A DNA stretch of 64,000 nucleotides. Source: Halorubrum hochsteinianum (lineage in GTDB: Archaea > Halobacteriota > Halobacteria > Halobacteriales > Haloferacaceae). The notes under the pieces are model-generated. The model worked only from the letters and a program-made list of their open reading frames with translations. It was not told where the DNA came from and made no database searches. Of this stretch, positions 1 through 64,000 are shown in pieces. The stretch covers positions 1,426,001 through 1,490,000 of the forward strand of contig NZ_CP098415.1 in the NCBI RefSeq assembly GCF_023702125.1. The letters are read 5' to 3'. How positions within the stretch are numbered: the first letter of the stretch is position 1; every line of letters starts with the position of its first letter. The translations under genes and the position numbers were made by a program.

Positions 1-199
1 GGTGTTCAAGAAGATCACGCTGATCGGGACGAGCGAGGAGAGCTTCGACGCCGCGGCCGACGACGCCCTCGACCGCGCCGAGGACACCCTCGATAACGTG
101 TACTGGGCCGAGGTGGAGGAGTTCGGGGTCGAGCTACAGGGGGACGCCGACCGCGAGTATCAGGCCGAAGTCGAGGTCGCGTTCGAGCTGGAGGGCTGA
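1..199 (+). CDS. dodecin, flavin-binding (5' end cut by window edge)
   Basis: This is a dodecin, a small protein that forms a hollow dodecamer and stores or buffers riboflavin and lumichrome in haloarchaea. The 65 visible residues ([10 protein letters not shown] near the start, [13 protein letters not shown] in the middle, [11 protein letters not shown] at the end) match the one-helix, three-strand fold, and the WAEV tryptophan is the flavin-stacking residue. Known haloarchaeal dodecins begin MVFKK, and the window opens with G followed by GTG TTC AAG. The true ATG therefore probably has only its G in view, and the GTG at base 2 is the Val codon. A T-rich tract at about 212-226 follows the stop. 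Confidence 0.9.
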
Positions 200-211
200 G
201 CGGCCGGATCG

Positions 212-226
212 CGTTTTTATTTTTGG
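212..226 (+). terminator. T-rich terminator-like tract after dodecin
   Basis: A tract of two T runs (GTTTTTATTTTT) begins about 13 nt after the dodecin stop. Archaeal transcription often ends at such U-rich tracts without a hairpin. It lies just before the first copy of the dispersed structured repeat. The call is inferred from composition and position only. Confidence 0.45.
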
Positions 227-228
227 AG

Positions 229-547
229 TGAACACGCCGAAGCCCCAGTCGCTCGGCGATACGAGGTTGCTATTTATAAACGACCGATCGCCACGAACAC
301 CACCGAAGCCCCAGTCGCGAGGCGGGCAGACGCTCGCTGTGCTCCTCGTCGCTCACTCCGTTCGCTCCTGCGGTGCTTACGTCGCCTCTGCCCGCCTCCC
401 GGCTGCCCCTTCGAGTCCCGCCCCGCACAGCACGGCCTCACGCCTCCCCAGCCTCGTCGCTGGCGGTCTTCGCTTCGCTCGACCGCCAACGACTCCCTCG
501 CACGCGCTCCTCGCGCCCGGTGGGCGCTCGGAGGCGCGCGCCACCGC
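229..547 (+). repeat. dispersed structured intergenic element, copy A
   Basis: This fills the gap between dodecin and the AlaX gene. The 5' module (GAACACNNCCGAAGCCCCAG) occurs twice, at about 230 and 295. A long-range stem pairs 319-330 (GAGGCGGGCAGA) with 387-398. A hairpin pairs TGGCGGTC (461-468) with GACCGCCA (481-488), and another pairs GCGCCC (513-518) with GGGCGC (522-527). Conserved linkers such as CTCACGCCTCCCCAGCCTCGTCGCTGG are shared with the other copies. It has no terminal inverted repeats that I can see, and long open frames through it look incidental. This copy lacks the extra hairpin pair present in copies B and D. Confidence 0.85.
269..281 (+). promoter_or_regulatory. strong TATA box inside copy A
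   Basis: CTATTTATAAAC is one of the best TATA matches in the window. It sits between the two 5' modules of repeat copy A. A start about 27 nt downstream would fall near 303, at the second CCGAAGCCCC module, so the repeat body could be transcribed on its own. No coding start lies at that distance. Confidence 0.5.
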
Positions 548-615
548 CCGGTCGAGGAGTTAAAAATGATCTCGCGGCGGCCACCTATTTATCCGCCCGC
601 CCCCACGACCCGCCA

Positions 616-1896
616 ATGACCGCTTCACGCGCACCGGCCGAGCCGACGGTCCGGGACTTCGAAGCGACGGTCGAGTCCGTCCACGGCCGCGAGATCGTCC
701 TCGACGAGACGTACTTCTACCCCGAGTCCGGCGGCCAGCCGGCCGACAGGGGGACGCTCGACGGCCACCTCGTCGACGACGTGGTCGAGCGCGACGGCGT
801 CGTCGTCCACTCGCTCGATGCCGACCCGGAGGCCCTCTCGCTCGCGGCCGGCGACGCGGTGACGGGGCTGATCGACGACGCGTTCCGCACCTACTGCGCC
901 CGCGCCCACACCGCCTCGCACGTGCTGTACGGAGCCGCGCGCCGGATCGCCGACGACCTCGGCTACGCCGGCTTCGACATCTCCGAGACGAAGGTCCGCG
1001 TCGACCTGACGACCGCCGAGCCGCTGGGCGACGGCGACCTGATCGAGTTGGAGCGGCTCGCCAACCGTGCCGTCTGGGACTCGCTGCCCGTCTCGTGGGA
1101 GACCCACTCGGCCGAAGACGCGCGCGATATCGACGGGATCGCCTTCAACACGAAGACGGAGGAGGGCGCGATGAGCGACGGCGCGGTCCGCGTCGTGACC
1201 GTCGGCGGCGCGAGCCCGGCGGGGGACGACGAGACCCCGGACGCCGAGCCGTGGGACGTCGCCGCCTGCGGTGGCACCCACGTCTCGAACACCGCGGAGA
1301 TCGGCCCGGTCGCGGTGCTGGACCGGTCGAACCCCGGCGAGGGCGTCACGCGCGTCGAGTTCGCCGTCGGCCCGACGGCGATAGACGAGATCGGCGCGGT
1401 CCACGCCGCGGCGCTCGACGCCGCGACGACGCTCGACGCACGCGTCGGCGACCTCCCGGACGCGGTCGCCCGCCTCCGAGAGGAGGCCGATCGGCTGGAG
1501 GCCGACCTGCGGGACGCCCGCGAGGAGCTGCTCGCGGCCCGGCTGCGCGACCTGCCGACCGCCGAGGTCGACGGCGCGCGGTGGGCGATCGGTACGGTCG
1601 ACGACGCCGACCCGAACGAGCTCCGGGAGCCGGCCGCCGAGGCGCTCGCCGCGGGGGCGGGAGACGCCGGCGACGGTCCCGACGCCCTCGCCGCGGTCGG
1701 AACGGGTGACGCCCCGTTCGTCGTAGTCGCGGTCGCGGACGACGCCGCGGGCGACGCCGGGATCGACGCGGGCGAGGTCGTCGACGCGGTCACCGACGAG
1801 TTCGGCGGCGGCGGGGGCGGGGGCCCGACGTTCGCGCAGGGCGGCGGGCTCGACGCCGACCCCGCGGCGGTCGCGGCGTGGCTCCGGGAGCGATGA
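616..1896 (+). CDS. AlaX-type alanyl-tRNA editing protein with DHHA1 domain
   Basis: This is a 426-residue trans-editing protein related to the editing half of alanyl-tRNA synthetase; the family hydrolyses mischarged Ser- or Gly-tRNA(Ala). The N-terminal part has the second-additional-domain fold with zinc-binding motifs HTASH (about residue 98) and CGGTH (about residue 217). A coiled-coil linker follows, and then a DHHA1 domain ending in a glycine-rich GGGGGGGPTFAQGGG motif, so it is the long AlaX-L type. The ATG at 616 is chosen because a TATA element (TATTTAT, 586-592) lies 27 nt upstream. An upstream in-frame extension would run into the repeat. The stop overlaps the next start (ATGA), indicating translational coupling. 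Confidence 0.9.
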   Translation: MTASRAPAEPTVRDFEATVESVHGREIVLDETYFYPESGGQPADRGTLDGHLVDDVVERDGVVVHSLDADPEALSLAAGDAVTGLIDDAFRTYCARAHTASHVLYGAARRIADDLGYAGFDISETKVRVDLTTAEPLGDGDLIELERLANRAVWDSLPVSWETHSAEDARDIDGIAFNTKTEEGAMSDGAVRVVTVGGASPAGDDETPDAEPWDVAACGGTHVSNTAEIGPVAVLDRSNPGEGVTRVEFAVGPTAIDEIGAVHAAALDAATTLDARVGDLPDAVARLREEADRLEADLRDAREELLAARLRDLPTAEVDGARWAIGTVDDADPNELREPAAEALAAGAGDAGDGPDALAAVGTGDAPFVVVAVADDAAGDAGIDAGEVVDAVTDEFGGGGGGGPTFAQGGGLDADPAAVAAWLRER

Positions 1897-2900
1897 CCGG
1901 GAAGCTCGGTCCCGACGCCCTCGCGGCCGCGCTCGCGGCGACCGGCGCGGACGACCCGGCGGTGCGGCAGGGACCCGCCTACGGCGAGGACGCGGCCGCG
2001 ATCGATCTGGCCGGCTCCGGCGAGACGCTCGTCGTCGCGGCCGACCCCCTGTCGCTGGCGGCGGAGTCGGTCGGGGCGCTGGCGGTCCACGTCGCCTGTA
2101 ACGACGTGGCCGCGAGCGGGGCCGACCCGCGGTGGCTCACCCACACGCTGTTCCTCCCGGACGACGACCCGGACCGGCTCCGGGCCGTCGCCGAGCAGGT
2201 CGACGCGACCGCGAGCGACCTCGGCTGCGCGGTCGTCGGGGGCCACACCGAGGTGTTACCGGCGCTCGACCGCCCGCTCTGCTCGATGACAGCGATGGGG
2301 ACGACGGACCGCTTCGTGTCGAGCGGCGGCGCGGAGCCGGGCGACCGACTCCTCCTCACGAAGGGGGCGGCGGTCGAGGCGACGGCGATCCTCGCGACCG
2401 ACTTCCGGGCGGAGTGTCTCGACGCGGGGGTCCCGGCCGCCACGCTCGATTCGGCGGCGGAGTTCCTCGACGACGTGAGCGTCGTCCCGGACGCGGCCGC
2501 GGTCCGCGACGCCGTCACCGCGCTCCACGACCCGACCGAGGGGGGCGTGACCACCGCCCTCGTCGAGATGTCGGCTGCGAGCGGGGCCGTCTTCGCGGTC
2601 GAGCGCGACGCGGTCCCGGTCCGGCCCGAGACCCGGGCCTGCTGTGACGCGCTCGGCGTCGACCCCCTTCGGACGTTCGCCTCCGGCGCGCTGCTGGCGG
2701 CGGTCCCGCCGAGCCGGGTCGACGGCGCGCTCGACGCGCTCGACGACGCCGGGATCGAGGCGGGGGAGGTCGGCACGGTCGAGTCGCCCGCGGACGGCGA
2801 CGCCGGGCCCGGAGCCGTTCGGATCGACGGCGAGACCGTCACGGAGCCGCCGCGGGACGAACTGTACCCGCTCTGGGAGGCGCGCGAGCCCGAGGAATAG
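1893..2900 (+). CDS. AIR synthase-related (PurM/HypE/ThiL-fold) protein
   Basis: This 335-residue protein has the two-domain PurM fold: an N-terminal ATP-binding half with YGEDAAAIDL and ACNDVAASGADP, and a C-terminal half with HDPTEGGVTTAL. These match the HypE/SelD/ThiL/PurM superfamily. It lacks the C-terminal cysteine motif of HypE, so hydrogenase cyanide-ligand synthesis is unlikely. No hydrogenase or thiamine gene is nearby. The precise substrate is unknown. It overlaps the AlaX gene by 4 nt, so the two are probably co-translated. Confidence 0.85.
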   Translation: MTGKLGPDALAAALAATGADDPAVRQGPAYGEDAAAIDLAGSGETLVVAADPLSLAAESVGALAVHVACNDVAASGADPRWLTHTLFLPDDDPDRLRAVAEQVDATASDLGCAVVGGHTEVLPALDRPLCSMTAMGTTDRFVSSGGAEPGDRLLLTKGAAVEATAILATDFRAECLDAGVPAATLDSAAEFLDDVSVVPDAAAVRDAVTALHDPTEGGVTTALVEMSAASGAVFAVERDAVPVRPETRACCDALGVDPLRTFASGALLAAVPPSRVDGALDALDDAGIEAGEVGTVESPADGDAGPGAVRIDGETVTEPPRDELYPLWEAREPEE

Positions 2901-2981
2901 GGCACAGGGTACAGCGAGGAGCGCGCCCAAAACATCCCGCCGATCGCTCACCTTTTTCCGTGGGGGATCGAAGTCGGTGAC

Positions 2982-4154
2982 ATGACCGGAGCACGCGTCG
3001 GCTCGGCGCTCACCGACGAACAGGCGGCGGTCCGCGACCTCGTCCGCGAGTTCGCGGCCGAGGAGGTCCGGCCGACGGCGGCCGAGGCGGACGAGACGGA
3101 GACGTTCCCCGAAGGGGTGTGGGACGGGCTGGCGGAGCTCGGCCTCACCGGGCTGACGACTCCCGAGGAGTACGGCGGGTTCGGCGCGGACGAGACGACC
3201 TACGCGGTCGTCAACGAGGAGCTGGCGCACGGGTCGCTCGCGGTCGCGACCGCCCTCTCCGTCCACTGCCTCGCGACCTCCTGTATCGCCGAGTTCGGGA
3301 CGGAAGCGCAGCGCGAGCGGTGGCTGCCGGAGATGGCCGAGTCCGGTCGCCCGGTCGGCATGTTCTGTCTCTCGGAGCCGCAGGCGGGGTCGAACCCCGC
3401 CCAGATGTCGACGACCGCGACGTACGACCCCGCGACCGACGAGTACGCGCTGAACGGCGAGAAGCAGTGGATCACGAACGGGAAACGCGGCGGGGTGGCG
3501 ATCGTCTTCGCGAAGGCGGTTGACGAGGACCGCGACCCCGACGACGGCGCGATCACGCAGTTCCTCGTCCCCGCCGACGCGGACGGGTTCGAGGTCGGCG
3601 GGAAGGAGGAGAAGCTCGGCCTCCGGGCGTCGGACACGACCGGGATCACCTTCGACGACTGCCGGGTCCCGGCCGAGAACCGGCTCACGGAGCCGGGCGG
3701 CGGGCTGTCGGCCGCGTTCCGGACGCTCACCGAGGGGCGGATCGGGATCGCTGCGCAGGCCGTCGGCGTCGCGCAGGCCGCGCTCGACGAGGCGAAATCG
3801 TACGCCGAGGAGCGCGAGCAGTTCGACCGGCCGATCGCGGACATCCAGACGATCCGCCACAAGATCGCGGAGATGGCGACGGACGTGTCGGCCGCGCGGC
3901 TGCTCGTCCGCGAGGCGTGTCGGCAGGCGGAGGCGGGCGAGGACTACCGCGTCGCCGCCTCGAAGGCGAAGTACCGCGCCAGCGAGGCCGCGATGTCGGT
4001 GACGAACGAGGCGGTCCAGATCCACGGCGGCTACGGCTACACGACCGAGTTCGACGTCGAGCGCCTCTACCGCGACGCGAAGATCACGGAGATCTACGAG
4101 GGGACGACCGAGATCCAGAAGACGATCGTCGCCCGCGGGGTGCTCGGCGAGTGA
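2982..4154 (+). CDS. acyl-CoA dehydrogenase
   Basis: This is a 390-residue FAD-dependent acyl-CoA dehydrogenase that introduces the alpha-beta double bond in acyl-CoA oxidation. The standard N-terminal helical, middle beta and C-terminal helical domains are all present. Visible signatures are CLSEPQAGSNP, KQWITNGKRGG and the C-terminal IYEGTTEIQ, whose Glu is the usual catalytic base in short/medium-chain enzymes. A TATA-like CTTTTTCC lies about 26 nt before the ATG. The stop overlaps the GTG start of the phosphatase that follows. Chain length cannot be told from sequence. Confidence 0.93.
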   Translation: MTGARVGSALTDEQAAVRDLVREFAAEEVRPTAAEADETETFPEGVWDGLAELGLTGLTTPEEYGGFGADETTYAVVNEELAHGSLAVATALSVHCLATSCIAEFGTEAQRERWLPEMAESGRPVGMFCLSEPQAGSNPAQMSTTATYDPATDEYALNGEKQWITNGKRGGVAIVFAKAVDEDRDPDDGAITQFLVPADADGFEVGGKEEKLGLRASDTTGITFDDCRVPAENRLTEPGGGLSAAFRTLTEGRIGIAAQAVGVAQAALDEAKSYAEEREQFDRPIADIQTIRHKIAEMATDVSAARLLVREACRQAEAGEDYRVAASKAKYRASEAAMSVTNEAVQIHGGYGYTTEFDVERLYRDAKITEIYEGTTEIQKTIVARGVLGE

Positions 4155-4735
4155 CCGACTCGGTCGGGGCCCGGCTCGCCGACTACGAGGCGGTCGTCTA
4201 CGACCTCGACGGGACGCTCGTCGAGCTCGCGGTCGACTGGGACGCCGTCGCGGAGGCGGCCCTCGACGTGTACGCGGAACACGCCCGCATCCCGCCGACG
4301 GAGGAGCTGTGGAAGCTGCTCGGCGCGGCCGACGAGTACGGCATCCGGGACGAGGTCGAGGAGGCGATCGCCGTCCACGAGCGGGCCGGGGCCCGCGACT
4401 CCGCGCGCCTCCCGCTCGGCGACCGGCTGCGGACGGTCACCGGCGACTCCGGCGGTCACCCCCCGGCGGGCGTCTGCTCGCTCAACTGCGAGGCGGCGTG
4501 TCGGGTCGCGGTCGAGACGCACGGGCTCGGCGACGCCCTGGTCTCTCGGGCGATCCTCGGCCGCGACTCCGTCGGGAGCCACAAGCCGGACCCGGAGTCG
4601 CTGCTCGCGTCGATAGACCGGCTCGGCGGGACCCCCGAGACCGCGCTGTTCGTCGGCGACTCGCGGCCCGACGCGGTCGCCGCCGAGCGCGGCGGCGTCG
4701 ACTTCGCGTGGGTCTCCGACCTGCTCGCCGAGTAG
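4151..4735 (+). CDS. HAD-superfamily hydrolase (phosphatase)
   Basis: This is a 194-residue haloacid dehalogenase-type phosphatase. Motif I is YDLDGTLV (nucleophile Asp and acid Asp), motif III is the Lys in SHKPDPESL, and motif IV is FVGDSRPD. The layout resembles phosphoglycolate phosphatase-type enzymes with a helical cap, but the substrate cannot be read from sequence. The GTG start overlaps the stop of the acyl-CoA dehydrogenase gene (GTGA), which implies coupled translation. An upstream in-frame extension exists but lies inside that gene. Confidence 0.88.
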   Translation: MTDSVGARLADYEAVVYDLDGTLVELAVDWDAVAEAALDVYAEHARIPPTEELWKLLGAADEYGIRDEVEEAIAVHERAGARDSARLPLGDRLRTVTGDSGGHPPAGVCSLNCEAACRVAVETHGLGDALVSRAILGRDSVGSHKPDPESLLASIDRLGGTPETALFVGDSRPDAVAAERGGVDFAWVSDLLAE

Positions 4736-4768
4736 CCCACACCGGAAGGGGGACGGGCGTCGGTCCGT

Positions 4769-5182
4769 TCAGTCGCCTTTCTCCGCTTCGGTCGGCGCGT
4801 CGCCCGGCGGAGCGTCCGCCGCCGGGTCGTCAGCGTCGCGGGCGTCGTCAAGTTCGTCGGCGGCGGCGGCGTCGCCGGTCTCGTCGCGGGCGTCGTCCTC
4901 GTCGGTGTCATCGGGCCCGTCGCCGTCGTCGCCGGACTCGCCGCCCCCATCGCCGGCCTCCGTCCGCCTCGCGTACAGCGCGACGGTCACCGCGGTGACG
5001 AACCAGATGGGCGCGCCGACGCGGACCGCGAACGCGGCGCGCGCGCCCCACGACTCCAGCGTCACGAGCGTCGACAGCACGGCCACGACGGGCGCGCCGA
5101 CGAGGATGGTGACGACGAACGTCGTCTGCATCACCCACGCGTAGTCGACTCCCTCGTACTCGGCCCGCTCGACTGGTTGCAC
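4769..5182 (-). CDS. small haloarchaeal membrane protein with acidic tail
   Basis: This conserved-looking protein has two membrane helices (TTFVVTILVGAPVVAVLSTL and ARAAFAVRVGAPIWFVTAVTVALYA), followed by a roughly 75-residue tail almost entirely of Asp, Glu, Gly and Ala. I recognise it as one of the haloarchaeal uncharacterised (DUF) membrane families, with no known function. The start is uncertain: a GTG at 5182 gives VQPVERAEYEG, and an ATG at 5209 adds nine Arg-rich residues. I prefer the GTG because the basic extension looks non-coding. It is divergent from panB. Confidence 0.7.
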   Translation of the reverse strand: MQPVERAEYEGVDYAWVMQTTFVVTILVGAPVVAVLSTLVTLESWGARAAFAVRVGAPIWFVTAVTVALYARRTEAGDGGGESGDDGDGPDDTDEDDARDETGDAAAADELDDARDADDPAADAPPGDAPTEAEKGD

Positions 5183-5305
5183 GCGACGGACTCGGCGGCG
5201 GAGCGGCAAATCGGTGGCGGTCGTCGTCGGACCGGCGGGCGGCTCCGCCGCGCTCGTCTTCCGGTTCCCGACGATTTTACGGCGTCGCGCGGGTCACTCC
5301 GAGGT

Positions 5306-6112
5306 ATGACCACGACGCGGGGACTCCGGGAGGACGACGATCCGATCACGATGCTCACCGCCTACGACGCCCCGACGGCGGCGGTCGTCGACGAGGCCGG
5401 GATCGACGTCGTCCTCGTCGGCGACAGCATGGGCAACGCCGCCCTCGGCTACGACTCCACGCTCCCGGTGACGTTCGACGAGGTCGCGAGCCGGACCGCG
5501 GCCGTGGCGCGCGCGACCGGGGACGCCCTCGTCGTCGCCGACATGCCGTTCCTCTCGTTCGGCGTCGACGAGGCCGAGTCGGTGCGCAACGCCGGCCGCC
5601 TGCTGAAGGAGGCGAACGCGGACGCGGTGAAGATCGAGAGCGGCCCGCACACCGTCGAGACGACTCGGCGGATGACCGAGGTCGGGATCCCGGTGATGGC
5701 CCACCTCGGCCTGACGCCCCAGCACGTGAACCAACTCGGCGGGTACACCCGACAGGGGACCGAGCAGGACGCCGCAGAGGAGATCATCGATCTGGCGGGG
5801 GCGCACGCCGACGCCGGCGCGTTCGCGCTCGTCTTGGAGCACGTCCCGGCGAACCTCGCGGGCGCGGTGACGGAGGCGCTCTCGATTCCGACGATCGGCA
5901 TCGGCGCGGGTCCCGACTGCGACGGGCAGGTGCTCGTGATCAACGACGCGGTCGGCCTCGGCGAGTGGTCGCCCCCGTTCGCGAAGCAGTTCGGCGACGT
6001 GCGCGGCGAGATGGTCGACGCCGTGGAGGCGTACAAGGAGGCCGTGACGAGCGGCGAGTTCCCTTCTGAAGAACACTCGCACGTCGAGGAGGATCTGGAC
6101 GACCTGTACTGA
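5306..6112 (+). CDS. panB: 3-methyl-2-oxobutanoate hydroxymethyltransferase
   Basis: PanB transfers a hydroxymethyl group from methylene-tetrahydrofolate to ketoisovalerate in pantothenate and coenzyme A synthesis. The 268-residue TIM barrel shows VVLVGDSMGN (metal-binding Asp), ESGPHTVETTRRM, MAHLGLTPQHVNQLGGY and ALVLEHVP with the catalytic Glu, all family hallmarks. The ATG at 5306 follows a TATA element (TTTTAC, 5275-5280) by 28 nt. A longer open frame starting at 5177 is rejected because its N-terminal extension is arginine-rich and non-conserved. A T-run (about 6138-6145) follows the stop, and then repeat copy B. Confidence 0.96.
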   Translation: MTTTRGLREDDDPITMLTAYDAPTAAVVDEAGIDVVLVGDSMGNAALGYDSTLPVTFDEVASRTAAVARATGDALVVADMPFLSFGVDEAESVRNAGRLLKEANADAVKIESGPHTVETTRRMTEVGIPVMAHLGLTPQHVNQLGGYTRQGTEQDAAEEIIDLAGAHADAGAFALVLEHVPANLAGAVTEALSIPTIGIGAGPDCDGQVLVINDAVGLGEWSPPFAKQFGDVRGEMVDAVEAYKEAVTSGEFPSEEHSHVEEDLDDLY

Positions 6113-6168
6113 GAGGCTTCGCGAAACGCGTACAGTATCTTTTTTCGTGGGGAATCGGTGATCGTCAC

Positions 6169-6540
6169 GAACACCGCCGAAGCCCCAGCCGCTCGACTGT
6201 ACGTATGTGGTTTCGCTGAGAGTAAGTCTGTGACTGAGACTACCGAAGCCCCGGCCGGGAGGACTCGATGCGCTCGCTGCGGTCCTCGTCGCTCACTTTG
6301 TTCGCTCCTGCGGTCTCGCCGGCGGCGGAGCCGCCGGCTGTTCGAGAGACCTTCGGTCTCTCGCTACTTGGGTCGCGCGTCTTCGTCCCCCCGGCTGCCC
6401 CTTCGAGTCCTGCCCGACCGCGACCGCACCTCACGCCTCCCCAGCCTCGTCGCTGGCACCCTCCGCTTCGCTCCGGGGCCAGCGACTCCCTCGCGCGTGC
6501 TGCTCGGCCGCGAGGCGGCCTCACAGGCACGCGCCACTGC
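6169..6540 (+). repeat. dispersed structured intergenic element, copy B
   Basis: This copy lies between the convergent panB and CPBP genes. The 5' module CCGAAGCCCC occurs at about 6176 and 6243. The long-range stem pairs 6254-6264 (GCCGGGAGGAC) with 6385-6395 (GTCCCCCCGGC), with one bulge. An inserted pair of hairpins follows TCCTGCGGT: a GCCGGCGGC stem at about 6318-6338 and a CGAGAGACC stem at about 6343-6363. Two further hairpins match the positions seen in copy A: CTGGCACC with GGGGCCAG (6453-6482) and GGCCGC with GCGGCC (6506-6520). Stem sequences differ from copy A while linkers are conserved. Confidence 0.85.
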
Positions 6541-6595
6541 GAAGAGTCGGGAACCGCGTCGAGAACTGGAGCCCCTCGTCGCCGGGATCGACCCC

Positions 6596-7471
6596 TCAGA
6601 CGGGGAAGAAGCCGAGGACCGCCGGCATCTGGCTCGGGTCCGTGGTGACGACGACGTAGAGCGCGGTGAACAGCACGGCGTTGTGAAGCCCGTGGAGCAG
6701 CGCGGGGACGACGAGGTTCTCCGTGTACTCGTACACCGCGCCGAACACGAGGCTCGGTACGAACAGGATGGAGACGGTCGTCAGGCGCGCGGAGGCCCCG
6801 CCGGTCAGCGCTATCACGTGGATGGCCGCGAAGATCGCGGCCGAGAGGAGGATCGACGGGGCCGCCGGCAGCGACTCGCGGAGCCGCCCCTGAACCACGC
6901 CGCGGTAGAGGATCTCCTCGCAGGGACCGATGACGAGGAACGAGGCGGCGATGAAGAGCGGAATGATCGACGGGTTCCCCATCGCCAGTTCGGCGCTGCT
7001 GTTCGCCGCCGTCTCTGTGCCGAGCAGCTGAACGATCGTCGAGACCACGAGGACCGAGATCAGGATGAGCACCCAGCTCCCGAGGACGATCCCGATCTCC
7101 TTGAGGCTCGGGACGCGCACGCCGAGGTACTCGATTATCCCCCCGCGGTCGAACCCGCGCCACGCGAGGTAGCCGACGGCCAGGCCGCCGAACGCGACGT
7201 ACTGGCCGAATATCAGCGTGAGGACGACGCTCACGGCGAGCGAGAGCCCGCCGCTCGCGGCGTCGATGGCGAAGATGATGCCGCCGCTCGCGACCGCGAT
7301 CACCGGCCCGAGGACGCCGAGAACGAGGGCGGTCAGGACCGCGATTCCCGGCGACCCGCCGCTCCCCTTCGGGTCGTCCGCGTCGCCGGAGAGCGTCTCC
7401 GGGCCGACGTCGTCGAACTCCTCTGACACCCCGCCGTCCGGGGCCGGATCGCCGCTGGAGGGATCTGTCAT
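6596..7471 (-). CDS. CPBP-family intramembrane glutamic endopeptidase
   Basis: This 291-residue polytopic protein has about eight hydrophobic segments and the CPBP/Rce1-type (Abi) signature. The EExxxR motif appears as CEEILYRG, followed by AIFAAIHV and a later HGLHNAVLF carrying the conserved histidines. Family members cleave prenylated proteins or act in bacteriocin immunity; the role here is unknown. The first 40 residues are acidic and disordered. A TATA-like ATTTTG (about 7494-7501) lies 27 nt upstream. The gene converges on panB with repeat copy B between them. Confidence 0.9.
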   Translation of the reverse strand: MTDPSSGDPAPDGGVSEEFDDVGPETLSGDADDPKGSGGSPGIAVLTALVLGVLGPVIAVASGGIIFAIDAASGGLSLAVSVVLTLIFGQYVAFGGLAVGYLAWRGFDRGGIIEYLGVRVPSLKEIGIVLGSWVLILISVLVVSTIVQLLGTETAANSSAELAMGNPSIIPLFIAASFLVIGPCEEILYRGVVQGRLRESLPAAPSILLSAAIFAAIHVIALTGGASARLTTVSILFVPSLVFGAVYEYTENLVVPALLHGLHNAVLFTALYVVVTTDPSQMPAVLGFFPV

Positions 7472-7553
7472 TGCCCTTGGTAGGACCCCCCGGGCAAAAT
7501 GGTTGTCCGTGCCGGATCGCGCTCTGACCCTGAGCCGGTCGACCCTCGCAGCC

Positions 7554-8186
7554 TCACCGGTGGAGCAGTTCGTACCACAGCACCGCGGTGACGGCCCGGC
7601 CGTCGCGGAGCCCGCCGTCGACGACCGCGGCGAGCAACTCGTCGTACGGGACCGTCTCGACCGCGATCGACTCGTTGTGATCGAGGTCGCGGTCGGCGGT
7701 CGGCTCGCAGCCGGTCGCGAGCACGTGGTGGTGGACCGCGTTCGCCATTCCGTTCGTCGGCTCGACGGTCGTCAGCCGCTCGAAGGCGTCGGCCTCGTAG
7801 CCGGTCTCCTCGGCCAGTTCGCGGGCCGCGGCGCGCTCGACCGCGGCGTCGCTCGGGTCGCCGTCCGCGCTCCCTTCTCCCTCGTCCTCCGGCTCCATCG
7901 TCCCCGCGGGGATCCCGCGGTTCACTCGCCCGACCGCCTGTCGCCACTCGTCGATGACGACGACGTCGCCGTCGGGCGTCAGCGGGAGCACCACCACCGC
8001 CGGAGGCTCGTCGACGTAGTGGAACCCGTCGGTGTCGCCGTCCGGGAACCGCACCTCGTCCCGGCGCACGTCGAAGCCGGGGCAGGCGTAATCGACGGCC
8101 GAGTCGAGCGTCTCCCACGCGAGGTCGGCGGGGTCGTCCGGGTCGGCGGCGGCGTCTGGGTCAGCGTCGGCGTCGGCGTCGTCCAT
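7554..8186 (-). CDS. Nudix hydrolase, ADP-ribose pyrophosphatase-like
   Basis: This is a 210-residue Nudix protein that probably hydrolyses a nucleoside diphosphate derivative such as ADP-ribose. The C-terminal half of the Nudix box (RELAEETGY) is intact, and IPAGTMEP precedes it. Between the two lies an acidic low-complexity insertion (EDEGEGSADGDPSD) that lengthens the usual box spacing. The first 20 residues are Asp/Ala-rich. A GTTTAGG TATA element lies 27 nt before the ATG. The C-terminus ends shortly after a conserved ALWYELL helix. Confidence 0.85.
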   Translation of the reverse strand: MDDADADADPDAAADPDDPADLAWETLDSAVDYACPGFDVRRDEVRFPDGDTDGFHYVDEPPAVVVLPLTPDGDVVVIDEWRQAVGRVNRGIPAGTMEPEDEGEGSADGDPSDAAVERAAARELAEETGYEADAFERLTTVEPTNGMANAVHHHVLATGCEPTADRDLDHNESIAVETVPYDELLAAVVDGGLRDGRAVTAVLWYELLHR

Positions 8187-8242
8187 GGATCGCGGTCGTC
8201 GCTCGGGGACCTAAACTCCCCTCACTTTCTCACCCCATTCAC

Positions 8243-8713
8243 TCACTCCCCGCGCGCCGTCGACCCCGCGGACTCGCGCCGGTCCCGGACGCGCTCGACG
8301 GCGACCGCCGCGAGAGTCCCGACGAGCCACGCGACTGTCCCGAAAACCAGCGCCTCGACGCCGAGGAAGACGAGCCCGTCGGGCGAGAGGAACGCGGCCG
8401 CGCGCTCGGCGAGGGGCCGACCGGAGAGCCCGAGGAAGTAGTGGACCGCGCTGTGCCCGAGCAGCGCGGCGTAGACGGTGAGCCATGCGAAGAGCAGTCC
8501 GTCCCGTCGGTACGCGAGCCCGAGGGCGACGGCGACGCCGAGCGCCGCGGCGTCGAACGGGACGAATATCACGCCGCCGGCGATGGAGAAGACGCCGACC
8601 GCGTAGGCGGCGAAGGCGACGGCGAAACACAGGGGCGGTGCGACGAGGCGGAGCCGCGGGAGCGACCGGTCTCGGCTCGATCCGAGGAGGGCCGCGCGGA
8701 GGGCGGAGGCCAT
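8243..8713 (-). CDS. hypothetical four-helix membrane protein
   Basis: I do not recognise the family. The 156 residues contain about four transmembrane segments (roughly 26-48, 52-68, 72-92 and 112-138) separated by short charged loops, with a basic C-terminus (ERVRDRRES). A clear TATA element (GATTTATCC, 8738-8746) lies 29 nt upstream, supporting expression from this ATG. It is transcribed away from the dinB tandem repeat and towards the Nudix gene. Confidence 0.75.
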   Translation of the reverse strand: MASALRAALLGSSRDRSLPRLRLVAPPLCFAVAFAAYAVGVFSIAGGVIFVPFDAAALGVAVALGLAYRRDGLLFAWLTVYAALLGHSAVHYFLGLSGRPLAERAAAFLSPDGLVFLGVEALVFGTVAWLVGTLAAVAVERVRDRRESAGSTARGE

Positions 8714-8751
8714 GCGCCCCGATTCTCGTGGCGCTCGGATAAATCTCCGCT

Positions 8752-8820
8752 CGACGGGGTCACGACCGGTCGCCCGACGGGGTCACGGCCGGTCGCCCGA
8801 CGGGATCACGACCAGTCGCC
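8752..8820 (-). repeat. three tandem 23-bp units across the dinB stop codon
   Basis: Three units of exactly 23 bp begin at 8752, 8775 and 8798 and differ at only a few positions. Read on the dinB strand, the first unit encodes the last codons GGC GAC TGG TCG TGA. The next two repeat GGCGACCGG(T/C)CGTGA downstream, so the 3' end of the gene with its stop is duplicated twice. It lies between dinB and the upstream-facing membrane gene. Confidence 0.9.
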
Positions 8821-10305
8821 GAGCGAGGCCTGCCCGTCGCCCGTCCGGCGCTCGGTGTCGTCCCCCGTCGCGTCGTGATCCGCCTCCTCCGCGGTCGGCT
8901 CCCCGTCGACCCAGTCGGTGAGCTTCCCGCCGTCGCCGTCGGTGGCGCTCGTCCGAGCGCCGGCCCCGCGGGTGCGGTCGCCCGTGTCGCCATTTCCGCC
9001 CCCCTCCCCGCCGCTCCCCGCCCCGTCGCTCGCGTCGAACCCGCCGAGCGTCGCCTGATCGGTCTCGGCGAAGTCGAGCTTGGAGACGCGGACGCCCAGC
9101 TTTCGGACGGGGGTCTCGTCGAACTCGGCAAGCAGGCCGAGCGCCACCTCCTCGACGAGGTCCGGGTCGTCGACGGGACCGGGGAGGCTCCTCGCGCGGG
9201 TGTTGACGTCGTAGGGGGGTTCGACCGCCTTGATCCCGATGGTCCGGTAGAGGCAGCCGCGCTCGCGGGCGCGGCGGGCCACGTCCGCGGCGAGCGCGGA
9301 GACGGTCTCGCGCTTCGTCGCCTCGTCGGCGGTCGTCGGCAGCGCCGACTCCCGCGAGAGGCTCTTCGGGAGCCCCGTCGGCGTCACCTCGCGGTCGTCG
9401 TCGCCGGCGGCGCGCCGCGACAGCTCCGGGCCGCGCTCGCCCAGCGCCTCGGCGAGGCGGTCGCGGTCGGCGGCCGCCAGGTCGCCGGCGGTCTCGACGC
9501 CCAGTTCCGCCAGCGTGCGCTCGGTGACGGGACCGACGCCGTGGACGTCGGCGGTCGGCAGCGGCGCGAGGAACTCCGCGACGGAGCCGGGCGGCACGAC
9601 GACGAGCCCGTCGGGCTTGTCGGCGTCGCTGGCGACCTTCGCGGCCGACATGTTCGGCGCGACCCCCACGCTCGCCGGGACCCCTGCCTCGCGCTCGATC
9701 CGTTCTTTGACGTGGCGGGCGTACCCCTCCGCGAGCGTCCGAGCCTCCGCGGGGCCGGCCGCGCCGCTCGGCGGGGGATCTGCCGGTTCGGAGCCCCCGC
9801 CGTCGGTCCCGTCTCCGCCGCCGGCGACCGTCCACGCGGTCCGGTCGGTGACGTCGAGGTACGCCTCGTCGATGCTCACCTCTCGGCGGGTGTCGGCGCA
9901 GTCGCGCAGCACCGCCTTCACCTCGCTCGCCACCTCCTCGTAGTAGTCGAGGTCGACGGGGAGGTACCGCCCGGTCTCCGCCGGGTCCGGCGCGTCCGGG
10001 TCGTCCGGGTCCGCGTCGGCGCGGCGGGGGAGCAGCTCCAGGGCCTCCGAGATCGGCATCGCGCTCTCGACCCCGAACTCGCGGGCCTCGTAGCTAGCGG
10101 TCGCGACCGCGCCGATGGACTCGCCCGGCTCGTAGCCCATGCCGACCACGACGGGCTCGCCGTCGAGGTCGTCGTGGCGCAGCCGCTCGCAGGAGGCGTA
10201 AAAGCAGTCCATGTCGACGTGACAGACGACCCGATCGGGCGCGTCGGCGTCCCCGCCGCCCGCGCCCGGGAGCGTCTCCCCGCCGACTGCCCTCCCGCCG
10301 GTCAT
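8806..10305 (-). CDS. dinB: DNA polymerase IV (Y-family translesion polymerase)
   Basis: This is a 499-residue DinB/Pol IV that copies past damaged bases. The catalytic palm motifs CHVDMDCFYASCE (about residue 28) and VSIDEAYLD (about residue 143) are both intact. Helix-hairpin-helix and little-finger domains follow, with an LPTADVHGVGPVTERTLAELG region. Acidic Gly-rich inserts, typical of halophiles, interrupt the palm (about 155-180) and precede the C-terminus. The last residues, QASLGDWS, look like a PCNA-interacting (PIP) peptide. A CTTAAG TATA element lies about 27 nt upstream. The stop codon is part of a 23-bp tandem repeat. Confidence 0.94.
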   Translation of the reverse strand: MTGGRAVGGETLPGAGGGDADAPDRVVCHVDMDCFYASCERLRHDDLDGEPVVVGMGYEPGESIGAVATASYEAREFGVESAMPISEALELLPRRADADPDDPDAPDPAETGRYLPVDLDYYEEVASEVKAVLRDCADTRREVSIDEAYLDVTDRTAWTVAGGGDGTDGGGSEPADPPPSGAAGPAEARTLAEGYARHVKERIEREAGVPASVGVAPNMSAAKVASDADKPDGLVVVPPGSVAEFLAPLPTADVHGVGPVTERTLAELGVETAGDLAAADRDRLAEALGERGPELSRRAAGDDDREVTPTGLPKSLSRESALPTTADEATKRETVSALAADVARRARERGCLYRTIGIKAVEPPYDVNTRARSLPGPVDDPDLVEEVALGLLAEFDETPVRKLGVRVSKLDFAETDQATLGGFDASDGAGSGGEGGGNGDTGDRTRGAGARTSATDGDGGKLTDWVDGEPTAEEADHDATGDDTERRTGDGQASLGDWS

Positions 10306-10477
10306 CGCGTTCGGCTCCGCGCTCCGCGACCTTAAGAATCAGCCACGCGCGCCGGAAGTGGAGGCCCGTCCCTCCGCTCCCCGCCCGACGTATCCTCTCA
10401 CGCCCGCTCCGGGACTCAGATCCAGATCCGATAGCCGGGTCGGTAGTCGTTTATTCCGCGCGCCCCTCAGTCCCCGT

Positions 10478-12262
10478 ATGTCCGCAGCGATCGACGTGTT
10501 ACACGTCGACGACGACCCGTCAGTCCTCGACCTCGCGGAGGCGTACTTCGAGCGGGAGCTCGACTCGGTGGCGGTGACGAGCGAGACCGACCCGGAGGCG
10601 GCGCTCGACCGGCTCCGAGAGGATTCCTTCGACTGCGTCGTCAGCGACTACGACATGCCCCCGATGGACGGGCTGGAGTTCTTCGAGGCCTTACGCGAGC
10701 GAAATCAGAAGATCCCCTTCGTGCTGTACACCGGCAAGGGGTCCGAGGAGATCGCGAGTCAGGCGCTCAACGCCGGCGTCACCGGCTACTTCCAGAAGGG
10801 CGGCCCCGAGCAGCTCCGCCGGCTCGCGAACCGCGTCGATCAGGCCGTCGAGGAGTACCGGACCAAGGAGGTCGCCGAGCGCTACTCGACCGTCATCGAG
10901 GCGCTCGGCTACCCCGTCTACGTCGTCGACGAGACCGGCGTCTTCCGGTTCGTCAACGAGCCGTTCGCCGAGCTGACCGGGTACGACCGCGAGGAGATCA
11001 TCGGACAGACCCCCGGGTTCATCAAGGACGACGCGGCGGTTCAGGAGGCCGAGGACCGGCTCGGCACCATCCTCTCCGACTCCGGTCCGGACGTCCAGCA
11101 CTTCGGGGTCGACATCGTCCCCAACGAGGGGGACCCGATCCCGTGTCGGGACCACATGGCGGCGCTGCCGTACGACGGCGAGTGCTTCGAGGGCAGCGTC
11201 GGCATCCTCCGCGACGTCTCGGACGAGCGCGAGCGCCGCGAGGAACTGGAGACGAAGACCCGCGCGCTCGACGAGGCCCCGGTCGGGATCACCATCACGG
11301 ACCCGCAACGCGAGGACAACCCGATGGTGTACGTCAACGACCGGTTCGTCGAGATGACGGGGTACGACCGGGAGGAGTCGATCGGCGTCAACTGCCGGTT
11401 CCTCCAGGGGCCGGACACCGAGGAGGCGTCGGTCCAGCAGCTCCGCGACGCGATCGACGCGGACGAGCCGACGAGCGTCGAGCTGTTGAACTACCGGAAG
11501 GACGGGACGGAGTTCTGGAACCGGGTGAGCATCGCGCCGATATCCGACGCGGACGGGACGGTCACGCACTGGGTCGGCTTTCAGGAGGACATCACGGCGT
11601 TCAAGGAGCGCGAGGCGGCGCTCGAGCGGCAGAACGCCCGGCTCGACTCCTTCGCGAGCATCGTCTCGCACGACCTGCGGAACCCGCTGAACGTCGCGCA
11701 GGGACGCGTCGAGCTGGCGCGCGAGCTCTCGGACGACGCGGAGAACCTCGACGCCGCCCTCGACGCGCTCGCCCGCATGGAGTCGATCGTCGAGCGCACC
11801 CTCGCGCTCGCCCGCGAGGGGGAGACGGTCGGCGACCCGGAACGCGTCGACCTCGCTGCGGTCGCCGCCGACAGCTGGTCGACCGTCGACACCGGGTCGG
11901 CGGCCCTCTCCGTCGAGACCGAGCGCGAGGTGCTCGCCGACCCGGATCGGCTCCGGAACCTCTTCGAGAACCTCATGCGGAACGCGGTCGAACACGCCGG
12001 CTCTGACGTGTCGATCCGCGTCGGCGACCTCTCGGACGGCTTCTTCGTCGAGGACGACGGGCCGGGGATCGACCCCGCCGTGGCCGACTCCCTCTTCGAA
12101 CCCGGCGAGAGCGGCGCGGCGGGGACCACCGGGTTCGGCCTCGCGATCGTTCAGGAGATAGCCACCGCGCACGGCTGGTCCGTCGCGGCGACGACCGGCG
12201 CGGACGGCGGCGCGCGGTTCGAGGTCCGCGGCGTCGACAAGCGGACCCCCGCGACCCACTGA
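10478..12262 (+). CDS. hybrid receiver-PAS-LOV-type histidine kinase
   Basis: This 594-residue signalling protein begins with a receiver domain (residues about 5-120, phospho-acceptor Asp57 in VSDYDMPP). A PAS domain (about 130-260), a second PAS (about 265-395), HisKA with SIVSHDLRNPLN (His398), and HATPase (LMRNAVEHAG, EDDGPGIDP, GFGLAIV) follow. The second PAS carries NCRFLQGP with Cys306, the signature of flavin-binding LOV photoreceptors. The ATG at 10478 is supported by a GTTTATT TATA element 26 nt upstream. There are no membrane helices, so it should be cytoplasmic. No partner regulator is adjacent. Confidence 0.9.
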   Translation: MSAAIDVLHVDDDPSVLDLAEAYFERELDSVAVTSETDPEAALDRLREDSFDCVVSDYDMPPMDGLEFFEALRERNQKIPFVLYTGKGSEEIASQALNAGVTGYFQKGGPEQLRRLANRVDQAVEEYRTKEVAERYSTVIEALGYPVYVVDETGVFRFVNEPFAELTGYDREEIIGQTPGFIKDDAAVQEAEDRLGTILSDSGPDVQHFGVDIVPNEGDPIPCRDHMAALPYDGECFEGSVGILRDVSDERERREELETKTRALDEAPVGITITDPQREDNPMVYVNDRFVEMTGYDREESIGVNCRFLQGPDTEEASVQQLRDAIDADEPTSVELLNYRKDGTEFWNRVSIAPISDADGTVTHWVGFQEDITAFKEREAALERQNARLDSFASIVSHDLRNPLNVAQGRVELARELSDDAENLDAALDALARMESIVERTLALAREGETVGDPERVDLAAVAADSWSTVDTGSAALSVETEREVLADPDRLRNLFENLMRNAVEHAGSDVSIRVGDLSDGFFVEDDGPGIDPAVADSLFEPGESGAAGTTGFGLAIVQEIATAHGWSVAATTGADGGARFEVRGVDKRTPATH

Positions 12263-12360
12263 GCGTCGAATCACCCGAATTCCGCCGTCTCTCCGTCAGG
12301 AAGCGGATCGACTCCCCCCGTTCACAAGGGCCTTTATGCTCCGTTCCGAACGCCGAGTAA

Positions 12361-13677
12361 ATGGGACTGCTCTCCGGCGTCACCGACACCGACCGGCGCG
12401 TGATCGTGCTGGCGCTCGCGCGCATGGTCGGTGCGGCCGGGAACTCCTTCCTCATCGTCGTCCTCCCGCTGTACGTCTCCAGCGACCTCGTCGACATCGA
12501 GGGGCTGCTCGGCGCGGAGGTCGGGGTCGGCGCGGCCGCGGTCACGCTCACCGAACCGCTGCTCATCGGGATCGTCCTCTCGCTTTTCGGGTTCCTCAAC
12601 AGCCTCTCGCAGCCGTTCACGGGACGGCTGTCGGACCGGGTCGGCGCTCGACGCCCGTTCGTCCTCGCCGGAATCCTCCTCCTCGGCACCGCGAGCGGCC
12701 TGTACACGGTCGCGACGAGCTACCCGGTCCTCGTCGCGCTGCGCGCGATCCAGGGCCTCGGCGCGGCGCTCATCATCCCCGCGACGGTCGCGCTGGTCAA
12801 CGAGTACGCCGCGAGCGACGCCGACCGCGGCGGCAACTTCGGCGTGTACAACACGTTCCGGCTCATCGGCTTCGGCTTCGGCCCGGTCCTCGCCGGCGCG
12901 GTCGTCGAGGCCGGCCCGTACGACCTCTCGCCGGTCGGGCTGCCGGTCCTCGACGGGTTCGACGCCGCCTTCGTCGCGGCCTGCGCCGGGGCGTACCTCA
13001 GCTTCGCCTTAGTGTTCCTGCTCGTCCGGGACGCCGACGTCGAGGCCGAGGCGGGCGACGACGTGTCGATCCGGGTCCGCGGCGAGGACCGCCTGCTCGA
13101 CCCGGTGTTCACGCTCGGGCTCGCCACCATCACGATGGGGGCGTGCATCGCGCTGTTCGCGACGCTCCAGAACCAGGTGAACGTCCGGCTGGACCAGGCC
13201 CCGATCTGGTTCGGCGCGCAGTTCGCGGCCGTGACGATCGCGAACGTGATCTTCCAGGTCCCGGTGGGCCGCGCCAGCGACCGGATCGGCCGCCGGCCGT
13301 TCCTGCTCGCCGGGTTCGTCCTCCTCGTCCCGACGACGCTGCTTCAGGGGATCGTGACGGAGCCGGCGCTGATGATGCTCGTCCGGCTCGGGCAGGGGGT
13401 CGCGGTCGCGTGCGTGTTCGCGCCGTCGCTCGCGCTCGCCGGCGACCTCGCCCGCGAGGGGGAGTCGGGGACCACGCTGTCGGTGCTCACGATGGGGTTC
13501 GGGTTCGGGGTCGCCCTGGGGCCGCTGGCGTCCGGCTGGCTCGTCGGCTTCGGCTTCGTCGCGCCCTTCGCCGTCGGGGCCGCGGCCGCCGCCCTCGGGC
13601 TGATCGCGGTGTTCACGCAGGTCGAGGAGACGCTGAACGTCGACGACGAGCCGAGTCCCGCGGCGGGCGCGGACTGA
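12361..13677 (+). CDS. MFS-type transporter
   Basis: This is a 438-residue major facilitator with about twelve membrane helices in two halves, split by a charged central loop (RDADVEAEAGDDVSIRVRGEDR). The conserved loop 2-3 motif appears as GRLSDRVGARRP in the first half, and an equivalent GRASDRIGRRPF in the second, so both halves are intact. It probably exports small molecules or drugs; the substrate is unknown. A CCTTTATGC TATA element lies 27 nt before the ATG. It stands as a single gene. Confidence 0.9.
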   Translation: MGLLSGVTDTDRRVIVLALARMVGAAGNSFLIVVLPLYVSSDLVDIEGLLGAEVGVGAAAVTLTEPLLIGIVLSLFGFLNSLSQPFTGRLSDRVGARRPFVLAGILLLGTASGLYTVATSYPVLVALRAIQGLGAALIIPATVALVNEYAASDADRGGNFGVYNTFRLIGFGFGPVLAGAVVEAGPYDLSPVGLPVLDGFDAAFVAACAGAYLSFALVFLLVRDADVEAEAGDDVSIRVRGEDRLLDPVFTLGLATITMGACIALFATLQNQVNVRLDQAPIWFGAQFAAVTIANVIFQVPVGRASDRIGRRPFLLAGFVLLVPTTLLQGIVTEPALMMLVRLGQGVAVACVFAPSLALAGDLAREGESGTTLSVLTMGFGFGVALGPLASGWLVGFGFVAPFAVGAAAAALGLIAVFTQVEETLNVDDEPSPAAGAD

Positions 13678-13725
13678 GTCGGAAGGCAGGGCGGGAATCC
13701 CGACCGCCGCTCGTCTCGCGAGCCG

Positions 13726-14139
13726 TCAACAGTCGACGTCAGCGCGGTATACGCTTACGCCTCTCTCGTCGACGGTACTGAATACGGACAGGCAGCCGTC
13801 GTCCTCACGTTCTCGCGCCAAACTCTTCGTGGATAGACTGGCCTCGTCGATCGAATCAGCGGATATCGTGACCTCTAGGTTCCCCTCTCCGCTCATCCAG
13901 CCTTCTTCTAGATGTACTCCGTCGGTCGATCCGCCTCGCTTCGGGTCGAATTCGAACGTGTCCTCGTATACGGTTTCACCGCCTCGGTCCGCAATCACGG
14001 TAACCTCGACGTTCTCTTCTCGCCGATTCACCACGGTCAACTCACTAATTTCCACCTTCGGCTCGTCGTCCGACGCACAGCCGGCAGTGAGGGCCACCGC
14101 GAGGGCTCTGAGAACCTCACGTCGTCTCCATTCCGCCAT
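13726..14139 (-). CDS. small Tat-exported lipoprotein of unknown function
   Basis: This 137-residue protein starts with a twin-arginine signal (WRRREVLRALAVALTAGC) whose LTAGC is a lipobox, so it should be exported folded and anchored by lipid at Cys21. The mature part looks like a beta-rich domain (VEISELTVVNRREENVEVTV) with two Cys near the C-terminus that could form a disulfide. The family is not recognised. Codon use is visibly less GC-rich than in its neighbours, which hints at accessory or transferred origin. A GTATTTATG TATA element lies about 31 nt upstream. Confidence 0.75.
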   Translation of the reverse strand: MAEWRRREVLRALAVALTAGCASDDEPKVEISELTVVNRREENVEVTVIADRGGETVYEDTFEFDPKRGGSTDGVHLEEGWMSGEGNLEVTISADSIDEASLSTKSLAREREDDGCLSVFSTVDERGVSVYRADVDC

Positions 14140-14294
14140 TTCTTTTCATATTTTGGTAGAATCACATAAATACACGGTCCGCCGGAATTAGCAGTCCCGG
14201 CCGAACCGCACGGGTTCCGTCTGATTGGCGGACGCGTCCCCCCAATCCCCGCGCAGTCAACAGAGCCAAACCGGTCGCGGCCGAACCGCCGCCC

Positions 14295-14573
14295 GTGCCG
14301 AGCGACCGCCTCCGCTGCGTTGAGTGTCGCGAACCGATCCCCGTCGACGCGCGGATCTGCCCGCACTGCCGGGCCGTCCAGCCGTCGCCGCTCTTGGATG
14401 TCGGGGTCGTCGTCGCCGGGGTGTTCGCGCTGCTCTTCGGCGTCGTCCTCGCGGTGATGACCGTCGGGACCAGCCGTCTGCTCGGGTTCCTTCTCCTCGT
14501 CGTCGGCTTTGGCCTCGCCGTCGGCGGCTACACGCGATACATCGACCGACAGGCGGCGAGTCGGGCGCGGTAG
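14295..14573 (+). CDS. zinc-ribbon membrane protein
   Basis: This 92-residue protein has an N-terminal double CxxC zinc ribbon (CVEC and CPHC), followed by two adjacent membrane helices (about 34-54 and 58-78) and a short basic tail. Such zinc-ribbon/TM proteins are common and uncharacterised in haloarchaea. It starts with GTG at 14295. Neighbouring genes give no clear functional link. Confidence 0.75.
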   Translation: MPSDRLRCVECREPIPVDARICPHCRAVQPSPLLDVGVVVAGVFALLFGVVLAVMTVGTSRLLGFLLLVVGFGLAVGGYTRYIDRQAASRAR

Positions 14574-14653
14574 CGTCGGTTCGCGTCCCGGAACCGCGCT
14601 TCCCGTCGTCGCGCTCGCGACAATTTAAGTGCGAGCGCGAGCCACGTCCGTCC

Positions 14654-15334
14654 ATGCTCACCCCACTCAACGGCGGTCTGGTCCTCGCGGGGCTGGCGCT
14701 CGCGTTCGTCGGCGCGGCGGTCTCCGTCTACGCGGTGACGCTGACGGGCCTGCTCGTCGGTGCCGGTGCCGGGTACCTGTTCGCGCCGAACGTCGTCGGC
14801 CTCGTCGCCGTCGACGGCGCGGTCCTGACCGCGGGCGCGGTCGCGGTCGGCGGCCTGATCGGCGGCTTCCTCGCGTACGCCGGGCTCTCGTTCGCGGTGC
14901 TGGGAATCGGCGGCGTCGTCGGCGGCTTCGCCGGCCGGTTCGCCGTCGGCCCGGTGTACGCGGCGGACGCGGCGGGGATCGAGGGGACGGCGCTGCTCGT
15001 CGGCGCGACGCTCGCGGGCGTCGCGGTCGGCGCGCTGTTCGGGTTCGTCCTCACCCGGACGACGCTCGTGGTCGCGTCCGCGCTCATCGGCGCGGCGTTC
15101 GCGTCGCGGTCGCTCACGCCCGCGAGCTTCGAGGCGGCTGCCGCGGAGACGACCGTCGAGCCCCTCCTCTTCGATCTGTCCGCGCCGACGTTCCTCGCGG
15201 TGTTCGTCCTCGGGACGCTCTCGCAGCTCGGGCTGTTCAAGTTCGGCTACGTGACGAAGCTGGTCGGACTACTGCCGGGCGCGCGCCGCTGGACGGCGGA
15301 CGACGACCGCGACGGCGACGCGGACGCGGCCTGA
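14654..15334 (+). CDS. glycine/alanine-rich polytopic membrane protein
   Basis: This 226-residue protein is almost entirely hydrophobic, with about seven membrane segments rich in GxxxG-type small-residue patterns (for example GGLIGGFLAYAG and IGGVVGGFAG). It resembles DUF4203/TMEM198-like membrane families, but I cannot assign it firmly. An AATTTAAG TATA element lies 28 nt before the ATG at 14654, which fixes the start. An upstream in-frame extension is a shadow of the zinc-ribbon gene. It converges on the 3-hydroxyacyl-CoA dehydrogenase gene. Confidence 0.75.
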   Translation: MLTPLNGGLVLAGLALAFVGAAVSVYAVTLTGLLVGAGAGYLFAPNVVGLVAVDGAVLTAGAVAVGGLIGGFLAYAGLSFAVLGIGGVVGGFAGRFAVGPVYAADAAGIEGTALLVGATLAGVAVGALFGFVLTRTTLVVASALIGAAFASRSLTPASFEAAAAETTVEPLLFDLSAPTFLAVFVLGTLSQLGLFKFGYVTKLVGLLPGARRWTADDDRDGDADAA

Positions 15335-15347
15335 GCCGACGGCCGAC

Positions 15348-16205
15348 CTACTCGTACTCGTAGAAGCCGCGACCGGTCTTCTTGCCGAGGTCGCCGGCCT
15401 CGACCTTTCGCTTGAGGAGGTAGGCGGGCTTGTAGCGGTCGCCCAGCTCCTCGTGGAGCGTTTCGCTGGCGTCGAGCGCCACGTCCAGCCCGATGTGGTC
15501 GGCGAGTTCGAGCGGCCCCATCGGGACGTTCGTGCCGAGCTTCATCCCGCGGTCGATGTCGCGCTTCTCGGCGACCCCCTCGTCGTACGCGCGGATCCCC
15601 TCGTTTATCCACGGCATCAGGATGCGGTTGGTGACGAAGCCGGGCTTGTCGTCGGCCTCCCACGTCTCCTTGCCGAGGTCCTCGGCGAAGGCGTGCGCGA
15701 ACTCGACCACCTCGTCCGCGGTGCGCTCGCCCACCACGACCTCGACGCCGTCCATGATCGGGACGGGGTTCATGAAGTGGAGGCCGACCACGTCGCTCGC
15801 GCGCTCCGTGGCGCTCGCGATCGTCGTGATAGAGAGCGTGGAGGTGTTCGTCGCCAGGACCGCGTCGTCGTCGGTGACCCGGTCGAGGTCGCCGAACACC
15901 TCCCGTTTCACGTCGAGGTCCTCGATCACGGCCTCGATCGCGACGTCGGCGTCCGCGAGGTCGCCGAGGTCGGTGGTGCCGGTGATCCGGTCGCGGATCG
16001 CCGCCGGCTCCTCCTCCAGCGCGCCCTTCCCGGCCAGTCGGTCGAGGCTGTCCGCGACGCTGTCGAGGCCGCGGTCGACGTACTCGCGCTCGACGTCCCG
16101 CATCACCACGTCGTAGCCCGCCGTCGCCGCGACCTGTGCGATCCCGTTGCCCATCGTTCCCGCCCCGACGACGCCGACCACGTCCACTTCGGATAGCGCT
16201 CGCAT
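15348..16205 (-). CDS. 3-hydroxyacyl-CoA dehydrogenase
   Basis: This is a 285-residue single-function 3-hydroxyacyl-CoA dehydrogenase that oxidises L-3-hydroxyacyl-CoA with NAD in beta-oxidation or polyhydroxyalkanoate-related metabolism. The N-terminal Rossmann fold shows VVGAGTMGNGIAQ. TNTSTLSIT and HFMNPVP (catalytic His) are present, and the C-terminal domain ends with KKTGRGFYEYE. With the acyl-CoA dehydrogenase earlier in the window it fits fatty-acid degradation, although the two genes are not adjacent. Confidence 0.94.
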   Translation of the reverse strand: MRALSEVDVVGVVGAGTMGNGIAQVAATAGYDVVMRDVEREYVDRGLDSVADSLDRLAGKGALEEEPAAIRDRITGTTDLGDLADADVAIEAVIEDLDVKREVFGDLDRVTDDDAVLATNTSTLSITTIASATERASDVVGLHFMNPVPIMDGVEVVVGERTADEVVEFAHAFAEDLGKETWEADDKPGFVTNRILMPWINEGIRAYDEGVAEKRDIDRGMKLGTNVPMGPLELADHIGLDVALDASETLHEELGDRYKPAYLLKRKVEAGDLGKKTGRGFYEYE

Positions 16206-16387
16206 GCGAACCGCTGCCGCGCCGCGGGTGGTAAGTATTGCGGAACGGGGGGCGGCCCCGGCCGTCGGCCACAGAAATTAACAATCTGAGTAGTAACGAA
16301 CACAGAAATCGAGACGCGAAGGGACGGGTGATTCGCGGGCTGTTCGGCCCGATCCGGTTTCTTTACGGGTGCCCGACTCACCGCAGC

Positions 16388-16397
16388 CCTTTTTATG
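16388..16397 (+). promoter_or_regulatory. TATA box of the aldolase-fructose-bisphosphatase pair
   Basis: CTTTTTATGG is centred 27 nt before the ATG at 16420, which predicts a leaderless transcript covering both gluconeogenic genes. An in-frame upstream start within this element is therefore unlikely to be used. Confidence 0.65.
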
Positions 16398-16419
16398 GAT
16401 GTGACTGAAATACGAATCG

Positions 16420-17223
16420 ATGCTCCCTCACGCCGCCGACTCCATCTCGCGCGACGGCAAGTCGCTCATCCTCGCGTACGACCACGGGCTCGAACACGGG
16501 CCGGTCGACTTCGAGCCGAACCCGGCCACCGCCGACCCGGAGCGGCTCTTCGAGCTCGCCACCCACGACGCGGTCACCGCGCTGGCCGTCCAGAAGGGGA
16601 TCGCGGAGGCGTACTACCCAGACTACGAGGACGACGTGAACCTCCTCCTCAAGCTCAACGGCACCTCGAACCTCTGGATGGGCGAGCCGGACAGCCCCGT
16701 CAACTGCTCGGCCGAGTACGCCGCGGGGCTCGGTGCCGACGCGATCGGGTTCACCCTCTACGGGGGGTCGAACCACGAGGTCGAGATGGCCGAGGAGTTC
16801 CGGGAGGCCCAGGAGACGGCCCGCGAACACGAGATGGGCGTCGTCATGTGGTCGTACCCGCGCGGGCAGGGGGTCAAAAACGACACCAGTCCCGACACCA
16901 TCTCGTACGCGGCCCGGCTCGGCCTCGAACTCGGCGCGGACCTCGTGAAGGTGAAGTACCCCGGCTCCGCCGAGGCGATGGGCGAGGCGGTCCGCATGGC
17001 CGGGCCGACCGAGGTGGTGATGTCCGGCGGGACGATGCGCGACGACGCGGCGTTCCTCCGGAACGTCTCCGAGGCGATCGAGGCGGGTGCCCGGGGGCTC
17101 GCAGTCGGCCGCAACGTCTTCCAGCGGGACGAGCCCGAGCGTATCCTCGACGCGCTGGAGGCGGTCGTCTTCGAGGAGGCCGACCCCGAGACGGCGCTGG
17201 CGACCGCCGAGAGCGCGGACTGA
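16420..17223 (+). CDS. class I fructose-bisphosphate aldolase, archaeal DhnA type
   Basis: This 267-residue TIM-barrel protein belongs to the archaeal class I aldolase (DhnA) family, which forms a Schiff base with fructose 1,6-bisphosphate. AYDHGLEHGP starts the barrel, ADLVKVKYPG carries the likely Schiff-base Lys, and VMSGGT and GLAVGRNVFQ form the phosphate site. A related family makes an aromatic-pathway precursor, but the fructose-bisphosphatase gene that starts at this gene's stop codon favours gluconeogenesis. The ATG is 27 nt from its TATA box. Confidence 0.9.
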   Translation: MLPHAADSISRDGKSLILAYDHGLEHGPVDFEPNPATADPERLFELATHDAVTALAVQKGIAEAYYPDYEDDVNLLLKLNGTSNLWMGEPDSPVNCSAEYAAGLGADAIGFTLYGGSNHEVEMAEEFREAQETAREHEMGVVMWSYPRGQGVKNDTSPDTISYAARLGLELGADLVKVKYPGSAEAMGEAVRMAGPTEVVMSGGTMRDDAAFLRNVSEAIEAGARGLAVGRNVFQRDEPERILDALEAVVFEEADPETALATAESAD

Positions 17224-18182
17224 TGGCCGGCCCCGACTCCGACCCCGACGCCGGCCCCCTCCCCGACGGCGGCGCTCCCGGCGGCGACCCGGTCGTCGCG
17301 GCCGTCTTCGACGCGGTGGCCGCGACGGCCCCCGAGATCCGCGCCGCGCTCCCCGGTCGCCGCGTCGAGAGCGGGACGGAGAACGCCTCCGGCGAGTCGG
17401 TGCTGGCCGGCGACCTGTACGCCGACGAGCTGCTCGGCGACGCGATCACCGCGCTCGACGGCGTCGGCTTGTTCGTCAGCGAGGAGCGCGAGACCGCGGT
17501 CGACGCCGGCGGGGCGGTCGGCGGCGACGGGACGGGGGAGACCGCGGACGGCTCCCCGTACGCGGTCGCGATCGACCCCCTCGACGGCTCCTCGAACCTC
17601 CGGTCGAACAACGCGATGGGGACCGTCGTCGGCGTGTACGACGCCCCGCTGCCCGCCACCGGCCGCGACCTCGTCGCCGCCGGCTACGTCCTCTACGGCC
17701 CGATCACGACGATGGTCGTCGCCGACGAGGCGGGCGTCCGCGAGGAGGTGATCGAGCCCGACGGCGACGGCGGCGTCGAGCGCTCGGTCGTGACCGACGA
17801 CCTGCGGCTCCCCGACGACCCCCTCGTCTACGGGTTCGGCGGGCGCGTCCCGGACTGGCCCGACGCGTTCACCGCCTACGCCCGCGAGGTCGAAGACGAG
17901 CTGAAGCTCCGGTACGGCGGCGCGATGGTCGGCGACGTGAACCAGGTGCTCACGTACGGCGGCGTCTTCGCGTACCCGGCCCTGGTCGACGCGCCCGAGG
18001 GGAAACTCCGGCTCTCCTTCGAGGCGAACCCCATCGCCTACATCGTCGAGCGCGCCGGCGGCGCGGCGACCGACGGCGAGCGCGACATCCTCGACGTCGA
18101 GCCGGACGGCCTCCACGACCGCGTCCCGCTGTACGTCGGCAACGAGGACCTGGTCGAGCGGCTGAAGGCGGCGCTGGACTGA
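17223..18182 (+). CDS. fbp: fructose-1,6-bisphosphatase, class I
   Basis: This is a 319-residue fructose-1,6-bisphosphatase, removing the C1 phosphate in gluconeogenesis. The metal-binding motif DPLDGSSN, the GDVNQVLTYGG segment and the FEANPIAYIVERAGG substrate/metal segment are all present, as in class I enzymes. The first 30 residues are a low-complexity acidic extension. The ATG overlaps the stop of the aldolase (TGATG), so two consecutive gluconeogenic steps are translationally coupled. Confidence 0.94.
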   Translation: MAGPDSDPDAGPLPDGGAPGGDPVVAAVFDAVAATAPEIRAALPGRRVESGTENASGESVLAGDLYADELLGDAITALDGVGLFVSEERETAVDAGGAVGGDGTGETADGSPYAVAIDPLDGSSNLRSNNAMGTVVGVYDAPLPATGRDLVAAGYVLYGPITTMVVADEAGVREEVIEPDGDGGVERSVVTDDLRLPDDPLVYGFGGRVPDWPDAFTAYAREVEDELKLRYGGAMVGDVNQVLTYGGVFAYPALVDAPEGKLRLSFEANPIAYIVERAGGAATDGERDILDVEPDGLHDRVPLYVGNEDLVERLKAALD

Positions 18183-18276
18183 CCGGGGGCTCCCCACGGG
18201 CCGACCGCGGACCGACCGCGGCCGCTCCCGAACCCGCATGGAAAACTGTTTAGGATCTACCGCAAATCTTGCGCCC

Positions 18277-20088
18277 ATGAAAGTCCACGTCGGCGCGGCG
18301 GCGACCCCGGAGGAGGCCGAGGCGATCGCGAAGTCGCTCGCGGAACACCTCGGCGTCGACGTCGACGTCCACGTCGGCGACGGGGAGACGCCCGCCGCGA
18401 GCGCCGAGGCCCCGGAGCCGAGCTACCCGCTCGACGACGACCTCGGTCCCACGGACCGCGAGCGCGACCTCCGGGCCGAGATCGACGACATCCTTCAGGG
18501 CGGTCCCGAGAAGTACCGCGAGCGCCTCTCGGAGCAGGGGAAGCTGTTCGTCCGCGACCGGCTCGACCTCTGGTTCGGCGGGGAGAACGGCACCCGCGGG
18601 GCCGGCGACGCGAGCGCGTCGGACGGCGACCCGGCGGGCGTGAAGTTCGAGGACGGGAAGTTCGCCGCGTTCGACGACTGGCACCCGAACGCGCCGGCCG
18701 ACGAGGACGGGGAGGGGAACGAGGCGGGCGGCGACCGCCTCCCGGGCGACGGCCTGCTCACCGGGGCCGCGGAGTTCGAGGGGCGCGACGTCCACTTCAT
18801 GGCCAACGACTTCACCGTGAAGGCGGGGTCGATGGCGTCGAAGGGCGTCGAGAAGTTCCTCCGGATGCAACAGCGCGCGCTGAAGACGGGGAACCCCGTG
18901 CTCTACCTGATGGACTCCTCCGGCGGGCGGATCGACCAGCAGACGGGCTTCTTCGCCAACCGCGAGGGGATCGGGAAGTACTACTACAACCACTCGATGC
19001 TGTCCGGCGCGGTGCCGCAGATCTGCGTCCTCTATGGCCCGTGTATCGCCGGCGCGGCCTACACGCCCGTCTTCGCCGACTTCACGGTGATGGTCGAGGG
19101 GATGTCGGCGATGGCGATCGCCTCGCCGCGGATGGTCGAGATGGTCACCGGCGAGGAGATCGAGATGGACGCGCTGGGCGGCCCCCGCGTCCACGCCGAG
19201 GAGTCCGGCTCCGCCGACCTCGTCGCGCGCGACGAGGAACACGCCCGCGAGCTGGTCTCGGACCTGATCGGCTACCTGCCGGATCAGGCGGGGGAGAAGC
19301 CGCCGCGACGCGAGACGAAGCCGCCGAAGTTCTCGCCGGACGGAATCGACGAGCTGATCCCGGAGTCGCCGAACCGCGCGTACGACGCCCACGACCTCCT
19401 CGACCGGATCGCCGACGCCGAGTCGGTGTTCGAGCTGAAGGAGGGGTACGGGCCGGAGATCGTCACCGCCTTCTGCCGGATCGACGGGCGACCGGTCGGC
19501 GTCGTCGCCAACCAGCCGACGGAGCGGTCGGGGGCCATCTTCCCGGACGCCGCGGAGAAGGCCGCGGAGTTCATCTGGACCTGCGACGCCTACGAGATCC
19601 CCCTCCTGTACCTCTGTGACACCCCCGGCTTCATGGCCGGGTCGCAGGTGGAGAAGGACGCGATCCTAGAGAAGGGGAAGAAGATGATCTACGCCACCTC
19701 CTCGGCGACGGTCCCGAAACAGACCGTCGTCGTCCGCAAGGCGTACGGCGCGGGCATCTACGCGATGGGTGGGCCGGCCTACGACCCCGAGAGCGTCATC
19801 GGGCTCCCCTCCGGCGAGATCGGCATCATGGGGCCGGAGGCGGCGATCAACGCCGTCTACGCGCGGAAGCTCGCCGAGATCGACGACGAGGAGGAGCGCG
19901 CGGCGGAAGAGGAGCGCCTGCGCGAGGAGTACCGCGAGGGGATCGACGTCCACCGGATGGCGAGCGAGGTCGTCATCGACGAGATCGTTCCCCCCTCCGA
20001 CCTCCGCGCCGAACTGGCCGCCCGGTTCGACTTCTACGAGGACGTTCGGAAGGACCTGCCGGAGAAGAAACACGGAACCGTCCTCTGA
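18277..20088 (+). CDS. acyl-CoA (propionyl-CoA) carboxylase carboxyltransferase subunit
   Basis: This 603-residue protein is the biotin-dependent carboxyltransferase (PccB/AccD5-like) that moves CO2 from carboxybiotin to propionyl- or acetyl-CoA. The two crotonase-fold halves show MDSSGGRIDQQTGFF, GPCIAGAAYTPVFADF, DTPGFMAGSQVEKDAI and YGAGIYAMGGPAYDPE. The first 45 residues (ATPEEAEAIAKSLAEHLG) form a separate small segment resembling actinobacterial epsilon subunits. The ATG at 18277 is preferred over 18238 because a TTTAGG element lies about 27 nt before it. The biotin carboxylase is not in this window. Confidence 0.9.
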   Translation: MKVHVGAAATPEEAEAIAKSLAEHLGVDVDVHVGDGETPAASAEAPEPSYPLDDDLGPTDRERDLRAEIDDILQGGPEKYRERLSEQGKLFVRDRLDLWFGGENGTRGAGDASASDGDPAGVKFEDGKFAAFDDWHPNAPADEDGEGNEAGGDRLPGDGLLTGAAEFEGRDVHFMANDFTVKAGSMASKGVEKFLRMQQRALKTGNPVLYLMDSSGGRIDQQTGFFANREGIGKYYYNHSMLSGAVPQICVLYGPCIAGAAYTPVFADFTVMVEGMSAMAIASPRMVEMVTGEEIEMDALGGPRVHAEESGSADLVARDEEHARELVSDLIGYLPDQAGEKPPRRETKPPKFSPDGIDELIPESPNRAYDAHDLLDRIADAESVFELKEGYGPEIVTAFCRIDGRPVGVVANQPTERSGAIFPDAAEKAAEFIWTCDAYEIPLLYLCDTPGFMAGSQVEKDAILEKGKKMIYATSSATVPKQTVVVRKAYGAGIYAMGGPAYDPESVIGLPSGEIGIMGPEAAINAVYARKLAEIDDEEERAAEEERLREEYREGIDVHRMASEVVIDEIVPPSDLRAELAARFDFYEDVRKDLPEKKHGTVL

Positions 20089-20105
20089 GGGTCGGACGGT
20101 CCGGA

Positions 20106-20654
20106 CTACAGCGACGCGACGAGTTCGCCGCCGACGAGCCCGAGAACGCCGCCGAACCCGAGCGCCACCGCGACGCCGACCGCCAGCAGCGCGCCGACGT
20201 ACGCGGCGGAGCCGACGAGCGACGCGGCGGCGAACCGCGGCCCGGAGACGGTCGAGGCGTTCGCGGTCGGGACGGCGAGCCACCCGCGCGTCCCGGGGAC
20301 CGCGTTCGAGACCGCCACCGCCGGGAGCCCCCACCGGTCGAGCCAGCGGGCCGCGCCGTCGAGGCGGCCCGCCCCGACCGGCACCGCCCTGAACTCCGTG
20401 GGGTCCACGTCGAACCGCCGGACTGCGACGAAGACGGCCGACTGGCCGACCGTCGCGCCCGCCACCGCCGCGGCGAACACCGGGAGGACCGCGACCGCCT
20501 CGACGCCCGCGGCGACCACCGTCGCGACGAACAGCGTCCGGGCCGGCAGCACCTTCCCCACGAGCGCGCCCTCCAGGGCGAAGACGACGAAGATTGCCGC
20601 GGCCCCGTAGGTGCCGACGAGGGCGAGCGCCGTCTCCGCGTGGGCTCCGATCAC
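20106..20654 (-). CDS. DedA/VTT-family membrane protein
   Basis: This 182-residue protein has the DedA layout: an N-terminal helix, a re-entrant EGALVGKVLPARTLF segment, a central SNAVPGTRGWLAVPTA segment with the conserved Pro-Gly-Arg, and two C-terminal helices. Members are thought to move lipids or carrier molecules across membranes. It starts with GTG at 20654, supported by a GTTTTACG TATA element 27 nt upstream, so the transcript is probably leaderless with GTG. Confidence 0.85.
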   Translation of the reverse strand: MIGAHAETALALVGTYGAAAIFVVFALEGALVGKVLPARTLFVATVVAAGVEAVAVLPVFAAAVAGATVGQSAVFVAVRRFDVDPTEFRAVPVGAGRLDGAARWLDRWGLPAVAVSNAVPGTRGWLAVPTANASTVSGPRFAAASLVGSAAYVGALLAVGVAVALGFGGVLGLVGGELVASL

Positions 20655-20811
20655 GGCTCACCTCCGCGCCCCACGCGTAAAACACCCACCGGAACGGTCG
20701 GTAGCACGACTCACGCGTCCGTTCCGACCGATTTCGGCCGCAGTCGTCCGGATCGGCGCTCCGTGCGGCGTCGGGGGCGGTTATTTGTCACTCACGCGCG
20801 CACCGGCTCGT

Positions 20812-21339
20812 ATGATCGGCGTCGGCGACACGGCCCCGGACTTCATCGCCCCGGCGGTCTCGGGGGGAAGCGCAGTCGAACTAGAGCTGTTCCGGCTCGT
20901 CGAAGCGCACGAGGCCGTCGCCCTCGCCTTCGCGCCCGCGACGTTCGCGCCGACCTGTACCGCCGCGCTCGCCGCGGTCCGCGACGCGGGGTGGAGCGAC
21001 CGCGACGACCTCGCCGTCGTCGCGCTCACCGGCGACTCGCTGTACGCCGGGTTCGCGTACGCAGACCGGTTCGACCTCCCGTTCCCGGTCGTCGCCGACT
21101 TCCACGGGGGCGTCGCGGAGTCGTACGACCTGCTCGCGCCGTCGTGGGAGGGTCACTCCGACATCCCGCGGCGCGCGACCGTCGTTATCGACGGCGACTG
21201 GACCGTCCGGTTCGCCGAGGCGACGGCCGACGCGCTCGACCGCTCCGACCCCGCGCCCGTCGAGAACGCGACGGAGGCCGTCCGTGAGATCGGTCTCGAC
21301 GTCGACCGACCGCGGGTGGAGTACGACGGGGCGTGGTGA
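20812..21339 (+). CDS. peroxiredoxin-like (AhpC/TSA fold) protein
   Basis: This 175-residue thioredoxin-fold protein resembles the peroxiredoxins that reduce peroxides. VGDTAPDF starts the fold, and one Cys sits in FAPATFAPTC at the peroxidatic position. The usual PxxxTxxC motif is altered: the Thr three residues before the Cys is Ala, which could weaken peroxidase activity. No resolving Cys is seen, so it would be a 1-Cys form. The ATG lies about 29 nt after a TTATTTG TATA element. Confidence 0.8.
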   Translation: MIGVGDTAPDFIAPAVSGGSAVELELFRLVEAHEAVALAFAPATFAPTCTAALAAVRDAGWSDRDDLAVVALTGDSLYAGFAYADRFDLPFPVVADFHGGVAESYDLLAPSWEGHSDIPRRATVVIDGDWTVRFAEATADALDRSDPAPVENATEAVREIGLDVDRPRVEYDGAW

Positions 21340-21410
21340 GCGCCCGGGTCGCCTCCCTCCCCTCCCGGCGTTGTCGAGGTTATTTGACGCCCGCCCGCAC
21401 AGGTTCGGAC

Positions 21411-22523
21411 ATGGAAGCCGCCCTCGCGGAGTACCTCGACGAGTTCACGCGCCGGGACTGGGAGACGCTCGATCCGGAGGCCGTCACCGACCCTGTCCGG
21501 GTCGCGGTCGTCGGCCTCGGGTGGTTCGCCCGCGAGTGGGCGCTGCCCGGCATCGAGCGGTCGGCGTACACCGAGGCGACCGTCGTCACCGACGTCGACG
21601 CCGCCGCCGTCGAGGCGGTCGCGGCCGAGCGCGACGTGACTGGCGTCACCCCCGAGGAACTCCGAGCCGGCGCGGTCGCGGACGCGTACGACGCGGTGTA
21701 CGTCGCGACGCCGAACGCGACGCACTTGGAGTACGTCCGCGCGGCCGCGGAACAGGGGAAGGCCGTCCTCTGCGAGAAGCCGCTGGAGGCGACGCCGGAG
21801 CGCGCCCGACGGCTCGTGGCCGCGTGCGAGGAGGCCGGCGTCCCGCTGATGGTCGGCTACCGGATGCAGACCGACCCCGCCGTCCGGCGGCTCCGCGACC
21901 TGCTCGACGCGGGCGTCGCGGGCGAGGTGGTCGGCGTCCACGCGACGATGTCGCAGACGATGCTCGGCGAACTCGGCGGCGACGCGGACCAGTGGCGGCT
22001 TGACCCGGCGCTGTCGGGCGGCGGCGCGCTCATGGACCTCGGCGTCTACCCGATCAACACGACCCGGTTCGCGCTCGGCGCGGACCCGGTCCGCGTGTCC
22101 GGGCGGACCCGCTCGGAGCACGCGGCGTTCGCCGACGTCGACGAGCACGCCACGTTCCGGCTGGCGTTCCCGGGCGGCGTCGACGCGCTGTGTACGGTGA
22201 GCCAGAACGCGCAGCACGCGAGCCGGCTGGAGGTCACGGGAACGGAGGCGAGGCTGGTTCTGGACCCGGCGTTCTACGAGCGCGAGGACCGCGGGTTCGC
22301 CGTCGTCCGCGACGGCACCAGGATCGACGTGGACTTCGATCAGGTCCACCAGATCGAAGAGGAGTTCGCCTACTTCGGCCACCACCTGCTGGCGGACGAG
22401 CCGTTCCACCCGGACGGCGAGCACGCCCTCGTCGACGTGCGCGCGCTCGACGGAATCTACGAGTCGGCCGAGACCGGCGAGCCGGTCGCGCTAGATGACG
22501 ACTACGACCCCGACGCGGCCTGA
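21411..22523 (+). CDS. Gfo/Idh/MocA-family oxidoreductase, possibly D-xylose dehydrogenase (Gfo6-like)
   Basis: This 370-residue NAD(P)-dependent sugar dehydrogenase has the N-terminal Rossmann motif VVGLGWFAREWALPGI, CEKPLEATPE with the catalytic-region Lys, and a C-terminal beta sheet with GGGALMDLGVYPINTTRF. The last motif and the N-terminal helix before the Rossmann fold resemble the haloarchaeal D-xylose 1-dehydrogenase (Gfo6) group; the exact sugar is inference. A GTTATTTG TATA element lies about 28 nt before the ATG. It converges with the aldo/keto reductase gene. Confidence 0.88.
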   Translation: MEAALAEYLDEFTRRDWETLDPEAVTDPVRVAVVGLGWFAREWALPGIERSAYTEATVVTDVDAAAVEAVAAERDVTGVTPEELRAGAVADAYDAVYVATPNATHLEYVRAAAEQGKAVLCEKPLEATPERARRLVAACEEAGVPLMVGYRMQTDPAVRRLRDLLDAGVAGEVVGVHATMSQTMLGELGGDADQWRLDPALSGGGALMDLGVYPINTTRFALGADPVRVSGRTRSEHAAFADVDEHATFRLAFPGGVDALCTVSQNAQHASRLEVTGTEARLVLDPAFYEREDRGFAVVRDGTRIDVDFDQVHQIEEEFAYFGHHLLADEPFHPDGEHALVDVRALDGIYESAETGEPVALDDDYDPDAA

Positions 22524-22531
22524 GAGCCGCT

Positions 22532-23368
22532 CTACTGTTCGATCCCGTACACGTCGCTCGTCCAGTCGCGGGCGGGGGTGTCGTACACCGGCGCGTCGCG
22601 GTCGCGATTGTCGAGCCGCCGCCGGTCGGCCTCCTCCAGCTCCCAGTCCATCTCGGCGTTGGCCCGGACGTGGGCCGGCGTCGACGAGCGCGGCAGCGGG
22701 ACGACGCCGCTGTCGATCGCCCACCGGACCACGACCTGTGCGGGGTGCTTGTCGTACTTTTCCGCCAGCTCCGCGACGACCTCGTCGCCGAACACGTCCG
22801 TCCGCGCGAGCGGCGCGGCCGCCTCGATGACGGTGTCGGTCTCGCGGCAGTAGTCGACCAGATCGGGGCGCTGGAACCACGGGTGGAACTCGATCTGGTT
22901 GACCGCGATCGGCACGTCGGAGATGTGGTGGGCGCAGCTCAGCTGGTAGGCGCTGAAGTTGGAGACGCCCACGTCGCGGACGAGTCCCCGCTCGCGTAGC
23001 TCCGCCATCGCCCGGAGCGTCTCGCGCAGCGAGATCGCGGGGTTGGGCCAGTGGATCAGGTATAAGTCGAGGTAGTCGGTGCCGAGCCGGTCGAGCGACG
23101 CCTCGCACGACTCGATCACCGACTCGTAGTTGAGGTTCTTCGCGAGCACCTTCGAGGTGAGGAACACGTCGTCGCGGTCGTACTCCGCGAGCGCGCCCCC
23201 GATGACTTCCTCGTTGTGGTACCCCTCGGCGGTGTCGATGTGCGCGTACCCCGCGTCGAGGGCCGCCCGCACGCTGTCGGCCGTCTCCTCGTCGTCGAGG
23301 CCGTACGTGCCCAGCCCGAGCGCCGGCAGCTCCGCGCCGCTCGGGAGCGTCTTGGTCGGAACGGTCAT
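22532..23368 (-). CDS. aldo/keto reductase
   Basis: This is a 278-residue AKR-fold TIM barrel using NADPH to reduce aldehydes or ketones. The tetrad motif is seen as DTAEGYHNEE (Asp, Tyr), with TSKVLAKN (Lys) and LIHWPNP (His). VGVSNFSAYQL and VPLPRSSTPAHVRAN are the cofactor motifs, as in prostaglandin-F-synthase/2,5-diketogluconate reductase types. A much longer upstream open frame is rejected, since the extra part lies in repeat copy C. The ATG at 23368 gives the standard family start (TKTLPSGAELPALGLGTYGL). Confidence 0.92.
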   Translation of the reverse strand: MTVPTKTLPSGAELPALGLGTYGLDDEETADSVRAALDAGYAHIDTAEGYHNEEVIGGALAEYDRDDVFLTSKVLAKNLNYESVIESCEASLDRLGTDYLDLYLIHWPNPAISLRETLRAMAELRERGLVRDVGVSNFSAYQLSCAHHISDVPIAVNQIEFHPWFQRPDLVDYCRETDTVIEAAAPLARTDVFGDEVVAELAEKYDKHPAQVVVRWAIDSGVVPLPRSSTPAHVRANAEMDWELEEADRRRLDNRDRDAPVYDTPARDWTSDVYGIEQ

Positions 23369-23436
23369 GCGAGGGGGTTCGCCGGATCGCCGATTGAAAG
23401 TACCGGTCGGGGAACCCGCCTCCGCCGAAACGCCGT

Positions 23437-23626
23437 GCGGTGGCGCGCGCCTCCGAGCGGTCGCCGGAGGCGACCGCGAGGAGCGCGTGCGAGGTCGCTG
23501 GCGCTGCGCGCCGGCTGCCAGAGGGACCGAAGGTCCCTCGCTGGACGCGGTGAGCGAGTGGGTGACCAGAGGGAGCCCCGAGCGAACCGCGAGGCTGGAG
23601 AGGCGTGAGGTGCGGTGCTGCGAGAG
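23437..23626 (-). repeat. dispersed structured intergenic element, copy C (5'-truncated)
   Basis: This minus-strand copy keeps the 3' half of the family: the CACCTCACGCCTC linker, a GAGGGACC-TTC-GGTCCCTC hairpin at about 23519-23541, the GGTCGCC-GGA-GGCGACC hairpin (23459-23475) and the terminal GCGCGCCACCGC. The 5' module and long-range stem are missing. They are replaced towards the tRNA by unrelated sequence. Stem sequences differ from the other copies but still pair. Confidence 0.75.
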
Positions 23627-23692
23627 AAGACGGATCTGCGGGGCTACTCCGATCGAGACGAACAACTCCCTGGTTCGACTCGTGAGGTTAGG

Positions 23693-23711
23693 AAAACGCA
23701 CCGGCCGAGAC
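23693..23711 (-). repeat. partial duplicate of the tRNA-Gly 3' end
   Basis: AAAACGCACCGGCCGAGA matches 17 of 18 bases of the tRNA-Gly 3' end and flank (AAAATGCACCGGCCGAGA, from about 23815), in the same orientation about 122 bp away. It includes the acceptor 3' strand and the end of the T stem. This resembles an attachment-site duplicate or a decayed tRNA copy; no integrase is present in the window. Confidence 0.7.
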
Positions 23712-23786
23712 TCCCGTGAGCAGCGAGAGGCCTCCGGTGTCTCTGGCAGCCGGCGCGAAGCGCCGGCGACGCAGCGAACGGGAGTC

Positions 23787-23825
23787 AGGCCGGTGGATTT
23801 TCGAACGAAGTGAGAAAATGCACCG
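23787..23825. other. inverted repeat beside the tRNA-Gly 3' end
   Basis: CCGGTGGATTTTC pairs with GAGAAAATGCACCGG around GAACGAAGT, giving a hairpin with about 12 paired bases whose distal arm overlaps the tRNA 3' end. A second short inverted pair, ACTCCCGT (about 23709) and ACGGGAGT (about 23779), brackets the segment. It may act as a 3' processing or termination structure. Confidence 0.55.
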
Positions 23826-23889
23826 GCCGAGATTTGAACTCGGGTTGCAACCATGGCAAGGTTGCGTGATACCACTACACTACCGGTGC
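23819..23889 (-). tRNA. tRNA-Gly, anticodon GCC
   Basis: A complete 71-nt cloverleaf is read on the minus strand. The acceptor GCACCGG pairs with CCGGTGC plus discriminator A. The D arm is GTGTAGTGGTATCAC. The anticodon stem CAACC/GGTTG holds loop TTGCCAT with anticodon GCC. The T arm is CCGAG-TTCAAAT-CTCGG. The 3' CCA is not encoded and there is no intron. It reads glycine GGC/GGT codons. Confidence 0.97.
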
Positions 23890-23975
23890 GTGCTTCGCAT
23901 CCGATCGTAGCCGGAGTCGGAGATATAAGGGTTCCGAACGACGGTCGGCGGAAGGGTCATCGGTAGCGCGTTCCC

Positions 23976-25280
23976 ATGTCCGTTCGAACGAAACCAATGG
24001 CCGACCGTTCACCTCGAATCGACAGACGCACCGCCCTCCGCGCGACCGGCGGCCTCGTCGGGACCGGAACCCTCCCCGCGATCGCCGGGTGTCTCGGCGG
24101 AAACGGCGGCGACGGCAGCGATGACGACGGCAGCGGCGGCGACGACGGCGGCGAAGCCCCCCCGCCGGACGACGGCGCGGACGTGGACTACGCAGTCGAG
24201 ACCGTCGCGGACGGCTTCGAGAACCCGTGGGGAATCGCCTTTCTGCCCGGCGACGGCCGCCTGCTCGTCACCGAGCGCCCGGGACGACTCTCGCTCGTCG
24301 ATCCCGCGGACGGGACGGTCGAGGGGGTCGCGGGCGCGCCCGAAGTGTTCCCGGAGGGGCAGGGCGGCCTGCTCGACGTCGCGGTCCACCCCGACTACCC
24401 GGACGACGCCCGGGTCTACCTCACCTACAGCGCGACCGCCGACGGCGAGCGCGGCGCGACGACGCACGTCGGGGCCGGGCGGCTCCCGCTCGACGGCGAC
24501 GACGGCCCCGCGCTCGACGGGTTCGAGGCGTTCTTCGCCGCCGAGCCGTTCCGCGAGGGCGCGAACCACTTCGGATCGCGGGCGACGTTCGGTCCCGACG
24601 GGGCGCTGTTCGTCACGGTCGGCGACCGGCGCGACACGAACTTCGGGCCCGACCACGTCTCGCAGGACCGATCGACCGAGCTGGGCGCGACGCTGCGGCT
24701 GACGCCCGACGGCGACCCCCACCCGGAGAACCCGTTCGTCGACGATCCGGACGCGGCCGACGCGCTGTACAGCTACGGCCACCGGAACCCGCAGGCGATG
24801 GCCGTCCGTCCCGAGACCGGCGGGCTCTGGCAGTGCGAACACGGCGAGGAGGACGGCGACGAGATCAACGTCGTCGAGCGCGGGGGGGACTACGGCTGGC
24901 CGGTCGCCAGCGAGGCCTGTCGCTACGGGACCGACGAGCCGTTCGCCCCGGCGCACGACGAGCGCGAGGGCGTGACCGCGCCGGTCCACTACTGGCCGTG
25001 CGGCTCCGGCGGCTTCCCGCCGAGCGGGGCCGTCTTCTACGACGGCGACGCGTTCCCCGAGTGGCGCGGCGACCTCCTCGCCGGCACGCTCGCGGCGCAG
25101 TACCTCGGGCGGTTCACGGTCGACGGCGACGGCCTCGACGCGACCGTGACCGAGCGCGACCCGCTGCTCGACGACCGGGAGTGGCGGATGCGCGCGGTCG
25201 CGGTGGAACCGGCCACCGGCCACCTCTACGTCGCGGTCGACGACGGCGACGCGCCGATCGCGCGGATCGTCCCGGCGTGA
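23976..25280 (+). CDS. PQQ-dependent sugar dehydrogenase, Tat lipoprotein
   Basis: This 434-residue secreted beta-propeller belongs to the soluble glucose/aldose sugar dehydrogenase family, which oxidises sugars with pyrroloquinoline quinone. The twin-arginine signal (RRTALRATGG) ends in a lipobox (AIAGC), and an acidic Gly/Asp linker follows. Motifs include NPWGIAFLPG, GLLDVAVHPDY, YGHRNPQAMA and CEHGEEDGDEINVV. The start may instead be ATG 23997, giving MADRSPRIDRR. The stop codon lies in a 23-bp tandem repeat. No PQQ synthesis genes are visible. Confidence 0.88.
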   Translation: MSVRTKPMADRSPRIDRRTALRATGGLVGTGTLPAIAGCLGGNGGDGSDDDGSGGDDGGEAPPPDDGADVDYAVETVADGFENPWGIAFLPGDGRLLVTERPGRLSLVDPADGTVEGVAGAPEVFPEGQGGLLDVAVHPDYPDDARVYLTYSATADGERGATTHVGAGRLPLDGDDGPALDGFEAFFAAEPFREGANHFGSRATFGPDGALFVTVGDRRDTNFGPDHVSQDRSTELGATLRLTPDGDPHPENPFVDDPDAADALYSYGHRNPQAMAVRPETGGLWQCEHGEEDGDEINVVERGGDYGWPVASEACRYGTDEPFAPAHDEREGVTAPVHYWPCGSGGFPPSGAVFYDGDAFPEWRGDLLAGTLAAQYLGRFTVDGDGLDATVTERDPLLDDREWRMRAVAVEPATGHLYVAVDDGDAPIARIVPA

Positions 25281-25369
25281 AGGCCGTCACCCCCCTGGCG
25301 TGAAGGCCGTCACCCCCCTGGCGTGAAGGCCGTCACCCCCCCCCGGCGTGAAGGCCGTCACCCTCCCGG
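25274..25369 (+). repeat. four tandem 23-25-bp units from the stop codon of the sugar dehydrogenase
   Basis: Units begin GGCGTGAAGGCCGTCACCCC at 25274, 25297, 25320 and 25345. The spacing is 23, 23 and 25 bp, the last longer by extra C residues. The first unit contains the real GCG TGA end of the gene, so the stop region has been copied three more times. Each unit carries its own GGCGTGA and a C-run. It lies between the gene and the superoperon control region. Confidence 0.92.
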
Positions 25370-25394
25370 CCTGCCCCCAGCCACCGCGGTGACG

Positions 25395-25442
25395 GTTCAC
25401 ACGGTCTCGGCGTCGAATTCGACCGCCAGACCCCGTGTGAAC
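25395..25442. promoter_or_regulatory. 48-bp dyad-symmetric site upstream of the ribosomal superoperon
   Basis: The perfect 10-bp arms GTTCACACGG (25395-25404) and CCGTGTGAAC (25433-25442) flank a perfect 12-bp palindrome GTCGAATTCGAC (25412-25423). TCT/AGA add inner symmetry. The site ends about 32 nt before the TTTTAC box of the superoperon. It could be an operator for a dimeric regulator, a cruciform, or the terminator stem of the upstream gene. Confidence 0.6.
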
Positions 25443-25473
25443 GCGGCACAGCCGGAGATCGGGACCGCTATCC

Positions 25474-25479
25474 TTTTAC
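25474..25479 (+). promoter_or_regulatory. TATA-like box for the ribosomal superoperon
   Basis: TTTTAC centred near 25477 predicts transcription from about 25504, leaving a short leader before the ATG at 25517. A purine-rich GAGGGG (25495-25500) lies near the predicted start. The call rests on position and similarity to the other TATA elements in the window. Confidence 0.5.
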
Positions 25480-25516
25480 GGTGGCGTCCGGAATCGAGGG
25501 GTACAGTCTCGCCACG

Positions 25517-26383
25517 ATGCGTACCGAAGACGGGCTCACGATCTGTGTACCGTCTTCGCTCGTTCGGGAGGCCGAGGACGACCGCGAGGCGACTCGCAAA
25601 CTCGGCTACGTCGCCCGTGCGGCGGCGGTGTTCCGGGCGGATCGGCTGGTCGTCTTCCCCGACGCGGAAGGCGACGGTCGACGGGGCGGGGAGTACGTCC
25701 GCACCGTGCTGGGGTACGCCGCGACGCCCCCGGAGCTCCGGAAGGACCTCTGGGGACAGCGCGACGAACTCCGGTACGTCGGCGTGTTACCCCCGCTCCG
25801 CGTGCTGTGGCGGACCGGCTCGACCCCTAGCGGGGGAGAGTCGAAAACACAGGGACTCGTGACCGAGGTCGGACCTGAAGGCCGCGTCCGGGTCAATTCC
25901 CCGCTGCGGGAACACCCGATCTCCCTGCTCGTCCCCTCCGACATGGAGGTCGAGCAGGGGGAGCGCGTCACCATCAGGGTCTCTTCGAGAGAACCGGTCC
26001 GCGCCCGCATCGCCGGGAAGCCCGAGGCAGGCTTCCAGGTCGTGGCCGCGGACCTGTCGGAAGCGCTCGCCGGCGACGGACTGGCCGTCGCGACGTCGCG
26101 ACACGGGGAGGAACTCTCCGTCTCGCGGCTCGGCGACCTCGTCTCGGACGCCCGCGAGGCCGGCGGTTACACCGTCGCCTTCGGCGCGCCCGAGCGGGGG
26201 CTTCCGGAGATGCTCGGGCTCTCGCCCGACCGCATTCGGGCGGCCGTCGCCGACGGCCGCTCGGTCGAACCCGATCCGGGGTTCGACCTCTGGCTGAACA
26301 CGATCCCGGCACAGGCGAGCGAGGTCGTCCGGACGGAGGAGGCTCTGTTCGCGACCCTCGGCTCGCTCACACTCACGGAGTAA
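25517..26383 (+). CDS. SPOUT-fold RNA methyltransferase (DUF171-type)
   Basis: This 288-residue protein matches the archaeal SPOUT methyltransferase family encoded just before uL3 in many archaea, inferred to methylate rRNA or another RNA. The N-terminal VPSSLVREAEDDREATRKLG segment, the middle OB-like part (GLVTEVGPEGRVRV), and the C-terminal knot part (GYTVAFGAPERGLPEML and WLNTIPAQASEVVRTEEAL) are recognisable. The ATG at 25517 is chosen because the family begins shortly before VPSSLVREAED; a GTG at 25481 would overlap the TATA box. It heads the ribosomal operon, 4 nt before uL3. Confidence 0.88.
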   Translation: MRTEDGLTICVPSSLVREAEDDREATRKLGYVARAAAVFRADRLVVFPDAEGDGRRGGEYVRTVLGYAATPPELRKDLWGQRDELRYVGVLPPLRVLWRTGSTPSGGESKTQGLVTEVGPEGRVRVNSPLREHPISLLVPSDMEVEQGERVTIRVSSREPVRARIAGKPEAGFQVVAADLSEALAGDGLAVATSRHGEELSVSRLGDLVSDAREAGGYTVAFGAPERGLPEMLGLSPDRIRAAVADGRSVEPDPGFDLWLNTIPAQASEVVRTEEALFATLGSLTLTE

Positions 26384-26387
26384 ACAC

Positions 26388-27404
26388 ATGCCACAACCAA
26401 GCCGACCACGAAAAGGCTCGCTGGGCTACGGCCCGCGCACCCGCGCAGACAGCGAGGTGCCGCGCATCCGTTCGTGGCCAGAAGACGACGGGGCCCCTGC
26501 GCTGCAGGGATTCGCCGGCTACAAAGCCGGAATGACCCACGTCATGATGGTCAACGACGAGGCGAACTCGCCGCGTGAGGGAATGGAGGAGGCCGTTCCC
26601 GTCACCGTCGTCGAGACGCCGCAGATGTACGCCGTCGCCGTGCGAGCCTACGAAGAGACGCCGTACGGACAGAAGCCGGTCGCAGAGGTCTGGAGCGGCG
26701 AGTTCCACGAGGAGCTCGACCGCGCTCTCGACCTGCCGGCGGAAGACACCTTCGAGGCCGACGCGGAGGAGCTGCGCGCGCTGCTCGACGACGACGTCGT
26801 CGACGACGTGCGCGTCATCACTCACACCGCGCCCTCGGAGCTCTCGAACGTGCCCAAGAAGAAGCCCGACGTCATGGAGACGCGCGTCGGCGGCGGCTCC
26901 CTCGAGGAGCGCGCCGACTTCGCGCTGGATCTGGTCGCCGAGGGTGGTGCCCACGAGTTCGGCGACGTCTTCCGCGCGGGGCAGTACACCGACGTCTCCG
27001 GCATCACGAAGGGCAAGGGGACGCAGGGTCCCGTCAAGCGGTGGGGCGTTCAAAAGCGGAAGGGCAAACACGCCCGTCAGGGATGGCGGCGTCGGATCGG
27101 CAACCTCGGTCCGTGGAACCCCTCCCGCGTCCGCTCGACCGTGCCCCAGCAGGGCCAGACCGGCTACCACCAGCGCACCGAGCTCAACAAGCGCCTCATC
27201 GACTTCGGCGAGGGCGACGACGCCTCCGTCGACGGCGGCTTCGTCAACTACGGCGAGGTCGACGGCGAGTACGCGCTCATCAAGGGCTCGCTGCCGGGAC
27301 CGGACCAGCGCCTGCTGCGCTTCCGCCCGGCCATCCGGCCGAACGACCAGCCGCGCCTCGACCCCGAGGTCCGGTACGTTTCAACCGAATCCAACCAGGG
27401 ATAA
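26388..27404 (+). CDS. rpl3: 50S ribosomal protein uL3
   Basis: This is the 338-residue archaeal/eukaryotic-length uL3, which reaches towards the peptidyl-transferase centre. The N-terminal PSRPRKGSLGYGPRTRA, the RGQ-like KGKGTQGPVKRWG and the tryptophan-finger region GTQGPVKRWGVQKRKGKHAR are conserved. Acidic surface residues fit a halophile. It starts 4 nt after the SPOUT methyltransferase stop and is followed by uL4 after 3 nt. Confidence 0.97.
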   Translation: MPQPSRPRKGSLGYGPRTRADSEVPRIRSWPEDDGAPALQGFAGYKAGMTHVMMVNDEANSPREGMEEAVPVTVVETPQMYAVAVRAYEETPYGQKPVAEVWSGEFHEELDRALDLPAEDTFEADAEELRALLDDDVVDDVRVITHTAPSELSNVPKKKPDVMETRVGGGSLEERADFALDLVAEGGAHEFGDVFRAGQYTDVSGITKGKGTQGPVKRWGVQKRKGKHARQGWRRRIGNLGPWNPSRVRSTVPQQGQTGYHQRTELNKRLIDFGEGDDASVDGGFVNYGEVDGEYALIKGSLPGPDQRLLRFRPAIRPNDQPRLDPEVRYVSTESNQG

Positions 27405-27407
27405 CCA

Positions 27408-28154
27408 ATGAACGCAACAGTACACGACCTGGACGGCGACGAGGCCGGCACGATCGATCTGCCGGACGTCTTCGAGACCGCGTTCCGACCGGACCTCATC
27501 GGTCGCGCGATCGGTGCCGCCCAGGCCAACCGAAAGCAGGCCTACGGGGCAGACGAGTTCGCCGGGCTGCGGACGCCCGCCGAGTCGTTCGGCTCCGGCC
27601 GCGGGCTCGCGCACGTGCCGCGTTCCGAGAACGTCGCCCGTCGCGTCCCGCACGCCGTGTCGGGGCGCGCCGCGCACCCGCCGAAGGCCGAGAAGGACCA
27701 GACGAAGAAACTGAACGACAAGGAGCGACAGCTCGCCATCCGGTCGGCCATCGCGGCCACGACCGACGCCGAGCTCGTCGCCGAGCGCGGCCACGCGTTC
27801 GACGAGGATCTCGACCTCCCGCTCGTCGTGAGCGACGAGTTCGAGGACCTCCAGAAGACGCAGGAGGCCCTGAGCGTGCTCGAAGCCGTCGGCGTCGACG
27901 CCGACATCGAGCGCTCCGAGGAGGGCCGCTCCGTCCGCGCCGGGCAGGGCAAGGCCCGCGGCCGCAAGTACCGCCAGCCGAAGTCTGTCCTCGTCGTCAC
28001 CAGCGAGGAGCCGTCCCGCGCCGCCCGCAACCTCGCGGGCGTCGACGTCGCGACCGCCGACGAGGTCAACGCCGAGGACCTCGCGCCGGGCGCGCACCCG
28101 GGCCGACTCACGCTGTGGACCGAAAGCGCCGTCTCGGAGGTGGCAGACCGATGA
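27408..28154 (+). CDS. rpl4: 50S ribosomal protein uL4
   Basis: This is the 248-residue archaeal uL4. Its extended loop lining the exit tunnel is recognisable in AGLRTPAESFGSGRGLAHVPR and ARRVPHAVSGRAAHPPK, and the C-terminal globular part contains KYRQPKSVLVVTS. Its stop overlaps the uL23 start by 4 nt (ATGA), which indicates coupled translation in the superoperon. Confidence 0.97.
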   Translation: MNATVHDLDGDEAGTIDLPDVFETAFRPDLIGRAIGAAQANRKQAYGADEFAGLRTPAESFGSGRGLAHVPRSENVARRVPHAVSGRAAHPPKAEKDQTKKLNDKERQLAIRSAIAATTDAELVAERGHAFDEDLDLPLVVSDEFEDLQKTQEALSVLEAVGVDADIERSEEGRSVRAGQGKARGRKYRQPKSVLVVTSEEPSRAARNLAGVDVATADEVNAEDLAPGAHPGRLTLWTESAVSEVADR

Positions 28155-28405
28155 ACTCGGTCATCGAGCATCCGATCGTCACCGAGCAGGCGATGAACGA
28201 GATGGACTTCAACAACAAGCTGCTGTTCCTCGTCGACGTGGACGCGACTAAGCCGGAGATCAGCTCCGAGGTCGCCGAGCGCTACGACGTGGGCGTCGTC
28301 GGCGTGAACACGCAGGTGACGCCGCAGGGCGAGAAGAAGGCGATCGTCACCCTCTCCGAGGACGACGACGCGACCGAAATCGCCTCGCGCATCGGGGTGT
28401 TCTAA
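28151..28405 (+). CDS. rpl23: 50S ribosomal protein uL23
   Basis: This is the 84-residue archaeal uL23, located at the tunnel exit where it docks the signal recognition particle. The start IEHPIVTEQAMNEMD, the VNTQVTPQGEKKAIVTL loop and the terminal ASRIGVF are all conserved. The ATG at 28151 overlaps the uL4 stop, and the next gene begins one base after its TAA. Confidence 0.96.
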   Translation: MNSVIEHPIVTEQAMNEMDFNNKLLFLVDVDATKPEISSEVAERYDVGVVGVNTQVTPQGEKKAIVTLSEDDDATEIASRIGVF

Positions 28406-28406
28406 G

Positions 28407-29129
28407 ATGGGACGACGAATCCAAGGACAACGGCGCGGACGCGGCGGCCCGACGTTCCGGGCCCCCTCGCACCGTTACAAGGCGGAACTGTCGCACAAGA
28501 AGCTCGAAGACCGTGACACGATCACCGGCGAGATCGTCGGGATCGAACACGACCCCGCCCGCTCGGCTCCGCTCGCGGAGATCGAGTTCGAGGACGACGA
28601 CCGTCGGCTCGTGCTCGCGCCGGAAGGCGTGCGCGTGGGCGAGACGATCCAGGTCGGCGTCTCGGCGGAGATCAAGCCGGGCAACACGCTCCCGCTGGCG
28701 GAGATCCCCGAGGGCGTCCCGGTCTGTAACGTGGAGAGCAACCGCGGGGACGGCGGGAAGTTCGCGCGCGCCTCGGGCGTGTCCGCGACGCTTCTCACAC
28801 ACGACCGCGACGTCGCGGTCGTCCAGCTCCCCAGCGGCGAAGTGAAGCGACTCGACCCCCAGTGCCGCGCCACGATCGGCGTGGTCGCGGGCGGCGGCCG
28901 GACGGAGAAACCCTTCGTCAAGGCCGGGAACAAACACCACAAGATGAAAGCGCGCGGCACCAAATACCCGCGCGTGCGCGGCGTCGCGATGAACGCCGTC
29001 GACCACCCCTTCGGTGGCGGTGGTCGCCAACACCCCGGACAGCCGAAGTCCGTCTCGCGGAACGCCCCGCCGGGACGCAAGGTGGGTGACATCGCATCCA
29101 AGCGCACCGGACGAGGTGGCAACAAATGA
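28407..29129 (+). CDS. rpl2: 50S ribosomal protein uL2
   Basis: This is the 240-residue uL2, needed for subunit association and peptidyl-transferase assembly. The initial [21 protein letters not shown] and the C-terminal [20 protein letters not shown], which holds the His-containing catalytic-centre loop, are present. It overlaps the uS19 start by 4 nt. Confidence 0.97.
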
Positions 29130-29551
29130 GTTCAGATTACCGAACCGGCCGCGAGGACAAGGAGTTCGCCTACCGCGGTCACTCGCTCGACGAGCTGCAG
29201 GAGATGGACGTAGACGAGGTCGCGGAACTGCTCCCCGCACGCCAGCGGCGAAGCATCGTTCGCGGACTCGGCACCGAACAGCAGAAGCTGCTGGAGACGG
29301 TCCGGAGCCGCGACAAGGAGACGACGGCCGACGACCCGATCCGGACGCACCTGCGCGACATGCCAGTGCTGCCGGAGTTCGTCGGCGTCACCTTCGCCGT
29401 GTACAACGGTCACAGCTTCGAGCGCGTTCAGGTCGAGCCCGAAATGATCGGGCACTACCTCGGTGAGTTCCACCTCACCCGAAGCACCGTCGAACACGGT
29501 CAGGCCGGCATCGGCGCGACCCGGTCCTCGAAGTTCGTGCCCCTCAAGTAA
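29126..29551 (+). CDS. rps19: 30S ribosomal protein uS19
   Basis: This is the 141-residue archaeal uS19 of the 30S head. It has a longer N-terminus than the bacterial protein ([14 protein letters not shown] and [12 protein letters not shown]) and the conserved C-terminal core [20 protein letters not shown] to GHYLGEF and [18 protein letters not shown]. The ATG overlaps the uL2 stop. Confidence 0.97.
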
Positions 29552-29554
29552 CCC

Positions 29555-30019
29555 ATGGGAATCAACTACAGCGTCGAGGCCGACCCGGAGACCACCGCCA
29601 AGGGGATGCTCCGCGACCGGCCCATCAGCGTGAAGGACAGCAAGGAGATCTCCCGAGAGATCAAAGGCGAGACGGTCGCCGACGCGGAGGAGTTCCTCCG
29701 GGAGGTCATCGACGAGGAGACCTCGGTGCCGATGCGCCAGCACAACGCCGGCGCGGGCCACCGCTCCGACATCGACGGCTGGGACGCGGGACGGTACCCC
29801 GAGAAGGCCGCAAAGGACTTCCTCAAGCTCTTGGAGAACGTCAAGAACAACGCCGACGAGCAGGGGTTCGACGGCGAGGAGATGATCATCAAACACGTCG
29901 CCCCGCACAAGGTCGGCGAACGCCCCGGCCGGAACCCCCGCGCCGCGGGCGCGACGGAGTGGAACACCACGCTCGCGGACGTCGAACTGATCATCGAGGA
30001 GCCGGAGGCTGACAACTAA
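29555..30019 (+). CDS. rpl22: 50S ribosomal protein uL22
   Basis: This is the 154-residue archaeal uL22, which lines the polypeptide exit tunnel. Conserved parts are [20 protein letters not shown] at the start, [20 protein letters not shown], and the loop [17 protein letters not shown]. The TAA shares its last base with the uS3 ATG (TAATG). Confidence 0.97.
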
Positions 30020-30957
30020 TGGCTGACGAACACCAATTCATCGAGGACGGCCTGCGCCGTTCCCAGATCAACGAGTTCTTCGCGGACGAGCTCGGCCGCG
30101 CCGGCTACGGCGGGATGGACGTGGCCCAGACGCCGATGGGCACGCAGATCGTCTTGAAGGCCGAAAAGCCCGGCATGGTGATCGGGAAGGGCGGGAAGAA
30201 CATCCGCAAGATCACCACCGAGCTGGAGGACCGATTCGACATGGACGACCCGCAGATCGACGTTCAGGAGGTCGACGAGCCCGACCTGAACGCCCAGATC
30301 GTCGCGGACCGTCTCGCGAACGCCCTCGAACGCGGCTGGTACTTCCGGAAGGCCGGTCACACGACGATCGACCGGATCATGGACGCCGGCGCGCTGGGTG
30401 CCGAGATCGTCCTGTCCGGCAAGGTCACCGGCGCGCGCTCGCGCGTCGAGAAGTTCAACCGCGGCTACATCAAGCACAACGGCGAGCCCGCCGAGGAGGT
30501 CGTCGACCACGGCCAGGGCGTCGCGGTCATGAAGCTCGGGACGATCGGCGTCAACGTCAAGATCATCCCGCCGGGCGCGACCCTGCCCGACGACTTCGAG
30601 GTCCGCGAGGACGCCGAGGTCCCGGAGGTCGAGCAGGCCGCGGCCGCGGGCGACGACGAAGGCGTCGAGGCGCTCTTAGAAGAGGAGCCCGAGGAGGTCC
30701 CGGACGTCGGGGCCGACGACGACGTCGACGTGCCCGACGAGGACCCCACGGAGGTCATCGACGAGGAGGTCGTCGAGGAAGTCGTCGAGGAGACGCAGGA
30801 CACGGCCAGCGAGGCCACCGACGTCGCCGAAGAGGAGCCGGTCGGCGACGCGGAGCCCGACGAGCTCGACGAGCTCGACGAAGAGATCGAGTCCGAGGCG
30901 GCCGACCTCGTCGCGGAGATGGAGGCGGCCGACGAGGAAGACGAGGAGGACGAGTAA
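30019..30957 (+). CDS. rps3: 30S ribosomal protein uS3 with long acidic tail
   Basis: This uS3 of 312 residues includes the KH domain with [15 protein letters not shown], the usual RNA-binding loop, and the core ending near residue 205. The remaining 100 or so residues are a tail dominated by Glu and Asp (for example [20 protein letters not shown]), a haloarchaeal extension that should project into solvent. It abuts uL29 with no gap. Confidence 0.96.
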
Positions 30958-31173
30958 ATGGCGATACTGTACACCGACGAGATCCGCGACATGACCGCTG
31001 CGGAGCGGCAGGTCGAACTCGAGGAGCTCGAGACCGAGCTGCTCAACTCGAAGGCGCAGCGGGCGGCCGGCGGCATGCCGGAGAGCCCGGGCCGCGTCAA
31101 CGAGCTGAAGAAGACCATCGCGCGGATCAAGACGATCCAGACGGAAGAAGGCGACTTCGACGAGGAACAGTAA
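30958..31173 (+). CDS. rpl29: 50S ribosomal protein uL29
   Basis: This is a 71-residue helical hairpin protein near the tunnel exit. Conserved features are [40 protein letters not shown] and a final acidic tail. It begins directly after the uS3 stop and ends one base before the RNase P protein gene. Confidence 0.96.
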
Positions 31174-31174
31174 G

Positions 31175-31633
31175 ATGATCTCCCCCGACAACCTCGTTCG
31201 GCACGAACTCGTCGGCCTCCCGGTTCGGGTGGTCGACGCCGACAGCGACGCCCACGTGGGTATCGCCGGTCGCGTGCTCGACGAGACGTTCGGCACCCTC
31301 GTGGTCCGGACGGAGTCGGGGGACAAGCGCGTGCCCAAGTCGGGCGCGACGTTCGAGTTCGGCGTCGTCGAGACGCCGACCGCTCGCACAGATGAAGCCG
31401 CCGGCGACGGAGCGTCGCCGGGGTCCGCGTCCCAACTCGGGTCGGATACTACGGGGGTCCGCCCCCGTCAGTCTGGCCCGTCCGGGTCCACAAGCGCCGT
31501 CGACGGTGACGGTGCGGGTCCGGCGAGCCGGCGAGGCGAGTGCAAAGACGCGGTCTACGCGACGGTGGATGGCGATCGGTTGCGACATCGGCCCGCCGAA
31601 CGCACCGAACGAGGTGCCACACAATGGCGATAG
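31175..31633 (+). CDS. rnp1: RNase P protein component 1 (Rpp29/Pop4) with insertion
   Basis: This is the archaeal homologue of Rpp29, a subunit of the ribonucleoprotein that matures tRNA 5' ends. The Sm-like barrel is seen in NLVRHELVGLPVRVVDADS and AGRVLDETFGTLVVRTESGDKRVPKSGATFEF. After about residue 68 comes a roughly 55-residue Ser/Gly/Thr-rich low-complexity stretch. The usual C-terminal strand and helix (AVYATVDGDRLRHRPAERT) then resume. The usual protein is about 95 residues and this one is 152. The last 10 nt overlap the uS17 gene. Confidence 0.9.
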   Translation: MISPDNLVRHELVGLPVRVVDADSDAHVGIAGRVLDETFGTLVVRTESGDKRVPKSGATFEFGVVETPTARTDEAAGDGASPGSASQLGSDTTGVRPRQSGPSGSTSAVDGDGAGPASRRGECKDAVYATVDGDRLRHRPAERTERGATQWR

Positions 31634-31968
31634 GAATCGACGTACCCACGCCTCCGGAGCCAGACAACCCGGAGGATTACGACTACGAGAAGTGCCCGTT
31701 CTACGGGCAGCTCTCCGTCCGCGGCCAGACCCGCGAGGGAACGGTCGTGTCGACGGATATGGAAAAGACCGTCATCGTCGAGCGAGAGTACGACGTGTTC
31801 GTACCGAAATACGATCGGTACATGAAGCGTCGCTCGCGCATCCCGGCCCACGTGCCGGGCGTGCTCGACTCGCTCGAAGTCGGTGACGAAGTGACAATCG
31901 CGGAGACGCGACCGCTCTCGAAGACGAAGTCCCACGTCGTCGTCGAGATCCTGTCGGGTGATCAGTGA
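31624..31968 (+). CDS. rps17: 30S ribosomal protein uS17
   Basis: This is the 114-residue archaeal uS17, a primary 16S rRNA binder. The N-terminal extension [20 protein letters not shown] precedes the OB-fold core [20 protein letters not shown] and [20 protein letters not shown]. The ATG at 31624 lies within the last codons of the RNase P gene. The TGA touches the uL14 start (TGATG). Confidence 0.97.
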
Positions 31969-32366
31969 TGGAGGCGCTCAAGGCCGACGTCACGCAGGGG
32001 CTCTCGAAGGGCTCGCTCATCACGTGCGCCGACAACACCGGCGCTCGTGAGCTGAAGGTCATCTCCGTGTCGGGCTACTCCGGCACGAAGAACCGACACC
32101 CGAAGGCAGGAATCGGCGACAAGGTGACCGTCTCGGTCACTAAAGGGACGCCGGAGATGCGGCGGCAGGTGCTGGAGGCGGTCGTCGTCCGCCAGCGCAA
32201 GCCGATCCGCCGTCCGGACGGCACGCGCGTGAAGTTCGAGGACAACGCGGCCGTCATCATCGACGACCTCGAGGAGCCGCGGGGCACGGAGATCAAAGGC
32301 CCCGTCGCCCGCGAGGTCGCCGAACGATTCGGGAGCATCGCCTCGACCGCGACGATGATCGTCTAA
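31968..32366 (+). CDS. rpl14: 50S ribosomal protein uL14
   Basis: This is the 132-residue uL14 at the subunit interface. [31 protein letters not shown] and AVVVRQRKP, then [20 protein letters not shown], are family hallmarks. An SD-like GGGTGATC lies just before the ATG at 31968; a GTG one codon earlier is less likely. It is followed by uL24 after 2 nt. Confidence 0.97.
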
Positions 32367-32368
32367 CT

Positions 32369-32725
32369 ATGACGAAACAGCCACGCAAACAGCGAAAACG
32401 GTCGGAGACCGCGCCGCTCCACGAGCGGCAGAACCAGGTCCGGGCCACCCTCACCGCCGATCTCCGCGAGGAGTACGGACAGCGGAACGTCCGCGTCAAC
32501 GCCGGCGACACCGTCGAGGTGCTTCGCGGCGACGCGGCCGGCACAGAGGCGGAGGTCGTCTCCGTCGACCTGTCCGCCGAGCGGATCACGGTCGAGGACG
32601 TCACCGTCGAGAAGGCGGACGGGGAGGAGGTTCCCCGCCCCATCCCGGCGAGCAACGTCCGGGTGACCGAACTGGATCTGGAAGACGAGCGCCGCGAGGC
32701 GCGGCTCCAGGAGGACAACGAATGA
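32369..32725 (+). CDS. rpl24: 50S ribosomal protein uL24
   Basis: This is the 118-residue uL24, an early assembly protein with a KOW domain. [20 protein letters not shown], the KOW segment [20 protein letters not shown] and [20 protein letters not shown] are conserved. The last 4 nt overlap the eS4 gene. Confidence 0.97.
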
Positions 32726-33441
32726 CGCGACACCAGAAGCGACTGTCAGTACCGAACTCCTGGCCGGTCGAGCGCAAGACGGACACGTTCACGGTGAAGG
32801 CGGGCGCGGGCCCGCACGGCGAGGCGGGCGTTCCGCTCGTCGTCCTGCTTCGGGACGTGCTCGGTTACGTCGACTCGACGAAGGAGGCGCGCTACGCGCT
32901 GAACAACGACTCGATCCTCGTCAACGGGGACGCCATCTCGGACGAACAGCGTCCGATCGGGATGTTCGACATCCTGGCGTTCCCCGAGCGCGGGGAGTAC
33001 TTCCGCGTCTTCCCCGACGAGGGCGGTCGGCTCGCGCTGACCCCCGTCGACGAGGAGGCCGCGGGTAGCCGGCTCGGGAAGATCACGAACAAGACCGTCG
33101 TCCCCGGCGGCGTCGTTCAGCTGACGCTCCACGACGGGACGAACGTCCGCGTCGACGACGACGCGGACTACGACACGAACGACTCGATCGTCGTCGACAA
33201 CGAGACGAAAGAGATCGTCGCCCACTTCGAGTACGAGGAGGGCGCTCTCGTGACCGCCGTCGCCGGCCAGCACGCCGGGCAGATCGGCGAGATCGACGAC
33301 ATCGACGTGACCCTCGGCTCCGGAGACAACACCGTGACCGTCGCCAGCGAGGACGGCGGCTACGAGACGGTCGAGGAGTACGTCGTCGTGATCGACGAGA
33401 ACTTCACGGACGACGACGAGGCGGGTGATTCGGATGAGTGA
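32722..33441 (+). CDS. rps4e: 30S ribosomal protein eS4
   Basis: This is the 239-residue archaeal/eukaryotic eS4. The start [20 protein letters not shown], the S4-like part [20 protein letters not shown] and a C-terminal KOW motif ([15 protein letters not shown]) are present, with an acidic tail. Its end overlaps the uL5 start by 8 nt. Confidence 0.97.
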
Positions 33442-33958
33442 AGCCGAGAGCGCCGACCACGAGATGCGCGAGCCGTACCTCGAGAAGGTCGTCGTCCACA
33501 TGGGCGTCGGGCAGGGCGGTGAACCCCTCGCCGACGCCGAGGAGATCATCGAGGAGATCACGGGCCAGCAGTCGGTCCGGACCACCTCGAAGCGCACCAT
33601 CGCCGAGTTCGGGATCCGCAAGGGCGACCCGATCGGCGTCAAGGTGACGCTGCGGGGAGAGGACGCGCACGCGTTCCTCGAAACCGCGCTCGACATCGTC
33701 GACGTCTCCGCGAGTCAGTTCGACGACACGGGCAACCTGAGCTTCGGGGTCGAGGACCACACCGACTTCCCGAGCCAGGAGTACGACCCCAACACCGGGA
33801 TCTACGGCCTCGACGTGACGACGACGATCGTCCGTCCCGGCTACCGCGTCTCGAAACGCGACAAGGCGACGGGGACGATCCCCGCCCGCCACCGGATGAC
33901 AGCCGAGGACGCGGCCGCGTTCCTCGAAACGAACTTCGACGTCGAGGTAACCGAATGA
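33434..33958 (+). CDS. rpl5: 50S ribosomal protein uL5
   Basis: This is the 174-residue uL5, which binds 5S rRNA and contacts the P-site t[33 protein letters not shown] and [20 protein letters not shown] are conserved. The ATG at 33434 gives a normal short acidic N-terminus and overlaps the end of eS4; the ATG three codons upstream is less likely. The TGA overlaps the uS14 start. Confidence 0.96.
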
Positions 33959-34128
33959 GCGAAGCGAACAACGACACGGGCGAACACGCCGCGAAGCGCA
34001 CCGACTCCCGGCACACGTGCCGGCGGTGCGACCGCGAGCAGGGACTCGTCGGCAAGTACGATATCAACCTCTGCCGGCAGTGTTTCCGCGAGGTCGCCCG
34101 AGACATGGGATTCGAGAAGTACAGCTGA
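33955..34128 (+). CDS. rps14: 30S ribosomal protein uS14, zinc-binding type
   Basis: This short gene encodes 57 residues. A CxxC pair (CRRC, then CRQC) forms the zinc knuckle of archaeal uS14, followed by the conserved [14 protein letters not shown] end. The disordered N-terminus ([18 protein letters not shown]) is acidic. The ATG overlaps the uL5 stop (ATGA), and the TGA lies 2 nt before uS8, so it sits exactly where uS14 is expected in the operon. Confidence 0.95.
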
Positions 34129-34130
34129 TC

Positions 34131-34523
34131 ATGACGGGAAACGATCCATTCACCAACGCGCTCGCCGGCATGGACAACGCCGAGAGCGTTGGCCATCTGT
34201 CGTACACGGTAGAGCCCGCTTCGAACATCATCGGTTCCGTCCTCGAGGTCCTCTACGACCGCGGGTACGTCGACGGCTTCCAGTACGTTGACGACGGGAA
34301 GGCCGGGAAGTTCGAGGTCGAACTGAAGGGAGCGATCAACGAGTGTGGCGCGGTCAAGCCCCGCTACTCGGCGGGCGCTGACGAGTTCGAGAAGTGGGAG
34401 AAGCGGTACCTCCCCGCCCGTGACTACGGGACGCTCATCGTCACGACGAGCCACGGCGTCATGAGCCACTACGAGGCCCGCGAAGAGGGCATCGGCGGCC
34501 AAGTGATCGCATACGTCTACTAA
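34131..34523 (+). CDS. rps8: 30S ribosomal protein uS8
   Basis: This is the 130-residue uS8, which nucleates the 30S platform. NDPFTNALAGMDNAESVG, GSVLEVLYDRGYVDGFQYV and the C-terminal TSHGVMSHYEAREEGIGGQV are family signatures. An in-frame upstream extension overlaps uS14 and is rejected. It is followed by uL6 after 2 nt. Confidence 0.97.
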   Translation: MTGNDPFTNALAGMDNAESVGHLSYTVEPASNIIGSVLEVLYDRGYVDGFQYVDDGKAGKFEVELKGAINECGAVKPRYSAGADEFEKWEKRYLPARDYGTLIVTTSHGVMSHYEAREEGIGGQVIAYVY

Positions 34524-34525
34524 CA

Positions 34526-35059
34526 ATGAACAGAGTCGAAATCGAGATTCCGGACGACGTCTCCGCCGAGACCGACCACCTCGAACTCACCGTCGAGGGT
34601 CCCAACGGGAGCGTCACGCGACGCCTCTGGTACCCCGACGTCGACGTGTCGGTCGAGGAGGGCGCGGTGGTCATCACCACCGACAACGAGGACGCGAAGA
34701 CCAACGCCACCGTCGGCACCTTCGAGAGCCACGTCGCCAACATGATCCACGGCGTCACCGAGGGATGGGAGTACGCGATGGAAGTGTACTACGCCCACTT
34801 CCCGATGCAGGTGACCGTGGAGGGCGACGAGGTCGTCATCGAGAACTTCCTCGGAGAGAGCGCCGCGCGGCGCACCCCCATCCGCGGAGACACTGAGGTA
34901 CAGGTCGACGGCGAGACGGTCACGCTTTCGGGCTCCGACAAGGAGGCCGTCGGGCAGACCGCCGCCGACATCGAACAGCTGACGAAGGTGACCGACAAGG
35001 ACACGCGCGTCTTCCAGGACGGCGTGTACATCGTCGAGAAGCCCACCGGAGGTGCCTAA
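34526..35059 (+). CDS. rpl6: 50S ribosomal protein uL6
   Basis: This is the 177-residue uL6 near the factor-binding site. VEIEIPDDVSAETDHLELTV, GSVTRRLWYPDVDVSVEEGA, HGVTEGWEYAMEVYYAHFP and VEGDEVVIENFLGESAAR are conserved in archaeal members. It precedes eL32, whose SD lies at its 3' end. Confidence 0.97.
   Translation: MNRVEIEIPDDVSAETDHLELTVEGPNGSVTRRLWYPDVDVSVEEGAVVITTDNEDAKTNATVGTFESHVANMIHGVTEGWEYAMEVYYAHFPMQVTVEGDEVVIENFLGESAARRTPIRGDTEVQVDGETVTLSGSDKEAVGQTAADIEQLTKVTDKDTRVFQDGVYIVEKPTGGA
35049..35055 (+). promoter_or_regulatory. Shine-Dalgarno site of eL32
   Basis: GGAGGTG lies about 8 nt before the eL32 ATG and closely matches the anti-SD of haloarchaeal 16S rRNA. It shows that internal superoperon genes use SD-led starts, whereas first genes in this window appear leaderless. 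Confidence 0.7.
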
Positions 35060-35062
35060 CCA

Positions 35063-35770
35063 ATGGCAGACGAACTGGAAGACATCAGCGGTGTCGGTCC
35101 CTCGAAGGCGGACGCCCTTCGGGAGGCCGGCTACGAGACGGTCGAGGACGTGAAGGCCGCCTCCCAGTCGGAGCTCTCCGAGGTCGACGGCGTCGGCAAC
35201 GCGCTCGCTGCGCGTATCAAGGCCGACGTCGGCGGGCTGGAGGTCGACGAGGAGGCGGACGCGGAGATCGAAGACGAGACGGACGAGGAGGAGGCCGACG
35301 AGGCCGACGCCGACGAGACCGTCGAGACGGAACTTCGCCCCCGCGGCCACGCCGACAAGACGCCGGAACTGGACGACGAGACCGCTCGCGCGCTCGCACA
35401 GAAGCACCGCGAGGGGAAACCGCAGTTCAACCGGCAGGACTACCACAAGAAAAAGCGGATCCCGACGTCGTGGCGCAAGCCGCGCGGCGGGCTCTCCAAG
35501 CAGCGCCGTCGGATGAAATCGAAGGGACCGGTCGTCGAGGCCGGCTTCCGTTCGCCGACGGCGTCCCGCGACCTGCACCCGAGCGGCTTCGAGGAGGTCC
35601 GCGTTCACAACACGGACGACCTCGAGGGCGTCGACGGCGACACGCAGGCGGTGCGGATCGCCTCGAAGGTCGGCGGTCGCAAGCGCGAACTGATCGAAGA
35701 CGAGGCGGAGGAGCGCGAGATCCGCGTGCTGAACCCGACCTACGTCGAAGTGGAGGTCGACGATGAGTGA
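35063..35770 (+). CDS. rpl32e: 50S ribosomal protein eL32 with N-terminal helix-hairpin-helix extension
   Basis: The 235 residues begin with an HhH-like segment ([30 protein letters not shown]; about residues 5-52). A roughly 35-residue acidic linker follows, and then the eL32 core ([39 protein letters not shown]). The core is about 130 residues in other archaea, so the N-terminal part is an added nucleic-acid-binding module found in haloarchaea. It overlaps eL19 by 8 nt. Confidence 0.95.
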
Positions 35771-36224
35771 TCTGAAGGCCCAGAAACGGCTCGCGGCGGA
35801 CGAGTTAGACGTCGGCAAGGGCCGCGTCTGGCTCGACCCCGAGGCACAGGAGGAGATCGCGGACGCGATCACTCGCGAGGACGTCCGCGAACTCATCGAA
35901 CAGGGAACGATCCGCGCGAAGGACGCGAAGACGAACTCGCGCGGTCGCGCCCGTGAACGCGCCGAGAAGCGCTCCTACGGGCATCAGTCGGGTGCCGGGA
36001 CCCGCAAGGGGAAGTCCGGCGCGCGGCAGGACACGAAAGACGACTGGAAGGTGCGGATCCGCGCACAGCGGGCGCGCCTGAAGGAGCTTCGCGACGAGGA
36101 AGACGTGCTCGACGCCTCCGAGTACCGCACGCTCTACAACAAGGCGAGCGGCGGAGACTTCGAGGACGTCGCCCGTCTCGAGGCGTACATTCGGACGCAG
36201 TACGGCTACGAGGTGACGGACTAA
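35763..36224 (+). CDS. rpl19e: 50S ribosomal protein eL19
   Basis: This is the 153-residue archaeal/eukaryotic eL19, with a long bent helix contacting 23S r[43 protein letters not shown] and [11 protein letters not shown] are conserved basic segments, unusually positive for this proteome. Its TAA shares a base with the uL18 start. Confidence 0.97.
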
Positions 36225-36781
36225 TGGCGACAGGACCACGATACAAGGTGCCGATGCGCCGCCGCCGCGAGGTCCGGACGGATTACCATCAGAGGTTGCG
36301 CCTGCTGAAATCGGGCAAGCCTCGCCTGGTCGCCCGGGTGAGCAACGCTCACGTCAGGGCGCAGCTGGTGACCCCCGGACCCGACGGCGACGAGACCCAC
36401 GCGGCCGCCTCCAGCGAGGAGCTCGACGAGTACGGCTGGGACGCCCCCACGGGCAACCTCCCCAGCGCGTACCTCACGGGCTACCTCGCGGGCGCTCGCG
36501 CCGTCGACGCCGGCCTCGAAGAGGCCGTCCTCGACATCGGGCTCAACACGGCGACCCCCGGCAACAAGACGTTCGCGGCACAGGAAGGAGCGATCGACGC
36601 GGGCCTCGAGATCCCGCACAACGACGACGTGCTGGCCGACTGGTCGCGCACGCGCGGCGAGCACATCGCCGACTACGCCGAGCAGCTCGACGAGCCGCTG
36701 TACAGCGGCGAGTTCGACGCCAGCGAGCTACCCGAGCACTTCGACGACGTGCTCGCGACAATCCAGGAGGACCATGAGTAG
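36224..36781 (+). CDS. rpl18: 50S ribosomal protein uL18
   Basis: This is the 185-residue archaeal uL18, binding 5S rRNA with uL5. [40 protein letters not shown] and [20 protein letters not shown] are characteristic. GGAGGA lies within its 3' end and serves uS5, whose ATG overlaps by 8 nt. Confidence 0.97.
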
Positions 36782-37421
36782 ACACAACGACGGCTGGGAA
36801 CCGCGGACGCGACTCGGCCGCAAGGTACAGGACGGCGACATCACGTCGATGGAACAGGCGCTCGAATCCGGGCTCCCGCTGAAGGAGGCCGAGATCGTCG
36901 ACCAGCTCCTCCCGGGGCTGGAAGACGAGGTGTTGGACATCAACATGGTCCAGCGCATGACCGACTCGGGCCGCCGCGTGAAGTTCCGCTGCGTGGTCGC
37001 CGTGGGCAACCGCGACGGCTACCTCGGCTACGCGCAGGCCCGCGACGATCAGGTCGGCGGCGCGATCCAGAAGGCGATCGACGTCGCGAAGCTGAACATC
37101 ATCTCCGTCGACCGCGGCTCCGGATCCTGGGAGGACCAGCCCGGCGGCACCAACTCCCTCACCCGGACGGCGAAGGGGAAGGCCGGCTCCGTCACGGTCG
37201 AGGTCAAGCCTGCCCCGCAGGGGCTGGGTCTCGCGGCCGCGGAGACGGTCCGCAACATCTTGGAGCTCGCCGGCGTCGAGGACGCCTGGACGAACTCCGA
37301 CGGCAACACGCGCACGACGGTGAACCTCGCGAAGGCGACGTTCAACGCCCTGGAGAACGCGGCGCAGTCCCGCACTCCGCAGCACGCGCGTGAGGTCCAC
37401 TACGACGAGGTGAGCGAGTGA
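36774..37421 (+). CDS. rps5: 30S ribosomal protein uS5
   Basis: This is the 215-residue archaeal uS5, important for decoding accuracy. [40 protein letters not shown] (the double-stranded RNA-binding part) and [20 protein letters not shown] are present. An SD (AGGAGGACC) lies about 5 nt before the ATG. The TGA overlaps the uL30 ATG. Confidence 0.97.
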
Positions 37422-37885
37422 TGCAGGCGATCGTCCAGCTCCGCGGTGACGTCAACCTCGACTACGGCGTAGAGGACACGCTCGACATGCTGAACGTCGG
37501 GCGCGTCAACCACGCGACGTTCGTCCCCGAGACGGACTCGTACAGCGGCATGATCACGAAAGTCAACGACGTCGTCGCGTTCGGGGAACCGAGCGTCGAG
37601 AGCGTCGCGCGCACGATCGCGCGGCGCGGCGAGCCGCTCGAAGGCTCCGCCGACATCGACGACGAGTGGATCGACGACAACACCGACTATTCCGACCTTG
37701 AGGCGCTAGCGGAGGCGCTCGTCGACGAGGAGACGACCCTGCGCGAGCAGGGCCTCTCGCCGACGCTGCGGCTCCACGCGCCCCGCGGCGGTCACGAGGG
37801 CATCAAACACCCCGTGATCGAGGGCGGCGAACTCGGGAAACACACCACCGAGGAGATCGACAGTCTCCTGGAGGCGATGCGATGA
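37421..37885 (+). CDS. rpl30: 50S ribosomal protein uL30
   Basis: This is the 154-residue archaeal uL30. QAIVQLRGDVNLDYGVEDTL, LNVGRVNHATFVPETDSYSG and LHAPRGGHEGIKHPVIEGGE match. The ATG at 37421 overlaps the uS5 stop. Its last 4 nt overlap uL15. Confidence 0.97.
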   Translation: MQAIVQLRGDVNLDYGVEDTLDMLNVGRVNHATFVPETDSYSGMITKVNDVVAFGEPSVESVARTIARRGEPLEGSADIDDEWIDDNTDYSDLEALAEALVDEETTLREQGLSPTLRLHAPRGGHEGIKHPVIEGGELGKHTTEEIDSLLEAMR

Positions 37886-38379
37886 CGAGCAAGAAAAAGC
37901 GACAGCGCGGCTCGCGCACGCACGGCGGCGGCACGCACAAGAACCGGCGCGGAGCCGGTCACCGCGGCGGCCGCGGCGCGGCCGGTCGCGCGAAACACGA
38001 GTACCACAACTACGGCCCGCTCGGCAAGCACGGGTTCAAGCGTCCCGAGGACGCCAAGACGGAGGTCCTCGAAGTGAAGGTCCAGAAGCTCGACGAGGAC
38101 GCGGCGCTGTACGCCGCGGACGGCCTCGCCGAGGAGGACGGCGACGCGTACGTCTTCGACGCGCGCGACGTCGTCGAGGACGGCCACGAGGCGGACGTCG
38201 TGAAGGTGCTCGGCGGCGGGCAGGTCCGCCGCGAGCTCCGCGTCACGGCCGACGCGTTCACCGCCGGCGCGGTCGAGCTCATCGAGGAGGCCGGCGGCGA
38301 GGCGACGCTCTCGGAGCGCGCCGAAGACGCCGCTGACGAACCGGAAAACACTTCCGACGACGAGAACGACGAGGCGTAA
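37882..38379 (+). CDS. rpl15: 50S ribosomal protein uL15
   Basis: This is the 165-residue uL15. The basic N-terminus KKKRQRGSRTHGGGTHKNRR and GAGHRGGRGAAGRAKHEYHN fold around 23S rRNA. The C-terminal part is acidic and ends in a disordered tail (EPENTSDDENDEA). SecY follows after 1 nt, the standard order. Confidence 0.96.
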   Translation: MTSKKKRQRGSRTHGGGTHKNRRGAGHRGGRGAAGRAKHEYHNYGPLGKHGFKRPEDAKTEVLEVKVQKLDEDAALYAADGLAEEDGDAYVFDARDVVEDGHEADVVKVLGGGQVRRELRVTADAFTAGAVELIEEAGGEATLSERAEDAADEPENTSDDENDEA

Positions 38380-38380
38380 C

Positions 38381-39865
38381 ATGAGCTGGAAGGAGGCCGC
38401 CGAACCGGTGCTCTCGCGGATGCCTGTCGTGGAGCGGCCCGCGGGACACGTCCCGTTCAGACGGAAGCTCACGTGGACGGCCGGAATCCTGATCGTCTAC
38501 TTCTTCCTGACCAACATCAACCCGTTCGGGTTGGCGGTCGGGCAGGGGTCGGACTTCTTCGGGCAGTTCCGGTCCGTGCTCGCCGGGTCGTCCGGGTCGC
38601 TGCTACAGGTCGGTATCGGACCGATCGTCACGGCGTCCATCGTCCTCCAGCTGTTGGGCGGTGCGAACCTCCTCGGGCTCGACACGGAGAACGACCCGCG
38701 AGACCAGGTCCTCTATCAGGGCCTCCAGAAGCTGCTCGTGATCATCGTCTCCGCCCTGACGGCGGCTCCGATGGTGTTCACGGGCTCGTTCCTGCCGGCT
38801 GACGAGGCCGTCGCCAGCACGCTCGGGATCGGCATATTCGGCGTGCAGGTGCTGATCTTCGCGCAGATCTTCGTCGGCGGCATCCTCATCCTGTTCATGG
38901 ACGAGATCGTGAGCAAGTGGGGCGTCGGCTCCGGCGTCGGACTGTTCATCATCGCGTCCGTGAGCCAGCAGATCGTCGGCGGCTTCTTCAGCTTCTCCGC
39001 GCTCGGCGCGTCCGGCTTCTTCGCGAACTGGTACGGCGTAATATTCGGCGACGTGCCGGTGTCGATGTCGCCGTTCACGGCCGAAGGACTCCAGAACCTC
39101 CTCTTCGATCCGGGGAACATTCTGGCGCTTTTCACCACGGTGTTCATCTTCGGGATCGTCGTGTACGCGGAGTCGGTCCGCGTCGAGATCCCGCTGTCAC
39201 ACGCCCGCGTGAAGGGGGCTCGCGGACGCTTCCCGGTGAAGCTCATCTACGCGTCCGTCCTGCCGATGATTCTCGTTCGCGCGCTACAGGCGAACATCCA
39301 GTTCCTCGGCCAGTTCCTCTCCTCGCAGTGGGCGGGGATGCCGGCGTGGCTCGGCACGTACACCGACGCGGGACAGCCCATCTCCGGGCTGTTCTACTAC
39401 CTGAACCCCATTCAGGCGCGGACCCAGTGGATGTGGTTCCTCGGCGAACTCGAAGCGGCGTCAATCGAGCCGTGGATGATCGGCATCCGGCTCGCCGTCG
39501 ACCTGACGTTCATGATCGTCGGCGGTGCCATCTTCGCGATCTTCTGGGTCGAGACGACCGGGATGGGACCGGAGGCGACCGCGAAACAGATCCAGAACTC
39601 CGGGATGCAGATCCCCGGGTTCCGCCGGAACCCGCAGGTCGTCGAGAAGGTTATGGAGCGGTACATCCCGCAGGTGACCGTCATCGGTGGTGCCCTCGTC
39701 GGGCTGCTCGCCGTGATGGCGAACCTGCTCGGCACCATCGGTCAGGTCTCCGGAACCGGGCTCCTGCTGGCGGTCTCTATCACGTACAAGCTGTACGAGG
39801 AGATCGCCGAAGAGCAGCTGATGGAGATGCACCCGATGATGCGCCAGATGTTCGGCAACGAGTAG
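38381..39865 (+). CDS. secY: preprotein translocase subunit SecY
   Basis: This 494-residue, ten-helix channel (Sec61-alpha) moves proteins across or into the cytoplasmic membrane with SecE and SecG/Sec61-beta. The cytosolic start RRKLTWTAGILIVYFFLTNI, the loop KGARGRFPVKLIYASVLPMI and the C-terminal KLYEEIAEEQLMEMHPMMRQ are conserved. Being last in the ribosomal superoperon, it links translation with secretion. A T-rich tract follows about 19 nt after the stop. Confidence 0.97.
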   Translation: MSWKEAAEPVLSRMPVVERPAGHVPFRRKLTWTAGILIVYFFLTNINPFGLAVGQGSDFFGQFRSVLAGSSGSLLQVGIGPIVTASIVLQLLGGANLLGLDTENDPRDQVLYQGLQKLLVIIVSALTAAPMVFTGSFLPADEAVASTLGIGIFGVQVLIFAQIFVGGILILFMDEIVSKWGVGSGVGLFIIASVSQQIVGGFFSFSALGASGFFANWYGVIFGDVPVSMSPFTAEGLQNLLFDPGNILALFTTVFIFGIVVYAESVRVEIPLSHARVKGARGRFPVKLIYASVLPMILVRALQANIQFLGQFLSSQWAGMPAWLGTYTDAGQPISGLFYYLNPIQARTQWMWFLGELEAASIEPWMIGIRLAVDLTFMIVGGAIFAIFWVETTGMGPEATAKQIQNSGMQIPGFRRNPQVVEKVMERYIPQVTVIGGALVGLLAVMANLLGTIGQVSGTGLLLAVSITYKLYEEIAEEQLMEMHPMMRQMFGNE

Positions 39866-39883
39866 CGAACATCTGCCTTCCCT

Positions 39884-39894
39884 GATTTATTTTA
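39884..39894 (+). terminator. T-rich tract after secY, probable superoperon terminator
   Basis: GATTTATTTTAC is T-rich within GC-rich surroundings and lies about 19 nt beyond the secY stop, where the operon should end. A promoter reading of the same bases is possible, but no gene starts suitably downstream. Confidence 0.45.
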
Positions 39895-40278
39895 CAACCG
39901 CCAGCGACTGCTCCGTCTCCGCCACTCGCTCCGTCCACGCGTCACCTCACGGCTCCGAGTGTATCCGGATCCGGCTGTCGCCTCAATGGACTCGACGACC
40001 GCTCGACCGGTGACGGGAGAACTCCGGCTGACCGTTACCCGGTCCGCTGATGACACGCGGAGAGTTCGCGGCCGGTCTGTCGTCGACGTGACGCGCTGAC
40101 CGAGGTATCCCGACGCACCGACCCGACCGACGCGACACGCCGACGGGGTCGGTGCGGCATCCGTCTCTCTCCGCTCGGTCCGCGTCCCGGCGGCTTGTCG
40201 TGATTCATCGTTTCGAAAAAGGACGCCGAAGTCGCGTCGAGTGAGCGGACGCCGGCCGCACTCCGCCGTCAGCGCCGC
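39895..40278. other. intergenic region between secY and the tetrad-repeat gene
   Basis: No convincing gene is seen in these roughly 385 bp between two convergent 3' ends. The only clear structure is a perfect 11-bp inverted repeat, CGCACCGACCC (40114-40124) and GGGTCGGTGCG (40146-40156), with a 21-nt loop, which may act in transcription termination from either side. Confidence 0.6.
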
Positions 40279-41148
40279 CTACGACTCGTCGCGTCGGTCG
40301 CCGTCCCCGTCCGCTTCGGAGTCGTCCTCGTCGTCCGCGTTGACCTTCTCGTCCACGGTCTTCTCCACTGTTTCTTCGACCGTCTCGCCGACGGTCTCCT
40401 CGACGGTCTTCTCGACGGTTTCCTCGACCGCCTCCCCGACGGTTTCCTCGACGGTCTTCTCCACCGTTTCTTCGACCGTCTCGCCTACGGTCTCCTCGAC
40501 GGTTTCGCCGACCTTCTCCTCGACGGTTTCGCCGACCTTCTCCTCGACGGTCTTCTCGACGGTTTCCTCGACGGTCTTTTCAACCGTTTCGCCGACCTTC
40601 TCCTCGACCGTCTCTCCGACCTTCTCCTCGACGGTCTTCTCGACGGTCTCGCCGACCGTCTCTTCGACCTTCCCGCTCACCTCCTCGCTGACGGTGTCGC
40701 TGACGTCGTCGGCGACTCCGCTGACCTCCTTGTTGACGGTCTCGCCCACGCTCTTTTCGACCTCCTTGCTCACCGTCTCTTCGACCTTCTCGCCGACGGT
40801 CTCCTCGACGGTCTTCTCGACCTCCTTGCTCACCGTCTCGCCGACGGTCTTCTCGACTTCCTTGTTGACTGTCTCGCCGACGGTCTTCTCGACTTCCTTG
40901 TCGACGGTCTCGCCGACGCTCTCCTCGACCTGTTTGCCGACCTGGTCCGCGACCTCGCGGGTCATCCAGTCGGGGTCGAACCGCGCCATCTTCCAGACGA
41001 CGTGGATCACGTACGAGGCGAACACCCCGATCCCGAAGGCCATCGCCACGGTGTTCATCTGGGTCGTCGCGATGAGCACGATCGATACGGCGATCAGCGC
41101 CCCGTACGCGATGTCGGTTATCGCGTCCACTCGGGCCGGACTCACCAT
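40279..41148 (-). CDS. membrane-anchored V-x-x-x tetrad-repeat protein
   Basis: The family is not recognised. The 289 residues start with two membrane helices (about 12-30 and 33-52). From about residue 66 to 268 Val recurs every four residues in units such as VEET, VGET, VEKT, VEEK, VSKE and VNKE, about 50 units, with a single 3-residue stutter (VSG). A 20-residue acidic tail ends the protein. This gives a very long, highly charged helix with a Val stripe, probably a rod or oligomeric coiled coil projecting from the membrane. The DNA is a 12-bp minisatellite. The ATG at 41148 begins VSPARVDAITDIAYG. Confidence 0.85.
   Translation of the reverse strand: MVSPARVDAITDIAYGALIAVSIVLIATTQMNTVAMAFGIGVFASYVIHVVWKMARFDPDWMTREVADQVGKQVEESVGETVDKEVEKTVGETVNKEVEKTVGETVSKEVEKTVEETVGEKVEETVSKEVEKSVGETVNKEVSGVADDVSDTVSEEVSGKVEETVGETVEKTVEEKVGETVEEKVGETVEKTVEETVEKTVEEKVGETVEEKVGETVEETVGETVEETVEKTVEETVGEAVEETVEKTVEETVGETVEETVEKTVDEKVNADDEDDSEADGDGDRRDES
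40344..40953 (-). repeat. 12-bp coding minisatellite
   Basis: Degenerate 12-bp units of the type GTCGAGGAGACG encode the V-E-E-T tetrads. Synonymous variation (GAA/GAG, ACC/ACG/ACA) shows that the array is old and kept at protein level rather than freshly amplified. Confidence 0.85.
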
Positions 41149-41343
41149 CCTCGCCCCTCCGTCTCGCCGTCGGGCGCGTCGCGTCGCCGTCGCGTGGCGT
41201 CTCCGTTCATACGTCCGCATTCCGCGCCGGCGGCGTAAAAGCCTCCCATTGTCCTCGTCCCCGGTCGATCGGTTCCCGGTCGCCGGCGGCGGCCGCCCGT
41301 CTCGGAGCGCGGCCCTTTTAGCTCGGATGGCCGAACCGGAGGC

Positions 41344-42474
41344 ATGGACATCGAAGAGGGCGGGATCACCGTCTCCGTCCCGGAGGCCCGCGACGGTGCC
41401 AGCGAGGGCACCGGCGGCGGCGTCTTCTTCAACCCGACGCAGGAACTGAACCGCGACGTGACCGTCGCGACGCTGCGCGCCTACCGCGAGCGCGAGCCGC
41501 GGGCGGCCTCGTACCTCGACGCGATGGCGGCCTCGGGGGTTCGCGGCGTCCGGGCCGCCGCCGAGGGGTACGACATCACCTGCGCCGACGTCGACGCGGA
41601 CGCGGTCGACCTCGCCGCGGCGAACCTTGACGCCAACGGGCTGGACGGCGAGGCGGTCCACCGCGACGTCAACGCCCTGCTGTACGACGAGGGGCCGTTC
41701 GACGTCGTCGACCTGGACCCGTACGGCACGCCGATCCCCTTCGCGGACGCGGCGTTCGCGAACGGCCGCAACCTGATCTGCGTCACCGCCACGGACACCG
41801 CGCCGCTGTGCGGTGCCCACCTCCAAAGCGGGATCCGGAAGTACGGCGCGGTCCCGCGCAACACCGACTACCACCCGGAGATGGGGCTGCGGACGCTCGT
41901 CTCCGCGCTCGTCCGGACCGCGGCGCGCTACGACAAGGCGGCCCGACCGATCCTCTCGCACGTCTCCCGCCACTACGCGCGGACCTACCTCGAACTGGAG
42001 TCGGGTGCCCGCGCGGCCGACGACTGCCTCGAAGCGCTGGGCCACGTCGACGGCTGCGAGGACTGCCTGTGGCGGTCGCCGACCCGCGGTCGGATCGCCG
42101 ACCCGGTCGACGCCTGTCCGGAGTGCGGGAGCGACCGCGTCCTCACCGCCGGGCCGATCTGGCTCGGTCCCGTCGCGGACCCCGACTTCGCGCGCGCCGT
42201 CCGGCGCGAGGTGACCGACGACATGGGCGAGGCGAAGCGGGCGCGGAAGCTGCTCGGCACCGTCGCGCGCGAGATCGACACGCCGACCCACTACGACCAG
42301 CACCGCCTGTACAAGCAGTGGGGCGAGCCGGCCATCGGCATGGACGAGTTCGTCGAGCGCCTGCGCGCCGCCGGTCACGAGGCGAGCCGCGCGCACTACC
42401 GCGGGACGGCGGTCAAGAGCACCGCGTCGATCCCGGAGATGCGCGAGGCGGTCCTCGGAACGGACGCGGACTGA
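41344..42474 (+). CDS. trm1: tRNA (guanine-26 N2)-dimethyltransferase
   Basis: This is the 376-residue archaeal Trm1, which dimethylates G26 of tRNA using S-adenosylmethionine. [35 protein letters not shown] (SAM site), [11 protein letters not shown] (catalytic DPPY-like motif) and a zinc finger with CEDC and CPEC are visible, plus a C-terminal GTAVKSTA segment. The order of domains is standard and the gene intact. It is divergent from the tetrad-repeat gene. Confidence 0.95.
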
Positions 42475-42579
42475 CCGCCCGGCCGACCGTCGCGAGGACC
42501 CCGCGCCGCCGCGGACCGACCGGTCTCCGCCCCGCCCGCCACCCGCCCGCTTTTGTCGCGGTCGGTCGAAGGGCGGGGC

Positions 42580-43890
42580 GTGTCCCGACACTCGCGCACC
42601 GCGTTCGGCACGGTTCGGCGCGTCGCCGACCTCGCGATCGACCGACAGGTGACGTTCCTCGCGGCCGCGATCGCCTACTACGCGTTCGTCTCGCTCGTCC
42701 CCGCGCTCCTGTTGCTCGTCGTCGTCGCCACCGCCGTCTTCGGCGAGACCATCGCCGCGGAGCTGGTCGCGTCGACGGGCGAGTTCCTCACCCCGGCGGG
42801 CGAGGAGGCGGTCGTCGGGGCCGTCTCCTCGGCCGGCGGCCGGACCGGCGCGAGCCTGCTCGGACTCGGGGTGCTGCTGTGGTCGACCCTGAAGGTGTTC
42901 CGCGGACTCGACACGGCGTTCGTCTCCCTGTACGGCGGCGACGGGACCCCGGGGTTCCTCAAACAGGTCGCTGACGCCGCCTCGGTCGTCGTCGCGGTCG
43001 GCGTCGGCATCGGCGTGATGGTCGTCGTCGGCGCGTTCGTCGCGGCCGCGGACGCGGTCCCGCTGGTCGAGGCGGCGAGCGTCCTCGCGCTGCCGGCGTT
43101 CCTCGCCGTCGTCTTCCTCCCGATGTACTACCTCCTCCCGCAGCCGACCCTCTCCGTCCGCGAGGCGCTGCCGGGCGCGGCGTTCGCGGCGGTCTGCTGG
43201 ACGCTGCTTCAGGCCGGGTTTCAGGTGTACGCCGCGAGCGCCGCGCAGTATCAGGTGTACGGCGTCATCGGCGGGATCCTACTGCTAGTCACGTGGCTGT
43301 ACCTCGCGGCCATCGTCGTCGTGCTCGGCGGCGTGGTCAACGTGGTGCTCGCGGGGCGGGCGACCCCCGACGATCCCGGCGGAACCGGGCCCGCCGGTGC
43401 CGCCGGGAGCGCGGACGACGCCGCGGACCGGCAGTTACAACAGGACCGCGGCCGACCCACGGGTATGAACGGCGAGTCGGACGCCTCCGGGGACGACGAC
43501 GAACGGCCGCGCGGCGCGCCGGACGTCGCCGCCCTCGAAGCGGAGGTCCGAGAGCTGCGGTCGCAGCTCGACGAGTTCGAGGACGACGTGGAACGACGCA
43601 CGGTCGACAAACCCGAAGTCGAGTCGGAACTGAAGCGGTACGTCCGGTCCCGAATGCGCCGCGGACACGCCCGGGGCTGGGGTCCGTACCTCGTCCTGCT
43701 GTACGGCACGGTGCTGACGCTCGCGGCGCTGACGTCGCTGCAGGGGATCTACGCGGTCGGTGCCATCGTCGTCCTCGGGCTGTCGACGCTCGGCCTGTAC
43801 ACGATATTCGTCGTCGTCGGAATCGGGTTGAACCTGCTCGAAACGCCGGGCAAGGCGCTCGATTACGCCCGCGGCCGCGGCGATGACTGA
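42580..43890 (+). CDS. YihY/BrkB-family membrane protein with C-terminal extension
   Basis: The first 285 residues form a six-helix YihY (BrkB) protein; LAAAIAYYAFVSLVPALLLL and LLQAGFQVYAASAAQYQVYG are typical. After residue 290 come an acidic linker with a short coiled coil (VAALEAEVRELRSQLDEFED) and two further helices. This C-terminal part has its own Met (43465) and could be a fused second protein. The GTG at 42580 is chosen because a CTTTTGT TATA element lies about 28 nt upstream. The function is unknown. Confidence 0.82.
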   Translation: MSRHSRTAFGTVRRVADLAIDRQVTFLAAAIAYYAFVSLVPALLLLVVVATAVFGETIAAELVASTGEFLTPAGEEAVVGAVSSAGGRTGASLLGLGVLLWSTLKVFRGLDTAFVSLYGGDGTPGFLKQVADAASVVVAVGVGIGVMVVVGAFVAAADAVPLVEAASVLALPAFLAVVFLPMYYLLPQPTLSVREALPGAAFAAVCWTLLQAGFQVYAASAAQYQVYGVIGGILLLVTWLYLAAIVVVLGGVVNVVLAGRATPDDPGGTGPAGAAGSADDAADRQLQQDRGRPTGMNGESDASGDDDERPRGAPDVAALEAEVRELRSQLDEFEDDVERRTVDKPEVESELKRYVRSRMRRGHARGWGPYLVLLYGTVLTLAALTSLQGIYAVGAIVVLGLSTLGLYTIFVVVGIGLNLLETPGKALDYARGRGDD

Positions 43891-43932
43891 GCCCCGCGAC
43901 GCCCGGCGCGACGGGACCGGGGTGGCTCCCCG

Positions 43933-44907
43933 GTGACCGGACTGGTCGCCGCGGAGCGCGGACTCGGCGAGACCGCGATCGTCGACGCCCTCCCGGAGGT
44001 CGTCGTCGTGGCCTTCGCGGCCGTCACGCACCTCGCGGACCCGTGGTTCCTCTTCGCGCTGCTCGCGGTCGGCTACTGGTTTGCGAGCGACGGGACCGCG
44101 GGGTCACCGCGCCGCGCCGGAGCCACCGCCATCGCGGCCGTTACCTGCGCGTACGCCGCGACGGCGCTCGGCAAGGCGTGGTTCGCGGTCCCCCGTCCCC
44201 CGGGCGCGATGGGGCCGGCGGACGTGCCCACGTGGCTCCCCGCGCTCCTCTCGGGATGGTACGAGGCGCAGGTGCTCTCCGACGGGTTCGGCTTCCCGAG
44301 CGGCCACGCCACCGGCGGCGCGGCGGCGTACCTCGCCATCGCGCTGCTGTACGACCGGCTCTGGACGCCGAAAACTCGGTACGTCGCGGCCGCCGGCGTC
44401 GCCCTCGCGGTCGCGGCCTCGCGCGTCGTCATCGAGGTCCACTACCTCGTCGACGTGCTCGCGGGACTGGCCGTCGGGAGCGGCGTCGTCCTCGGGGCCC
44501 TGTGGCTCGCCGGCGACCCGCGGGTCCGCCGGTCGGCGGCCGCGACCTCGCCGGCCGGTCCGACCGCCGACCTGGACCCCGCGCCCGCGTTCCTGACGGC
44601 CGCCGGGCTCTCGCTCGTCGCCGCCGGCGTCGCCCTCACGGGCGGACACACCGGCGAGGTCGTCGAGGCCGGAATCGGAATCGCCACCGGGTTCGGCGGT
44701 GCGATCGGGTGGCGGCTCGTCGCCGGCGACGAGCCGCCGCTGTCGATTCGGGTCGCCGTCCCCGCGCTGGCGGTCACCGGCGCGCTGTGGGTCGGCGCGT
44801 ACGCGCTCGCGGACTCGCTGCCCGTCACGCTGGTCGCGACGACCGTCGCCGTGGTCGCGGTCGTCGCGCTGCCCGCACTCCCGGAATACGCGGGACGGCC
44901 GACCTGA
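43933..44907 (+). CDS. PAP2-type membrane phosphatase
   Basis: This 324-residue membrane phosphatase of the PAP2 superfamily has the three catalytic motifs: KAWFAVPRP (KX6RP form), PSGHA and SRVVIEVHYLVD. The active site faces the outer side between helices, and substrates are probably lipid phosphates or pyrophosphates. Extra hydrophobic helices follow (about 215-315). It begins with GTG 43 nt after the YihY stop, so the two are probably co-transcribed. Confidence 0.9.
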   Translation: MTGLVAAERGLGETAIVDALPEVVVVAFAAVTHLADPWFLFALLAVGYWFASDGTAGSPRRAGATAIAAVTCAYAATALGKAWFAVPRPPGAMGPADVPTWLPALLSGWYEAQVLSDGFGFPSGHATGGAAAYLAIALLYDRLWTPKTRYVAAAGVALAVAASRVVIEVHYLVDVLAGLAVGSGVVLGALWLAGDPRVRRSAAATSPAGPTADLDPAPAFLTAAGLSLVAAGVALTGGHTGEVVEAGIGIATGFGGAIGWRLVAGDEPPLSIRVAVPALAVTGALWVGAYALADSLPVTLVATTVAVVAVVALPALPEYAGRPT

Positions 44908-44995
44908 GTGCTCCTCGTCGACGGTCCACTCGACGGCTGAAAAAAGCGAAAACGAAACGCGACTGCGGCGGCGACGCCGCGAGGGGGAACCCGCC

Positions 44996-46366
44996 TCAGA
45001 ACGTCTCCAGGTAGCGGTCCTCCTCCCACTGCGACACCTGGGTGAGGTACTCGCTGAACTCCTGGGACTTCGCCTCGGCGAACTTCTCGGAGGTGTGCGG
45101 GCCGAGCGCCTCCTGAAGCACCTCGTCGGCCTCCAGCTCCTCGACGGCGGCACCGAGGTTCGGCGGCAGCGTCTCGATGCCGTACTCCTCGCGCTTCTCG
45201 TCGTCGAACTCGTAGATGTCCTCGCGGACCGGGTCGCCGGGGTCGGCACCGGTCTTGATCCCGTCGAGCCCGGCGGCGATGAGCGACGCCATGCCGAGGT
45301 AGGGGTTACAGGACGGGTCGGGGCTGCGGACCTCGAAGCGGGCGGAGACGCCCGCGGCGTCCGGGACGCGGACGAGCGCCGAGCGGTTCGTGTCGGACCA
45401 CGCGACGTAGATCGGTGCCTCGTAGCCGGGCACCAGCCGCTTGTAGGAGTTCACGGTCGGGTTGGTGACGGCCGTGAACGCGGGCGCGTGCTCTAAGATG
45501 CCGCCCATGAACTGGTAGGCGGTCTCGCTCAGGTTGAACTCGTCGTCGTCGTCGGAGAACGCGTTGCCGTCCTCGTCGAACAGCGAGATGTGGCTGTGCA
45601 TGCCCGAGCCGTTGATGTCGGCGATCGGCTTGGGCATGAACGTCGCGTGCAGGTCGTGCTGCTCGGCGACCGCGCGGACGACGGCGCGGAACGTCGCGAT
45701 GTTGTCCGCGGTCGTGAGCGCGTCGTCGTACTTGAAGTTGATCTCGTGTTGGCCCTCGGCGACCTCGTGGTGGGAGGCCTCGATCTCGAAGCCCATCTTC
45801 TCCAGCGTGAAGATGATCTCCTTACGCACGTCGGACGCGAGGTCCTTCGGGGCGAGATCGAAGTAGCCGCCGTTGTCGTGGGGGATCGTCGTCGCGTTGC
45901 CGTCGTCGTCCTTCTCGAACAGGAAGAACTCCGGCTCGGGACCGATGGAGACGGAGTAGCCCATCTCCTCGGCCTCTTCGAGGACGCTCTTGAGCACCTG
46001 CCGCGGACCGCCGGCGAACGGCTCGCCGTCGGTGTCGACGATGTCGCAGATGAGCCGCGCGGCCCCGCTGTCGCCGTTCCCGTCGCTGCGCCACGGGAGC
46101 ACCGCGAACGTGTCGGGGTCGGGTACGAGCCGCATGTCCGACTCCTGAATGCGCACGAACCCCTCGATCGAGGAGCCGTCGAAGTAGATGCCCTCGGTGA
46201 ACGCCTTCTCCGCCTGGTGGGCGGGGACGGAGACGTTCTTCACGACGCCGAGGATGTCGGTGAACTGGAGCCGCAGGAAATCGATGTTCTGCTCTTCGAT
46301 CTCGTCGAGTACTGCCTGTTCCTCGGCCGTGAGGCCGCCGTCCGGTTTCGCGTGTTCGTCCGTCAT
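44996..46366 (-). CDS. glnA: glutamine synthetase
   Basis: This 456-residue glutamine synthetase I makes glutamine from glutamate, ammonia and [48 protein letters not shown] and [20 protein letters not shown] are the substrate and metal motifs. [20 protein letters not shown] and [15 protein letters not shown] follow. The ATG at 46366 lies downstream of a TATA element in the shared glnA/lrp region. An upstream in-frame extension is a shadow. The divergent lrp gene suggests local nitrogen-responsive control. Confidence 0.96.
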
Positions 46367-46456
46367 GTTCTGGACGTTTGATTCGTTATCTGCCAGTATA
46401 AAGGCCTTATCGCTTGGCGCATGAACCGCCGGGTGGGGAAATGTGCTGGACGTTCG
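46365..46456. promoter_or_regulatory. glnA/lrp divergent control region with a 16-bp direct repeat
   Basis: ATGTTCTGGACGTTTG (46365-46380) and ATGTGCTGGACGTTCG (46441-46456) share 14 of 16 bases in the same orientation, 76 bp apart. The first overlaps the glnA start and the second lies just before the lrp TATA (AAAATTCTAAA, about 46458-46468). Between them ATAAAGGCCTTAT provides back-to-back TATA-like signals, with TTTATA serving glnA. The repeats are candidate Lrp binding sites. Confidence 0.55.
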
Positions 46457-46492
46457 TAAAATTCTAAACCCCCGGAAGCGTGATCGGTTGTG

Positions 46493-46954
46493 ATGACGTA
46501 CGAAAACCTCGACGCGATGCTCATCAACTCCCTGCTCAGTAACGGCCGCGCGAGCCTTCGGAGCCTCGGGGACGAACTGGACGTCTCGGTGACGACGGTG
46601 TCGAACCACCTCCGCGACCTCGAAGAGGAAGGGGTCATTCAGGGATACACGCCCGTCGTCGACTACGACAAGCTCGGCTACGACGTGACGGCCGTCCTCC
46701 AGCTCAAGGTCGAGGGGAGCGCGCTGCCGGACGTCACCGAGAAACTGCGGCAGGAGAAACAGATGGTGAGCGTCTACGAGGTCACCGGCGACTACGACGT
46801 GATCGCGATCGGGAAGTTCACCGACACGGACGGGATGAACGACCAGATCAAGTCGATCCTCACGGACGCGGACATCCGCGAGTCGAACACGAGCGTCGTC
46901 CTGAACGCGGTCACCGAGAACGCGCAGTTCGACCTCGACGTCGACGAGGAGTGA
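46493..46954 (+). CDS. lrp: Lrp/AsnC-family transcriptional regulator
   Basis: This 153-residue regulator has an N-terminal winged helix ([20 protein letters not shown]) and a C-terminal RAM effector-binding domain ([18 protein letters not shown]). Such regulators form octamers that bind DNA in response to amino acids. It is divergent from glnA, an arrangement known in Halobacterium, so control of glutamine synthetase is likely. The ATG at 46493 is preferred over a GTG one codon upstream. Confidence 0.92.
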
Positions 46955-46975
46955 CTCGGCCGACGGTCTAGCCCG

Positions 46976-48199
46976 TTACTCCCGCTTCGCGGCCGCCTCC
47001 AGCGCCTCCACCGCCGGGAGCGGCTCGCCCGTCAGCGCGCGGATGTACGCCCCGCCGGCGATGGAGACGTGCGAGAACTCGTCCTCGCTCATGCCGTACA
47101 TCTCGATGGCCCGGGAGGTGTCGCCGCCGCCGACGACCGAGAAGCAGTCGGTCTCGGCGATGGCTTCGAGGACGCCGACCGTCCCGTCCGCGAACCGCTC
47201 GTCCTCGAAGACGCCGAGCGCGCCCTTCACGAAGACGGCGTCGGACTCGCGGATCGCCGGCTCGTAGTCGGCGACGGTCTCCGGGCCGACGTCGAGGTAC
47301 CCCTCGGTCTTCTCGTCGATGTCGTCGACGGCGACCTCCGCGCGGTCGCCGTCGGGGCCCTCGTACGCGAGGTCGCTCGCCAGCCGGATCGCGTCGCCGC
47401 GCTCGTCGAGCACCGACTCGATCAGTTCGCGGTTCCGTTCCCACTGCTCGTCGAACAGGTCCATCTCCCCCACGTCGTGACCGACGGGGTGGCCCGCGGC
47501 GCGCAGGAACAGTTCGCCCGCGACGCCGCCGAGCAGGAAGCGGTCCACCTTCTCGTCTAAGGCGTCCATCACGCCGATCACGTCCGTCGCCTTCGTCCCG
47601 CCGACGACCATCGTCACCGGACCGTCGAACTCGCGGGTGGCGATGGCGGTGTTCGCCTCGTACTCGGTCTCCATCACGCGGCCCGCGTACGACGGGAGGG
47701 CGAGCGGGAAGCCGACCAGCGAGGCGTGCTTCCGGTGGGCGGCCGAGTAGGCGTCGTTGACGTACGCGTCGAAGCGCGGCGCGAGCGTCTCGACGAACTC
47801 GGTCGCGGCCTTCTCCTCGGGCGACTCCTTCGGCAGTTCGCCGTCGCACATCCGGGTGTTCTCCAAGAGGAGGACCTCGCCTGCGCCGAGCGCGTCGATC
47901 GCGTCCAGCGCCTCGTCGCCGTAGGTGTCGGCGACGAACGCCACGTCGCGGCCGACGTGGTCGGCGAGGATCGCCGCGTGGCCCGCGAGCGTGGTGAAGT
48001 CGTCGCGGCCGGGGCGGCCCTGATGGGCCATGAGCACGACGCGGTGGCCGGCCTCGGCCAGTTCGCGGACGGTCCGCGCGTGGCGCTCGAACCGGCGGTT
48101 GTCCTGCGGTTCGCCGTCCTCGACCGGGGAGTTGAGGTCGAGCCGGACGAGGACGCGTTTGTCTGTCGGGAGGTCGTCGATGGTGTCGAAATCTGTCAT
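46976..48199 (-). CDS. pgk: phosphoglycerate kinase
   Basis: This 407-residue phosphoglycerate kinase interconverts 1,3-bisphosphoglycerate and 3-phosphoglycerate with ADP/ATP. VRLDLNSPVEDGEPQDNRRF, LMAHQGRPGRDDF, ENTRMC and the C-terminal VVGGGDTSRAIEMYG with VSIAGGAYIRALTGE are conserved. A TACTTAG element lies about 30 nt upstream. It sits directly downstream of gap on the same strand, but with its own promoter. Confidence 0.96.
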   Translation of the reverse strand: MTDFDTIDDLPTDKRVLVRLDLNSPVEDGEPQDNRRFERHARTVRELAEAGHRVVLMAHQGRPGRDDFTTLAGHAAILADHVGRDVAFVADTYGDEALDAIDALGAGEVLLLENTRMCDGELPKESPEEKAATEFVETLAPRFDAYVNDAYSAAHRKHASLVGFPLALPSYAGRVMETEYEANTAIATREFDGPVTMVVGGTKATDVIGVMDALDEKVDRFLLGGVAGELFLRAAGHPVGHDVGEMDLFDEQWERNRELIESVLDERGDAIRLASDLAYEGPDGDRAEVAVDDIDEKTEGYLDVGPETVADYEPAIRESDAVFVKGALGVFEDERFADGTVGVLEAIAETDCFSVVGGGDTSRAIEMYGMSEDEFSHVSIAGGAYIRALTGEPLPAVEALEAAAKRE

Positions 48200-48311
48200 G
48201 GGTGGACTGTCGTCGATGAACTACTTAGTGGTGGGTTTCCGAACGACGCTGCGGTCGCGCGCCGGAGGGAAGCGGTCGCGATCGGTCGCTACTACGCCGC
48301 AAACCGGCCGC

Positions 48312-49364
48312 TTACGCCTCGTCGTGGACGTACGCGGCCATGTCGAGCATCCGGTTCGAGAAGCCGTACTCGTTGTCGTACCAGGTGAGAATCTTCAGCA
48401 GCTTCCCCCCGGCGATGACGTTCGTTGACTGGAGGTCAACGTAGCTGGAGAAGGGGAGACCGACGATGTCCGAGGAGACGACCTCGTCGTCTGTGTAGCC
48501 GAGGACGCCCGCGAGCGGGCCGGAGTCCGCCGCGTCGCGGAAGGCGGCGTTGACCTCCTCCTCGGTGACCTGCTCGTCGAGGCTGACGACGAACTCGGTG
48601 ATGGAGCCGGTCGGCACCGGGACGCGCATCGCCATGCCGTCGATCTTCCCCTCCAGCTGCGGGAGAACCTCCTGGGCCGCGCCGGCGGCACCGGTCGAGG
48701 TGGGGACGATGTTCTCGGCGGCCGCGCGCCCGCGGCGGCGCTTCGACATCGGGCCGTCGATGAGGCTCTGCGAACCGGTGTACGCGTGGACGGTGGTGAG
48801 GGTGCCGGCGTCGATGCCGAACTCCGCGTCGAGCACCTTCGCGACCGGCGTGATGGAGTTCGTCGTACAGGAGGCGTTCGAGATCACGTCGTCGCCCTCG
48901 TACTCGTCGTGGTTGACGCCGTAGACGAGCTGTTTGACCGGCTTCTCGCCCTTCGGCGGGGCGGAGATGATCACGGTGTCCGCGCCGCCGTCGAGGTGCG
49001 CGCTCGCGTCGTCGCGGGTGCGGAAGATCCCCGTACACTCCAAGGCGACGTCGACGTCGAGCTCGTCCCACGGGAGGTCGGCGGGGTCCTGGACGTTGAA
49101 CAGCGGGACCGAGGTGTCGCCGACCGTCAGCTCCTCGCCGTCGCGCTCGACGCCGTCGAGCCGGCCCATGACGGTGTCGTACTTCGCGAGGTAGCCCATG
49201 TCGTCGACGTCCATCACGTCGTTGATCCCGACGAGTTCGATCCGCGGGTTCTCCAACACCGCCCGGAACACGTTGCGCCCGATGCGACCGAAGCCGTTGA
49301 GCCCCACTCGAACGACCTCGTCGTCGCTCACGTCGTCGCCGGCCGCCAGGTTCGATTTACTCAT
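48312..49364 (-). CDS. gap: glyceraldehyde-3-phosphate dehydrogenase, bacterial type (type I)
   Basis: This 350-residue phosphorylating GAPDH has NAD-binding VGLNGFGRIGRNVFRAVLE, the catalytic ISNASCTTNSITPVAKVL, and C-terminal LLKILTWYDNEYGFSNRMLD. This bacterial-like class is used in haloarchaeal glycolysis, while the archaeal type serves gluconeogenesis. The N-terminus carries an extra 14 acidic residues. An ATTTAAG TATA element (about 49390-49397) lies about 28 nt before the ATG. It is followed by pgk, so consecutive glycolytic steps are clustered. Confidence 0.95.
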   Translation of the reverse strand: MSKSNLAAGDDVSDDEVVRVGLNGFGRIGRNVFRAVLENPRIELVGINDVMDVDDMGYLAKYDTVMGRLDGVERDGEELTVGDTSVPLFNVQDPADLPWDELDVDVALECTGIFRTRDDASAHLDGGADTVIISAPPKGEKPVKQLVYGVNHDEYEGDDVISNASCTTNSITPVAKVLDAEFGIDAGTLTTVHAYTGSQSLIDGPMSKRRRGRAAAENIVPTSTGAAGAAQEVLPQLEGKIDGMAMRVPVPTGSITEFVVSLDEQVTEEEVNAAFRDAADSGPLAGVLGYTDDEVVSSDIVGLPFSSYVDLQSTNVIAGGKLLKILTWYDNEYGFSNRMLDMAAYVHDEA

Positions 49365-49572
49365 GTCCGAAAAAGCTGAGACGCAACTACTTAAATCCGG
49401 CTCAGTCGCCCGGAGATCGTCATAATCGTTCGAATTTGTTACGAACGCCGGCCGAACGCGAGCGGTGATCCCGGCGCTCGCCGGCGGCCGTCACCCCGCT
49501 CGCGCGGGGCGGGTAGCGGCCGATACGGCGACCGACAGAAGGCTTATCGGGGTCACCGACCTCACGGGAGGT

Positions 49573-49953
49573 ATGGACAGAGACGACCGCGACGATCCGT
49601 TCGGAGACTTCTTCGAGGAGATCGAGCGGATGATGAACGAGATGGCCAACGCGAACGGGCCGTCGGCCGACGACGCCGGGTTCGGCGACGACACCCACGT
49701 CGACGCCTACACCACCGAGGAGTCGGTGCGTCTCGTCGCCGACCTCCCCGCCGTCTCGAAGGAGGACCTCTCGCTGCGCTGTGACGGCGACGCGCTCACC
49801 ATCTCCGCGGTCTCGGACCGGCGCGAGTACGACGAGACCGTCGACCTCCCCGCCCCCGTCGACGAGCACTCCGCGGACGCGACGTTCAACAACGGCGTGC
49901 TGGAGGTCTCGTTCGACCGCGCCGACGACAGCGCGTCGATCGATCTGGTCTGA
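49573..49953 (+). CDS. Hsp20/alpha-crystallin-like protein
   Basis: This 126-residue protein looks like a diverged small heat-shock protein. An acidic helical N-terminus with FFEEIERMMNEMANANG precedes a beta-rich domain (VRLVADLPAVSKEDLSLRCD and FNNGVLEVSFDRADD). The FNNGVLEV stretch matches the Hsp20 NGVLEVxF motif. The usual C-terminal IxI motif is absent. A GGCTTATCG TATA element lies 27 nt before the ATG. Confidence 0.82.
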   Translation: MDRDDRDDPFGDFFEEIERMMNEMANANGPSADDAGFGDDTHVDAYTTEESVRLVADLPAVSKEDLSLRCDGDALTISAVSDRREYDETVDLPAPVDEHSADATFNNGVLEVSFDRADDSASIDLV

Positions 49954-49974
49954 TCCGGCTCGGACTCCCCACTT

Positions 49975-50883
49975 TCACTCCCGCTCCGCGGTCCGGCGGA
50001 TCAGCGCCGCGAACCGGTCGTAGAAGTCGTCCTCGTACTTCGTCGCGGCGTCGACGGTCGGTCGGGCGTTCGTCTCGTTGACGACGAGTCGGTCGTCCGT
50101 CTCCAGCAGGTCGACGCCGAGGTAGTCGATCCCGAGCGCCTCGGCCGCGCGCTCGGCGAGGTCGCGGGCCTCGGGGTCGAGGTCGACGCCGCGGGCCGTC
50201 GCGCCCCGGTGGACGTTGTGCTTCCAGCGCCCGGCCGCGAGCGCGTCGGCGTCGAGTTCGCGCCGCACCGCCCCCGCGCACTCCCCGTCGACGACCATCG
50301 CTCGGTAGTCGCGCGCGTCCGGCAGGAACTCCTGGATCAGGAACGACTTGTCGCCGGTCGCGCGGTAGTCGTGGATCAGGTTCAGGTAGTCGACGACGCC
50401 CAGAAGCGAGTCGGGGTCGGTCGCGGTCGCGACGCCCACCCCTCGCGTCGCGGAGTTCGGCTTCACGACGACGGGGTACGAGAATCCCTCGACCGCATCG
50501 ACGACGACCGACTCGTCGACGGGGTTCGAGACGAGCGTCGTCCGGGGCGTGGGGAGTCCGGCGGCGTCGAGTCTCGCCAGCACGCCGGCCTTGTTCCGCG
50601 AGGTGACGACCGCGTCGCGGCCGTTCACCCACGGGACGCCGAGTCGCTCGTCGACCACCGCCCCCTCCATCAGCCGGGTGGGATAGACGAGTCCGACGTC
50701 GAAGCCGTCGAACTCGCCAGGGATGTCCGCGCTCGCAACGTCCGCGCTCTCGTCGTCCCCGCCCGAGACCCGGAGCGACCGCTCCTTCGCTCGGACGTGG
50801 CCGACCTCGATGCCGCGCTCCGCGAGCGGCCCGCGCACGCGCTCGAACGTCTCAGCGTCGGTGGTCATCGCGAGCCGGAGCAT
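49975..50883 (-). CDS. RimK-type ATP-grasp ligase
   Basis: This 302-residue ATP-grasp protein resembles RimK/LysX, which add an amino acid (for example glutamate) to a carboxyl group. ATP-grasp features are VVVKPNSATRGVGV (glycine-rich loop), FLIQEFLPDARDYRAMVVDG, and the metal-binding VNETNARPTVDAATK. The substrate cannot be determined. The ATG at 50883 follows a strong TATA element (TTTTTAAG) by 28 nt. Upstream on the same strand lies repeat copy D. Confidence 0.88.
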   Translation of the reverse strand: MLRLAMTTDAETFERVRGPLAERGIEVGHVRAKERSLRVSGGDDESADVASADIPGEFDGFDVGLVYPTRLMEGAVVDERLGVPWVNGRDAVVTSRNKAGVLARLDAAGLPTPRTTLVSNPVDESVVVDAVEGFSYPVVVKPNSATRGVGVATATDPDSLLGVVDYLNLIHDYRATGDKSFLIQEFLPDARDYRAMVVDGECAGAVRRELDADALAAGRWKHNVHRGATARGVDLDPEARDLAERAAEALGIDYLGVDLLETDDRLVVNETNARPTVDAATKYEDDFYDRFAALIRRTAERE

Positions 50884-50938
50884 AGCCGTGTTCCGGGTCG
50901 ATCGGACTTAAAAACCGCGCGAGCGGTCGGAGCTATCG

Positions 50939-51243
50939 GCGGTGGCGCGTTCCTCCGAGCGTGCCGCCGAAGGCGGCCGCGAGGAGCACGCGCGAGGGAC
51001 GCCGCGAACGCCCGGAGGGCGTGAGCGGCGAGGTTGGGGAGGCGTGAGGTGCTGTGTGAAGCAGTCGGGCCGGACTTAAATGGGCAGTCGCGAGGCGGGC
51101 GCAGGCGACGCAAGCAGCGTGGCGCTACGCGCCACGGACAGCCGGCGGCGAAGCCGCCGGCGACACCACAGGAGCGAGTAAAACGAGCGACGAGGAGCAC
51201 AGCGAGTGTCCGCCCGCCTCGCGACTGGGGCCGGCGGTGTTCG
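50939..51243 (-). repeat. dispersed structured intergenic element, copy D
   Basis: This is the most complete copy, on the minus strand between aIF1A and the RimK-like gene. The perfect 17-bp long-range inverted repeat CAGTCGCGAGGCGGGCG (51084-51100) and its complement (51211-51227) encloses a GCCGGCGGC-type hairpin (about 51142-51162) and a GTGGCGC-type hairpin (about 51119-51135). The terminal hairpin GCCGCC-GAA-GGCGGC (50963-50977) and end module GCGGTGGCG (50939-50947) match the other copies in position but not in stem sequence. Confidence 0.88.
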
Positions 51244-51322
51244 TCGTCGCTCTCCTACCGACGATTGGCAAGCGATTGGCTGGGACCTCGACGCCGTTCA
51301 CCGTCGATCCGCGCGAAACCGC

Positions 51323-51613
51323 TTATTGTAGGTGACCTTCCTCGCGGAGCTGTTCCGCCTCGCTCTTCTCGTAGCGCCACGAGATGTCGGCCTTCTCGTC
51401 CTGCCAGTCCCACGGCTCGACGAGGACGATGTCGTCTTCGCGGATCCACACGCGCTTTTGCATCCGGCCGGGGATACGCGCGGTTCGCTCGTTCCCGTCC
51501 GCACAGCGGACCTTGACGCGGTTCGCGCCGAGCATCTCGACGACCTCCGCGAACACCTCGTCGTCGTCGGGCATCCGGAGGTCGTTCCGACCGCTGCCGT
51601 CTCCGTTGCTCAT
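51323..51613 (-). CDS. eif1a: translation initiation factor aIF1A
   Basis: This is the 96-residue archaeal IF1A, an OB-fold protein that binds the 30S A site during initiation. [40 protein letters not shown] and [15 protein letters not shown] are universal in the family. A CTTTATTT TATA element (about 51640-51649) lies upstream of the ATG. Its promoter is divergent from that of the small membrane gene, and its 3' end runs towards repeat copy D. Confidence 0.96.
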
Positions 51614-51709
51614 GCGTACCCGGCCATACGCGCTCGCCGAAATAAAAGGGCCGCTCTCCGTCGGGACCGAAACGGCCCTTTTACCTCACCGGACCGCGGA
51701 CCCGACCAC

Positions 51710-51889
51710 ATGCGCGACACGCTCGGACTCGAAGGCATCGTCGGCGTCCTCGTCGTCTTCGCCGGAATCGGCATCCTGACCCTCCACGACCCGGTCGTCG
51801 CCGGCGCGCTGATGGTGGTTCTGGCCGGCCTCGCGCTGATCGCGAAGGGACTGACCGACACCGTCATGCGGTCGTTCGGACTGAAGTGA
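51710..51889 (+). CDS. tiny two-helix membrane protein
   Basis: This gene of 59 residues has two membrane helices (GIVGVLVVFAGIGILTLHDP and VAGALMVVLAGLALIAKGL) and a short end TVMRSFGLK. I recognise the general form as a conserved haloarchaeal small membrane family with no known role. A CCTTTTACC TATA element lies about 28 nt before the ATG, which supports real expression. Confidence 0.8.
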   Translation: MRDTLGLEGIVGVLVVFAGIGILTLHDPVVAGALMVVLAGLALIAKGLTDTVMRSFGLK

Positions 51890-51952
51890 GCCGGGCGCGA
51901 CGTTCACCGTTCTCTCGAAAGAGTCATAATGATCGACCGTCCCTCGTGGGGT

Positions 51953-52198
51953 ATGGTCGAAGTACCCGCCGTCGCGGTCGAACTCGCCGAACTCCTCGTC
52001 GTCACGCTGGGTGCCGGCGTCGCGTCCGTGCTCGGCGTCGTGCTCGAACAGTTCGGACTCTCCGCCGTCTCCGGCGGCGACCTCGTGCTCGGCGCGTGGG
52101 CCGTCGGCATGGGCCTGATCGCGCTGTACGTGGGCCTCGTCGGGCTCGGCTACGAGCAGGCGGTCCCGCGGCTGCGGCGGCTCGCGACCGGCGAATAG
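51953..52198 (+). CDS. small two-helix membrane protein
   Basis: This is an 81-residue protein with two long hydrophobic helices (about 5-30 and 44-68), ending in a basic PRLRRLATGE tail. The family is not recognised with certainty. A TATA-like CATAATG at about 51926 lies 27 nt before the ATG at 51953, so the in-frame ATG at 51929 is probably not used. Confidence 0.75.
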   Translation: MVEVPAVAVELAELLVVTLGAGVASVLGVVLEQFGLSAVSGGDLVLGAWAVGMGLIALYVGLVGLGYEQAVPRLRRLATGE

Positions 52199-52238
52199 GC
52201 GGTCCGGCTCTCCGGCGACGGTTTCCCTCCGCCCACGG

Positions 52239-53975
52239 CTACAACTCCCCCGCCGCCGCCAGTTCGCGCACTCGGGCCGCGCGCTCGCGGATCTCCGCCC
52301 ACTCCGCGTCGTCTTTCCCGTCGACGTGCGAGTACATCAGCCCCATCCGCCCGGTGCCGCGGAGCGTCTCCTCGTTCTCCTTCAGGAAGTCCCAGTAGAG
52401 CGCGTTGAACGGACACGCGCCCTCGCCCGTCGTCCGCGAGACGGCGTACGGGCAGTCGGCGCAGTGGTCGCTCATCCGGTTGACGTAGCTCCCCGAGGAG
52501 GCGTACGGCTTCGAGGAGAGCACGTCCGTGCCGAACGACCCCATCGCGACGACGTTCGGCGTCGTCACCCAGTGGTATGCGTCGACGAAGCCGAGGTGGA
52601 ACCACTCGTTCAGGTCGGCGGGGTTCGCGCCGTAGATCAGCGCGAAGTTCGACAGCACCATCAGCCGCTCGATGTGGTGGGCGTAGCCGAACTCGCGGAC
52701 GTGGCCCACGGCCTCCGAGAGACACTCCATGTCGGTCTCGCCGTCCCAGTAGGCCGGCGGGAGCTCCCGCCGTTGTTCCAGCCGGTTCGCGTCGGCCAAC
52801 TCCGGCATCGCCTCTCGGTAGACGTGGCGCACGAACTCCCGCCAGCCGATCACCTGCCGTATGAACCCCTCCGCGGCGTTGAGCGGGACCGGGACGGGGT
52901 CGTCGCTCCCCGCTTCGCCCCCGTTTCCCGGACCTCCGCTCCCGGTCGCGCCGTCGCCGAACTCGTCGAGCGAGGTCGCTCCGGCGTCCGCGTCGCCGTG
53001 TTCCTCGGGGTCGTACGCGCCCGGCTCGACGCCCCGCTCCTCGTAAGCGCGCTCGACCGCCCGGACCGGCTCGCGCGGGTCGAGCAGTCCGAGGTTGATC
53101 GCCGGCGAGAGCAGCGAGTGCGAGAGGAACGGCTCGCCGCCGACCATCGCGTCCTGATACCGGCCGAACGCGGGCAGCCCCTCGCGGACGAACCGGTCGA
53201 GCGCCCTCTGCGCTTCCTCGCGGGTGACCGGCCATGCGAACCCGTCGAGCGAGTCGTTCCCCCACGTGTCGAACCGCTCGCGGACCCACGCGTGGGTCTC
53301 GCGGGTCAGCTCGTCCGGCTCGAACGTCGGCCGCGCGGGCGGCTCCCAGTCGTCGGGCGGCGTCTCCTGGTTCGCGTCGTCGTAGTTCCACTCACCGCCG
53401 ACCGGGTCGCCGTCGTCCATCAACACGCCCGTCTCCCGGCGGACGTGCCGGTACCAGTTCTCCTGTCGGTAGCCGCGGTCGGCGGCCCCGTCCGGACCGA
53501 TATCGGTCTCCTCGCCGCCGGCCCACGACCGCCAGTCGGCCGGAGTCGTCCAGAACAGCTCGTTGTCGACGAGTTCGAGGCTCCCGCCGCGCTCGGCGAC
53601 CAGTTCGCGGAGCCGGTCGCCGGCCCCGTGGCTCGCGGGCCGCATGAGCCGCAGGTCGGGCGCGTCGCCGTCGCCGTCCGTCCCCGCCGAGCGCTCGGCG
53701 AAGAACTCGTCGAGCCCGTCGCCGAACGACGGAGCCCGCACGTACGTCACGTCGTGACCGCGCTCGCGGAGTCGGTCCCGGAAGTGCCGCATCGCGGAGA
53801 ACACCAGCGTCAGCTTGTGCGCGTGGTACGGCTTCCGGTCGGCGAAGCCGTGCGCCTCGATCAAAAGTACCTCGTCGGCGTCGTCGAGGACGTCGAGGTC
53901 GGGGTTGAGCTGGTCGCCGAGCAGCCAGCAGGTCGTCCGGTCGCTCACATCGATCAACACGGGAGCCAGCGGCAT
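52239..53975 (-). CDS. photolyase/cryptochrome-related protein with Fe-S cluster ligands
   Basis: This 578-residue protein matches the deoxyribodipyrimidine photolyase-related (FeS-BCP/CryB/PhrB-like) group, which repairs (6-4) photoproducts or senses light. The N-terminal Rossmann part is TTCWLLGDQLNPDLDVLDDA. The FAD domain includes EWFHLGFVDAYHWVTTPNVV and GSYVNRMSDHCADCPYA. Four cysteines (one in DMECLSEA, two in CADC, one in GACPF) fit the [4Fe-4S] ligand pattern. An acidic insert with Gly lies around residue 330. It could serve UV repair in a sunlit brine. Confidence 0.9.
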   Translation of the reverse strand: MPLAPVLIDVSDRTTCWLLGDQLNPDLDVLDDADEVLLIEAHGFADRKPYHAHKLTLVFSAMRHFRDRLRERGHDVTYVRAPSFGDGLDEFFAERSAGTDGDGDAPDLRLMRPASHGAGDRLRELVAERGGSLELVDNELFWTTPADWRSWAGGEETDIGPDGAADRGYRQENWYRHVRRETGVLMDDGDPVGGEWNYDDANQETPPDDWEPPARPTFEPDELTRETHAWVRERFDTWGNDSLDGFAWPVTREEAQRALDRFVREGLPAFGRYQDAMVGGEPFLSHSLLSPAINLGLLDPREPVRAVERAYEERGVEPGAYDPEEHGDADAGATSLDEFGDGATGSGGPGNGGEAGSDDPVPVPLNAAEGFIRQVIGWREFVRHVYREAMPELADANRLEQRRELPPAYWDGETDMECLSEAVGHVREFGYAHHIERLMVLSNFALIYGANPADLNEWFHLGFVDAYHWVTTPNVVAMGSFGTDVLSSKPYASSGSYVNRMSDHCADCPYAVSRTTGEGACPFNALYWDFLKENEETLRGTGRMGLMYSHVDGKDDAEWAEIRERAARVRELAAAGEL

Positions 53976-54077
53976 AGCTCCGGCGGCGCGCCCGCGTACG
54001 GAGCCGCTCGCGACTCCCGTGCGCCTCGAGATCGCCGCCGCGCGTAGCTTTTTATCTCGCCTCGAACTGATCCGCGT

Positions 54078-55055
54078 ATGGAGTACACGACGCTCGGGAA
54101 CACCGGCACCACCGTCTCGAAGATCTGTCTCGGCTGTATGAGCTTCGGCGACTCGGACTGGCGCGAGTGGGTCCTCGACGAGGCGGCGGGGAAGGAGCTG
54201 GTCGAGCGCGCCATCGACCTCGGGGTGAACTTCTTCGACACCGCCAACATGTACTCGAACGGCGAGAGCGAGCGCGTCCTCGGGGAGGCGCTCGACGGGT
54301 ACGACCGCGACGAGTACGTCCTCGCCACCAAGGGGTACTTCCAGATGGACGAGTCGAACCCGAACTCGGGCGGCCTCTCGCGGAAGGCGATCGAACAGGA
54401 GCTACAGCACAGCCTCGACCGGCTCGGCGTCGACACGATCGACCTCTATCAGATCCACCGCTGGGACGACGAGACCCCAATCGAGGAGACCCTCGCGGCG
54501 CTCGACGACGCCGTGCGGCGCGGCGACGTGCGGTACGTCGGCGCGTCCTCGATGTGGGCACACCAGTTCGCGGACGCCCTCCACACCAGCGACCGCGAGG
54601 GGTACGAGCGGTTCGCCACGATGCAGAACCACTACAACCTCGCGTACCGCGAGGAGGAACGGGAGATGCTGCCGCTCTGCGAGAAGCAGGGGATCGGCGT
54701 GATGCCGTGGAGTCCGCTCGCCCGCGGCTACCTGACGCGCCCCCACGAGGAGGTGGACGCGACGCTCCGCGGCGAGACGGAAGAGCACCTCTACGCCCAC
54801 CCGTACCGCGAGGGCGGCGGGCTCGCGGTCAACGAGCGCGTCGAGGAACTCGCCGCGGAGAAGGGCGTGAAGATGGCCCAGATCGCGCTCGCGTGGCTGT
54901 TCCACAAGGAGTGGGTCGACACGCCCATCGTCGGCACGACGAGCGTCGAACACCTCGAAGACGCGGTCGAGGCGCTCGACGTCGACCTCTCGGACTCCGA
55001 CATCGAGTGGCTCGAAGAACCCTACGAGCCGGTCCGCGTCTCCGGACACGAGTGA
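54078..55055 (+). CDS. aldo/keto reductase
   Basis: This 325-residue AKR is of the larger voltage-gated-channel-beta/YajO type. The catalytic positions are DTANMYSNGESE (Asp, Tyr), ATKGYFQ (Lys) and YQIHRWD (His). MPWSPLARGYLTRP and VGTTSVEHLEDAVEALD bind the cofactor. The C-terminal segment is standard. A CTTTTTATC TATA element lies 26 nt before the ATG. The substrate is not known. It is unrelated in detail to the AKR at 22532. Confidence 0.92.
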   Translation: MEYTTLGNTGTTVSKICLGCMSFGDSDWREWVLDEAAGKELVERAIDLGVNFFDTANMYSNGESERVLGEALDGYDRDEYVLATKGYFQMDESNPNSGGLSRKAIEQELQHSLDRLGVDTIDLYQIHRWDDETPIEETLAALDDAVRRGDVRYVGASSMWAHQFADALHTSDREGYERFATMQNHYNLAYREEEREMLPLCEKQGIGVMPWSPLARGYLTRPHEEVDATLRGETEEHLYAHPYREGGGLAVNERVEELAAEKGVKMAQIALAWLFHKEWVDTPIVGTTSVEHLEDAVEALDVDLSDSDIEWLEEPYEPVRVSGHE

Positions 55056-55154
55056 GCCGCCGGAGCCCCGACTCGTCCGCGTCGCGCCGCTTATAAACGC
55101 ACCGTCGCGGACGCCACGGCAACCCTTTTCGGCAGCGCCGCCGAACCGTGGCGC

Positions 55155-55583
55155 ATGGCAGACGACGACGCCACAGACGGCGAGGCCGGCGAACAGGGCG
55201 ACGCCCCGGAGGGCGACGACGGCGAGGAGAAGTCCTTCCGCGAGCGCGTCGAGGAGATCCGCGAGCGACGCGAGCAGGAGCGCGAGGAGGGCGACCGACC
55301 GGACCCCGAGGAGATGATGGGCGGCGGCGGCCCGCCGGGGATGGGCGGTGGCGGCGGCGGGGGCAACCCCTTCGCGCAGATGATGTCCGGCATGATGGGC
55401 GGCGGCGGCCCCGGCGGCGCGGGCGGCCCGCCCGGCATGGGCGGCGGGCCCGGCGCCCAGGGCGAGCGCGGCGACGACGGCGGCAACGAGGAACTGGTCC
55501 GCGAGGTCCGCCAGCTCCGCGACGAGGTCCGCGACGCGACCCGCCAGCTCCAACGCATCGCGCAGGCGCTCGAAGACGACTGA
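55155..55583 (+). CDS. Gly/Met/Pro-rich protein flanked by coiled coils
   Basis: I do not recognise this 142-residue protein. It has an acidic start, a charged helix (ERVEEIRERREQEREEGDRP), and a central Gly-Pro-Met low-complexity part (about 53-100) with runs such as MMSGMMGGGG. The end is a second helix (LVREVRQLRDEVRDATRQLQ). The arrangement suggests an oligomer with a flexible centre. A CCCTTTTC TATA-like element lies about 28 nt before the ATG. Codon use is normal for the window. Confidence 0.72.
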   Translation: MADDDATDGEAGEQGDAPEGDDGEEKSFRERVEEIRERREQEREEGDRPDPEEMMGGGGPPGMGGGGGGGNPFAQMMSGMMGGGGPGGAGGPPGMGGGPGAQGERGDDGGNEELVREVRQLRDEVRDATRQLQRIAQALEDD

Positions 55584-55764
55584 CCGACCCGTCGGCGATT
55601 CTCTCTCCGCCTTTCGACCCCCGGAGCCGTGCGTCCGGCGATCGACGGGGGATTACCACCCCGTCGAAGCGCGACGTTCGCTCCCGACAGCCGTCGCTTC
55701 CGGACCGACCTGAAAAGAAAAACCGCGTCGCCGACCGCTCGTTACCGGCGTCGATCCGCCCCGT

Positions 55765-58700
55765 CTAACACTCCGACCAGCCGCATGACTCGCACGTCTT
55801 GCAGCCCTCGGAGTAGTAGAGGTTCATGCCGCCGCAGTCCGGGCACTCGGGCGACTCGCCCGCCGCGATGAGCTCCTGCATCGCGTCGTCCGCGCCCGCC
55901 GCGTCGTCGGCCGCCTCGGGCGCGTCGAGCGCGCCGTTTCCGGCCGCCGCGTCGACCGCACCGCCGTCGGTCTGGCTCGGGCGGCCCGCGGACTCGCTCG
56001 CCGCGCTCTCTTCGACGTCGTCGAGGCTCTGCTGCTGGGGAATCCCCTTGTCGACGTCGTCGTCGAGGTAGCGGCGCAGGGCCGTCCCGATCGCGTCCGG
56101 GATCGACTGGATCTGCTCGCCCTTGTCCCACGCGACCTTCGGGCTCCGGGTGCCCTGTAGCTCGTCGACGATCTCCTCGGGGTCGACGCCCGAGCGGAGC
56201 GCCGTCGAGATAACCTTCGCGAGCGCCTCCGTGAAGGAGTTCGTGTAGCCGCCGGAGTGGCCGATGTTCGCGAACAGCTCGAACGGCAGCCCCTCGTCGT
56301 CCTCGTTGATGGTGACGTACAGCTTGCCGTAGCCCGTCTCGACCCGCTGCGTGACGCCGTTCAGGGAGTCGGGACGGGGACTGCGCTCGCTGTAGTCGAT
56401 CCGGGGCTGCTCGGTCGCTTCGAGCAGGCCCGCGACCTCCGCGTCGATCGCGGTCTGGACGTCCTCGTTGTCGAGGAACGCCTCGACGCCGCCGAAGACC
56501 TCGTTGATCTGCTCGACGATGGTCTCCGCGGCCTCGCTCTCGTCGGCGAACTCCGTGTTCTGGGCGCGCGTCGTGAGCACCTGCTTCGAGCGGGTGCCGT
56601 CGCGGTAGTAGGTGACGCCTTTCCCGCCGTTCTCGTAGATGTACTCGAACACCTCCTTCGCGTCGCCGAGCGTGGAGTCGTTCGGCGCGTTGACGGTCTT
56701 CGAGATGGCGGAGTCGACGCCCTTCTGGCAGGCGACCTGAACGCCCGCGTGGTCCTTCGCCGAGAGGTCGCCGGTGACGACGAACAGCTCGCCGATCGCG
56801 TCCGGAACGGTCTCTAAGCCGTCGACGCCATCGAACTCGTTTTCGGCCATCTGGGCCTGCGCCTCCTCCTTGACGGCCTCGACGTCGATGTCGTTGGCCT
56901 CCAGCGTGCGGAGGAAGTAGTCGTCGAACTCGACGAGCATCTCGTCGCCCTGAACGTCGTCGGAGACGTTCTTGTAGTAGGCGACGTTGTAGATCGGTTC
57001 ACAGCCGCCCGTCGTGTTGCCGATCATCGACGTCGTGCCCGTGGGGGCGATCGTCGTCGTGTTGTGGTTACGGATCGGGAACCCGTCCTCCCACTCGTCG
57101 GCGTCGAGCCCGGTGTAGTGTTCGAACCAGTCGGCGTACTCCGTCGGGTTCGCGTACTTCGAATCGTCCCAGTCGTTGAACGTCCCGCGCTCCTCGGCGA
57201 GCTCGTGGGAGGCCAGCTTCGACTCGTGGTTGATGTGGGTCATCAGCTGGCGGGCGATCTCGTTGCCCTCCTCGGAGCCGTAGCGGACGCCGAGCTGGAT
57301 GTACAGCTGCGCGAGCCCCATGATCCCGAGTCCAATCTTCCGCATGTCGCGGACCTTCTGCTCGATCTGGTCGACCGGGAAGTCGGACATCGTGACGACG
57401 TTCTCGAGGAAGCGGGTGCCGTACGCGATCCGGTCGTCGAACTCCTCGAAGTCGATCGCCTCGTCGAGGAACGCGTCGATCGCGTCGGCGTGCGTCTCGT
57501 ACTCGTCGGCGTGCTCGTCGGACCACACGCGCCAGTCGGGCGCGTCGAGGTCCGCGAGCGTCGAGAGGTTGATGTGACCGAGGTTACAGGCCTCGTACTC
57601 CTCTAACGGCTGCTCGCCGCACGGGTTCGTCGCGAGGATCCGGTGGTCCGGGTTCTCCTCGACGTCGAAGGAGTGCTCCTTGTTGATCCGTTCGAGGTAG
57701 ACGACGCCCGGCTCGCCGTTCTCGTGGGCCCCCTCGATCATGTCGTCCCAGATCTCGGCGGCCGGGATCGAGAGCTCCTCGCCGACCTCGACGTGCTCGC
57801 CGAGCCCGAACATGTCGTACAGCTCCTTCGTCTCCGGCGTCGCGACGTGGGCCTCCCCGGTGCGGGGGTTGGTGAACGTGAACTCCTCGTCGTTGCGGAG
57901 CGCGTCCATGAAGTCGTCGGTGACGCCGACGCTGATGTTGAAGTTCGAGAGGTGTCCCTCGACCGCGTTCCGGAGGTGTTCCGGGACCTTCCCGTCCTCG
58001 TCGATGAGATCGCGGGCCTCCTCCAAGGCGTCCGCGAAGGAGTTGTGCGTGAAGTCGTCGGGGTCGTTGAGCCGCAGCGAGTGGGCCAGGGAGACGTCCT
58101 TGTTCTTCGCGTGGATGAACTGGATGACGTCCGGGTGCGAGATGCGCATGACGCCCATCTGCGCGCCGCGGCGCGCGCCGCCCTGCGCGATCGTCTCGCA
58201 CATCTGGTCGAACGTCCGCATGAACGTGATCGGTCCGGAGGCGATGCCGCCGGTCGAGCCGACCGCGTCGCCGTAGGGGCGGAGCTGCCAGAAGGCGTAC
58301 CCCATCCCGCCGCCGGACTGGAACACCTCGGCCGCCTCCTTGGCGGTCTGGTGGATGTCTGTGATGTCGTCGTCGGGGGAGTCGACGAAGCAGGCGGAGA
58401 GCTGCTGGAGCTCGTCGCCCGCGTTCATCAGCGTCGGGGAGTTCGGCATGAACGACAGCGACTCCATCCCGTCGCGGAACGTGTCGGCGGTCTCCTCGAC
58501 GTGCTCGCGCACGCCGTCGGGCAGTTCGGGCACGACGGTGTCGTACGCGAACTTGTTGACGTTGTGCTCCGTCAGCGTCGCCTCCGCGTCGTCGTCGGCG
58601 GTGACGCCCGCGCCGAAGACCTCCTCGGCGAGCTCGTCGCGCCGCGGGTGGTCGGGCTTCAGCTGGTCGGGCGTGACGGTGACGTCGACGCCCTGCCGCT

Positions 58701-58920
58701 CGGCTTCGAAGACCGCCTCGGCGAGCGCGACGTTGCGCGCGACGCGGTCGAACAGCTCCTCTTGGTCTTCGTCCGGTTCTCCGTCCGCGTTCTTCCGGAG
58801 GTAGCGCGCGGGCAGGATGTTGTGGTAGGCGTTGCCCGTGAGGCGCTCCTCCATCGTGTCGCCCGTGGTGCGTTTGATCGGCAGTTCGAGGTCGTCCGCG
58901 GTGACACCGTCGCTGCTCAT
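55765..58920 (-). CDS. nrdJ: adenosylcobalamin-dependent ribonucleoside-diphosphate reductase (class II)
   Basis: This is a 1051-residue class II reductase that makes deoxyribonucleotides using a B12-generated thiyl radical. MEERLTGNAYHNILPARYLR, FQSGGGMGYAFWQLRP, GARRGAQMGVMRISHPDVIQ, NPCGEQPLEEYEACNLGHIN and APTGTTSMIGNTTGGCEPIY are the core motifs. A second, C-terminal part carries YVTINEDDEGLPFELF, and the protein ends with a zinc-binding tail (CPDCGG and CKTCESCGWSEC) for reduction. The ATG at 58920 is used; the open frame extends upstream as a shadow. Confidence 0.95.
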   Translation of the reverse strand: MSSDGVTADDLELPIKRTTGDTMEERLTGNAYHNILPARYLRKNADGEPDEDQEELFDRVARNVALAEAVFEAERQGVDVTVTPDQLKPDHPRRDELAEEVFGAGVTADDDAEATLTEHNVNKFAYDTVVPELPDGVREHVEETADTFRDGMESLSFMPNSPTLMNAGDELQQLSACFVDSPDDDITDIHQTAKEAAEVFQSGGGMGYAFWQLRPYGDAVGSTGGIASGPITFMRTFDQMCETIAQGGARRGAQMGVMRISHPDVIQFIHAKNKDVSLAHSLRLNDPDDFTHNSFADALEEARDLIDEDGKVPEHLRNAVEGHLSNFNISVGVTDDFMDALRNDEEFTFTNPRTGEAHVATPETKELYDMFGLGEHVEVGEELSIPAAEIWDDMIEGAHENGEPGVVYLERINKEHSFDVEENPDHRILATNPCGEQPLEEYEACNLGHINLSTLADLDAPDWRVWSDEHADEYETHADAIDAFLDEAIDFEEFDDRIAYGTRFLENVVTMSDFPVDQIEQKVRDMRKIGLGIMGLAQLYIQLGVRYGSEEGNEIARQLMTHINHESKLASHELAEERGTFNDWDDSKYANPTEYADWFEHYTGLDADEWEDGFPIRNHNTTTIAPTGTTSMIGNTTGGCEPIYNVAYYKNVSDDVQGDEMLVEFDDYFLRTLEANDIDVEAVKEEAQAQMAENEFDGVDGLETVPDAIGELFVVTGDLSAKDHAGVQVACQKGVDSAISKTVNAPNDSTLGDAKEVFEYIYENGGKGVTYYRDGTRSKQVLTTRAQNTEFADESEAAETIVEQINEVFGGVEAFLDNEDVQTAIDAEVAGLLEATEQPRIDYSERSPRPDSLNGVTQRVETGYGKLYVTINEDDEGLPFELFANIGHSGGYTNSFTEALAKVISTALRSGVDPEEIVDELQGTRSPKVAWDKGEQIQSIPDAIGTALRRYLDDDVDKGIPQQQSLDDVEESAASESAGRPSQTDGGAVDAAAGNGALDAPEAADDAAGADDAMQELIAAGESPECPDCGGMNLYYSEGCKTCESCGWSEC

Positions 58921-59373
58921 TCGACGGTCACCCCGCTGGCTTGGCGTGGGATCTGGATCATTCGTACTGTTGGTGTGGTGGCGAGGCGGGCCCTTGTACG
59001 TTCGGATGTCCGGACCCGACCGGCGTCTACGTGTCCGATTCGGTATGTAACGTCTGTGCCGCGCGTCTGACGCTAAATTCGGTACGTCGGTTAGGAACGG
59101 CCTCCGGGAAGATAAGCATGGGTAGACCGCGGTGAAACTAATGGTCTCTCGCGAAAACCGCCCGAAGGAAGCTGATCCCCACCGGAACAAAAGGGGGGTT
59201 GCGCGCCGACGGATTCCGCGGTCTCGACGACCGTCGACACCCGTACCGCCGGCTCGTTGGCGCGTTTGCGACCGACTCTTCCGCAGTTCTTGCCGCGGAC
59301 GTATCAATCTCCGATTACTTCCGTCGCGGCCCGGTCCCACAAGCTTATGCCCGGCCTCGCCATGGACCCGGAC
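58921..59373. other. less GC-rich gap upstream of nrdJ
   Basis: This gap of about 450 bp holds the nrdJ promoter region and that of the divergent small membrane gene. A minus-strand ATTTAG element near 59066-59072 would give nrdJ a leader of about 120 nt. A Cys-rich open frame on plus (58941-59135; CWCGG, PCTFGCPD, CNVC) lacks an ATG or GTG start. No recognisable riboswitch or repeat is seen. Confidence 0.55.
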
Positions 59374-59589
59374 ATGACCGCTTCATCGCTCGCGCTCGCC
59401 GGCCTCGCCGCGCCGGCGCAGGCCGCGCTCCTCGGTAGCCAGTTCGGGCAACTGCTCGTCGCCCTGGTCGCCGTCGCGCTCGTCATCGTCGTCGGGAAGT
59501 TCATCCTGAAGCTGGCGTGGCGGCTCGTCACGATCGGAATCGTCGTCGTCGCCGCGTTCTACCTGCTGTCGACGCTCGGACTGGTATAA
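59374..59589 (+). CDS. small two-helix membrane protein
   Basis: This is a short hydrophobic protein of about 71 residues with two membrane helices (QLLVALVAVALVIVVGKFIL and LVTIGIVVVAAFYLLSTLGL) joined by KLAWR, and an Ala-rich lead. The start is uncertain: ATG codons at 59347, 59362 and 59374 are in frame. I chose 59374 because an AGCTTATG box lies about 28 nt upstream. The family is unknown. It converges with the CDC48 gene. Confidence 0.68.
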   Translation: MTASSLALAGLAAPAQAALLGSQFGQLLVALVAVALVIVVGKFILKLAWRLVTIGIVVVAAFYLLSTLGLV

Positions 59590-59621
59590 CGGATCGCGGG
59601 TCGGAGGGTCGGCGGGGCGAC

Positions 59622-61889
59622 TTACTGGAACGCCGCGCCCGGCTCCGCCTCGGTGCGGTCCACGTCGGACCGCTTGAACTGCTTTTCAATCTCCTCGTAG
59701 CGCTCGCGCGTCTCGGGGGTGACGCTGGGGTTCACCTCGCTCAGCGCGTCCTCGAAGTGCTGCATCGTCACGCGGACGTTGCCGACGGACTCGCCGACCT
59801 CCTCGCGGGAGACGCTGCCGATGAACTCCCGGGAGGCGTTCATCGAGGCCTCGCGGGCGACCGCCTCGATGTCGGCACCCACGTAGCCGTCGGTCTTGCG
59901 CGCCAGCGCGTCGAGGTCAACGTCGTCGGCCAGCGGCTTGTCCCGCGTGTGGACCTCAAAGATCCGGCGGCGCGCCGTCTCGTCGGGGACGGGCACGTGG
60001 ACGTGCCGGTCCAGCCGACCGGGGCGCAGCAGCGCCGAGTCGATGAGGTCGGGCCGGTTCGTCGTCGCGATGACGACCACGTCCTCCAGCGATTCGAGCC
60101 CGTCGAGCTCCGTCAGCAGCTGGGAGACGACGCGCTCGCCGACGCCGGAGTCGCCGGAGTTCTTCCCGCGCTCGGTCGCGATCGAGTCGATCTCGTCGAA
60201 GAACACGATCGTCGGCGCGTTCTCGCGGGCCTTGCTGAACACCTCGCGGACTCCCTTCTCGGACTCGCCCACGTACTTGTTCAGCAGCTCCGGCCCCTTG
60301 ATCGAGATGAAGTTGGACTCGCTCTCGTTGGCGACGGCCTTCGCGAGCAGGGTCTTCCCCGTACCCGGCGGGCCGTACATCAAGACGCCCTTCGCGGCCT
60401 GCATGTCGAGCTCCTCGAACACCTCGGGATACTCCAAGGGCCACTGGATCGTCTCGCGGAGCCGCTCTTTGGTGCCCTCCAGCCCGCCGACGTCGTCCCA
60501 GGTGACGTCGGGGACCTCCACGAACACCTCCCGTAGCGCGGAGGGCTCGATCCCCTTGATCGCCTCCTTGAAGTCCGCCTCGGTCACCTGGATGCTGTTC
60601 AGCACGTCGGCGTCGATCTCGTCCGATTCGAGGTCGATCTCCGGGCGGATGCGGCGCAGGGCGTGCATCGCCGATTCCTTCGCGAGCGACTCGAGGTCGG
60701 CCCCGACGAAGCCGTGGGTGTTCTCGGCGTACTCGTCTAAGTCGATCCCGTCGGCCAGCGGCATGTTCCGCGTGTGGACCTGGAGGATCTCCTTGCGGCC
60801 GTTGCGGTCGGGGACGCCGACCTCGATCTCGCGGTCGAAGCGGCCGCCCCGGCGGAGCGCCTGGTCGATGGCGTCGACGCGGTTCGTCGCCCCGATGACG
60901 ACGACCTCGCCGCGCTCCTCGAGCCCGTCCATCAGCGAGAGGAGCTGGGCCACGACGCGGCGCTCCACGTCGCCGCCGGCCTCCTCGCGCTTGGGCGCGA
61001 TGGAGTCGAGCTCGTCCATGAAGATGATCGCGGGCGACTCCTCGGACGCCTCCTCGAACACCTCGCGGAGCTGCTCTTCGCTCTCGCCGTAGTACTTCGA
61101 CATGATCTCCGGACCGGAGATCGTGTGGAAGTTGGCGTCGATCTCGTTGGCGACGGCCTTCGCGATCAGCGTCTTCCCCGTGCCCGGCGGGCCGTGGAGC
61201 AGGACGCCCTTCGGCGGGTCGATGCCGAGGCGCTTGAACAGCTCCGGGTGCCGCATCGGCAGCTCGATCATCTCTCGGACCTGTTCGAGCTCGTCGTCGA
61301 GCCCGCCGATGTCCTCGTAGGTGACGTCCGGCCCCTCGCCGGTCCCGCCCGCGGCCTCGCCGCGGTCGGCGATCTCCTCGGCGGAGATCTCGGAGATGCT
61401 GATCTCCGTCTCGTCGGTGATGACCACCGTGCCGCCGGGGCTGGTCTCGGCGATCTTCATCGGTACCGCCTGCGACTGACCGCCCATCAGCCCGAAGCCG
61501 AGCGACGTCCGGATCGTCTGCCCCTCGGTCACCGGCTGGCCGGAGAGCTTGTCGCGGATGAACGGGGCGATCTGCCCCCGCACCCGCAGCTGGCTCGGGA
61601 AGGCGATCGTCACCGCGTCCGCCCGCGAGACGTCCACGTCCTCGACGGTCACGCGGTCGTCGATCCCAACGTCGGCCTCCTGCCGCAGGCGGCCGTCGAT
61701 GCGGATCACGCCGGTGCCGTCGTCCTCGGGGTAGCCGGGCCAGACGCGGGCGATCGCCGCCCCGTCCGAGCCCTCGACGCGGACGATGTCCCCGCCGGAG
61801 AGCCCCAGCTCGTCGGCCGCGACGCGGTCGATCGCCGCGAGGCGGCGACCGGCGTCCTTCTGTTTCAGCGGCTTGACGGTGAGCTTCAT
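59622..61889 (-). CDS. cdc48: CDC48/VAT-type AAA+ ATPase
   Basis: This 755-residue homologue of p97/VAT unfolds proteins, for example feeding the archaeal proteasome. An N-terminal double-psi barrel domain (about 1-190) is followed by two AAA rings (about 200-460 and 475-735). Each has Walker A GPPGTGKT and a Walker [12 protein letters not shown] and [11 protein letters not shown]. The arginine-finger regions ([13 protein letters not shown] and [12 protein letters not shown]) are intact. The ATG at 61889 overlaps the stop of the preceding Hsp20-like gene by 4 nt, implying coupled expression. Confidence 0.96.
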
Positions 61890-62137
61890 CGCTCGCCCTC
61901 CACGGTGAGAACGCCGTTGTTCACGGCCGCGGACGCGGCCGTTCCGGGCAGTTCGAACTCCGTTTCGACCGGCTCTTCCGGTCCTTCGACGACGACGATC
62001 GCCGTCTCGCCGACGGTGTCGATCGCGACGGTCTCGTCGTCGACGCCCAAGTCGGCGGCGACGATCCACCCGTCGTCGTACTCGTACCGGCGCAACAGCG
62101 CGCCGTCGCCGGTCGATTGGGTCTGTATGTGATCCAT
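61886..62137 (-). CDS. small Hsp20-like protein coupled to CDC48
   Basis: This 83-residue protein is a compact alpha-crystallin-like beta domain: [40 protein letters not shown], then LTVEGER with the NNGVLTV match to the Hsp20 NGVL motif. It lacks the N-terminal and C-terminal arms of small heat-shock proteins. It starts 29 nt after a strong TATA and overlaps the CDC48 start, so both form one operon. A cofactor or adaptor role is inference. Confidence 0.82.
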
Positions 62138-62162
62138 CCTAACTACGAGTTAGTCGCGCAGG

Positions 62163-62170
62163 TATATAAA
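62163..62170 (-). promoter_or_regulatory. TATA box of the Hsp20-like/CDC48 operon
   Basis: TTTATATA on the minus strand is centred 29 nt before the ATG at 62137, among the strongest core promoters in the window. It suggests a leaderless or nearly leaderless transcript for the unfoldase operon. Confidence 0.75.
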
Positions 62171-62213
62171 CTTATCGCAAAAAATCGCATGACGTGAGAG
62201 TCACATCGCGTAT

Positions 62214-62259
62214 CGGTAGTGTAGCGGTTCGGGTCGAATCGACGCCGATTCGAGCCCCG
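62214..62259 (+). other. tRNA-like D-arm sequence with adjoining hairpin
   Basis: CGGTAGTGTAGCGGT (62214-62228) matches 14 of 15 bases in the tRNA-Gly acceptor/D-arm region of this window. A hairpin follows: TCGAATCG (62234-62241) pairs with CGATTCGA (62246-62253) over loop ACGC, and GGG/CCC pairs beyond a bulge. No full cloverleaf can be folded, so it may be a tRNA remnant or a small RNA upstream of the hydrolase gene. Confidence 0.4.
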
Positions 62260-62321
62260 GTTCCCGCCCCCGCGTCCGCTCCCTCCGGCGTTTATGGCCC
62301 CCCGCGTCGAACCGGTCCACC

Positions 62322-63092
62322 ATGGAACGGCTCACCCACGACGGCCGCGCGACGGCGTACCGGCGCTTCGACCGCGGCGGCGACGGACCGACGGTCTGTT
62401 TTGTCCACGGCAGCGGCGGCACGAAGGACGTCTGGAAGTCGCAGGCGCGGCTCGCCGACCGGTTCCCGGCCGTCGCCGTCGACCTCTCGGGCCACGGGGA
62501 CAGCGACGACGTCGCGACGCCCGCCGGCCCCGAGACGCTCGACGCGTACGCCGACGACGTAATCGCGGTCGCCGAGGCGACGGGCGCGACCGTGATATGC
62601 GGCAACTCGCTGGGCGGCGCGGTCGCGCTGCGGGTCGCCTTAGAGCGCGACCTCGCGCTCGACGGGCTCGTCCTCGCGGGCACGGGCGCGAAGCTCGCGG
62701 TGGCCGAGTCCCTCCGCGAGGCGCTCGCGAGCGACTTCGACCGGGCGGTGTCGACGCTCCACGAGCCGGATCGACTGTTCCACGACGCCCCCGCCGAGTA
62801 CGTCGAACTCTCGAAGGCGTCGATGCGGGCGTGCGGCCGCGAGGTGACCGAACGGGACTTCCTGACCTGCCACCGCTTCGACGTCCGGGAGCGCCTCGAC
62901 GCGGTCGACGTCCCGGCGCTCGGGGTCGTCGGCGCGCACGACGTACTCACCCCGCCGGCGTACCACGAGTACCTCGCCGACCGGATCCCGGCCGGAGAGT
63001 GGACCGAACTCCCCGACGCCGCCCACCTCGCGATGCTCGAACGCCCGGCCGCGTTCAACGAGGCGCTCGCGGGCTTCCTCGACGGACTGTAG
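62322..63092 (+). CDS. alpha/beta-fold hydrolase
   Basis: This 256-residue serine hydrolase has the oxyanion motif CFVHGSGGTKDVW, the nucleophile elbow CGNSLGGAVAL, Asp in GVVGAHDVLTP and His in PDAAHLAMLERP, so the triad Ser-Asp-His is complete. The cap is short. The substrate is not evident; esterase, lipase or C-C hydrolase activity are possible. A GCGTTTATGG TATA element lies 27 nt before the ATG. Confidence 0.92.
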   Translation: MERLTHDGRATAYRRFDRGGDGPTVCFVHGSGGTKDVWKSQARLADRFPAVAVDLSGHGDSDDVATPAGPETLDAYADDVIAVAEATGATVICGNSLGGAVALRVALERDLALDGLVLAGTGAKLAVAESLREALASDFDRAVSTLHEPDRLFHDAPAEYVELSKASMRACGREVTERDFLTCHRFDVRERLDAVDVPALGVVGAHDVLTPPAYHEYLADRIPAGEWTELPDAAHLAMLERPAAFNEALAGFLDGL

Positions 63093-63181
63093 CCCGCACC
63101 GCGCCCGGGCCCGCCCCGCTGCGGCGGTCCCCTCCCGCGAGCCAGTCACGCTTTTAGGCCGGTCGCCCGTCGCGACAGAAC

Positions 63182-63931
63182 ATGGTGGAAAGCGACGAAC
63201 GGGACGCGGACACGATCCGCGGGGCGGGGTCCGGCGAGGGGACCGACGCCGCGCACGGGCCGGACGAGCCCGACATCGACGACCTGCTCGCGAAGCTCGA
63301 CGCGCTCAGCGACACGGTCGACGAGGGCCACGAGCGCGAGAAGGTCCGACAGACGATCTCGCTCGTCGAGCGCATGCCCGGCCGCGCGGCGTTCGCCGAG
63401 CGGATCACAAAGTACACGTCCCGGGACCTGGCCGAGTCGTTCGTCGGCTCGGTGCTGTTCGCGCTCCCGCTGCTCGTCGAGGGCGGCGTCTTCGAGATCG
63501 CGGCGTGGTTCGCGGCGATCACCGTCGCCGGGGTGCCGGTCCTCCTCCTCGTCCACGTCGGGTTCGTCTTCGCCGCGGTCGCCGGGCTGCTCTACTTCGC
63601 CGACTTCCGGCAGATCACGATCAGACACCCGATACTCGGCTTCATCCCCCGCCGGTACGCCGGCGTCCTGCTCGTCTCGCTGACCACGTCGACGGTGATG
63701 CTGCTGTTCTGGGGGCGGCTCCACGAGGGCGATCCCACGGGCACGGAGCGCGCCGGCCGGATCGCGGTCGTCTGGGCCGCGGCCGCGTTCGGCGCTGGGC
63801 TCGGCGACATCCTCCCGGGCGAGTCGCAGGGCGAGGACATCGGGCCGATCGACCTCGACCCGTTCGACGGCGACTCCGACGGCTCCGGGCCCGGCCGCCG
63901 CGGCTCCGGCGACCGAGACCGCTCGGAGTGA
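63182..63931 (+). CDS. DUF2391-type integral membrane protein
   Basis: This is a 249-residue protein. A 60-residue acidic cytosolic start leads to a helix (IDDLLAKLDALSDTVDEGHE), and five or so membrane segments follow (about 95-115, 118-140, 160-180, 195-215). ESFVGSVLFALPLLVEGGVF and PILGFIPRRYAGVLLVSLTT resemble the DUF2391 membrane family. The function is unknown. A GCTTTTAGG TATA element lies about 28 nt before the ATG. Confidence 0.78.
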   Translation: MVESDERDADTIRGAGSGEGTDAAHGPDEPDIDDLLAKLDALSDTVDEGHEREKVRQTISLVERMPGRAAFAERITKYTSRDLAESFVGSVLFALPLLVEGGVFEIAAWFAAITVAGVPVLLLVHVGFVFAAVAGLLYFADFRQITIRHPILGFIPRRYAGVLLVSLTTSTVMLLFWGRLHEGDPTGTERAGRIAVVWAAAAFGAGLGDILPGESQGEDIGPIDLDPFDGDSDGSGPGRRGSGDRDRSE

Positions 63932-63983
63932 TCGAACCCCGCTTTTCCACAGCTTTTTCGCCGCGGCGACCCTACCGGCCTCT

Positions 63984-64000
63984 ATGTCAGCGCTACGCGA
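63984..64000 (+). CDS. start of a further gene, cut by the window edge
   Basis: An ATG at 63984 begins MSALR and runs off the window. A GCTTTTTCG TATA-like element about 28 nt upstream and the spacing after the previous gene support a real start. Nothing can be said about its function. Confidence 0.45.

Follow-up and report, generated by a model that had tools for sequence, protein, structure and literature searches.

A membrane-anchored protein whose tail carries valine at nearly every fourth residue is encoded in the window, the whole 64,000-nucleotide stretch of Halorubrum hochsteinianum DNA that was analysed. Judged from its gene neighbourhood, this tetrad protein is probably (about 0.6) a membrane-anchored helical rod that serves a PiT-family (PHO4) inorganic phosphate transporter as an accessory or regulatory partner. 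The gene linkage that points to a PiT accessory protein was found in 43 of 50 loci outside Halorubrum, though not in the window's own genome, and such a neighbourhood is evidence of association, not of binding.

The gene starts with an ATG codon at 41148, and its stop codon ends at 40279; this start was backed by the orthologues, which begin with M-x-N/S-P. The interval 40279-41148 given in the preliminary description was right, and the gene lies on the minus strand (Table 1). Both N-terminal membrane helices were supported by AlphaFold2 at a pLDDT of about 70-86. Because an R precedes the first helix and K and R follow the second, the positive-inside rule suggests that the tail sits in the cytoplasm with both ends of the protein inside, which speaks against the earlier idea of an envelope rod. 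Two long overlapping frames, one of 402 aa on the plus strand opposite the gene (40241-41449) and a 770-aa same-frame upstream extension through trm1 (40279-42591, minus strand), were rejected as apparent artefacts of GC-rich or periodic DNA, and a plus-strand self-match was rejected as an antisense or open-frame artefact of GC-rich DNA.

Table 1. Coordinates of the tetrad gene and its features in the window, with one example of the second tetrad family.
Feature	Position	Strand	Extent	Basis
Whole gene (two-TM anchor, tetrad-repeat tail, acidic C-terminus)	41148..40279	minus	289 aa + stop	
First membrane helix	41065..41139	minus	residues ~4-28	AlphaFold2 helix H3-27 (numbering from residue 2), pLDDT 75-84
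Second membrane helix	40981..41052	minus	residues ~33-56	AlphaFold2 helix H32-55
Signature HxxWKMARFDPDWMT, membrane-cytoplasm junction	40960..41004	minus	residues 49-63	invariant alignment columns
Array of 51 Val tetrads (V-E/G-E/K-T)	40342..40953	minus	residues 66-269	sequence
Lone 3-residue stutter (VSG)	40717..40725	minus	residues 142-144	sequence; AlphaFold2 helix break just after
Acidic C-terminal tail beyond the repeat	40282..40341	minus	residues 270-289	sequence
Second family example	L181:1261-1824	minus		

The family was searched with the anchor, defined as the first 82 residues of the window protein. Within the GTDB family of the window's genome, 125 of 170 genomes had an anchor orthologue; a search of named genomes gave 80 loci, mostly from Halorubrum, Natrialbaceae and other haloarchaea. 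An anchor profile matched 270 of 391 genomes of the haloarchaeal class, in 69 of 86 genera; in a sample of the phylum, all of the matches listed fell inside the same order. The junction signature was invariant in both alignments, A1 with 57 sequences and A2 with 23, with slight variation in a few further orthologues (FDPNW in L036). Searches of Pfam and NCBIfam gave no model for the protein or its anchor, and searches of PDB sequences gave no structure for either, the matches to the tail being of low complexity. DUF445 (PF04286) scored 32.6 bits over residues 65-207, below its curated cut-off of 33.8; this weak profile likeness was confined to the low-complexity tail, and the anchor was without a match. 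Literature searches on four-residue coiled-coil repeats or on the tetrad protein returned nothing.

The PiT neighbours of the 43 linked loci, counted within the flanks covered at each locus, were confirmed as PF01384. PiT genes flanked the tetrad gene on both sides in 24 loci of Natrialbaceae type, and 12 loci from other genera had a co-directional PiT gene downstream, the remainder being divergent only (4) or convergent only (3); loci within a family share ancestry and hence do not represent 43 independent events. The stop and start codons overlapped as TGATG in 10 of the 12 co-directional tetrad-PiT pairs. Because most of the genomes have 2-6 PiT genes, chance adjacency was roughly estimated at less than 1% per locus. 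In Halorubrum, the tetrad gene lies between secY and trm1, divergent from trm1, with no adjoining PiT gene; this neighbourhood was dropped as the main functional clue because it is conserved in Halorubrum only. The window's genome has three PiT genes, the nearest about 366 kb from the tetrad gene, and among them an orthologue of the partner PiT has been kept (66% identical, about 366 kb away).

PiT was present in 390 of the 391 haloarchaeal genomes versus 270 for the tetrad protein; PiT can therefore work without the tetrad protein, and joint presence and absence was rejected as evidence, since with a near-universal PiT it is uninformative. Some genera, g9 and g19 among them, kept PiT while the tetrad protein was missing from most or all of their sampled members. 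Because whole or nearly whole sampled genera show this pattern, the tetrad protein was probably lost several times.

The array contains 52 valines separated by 51 gaps, fifty of 4 residues and one of 3, in agreement with the preliminary description, which had reported Val at every fourth residue with one 3-residue stutter after two membrane helices. The other positions of the tetrad are filled by E, G or S (b), E or K (c), and T, K or E (d). V-V pairs at distance 4 numbered 50, against 12.3 +/- 2.7 (maximum 23) in composition-preserving shuffles, and the longest run of 4-gaps was 31, against 5 at most (mean 1.5) in 5,000 shuffles. A heptad coiled coil alternates spacings of 3 and 4 to give 3.5 residues per turn, and the window protein, with 50 of its 51 gaps equal to 4, did not follow this pattern.

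Over 74 orthologues, the 2,731 V-V gaps were distributed as 4 (2,560), 3 (104), 8 (35), 9 (13), 7 (11), and 5 (1). The genus representatives (roughly one per genus) gave 1,526 gaps, distributed as 4 (1,431), 3 (42), 8 (25), 7 (13), and 5 (0). Homologues with a heptad or a lost period had been named in advance as what would speak against the repeat; the period held in 93.7% of the gaps of the 74 orthologues and 93.8% of those of the genus representatives, and the four-residue period is genuine and conserved, and it is no heptad. The uninterrupted Val run ranged from about 4 to 59 Val across orthologues. Natrialbaceae arrays often insert regular 3s (VEDVQTQV; e.g., L063, L070, L073, and L094), with a mean period of 3.75-3.83, and were counted under the same spacing grammar. 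A C-terminal segment, VDERVDRRPREDEVEE, was conserved in these four and similar Natrialbaceae loci and absent in Halorubrum.

In the 8-gaps of the 74 orthologues, the residue at the missing Val was M (16), I (10), L (4), A (2), T (2), or D (1). Val codons other than GTC (GTG, GTT, or GTA) accounted for 508 of 2,560 and differed solely at the third base. Because a lost Val is mostly replaced by M, I or L and the Val codons diverge at the third base, selection to keep every fourth position hydrophobic is well supported.

Imperfect DNA tandem repeats of 24, 36, 48, 60, and 84 bp were present in the array; all of these periods are multiples of 12, so the array grew by slippage or unequal exchange of whole tetrads, and its length varies in four-residue steps. 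The relative L004 has an 82-residue N-terminus identical to that of the window protein, yet 42 repeat Val versus 52, and this difference of about ten tetrads despite an identical anchor is a sign of fast array turnover. The tandem repeats and the unequal lengths of near-identical relatives would also fit a period without structural meaning, left behind by slippage of 12-bp repeats in GC-rich DNA, and a disordered, charged tail. We consider this very unlikely, as slippage accounts for the spread of copies, not for a Val that is kept while filler and synonymous codons diverge, and it leaves the M/I/L replacement, the near absence of 5-gaps and the recurrence of the same period in a second family unexplained. 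A pure DNA-slippage account was largely refuted by the substitution pattern.

That second tetrad family (loci L180-L194) was traced from a weak second match, L163. In that search, its related two-helix anchor was about 25-40% identical to the main family; the junction reads WEKMSIYER. The tail has V, I, L or M, or Ala, at each fourth residue with other filler (EEQV, ADEV), and the gaps were 4 (273), 8 (30), 3 (11), and 5 (0). PiT genes adjoined 8 of 15 loci of this family. AlphaFold2 modelled TM2 and the tail as one continuous 148-residue helix, with a pLDDT of about 66-87 except at the ends. A Pfam scan of one member gave no match above the curated cut-off. Reading the T-V repeat as glycophorin-like small-xxx-small was rejected as not general, the second family being without such a repeat.

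An alpha-helix, with 3.6 residues per turn, permits hydrophobic spacers of 3 or 4 residues and hardly of 5. The tetrad arrays followed this 3-or-4 grammar, paired charges at i,i+4 and were modelled as helical by AlphaFold2. Opposite charges at i,i+4 were enriched (z +10 in genus representatives, z +12 in all sequences) and like charges depleted (z -17 and z -24, respectively) relative to shuffles that kept the tetrads intact and changed their order alone; shared ancestry inflates these z values, and their direction is what counts. The tail of the window protein was modelled as helical at low confidence (pLDDT about 41-64), with a break just past the stutter. Since the period is kept, lost Val is replaced by M, I or L, charges pair at i,i+4 and the second family is alike, the sequences and models together make it well supported that the tail is a selected helical array, a helical rod.

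Val, Thr and Gly are poor helix formers, and the abundance of all three in the window protein tail counts against the helical reading. The high Val and Thr content, together with the low confidence of AlphaFold2 on the window protein, would suit a real period on a non-helical fold, beta or extended. Such a fold is extremely unlikely given the 3-or-4 spacing, the i,i+4 charge pairing and a lack of strands in either AlphaFold2 model.

A stripe of period four on an alpha-helix winds right-handed, as had been proposed from the start. The accessible periodicity of coiled coils was reported as about 3.33-3.9, with 3.8 as the most extreme example and 4.0 listed outside the range (PMC4786415). The mean Val period of the window protein, 203/51 = 3.98, lies outside the span of accessible right-handed coiled coils (11/3 to 19/5, about 3.63-3.9), and several orthologues were pure 4.0. 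In our own geometric calculation with a 3.63-residue helix, the 4.0 period could not be fitted at the radii of a dimer, trimer or tetramer; the sole solution was a very close, GxxxG-like dimer of 3.3 A radius, whose helices cross at about 44 degrees with a pitch of about 50-51 A. When the helix was under-wound to 3.68-3.72 in the same type of calculation, an ordinary dimer opened at large pitch angles. Because a strict 4.0 exceeds the accessible range of PMC4786415, either the helices behave unexpectedly or the Val stripe is no continuous interface.

Tetrabrachion hendecads (11/3), pentadecads (15/4) and the local 19/5 of YadA likewise have a spacing above 3.63 per turn, implying right-handed winding, and some Natrialbaceae tetrad proteins come near them at 3.75-3.83. 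Unlike these known right-handed coiled coils, the tetrad family keeps strictly to 4.0 across stretches that reach about 220 residues. The hendecad families of Martinez-Goikoetxea and Lupas 2023, including MACH, are also non-canonical helical arrays that sequence-based predictors miss, and as they are outlined in PMC11676326, they are set apart by description through a period of 11 versus 4. A tail forming a continuous two-stranded right-handed rope with a true 4.0 interface, and serving a phosphate transporter as its regulatory rod, is unlikely; it would repeat the close right-handed crossing of GxxxG membrane-helix pairs about 50 times at a periodicity held to be inaccessible. Since 4.0 is kept in most genera of haloarchaea and by two families, the limit of about 3.9, or an alternative use of the spiral stripe, can be tested directly on short, easily made peptides.

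The tail could also be mainly a single alpha-helix, stiffened by Val-Val staples and Glu-Lys pairs at i,i+4 and spanning from the membrane to the acidic C-terminus as a spacer with no oligomerisation domain. Such a reading bears on tail structure only and is compatible with a PiT partnership. The charge pattern agrees with it, a period of 4 maximises i,i+4 contacts, and large changes of array length are tolerated (10 to 59 Val). Val is a poor choice for such a helix, single-helix domains are usually without a strict hydrophobic stripe, and the M, I or L substitutions hint that the stripe packs on another surface; we regard the single helix as possible at a low probability.

A former of structural rods or bundles, cytoskeleton-like or organising the membrane, would make the PiT operon link a matter of co-expression only and use the Val stripe for homo-oligomeric bundling. 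The long regular array, its variable length as in rod proteins and the helical predictions are in keeping with such a role, as is the conservation of the array in Halorubrum independent of PiT adjacency. It is nevertheless rather unlikely, as both tetrad families are PiT-linked in several different gene arrangements and a strict 4.0 on a 3.63-residue helix fits no standard oligomer geometry.

Under the preferred PiT partnership, TM2 would continue as a long alpha-helix inside the cytoplasm, and the invariant WKMARFDPDWMT junction would dock on the transporter. The tail may sense or limit Pi import, or cluster transporters, with the Val stripe as a putative surface for self-association or for a cytoplasmic partner, and i,i+4 salt bridges may stiffen the helix in molar KCl. 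Candidate packings of the 4.0 stripe are a tight right-handed pair, a stiff single helix and short local contacts.

A bacterial precedent is the PhoU-like pitR encoded with pitA, according to the account of this gene pair in PMC13170248. PitR (DUF47/PhoU-like) is there also encoded beside PiT as a candidate regulator of Pi import; the tetrad protein, with two membrane helices and a tetrad tail, is unrelated to it in sequence, and Pfam and NCBIfam scans of the tetrad protein or its anchor gave no PhoU/DUF47 match. SCO1846, a small unexplained membrane protein adjoining pitA in actinobacteria, is like the tetrad protein small, uncharacterised and not PhoU-like, as described in the passages on it in PMC13170248. 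The two are likened by description, and those passages mention no tetrad tail for SCO1846. No regulator of haloarchaeal PiT was described in the literature searched. The tetrad protein may belong to an unrecognised class of haloarchaeal PiT partners.

At the Natrialbaceae-type locus L067, the PiT genes lie around the tetrad gene at 1452-2633 and 3660-4823 (minus strand), and the two Natrialbaceae PiTs are about 45% identical. The Natrialbaceae PiT pair is often followed by an apparent SLC13/TrkA-C-type transporter, with a ferredoxin-like gene nearby.
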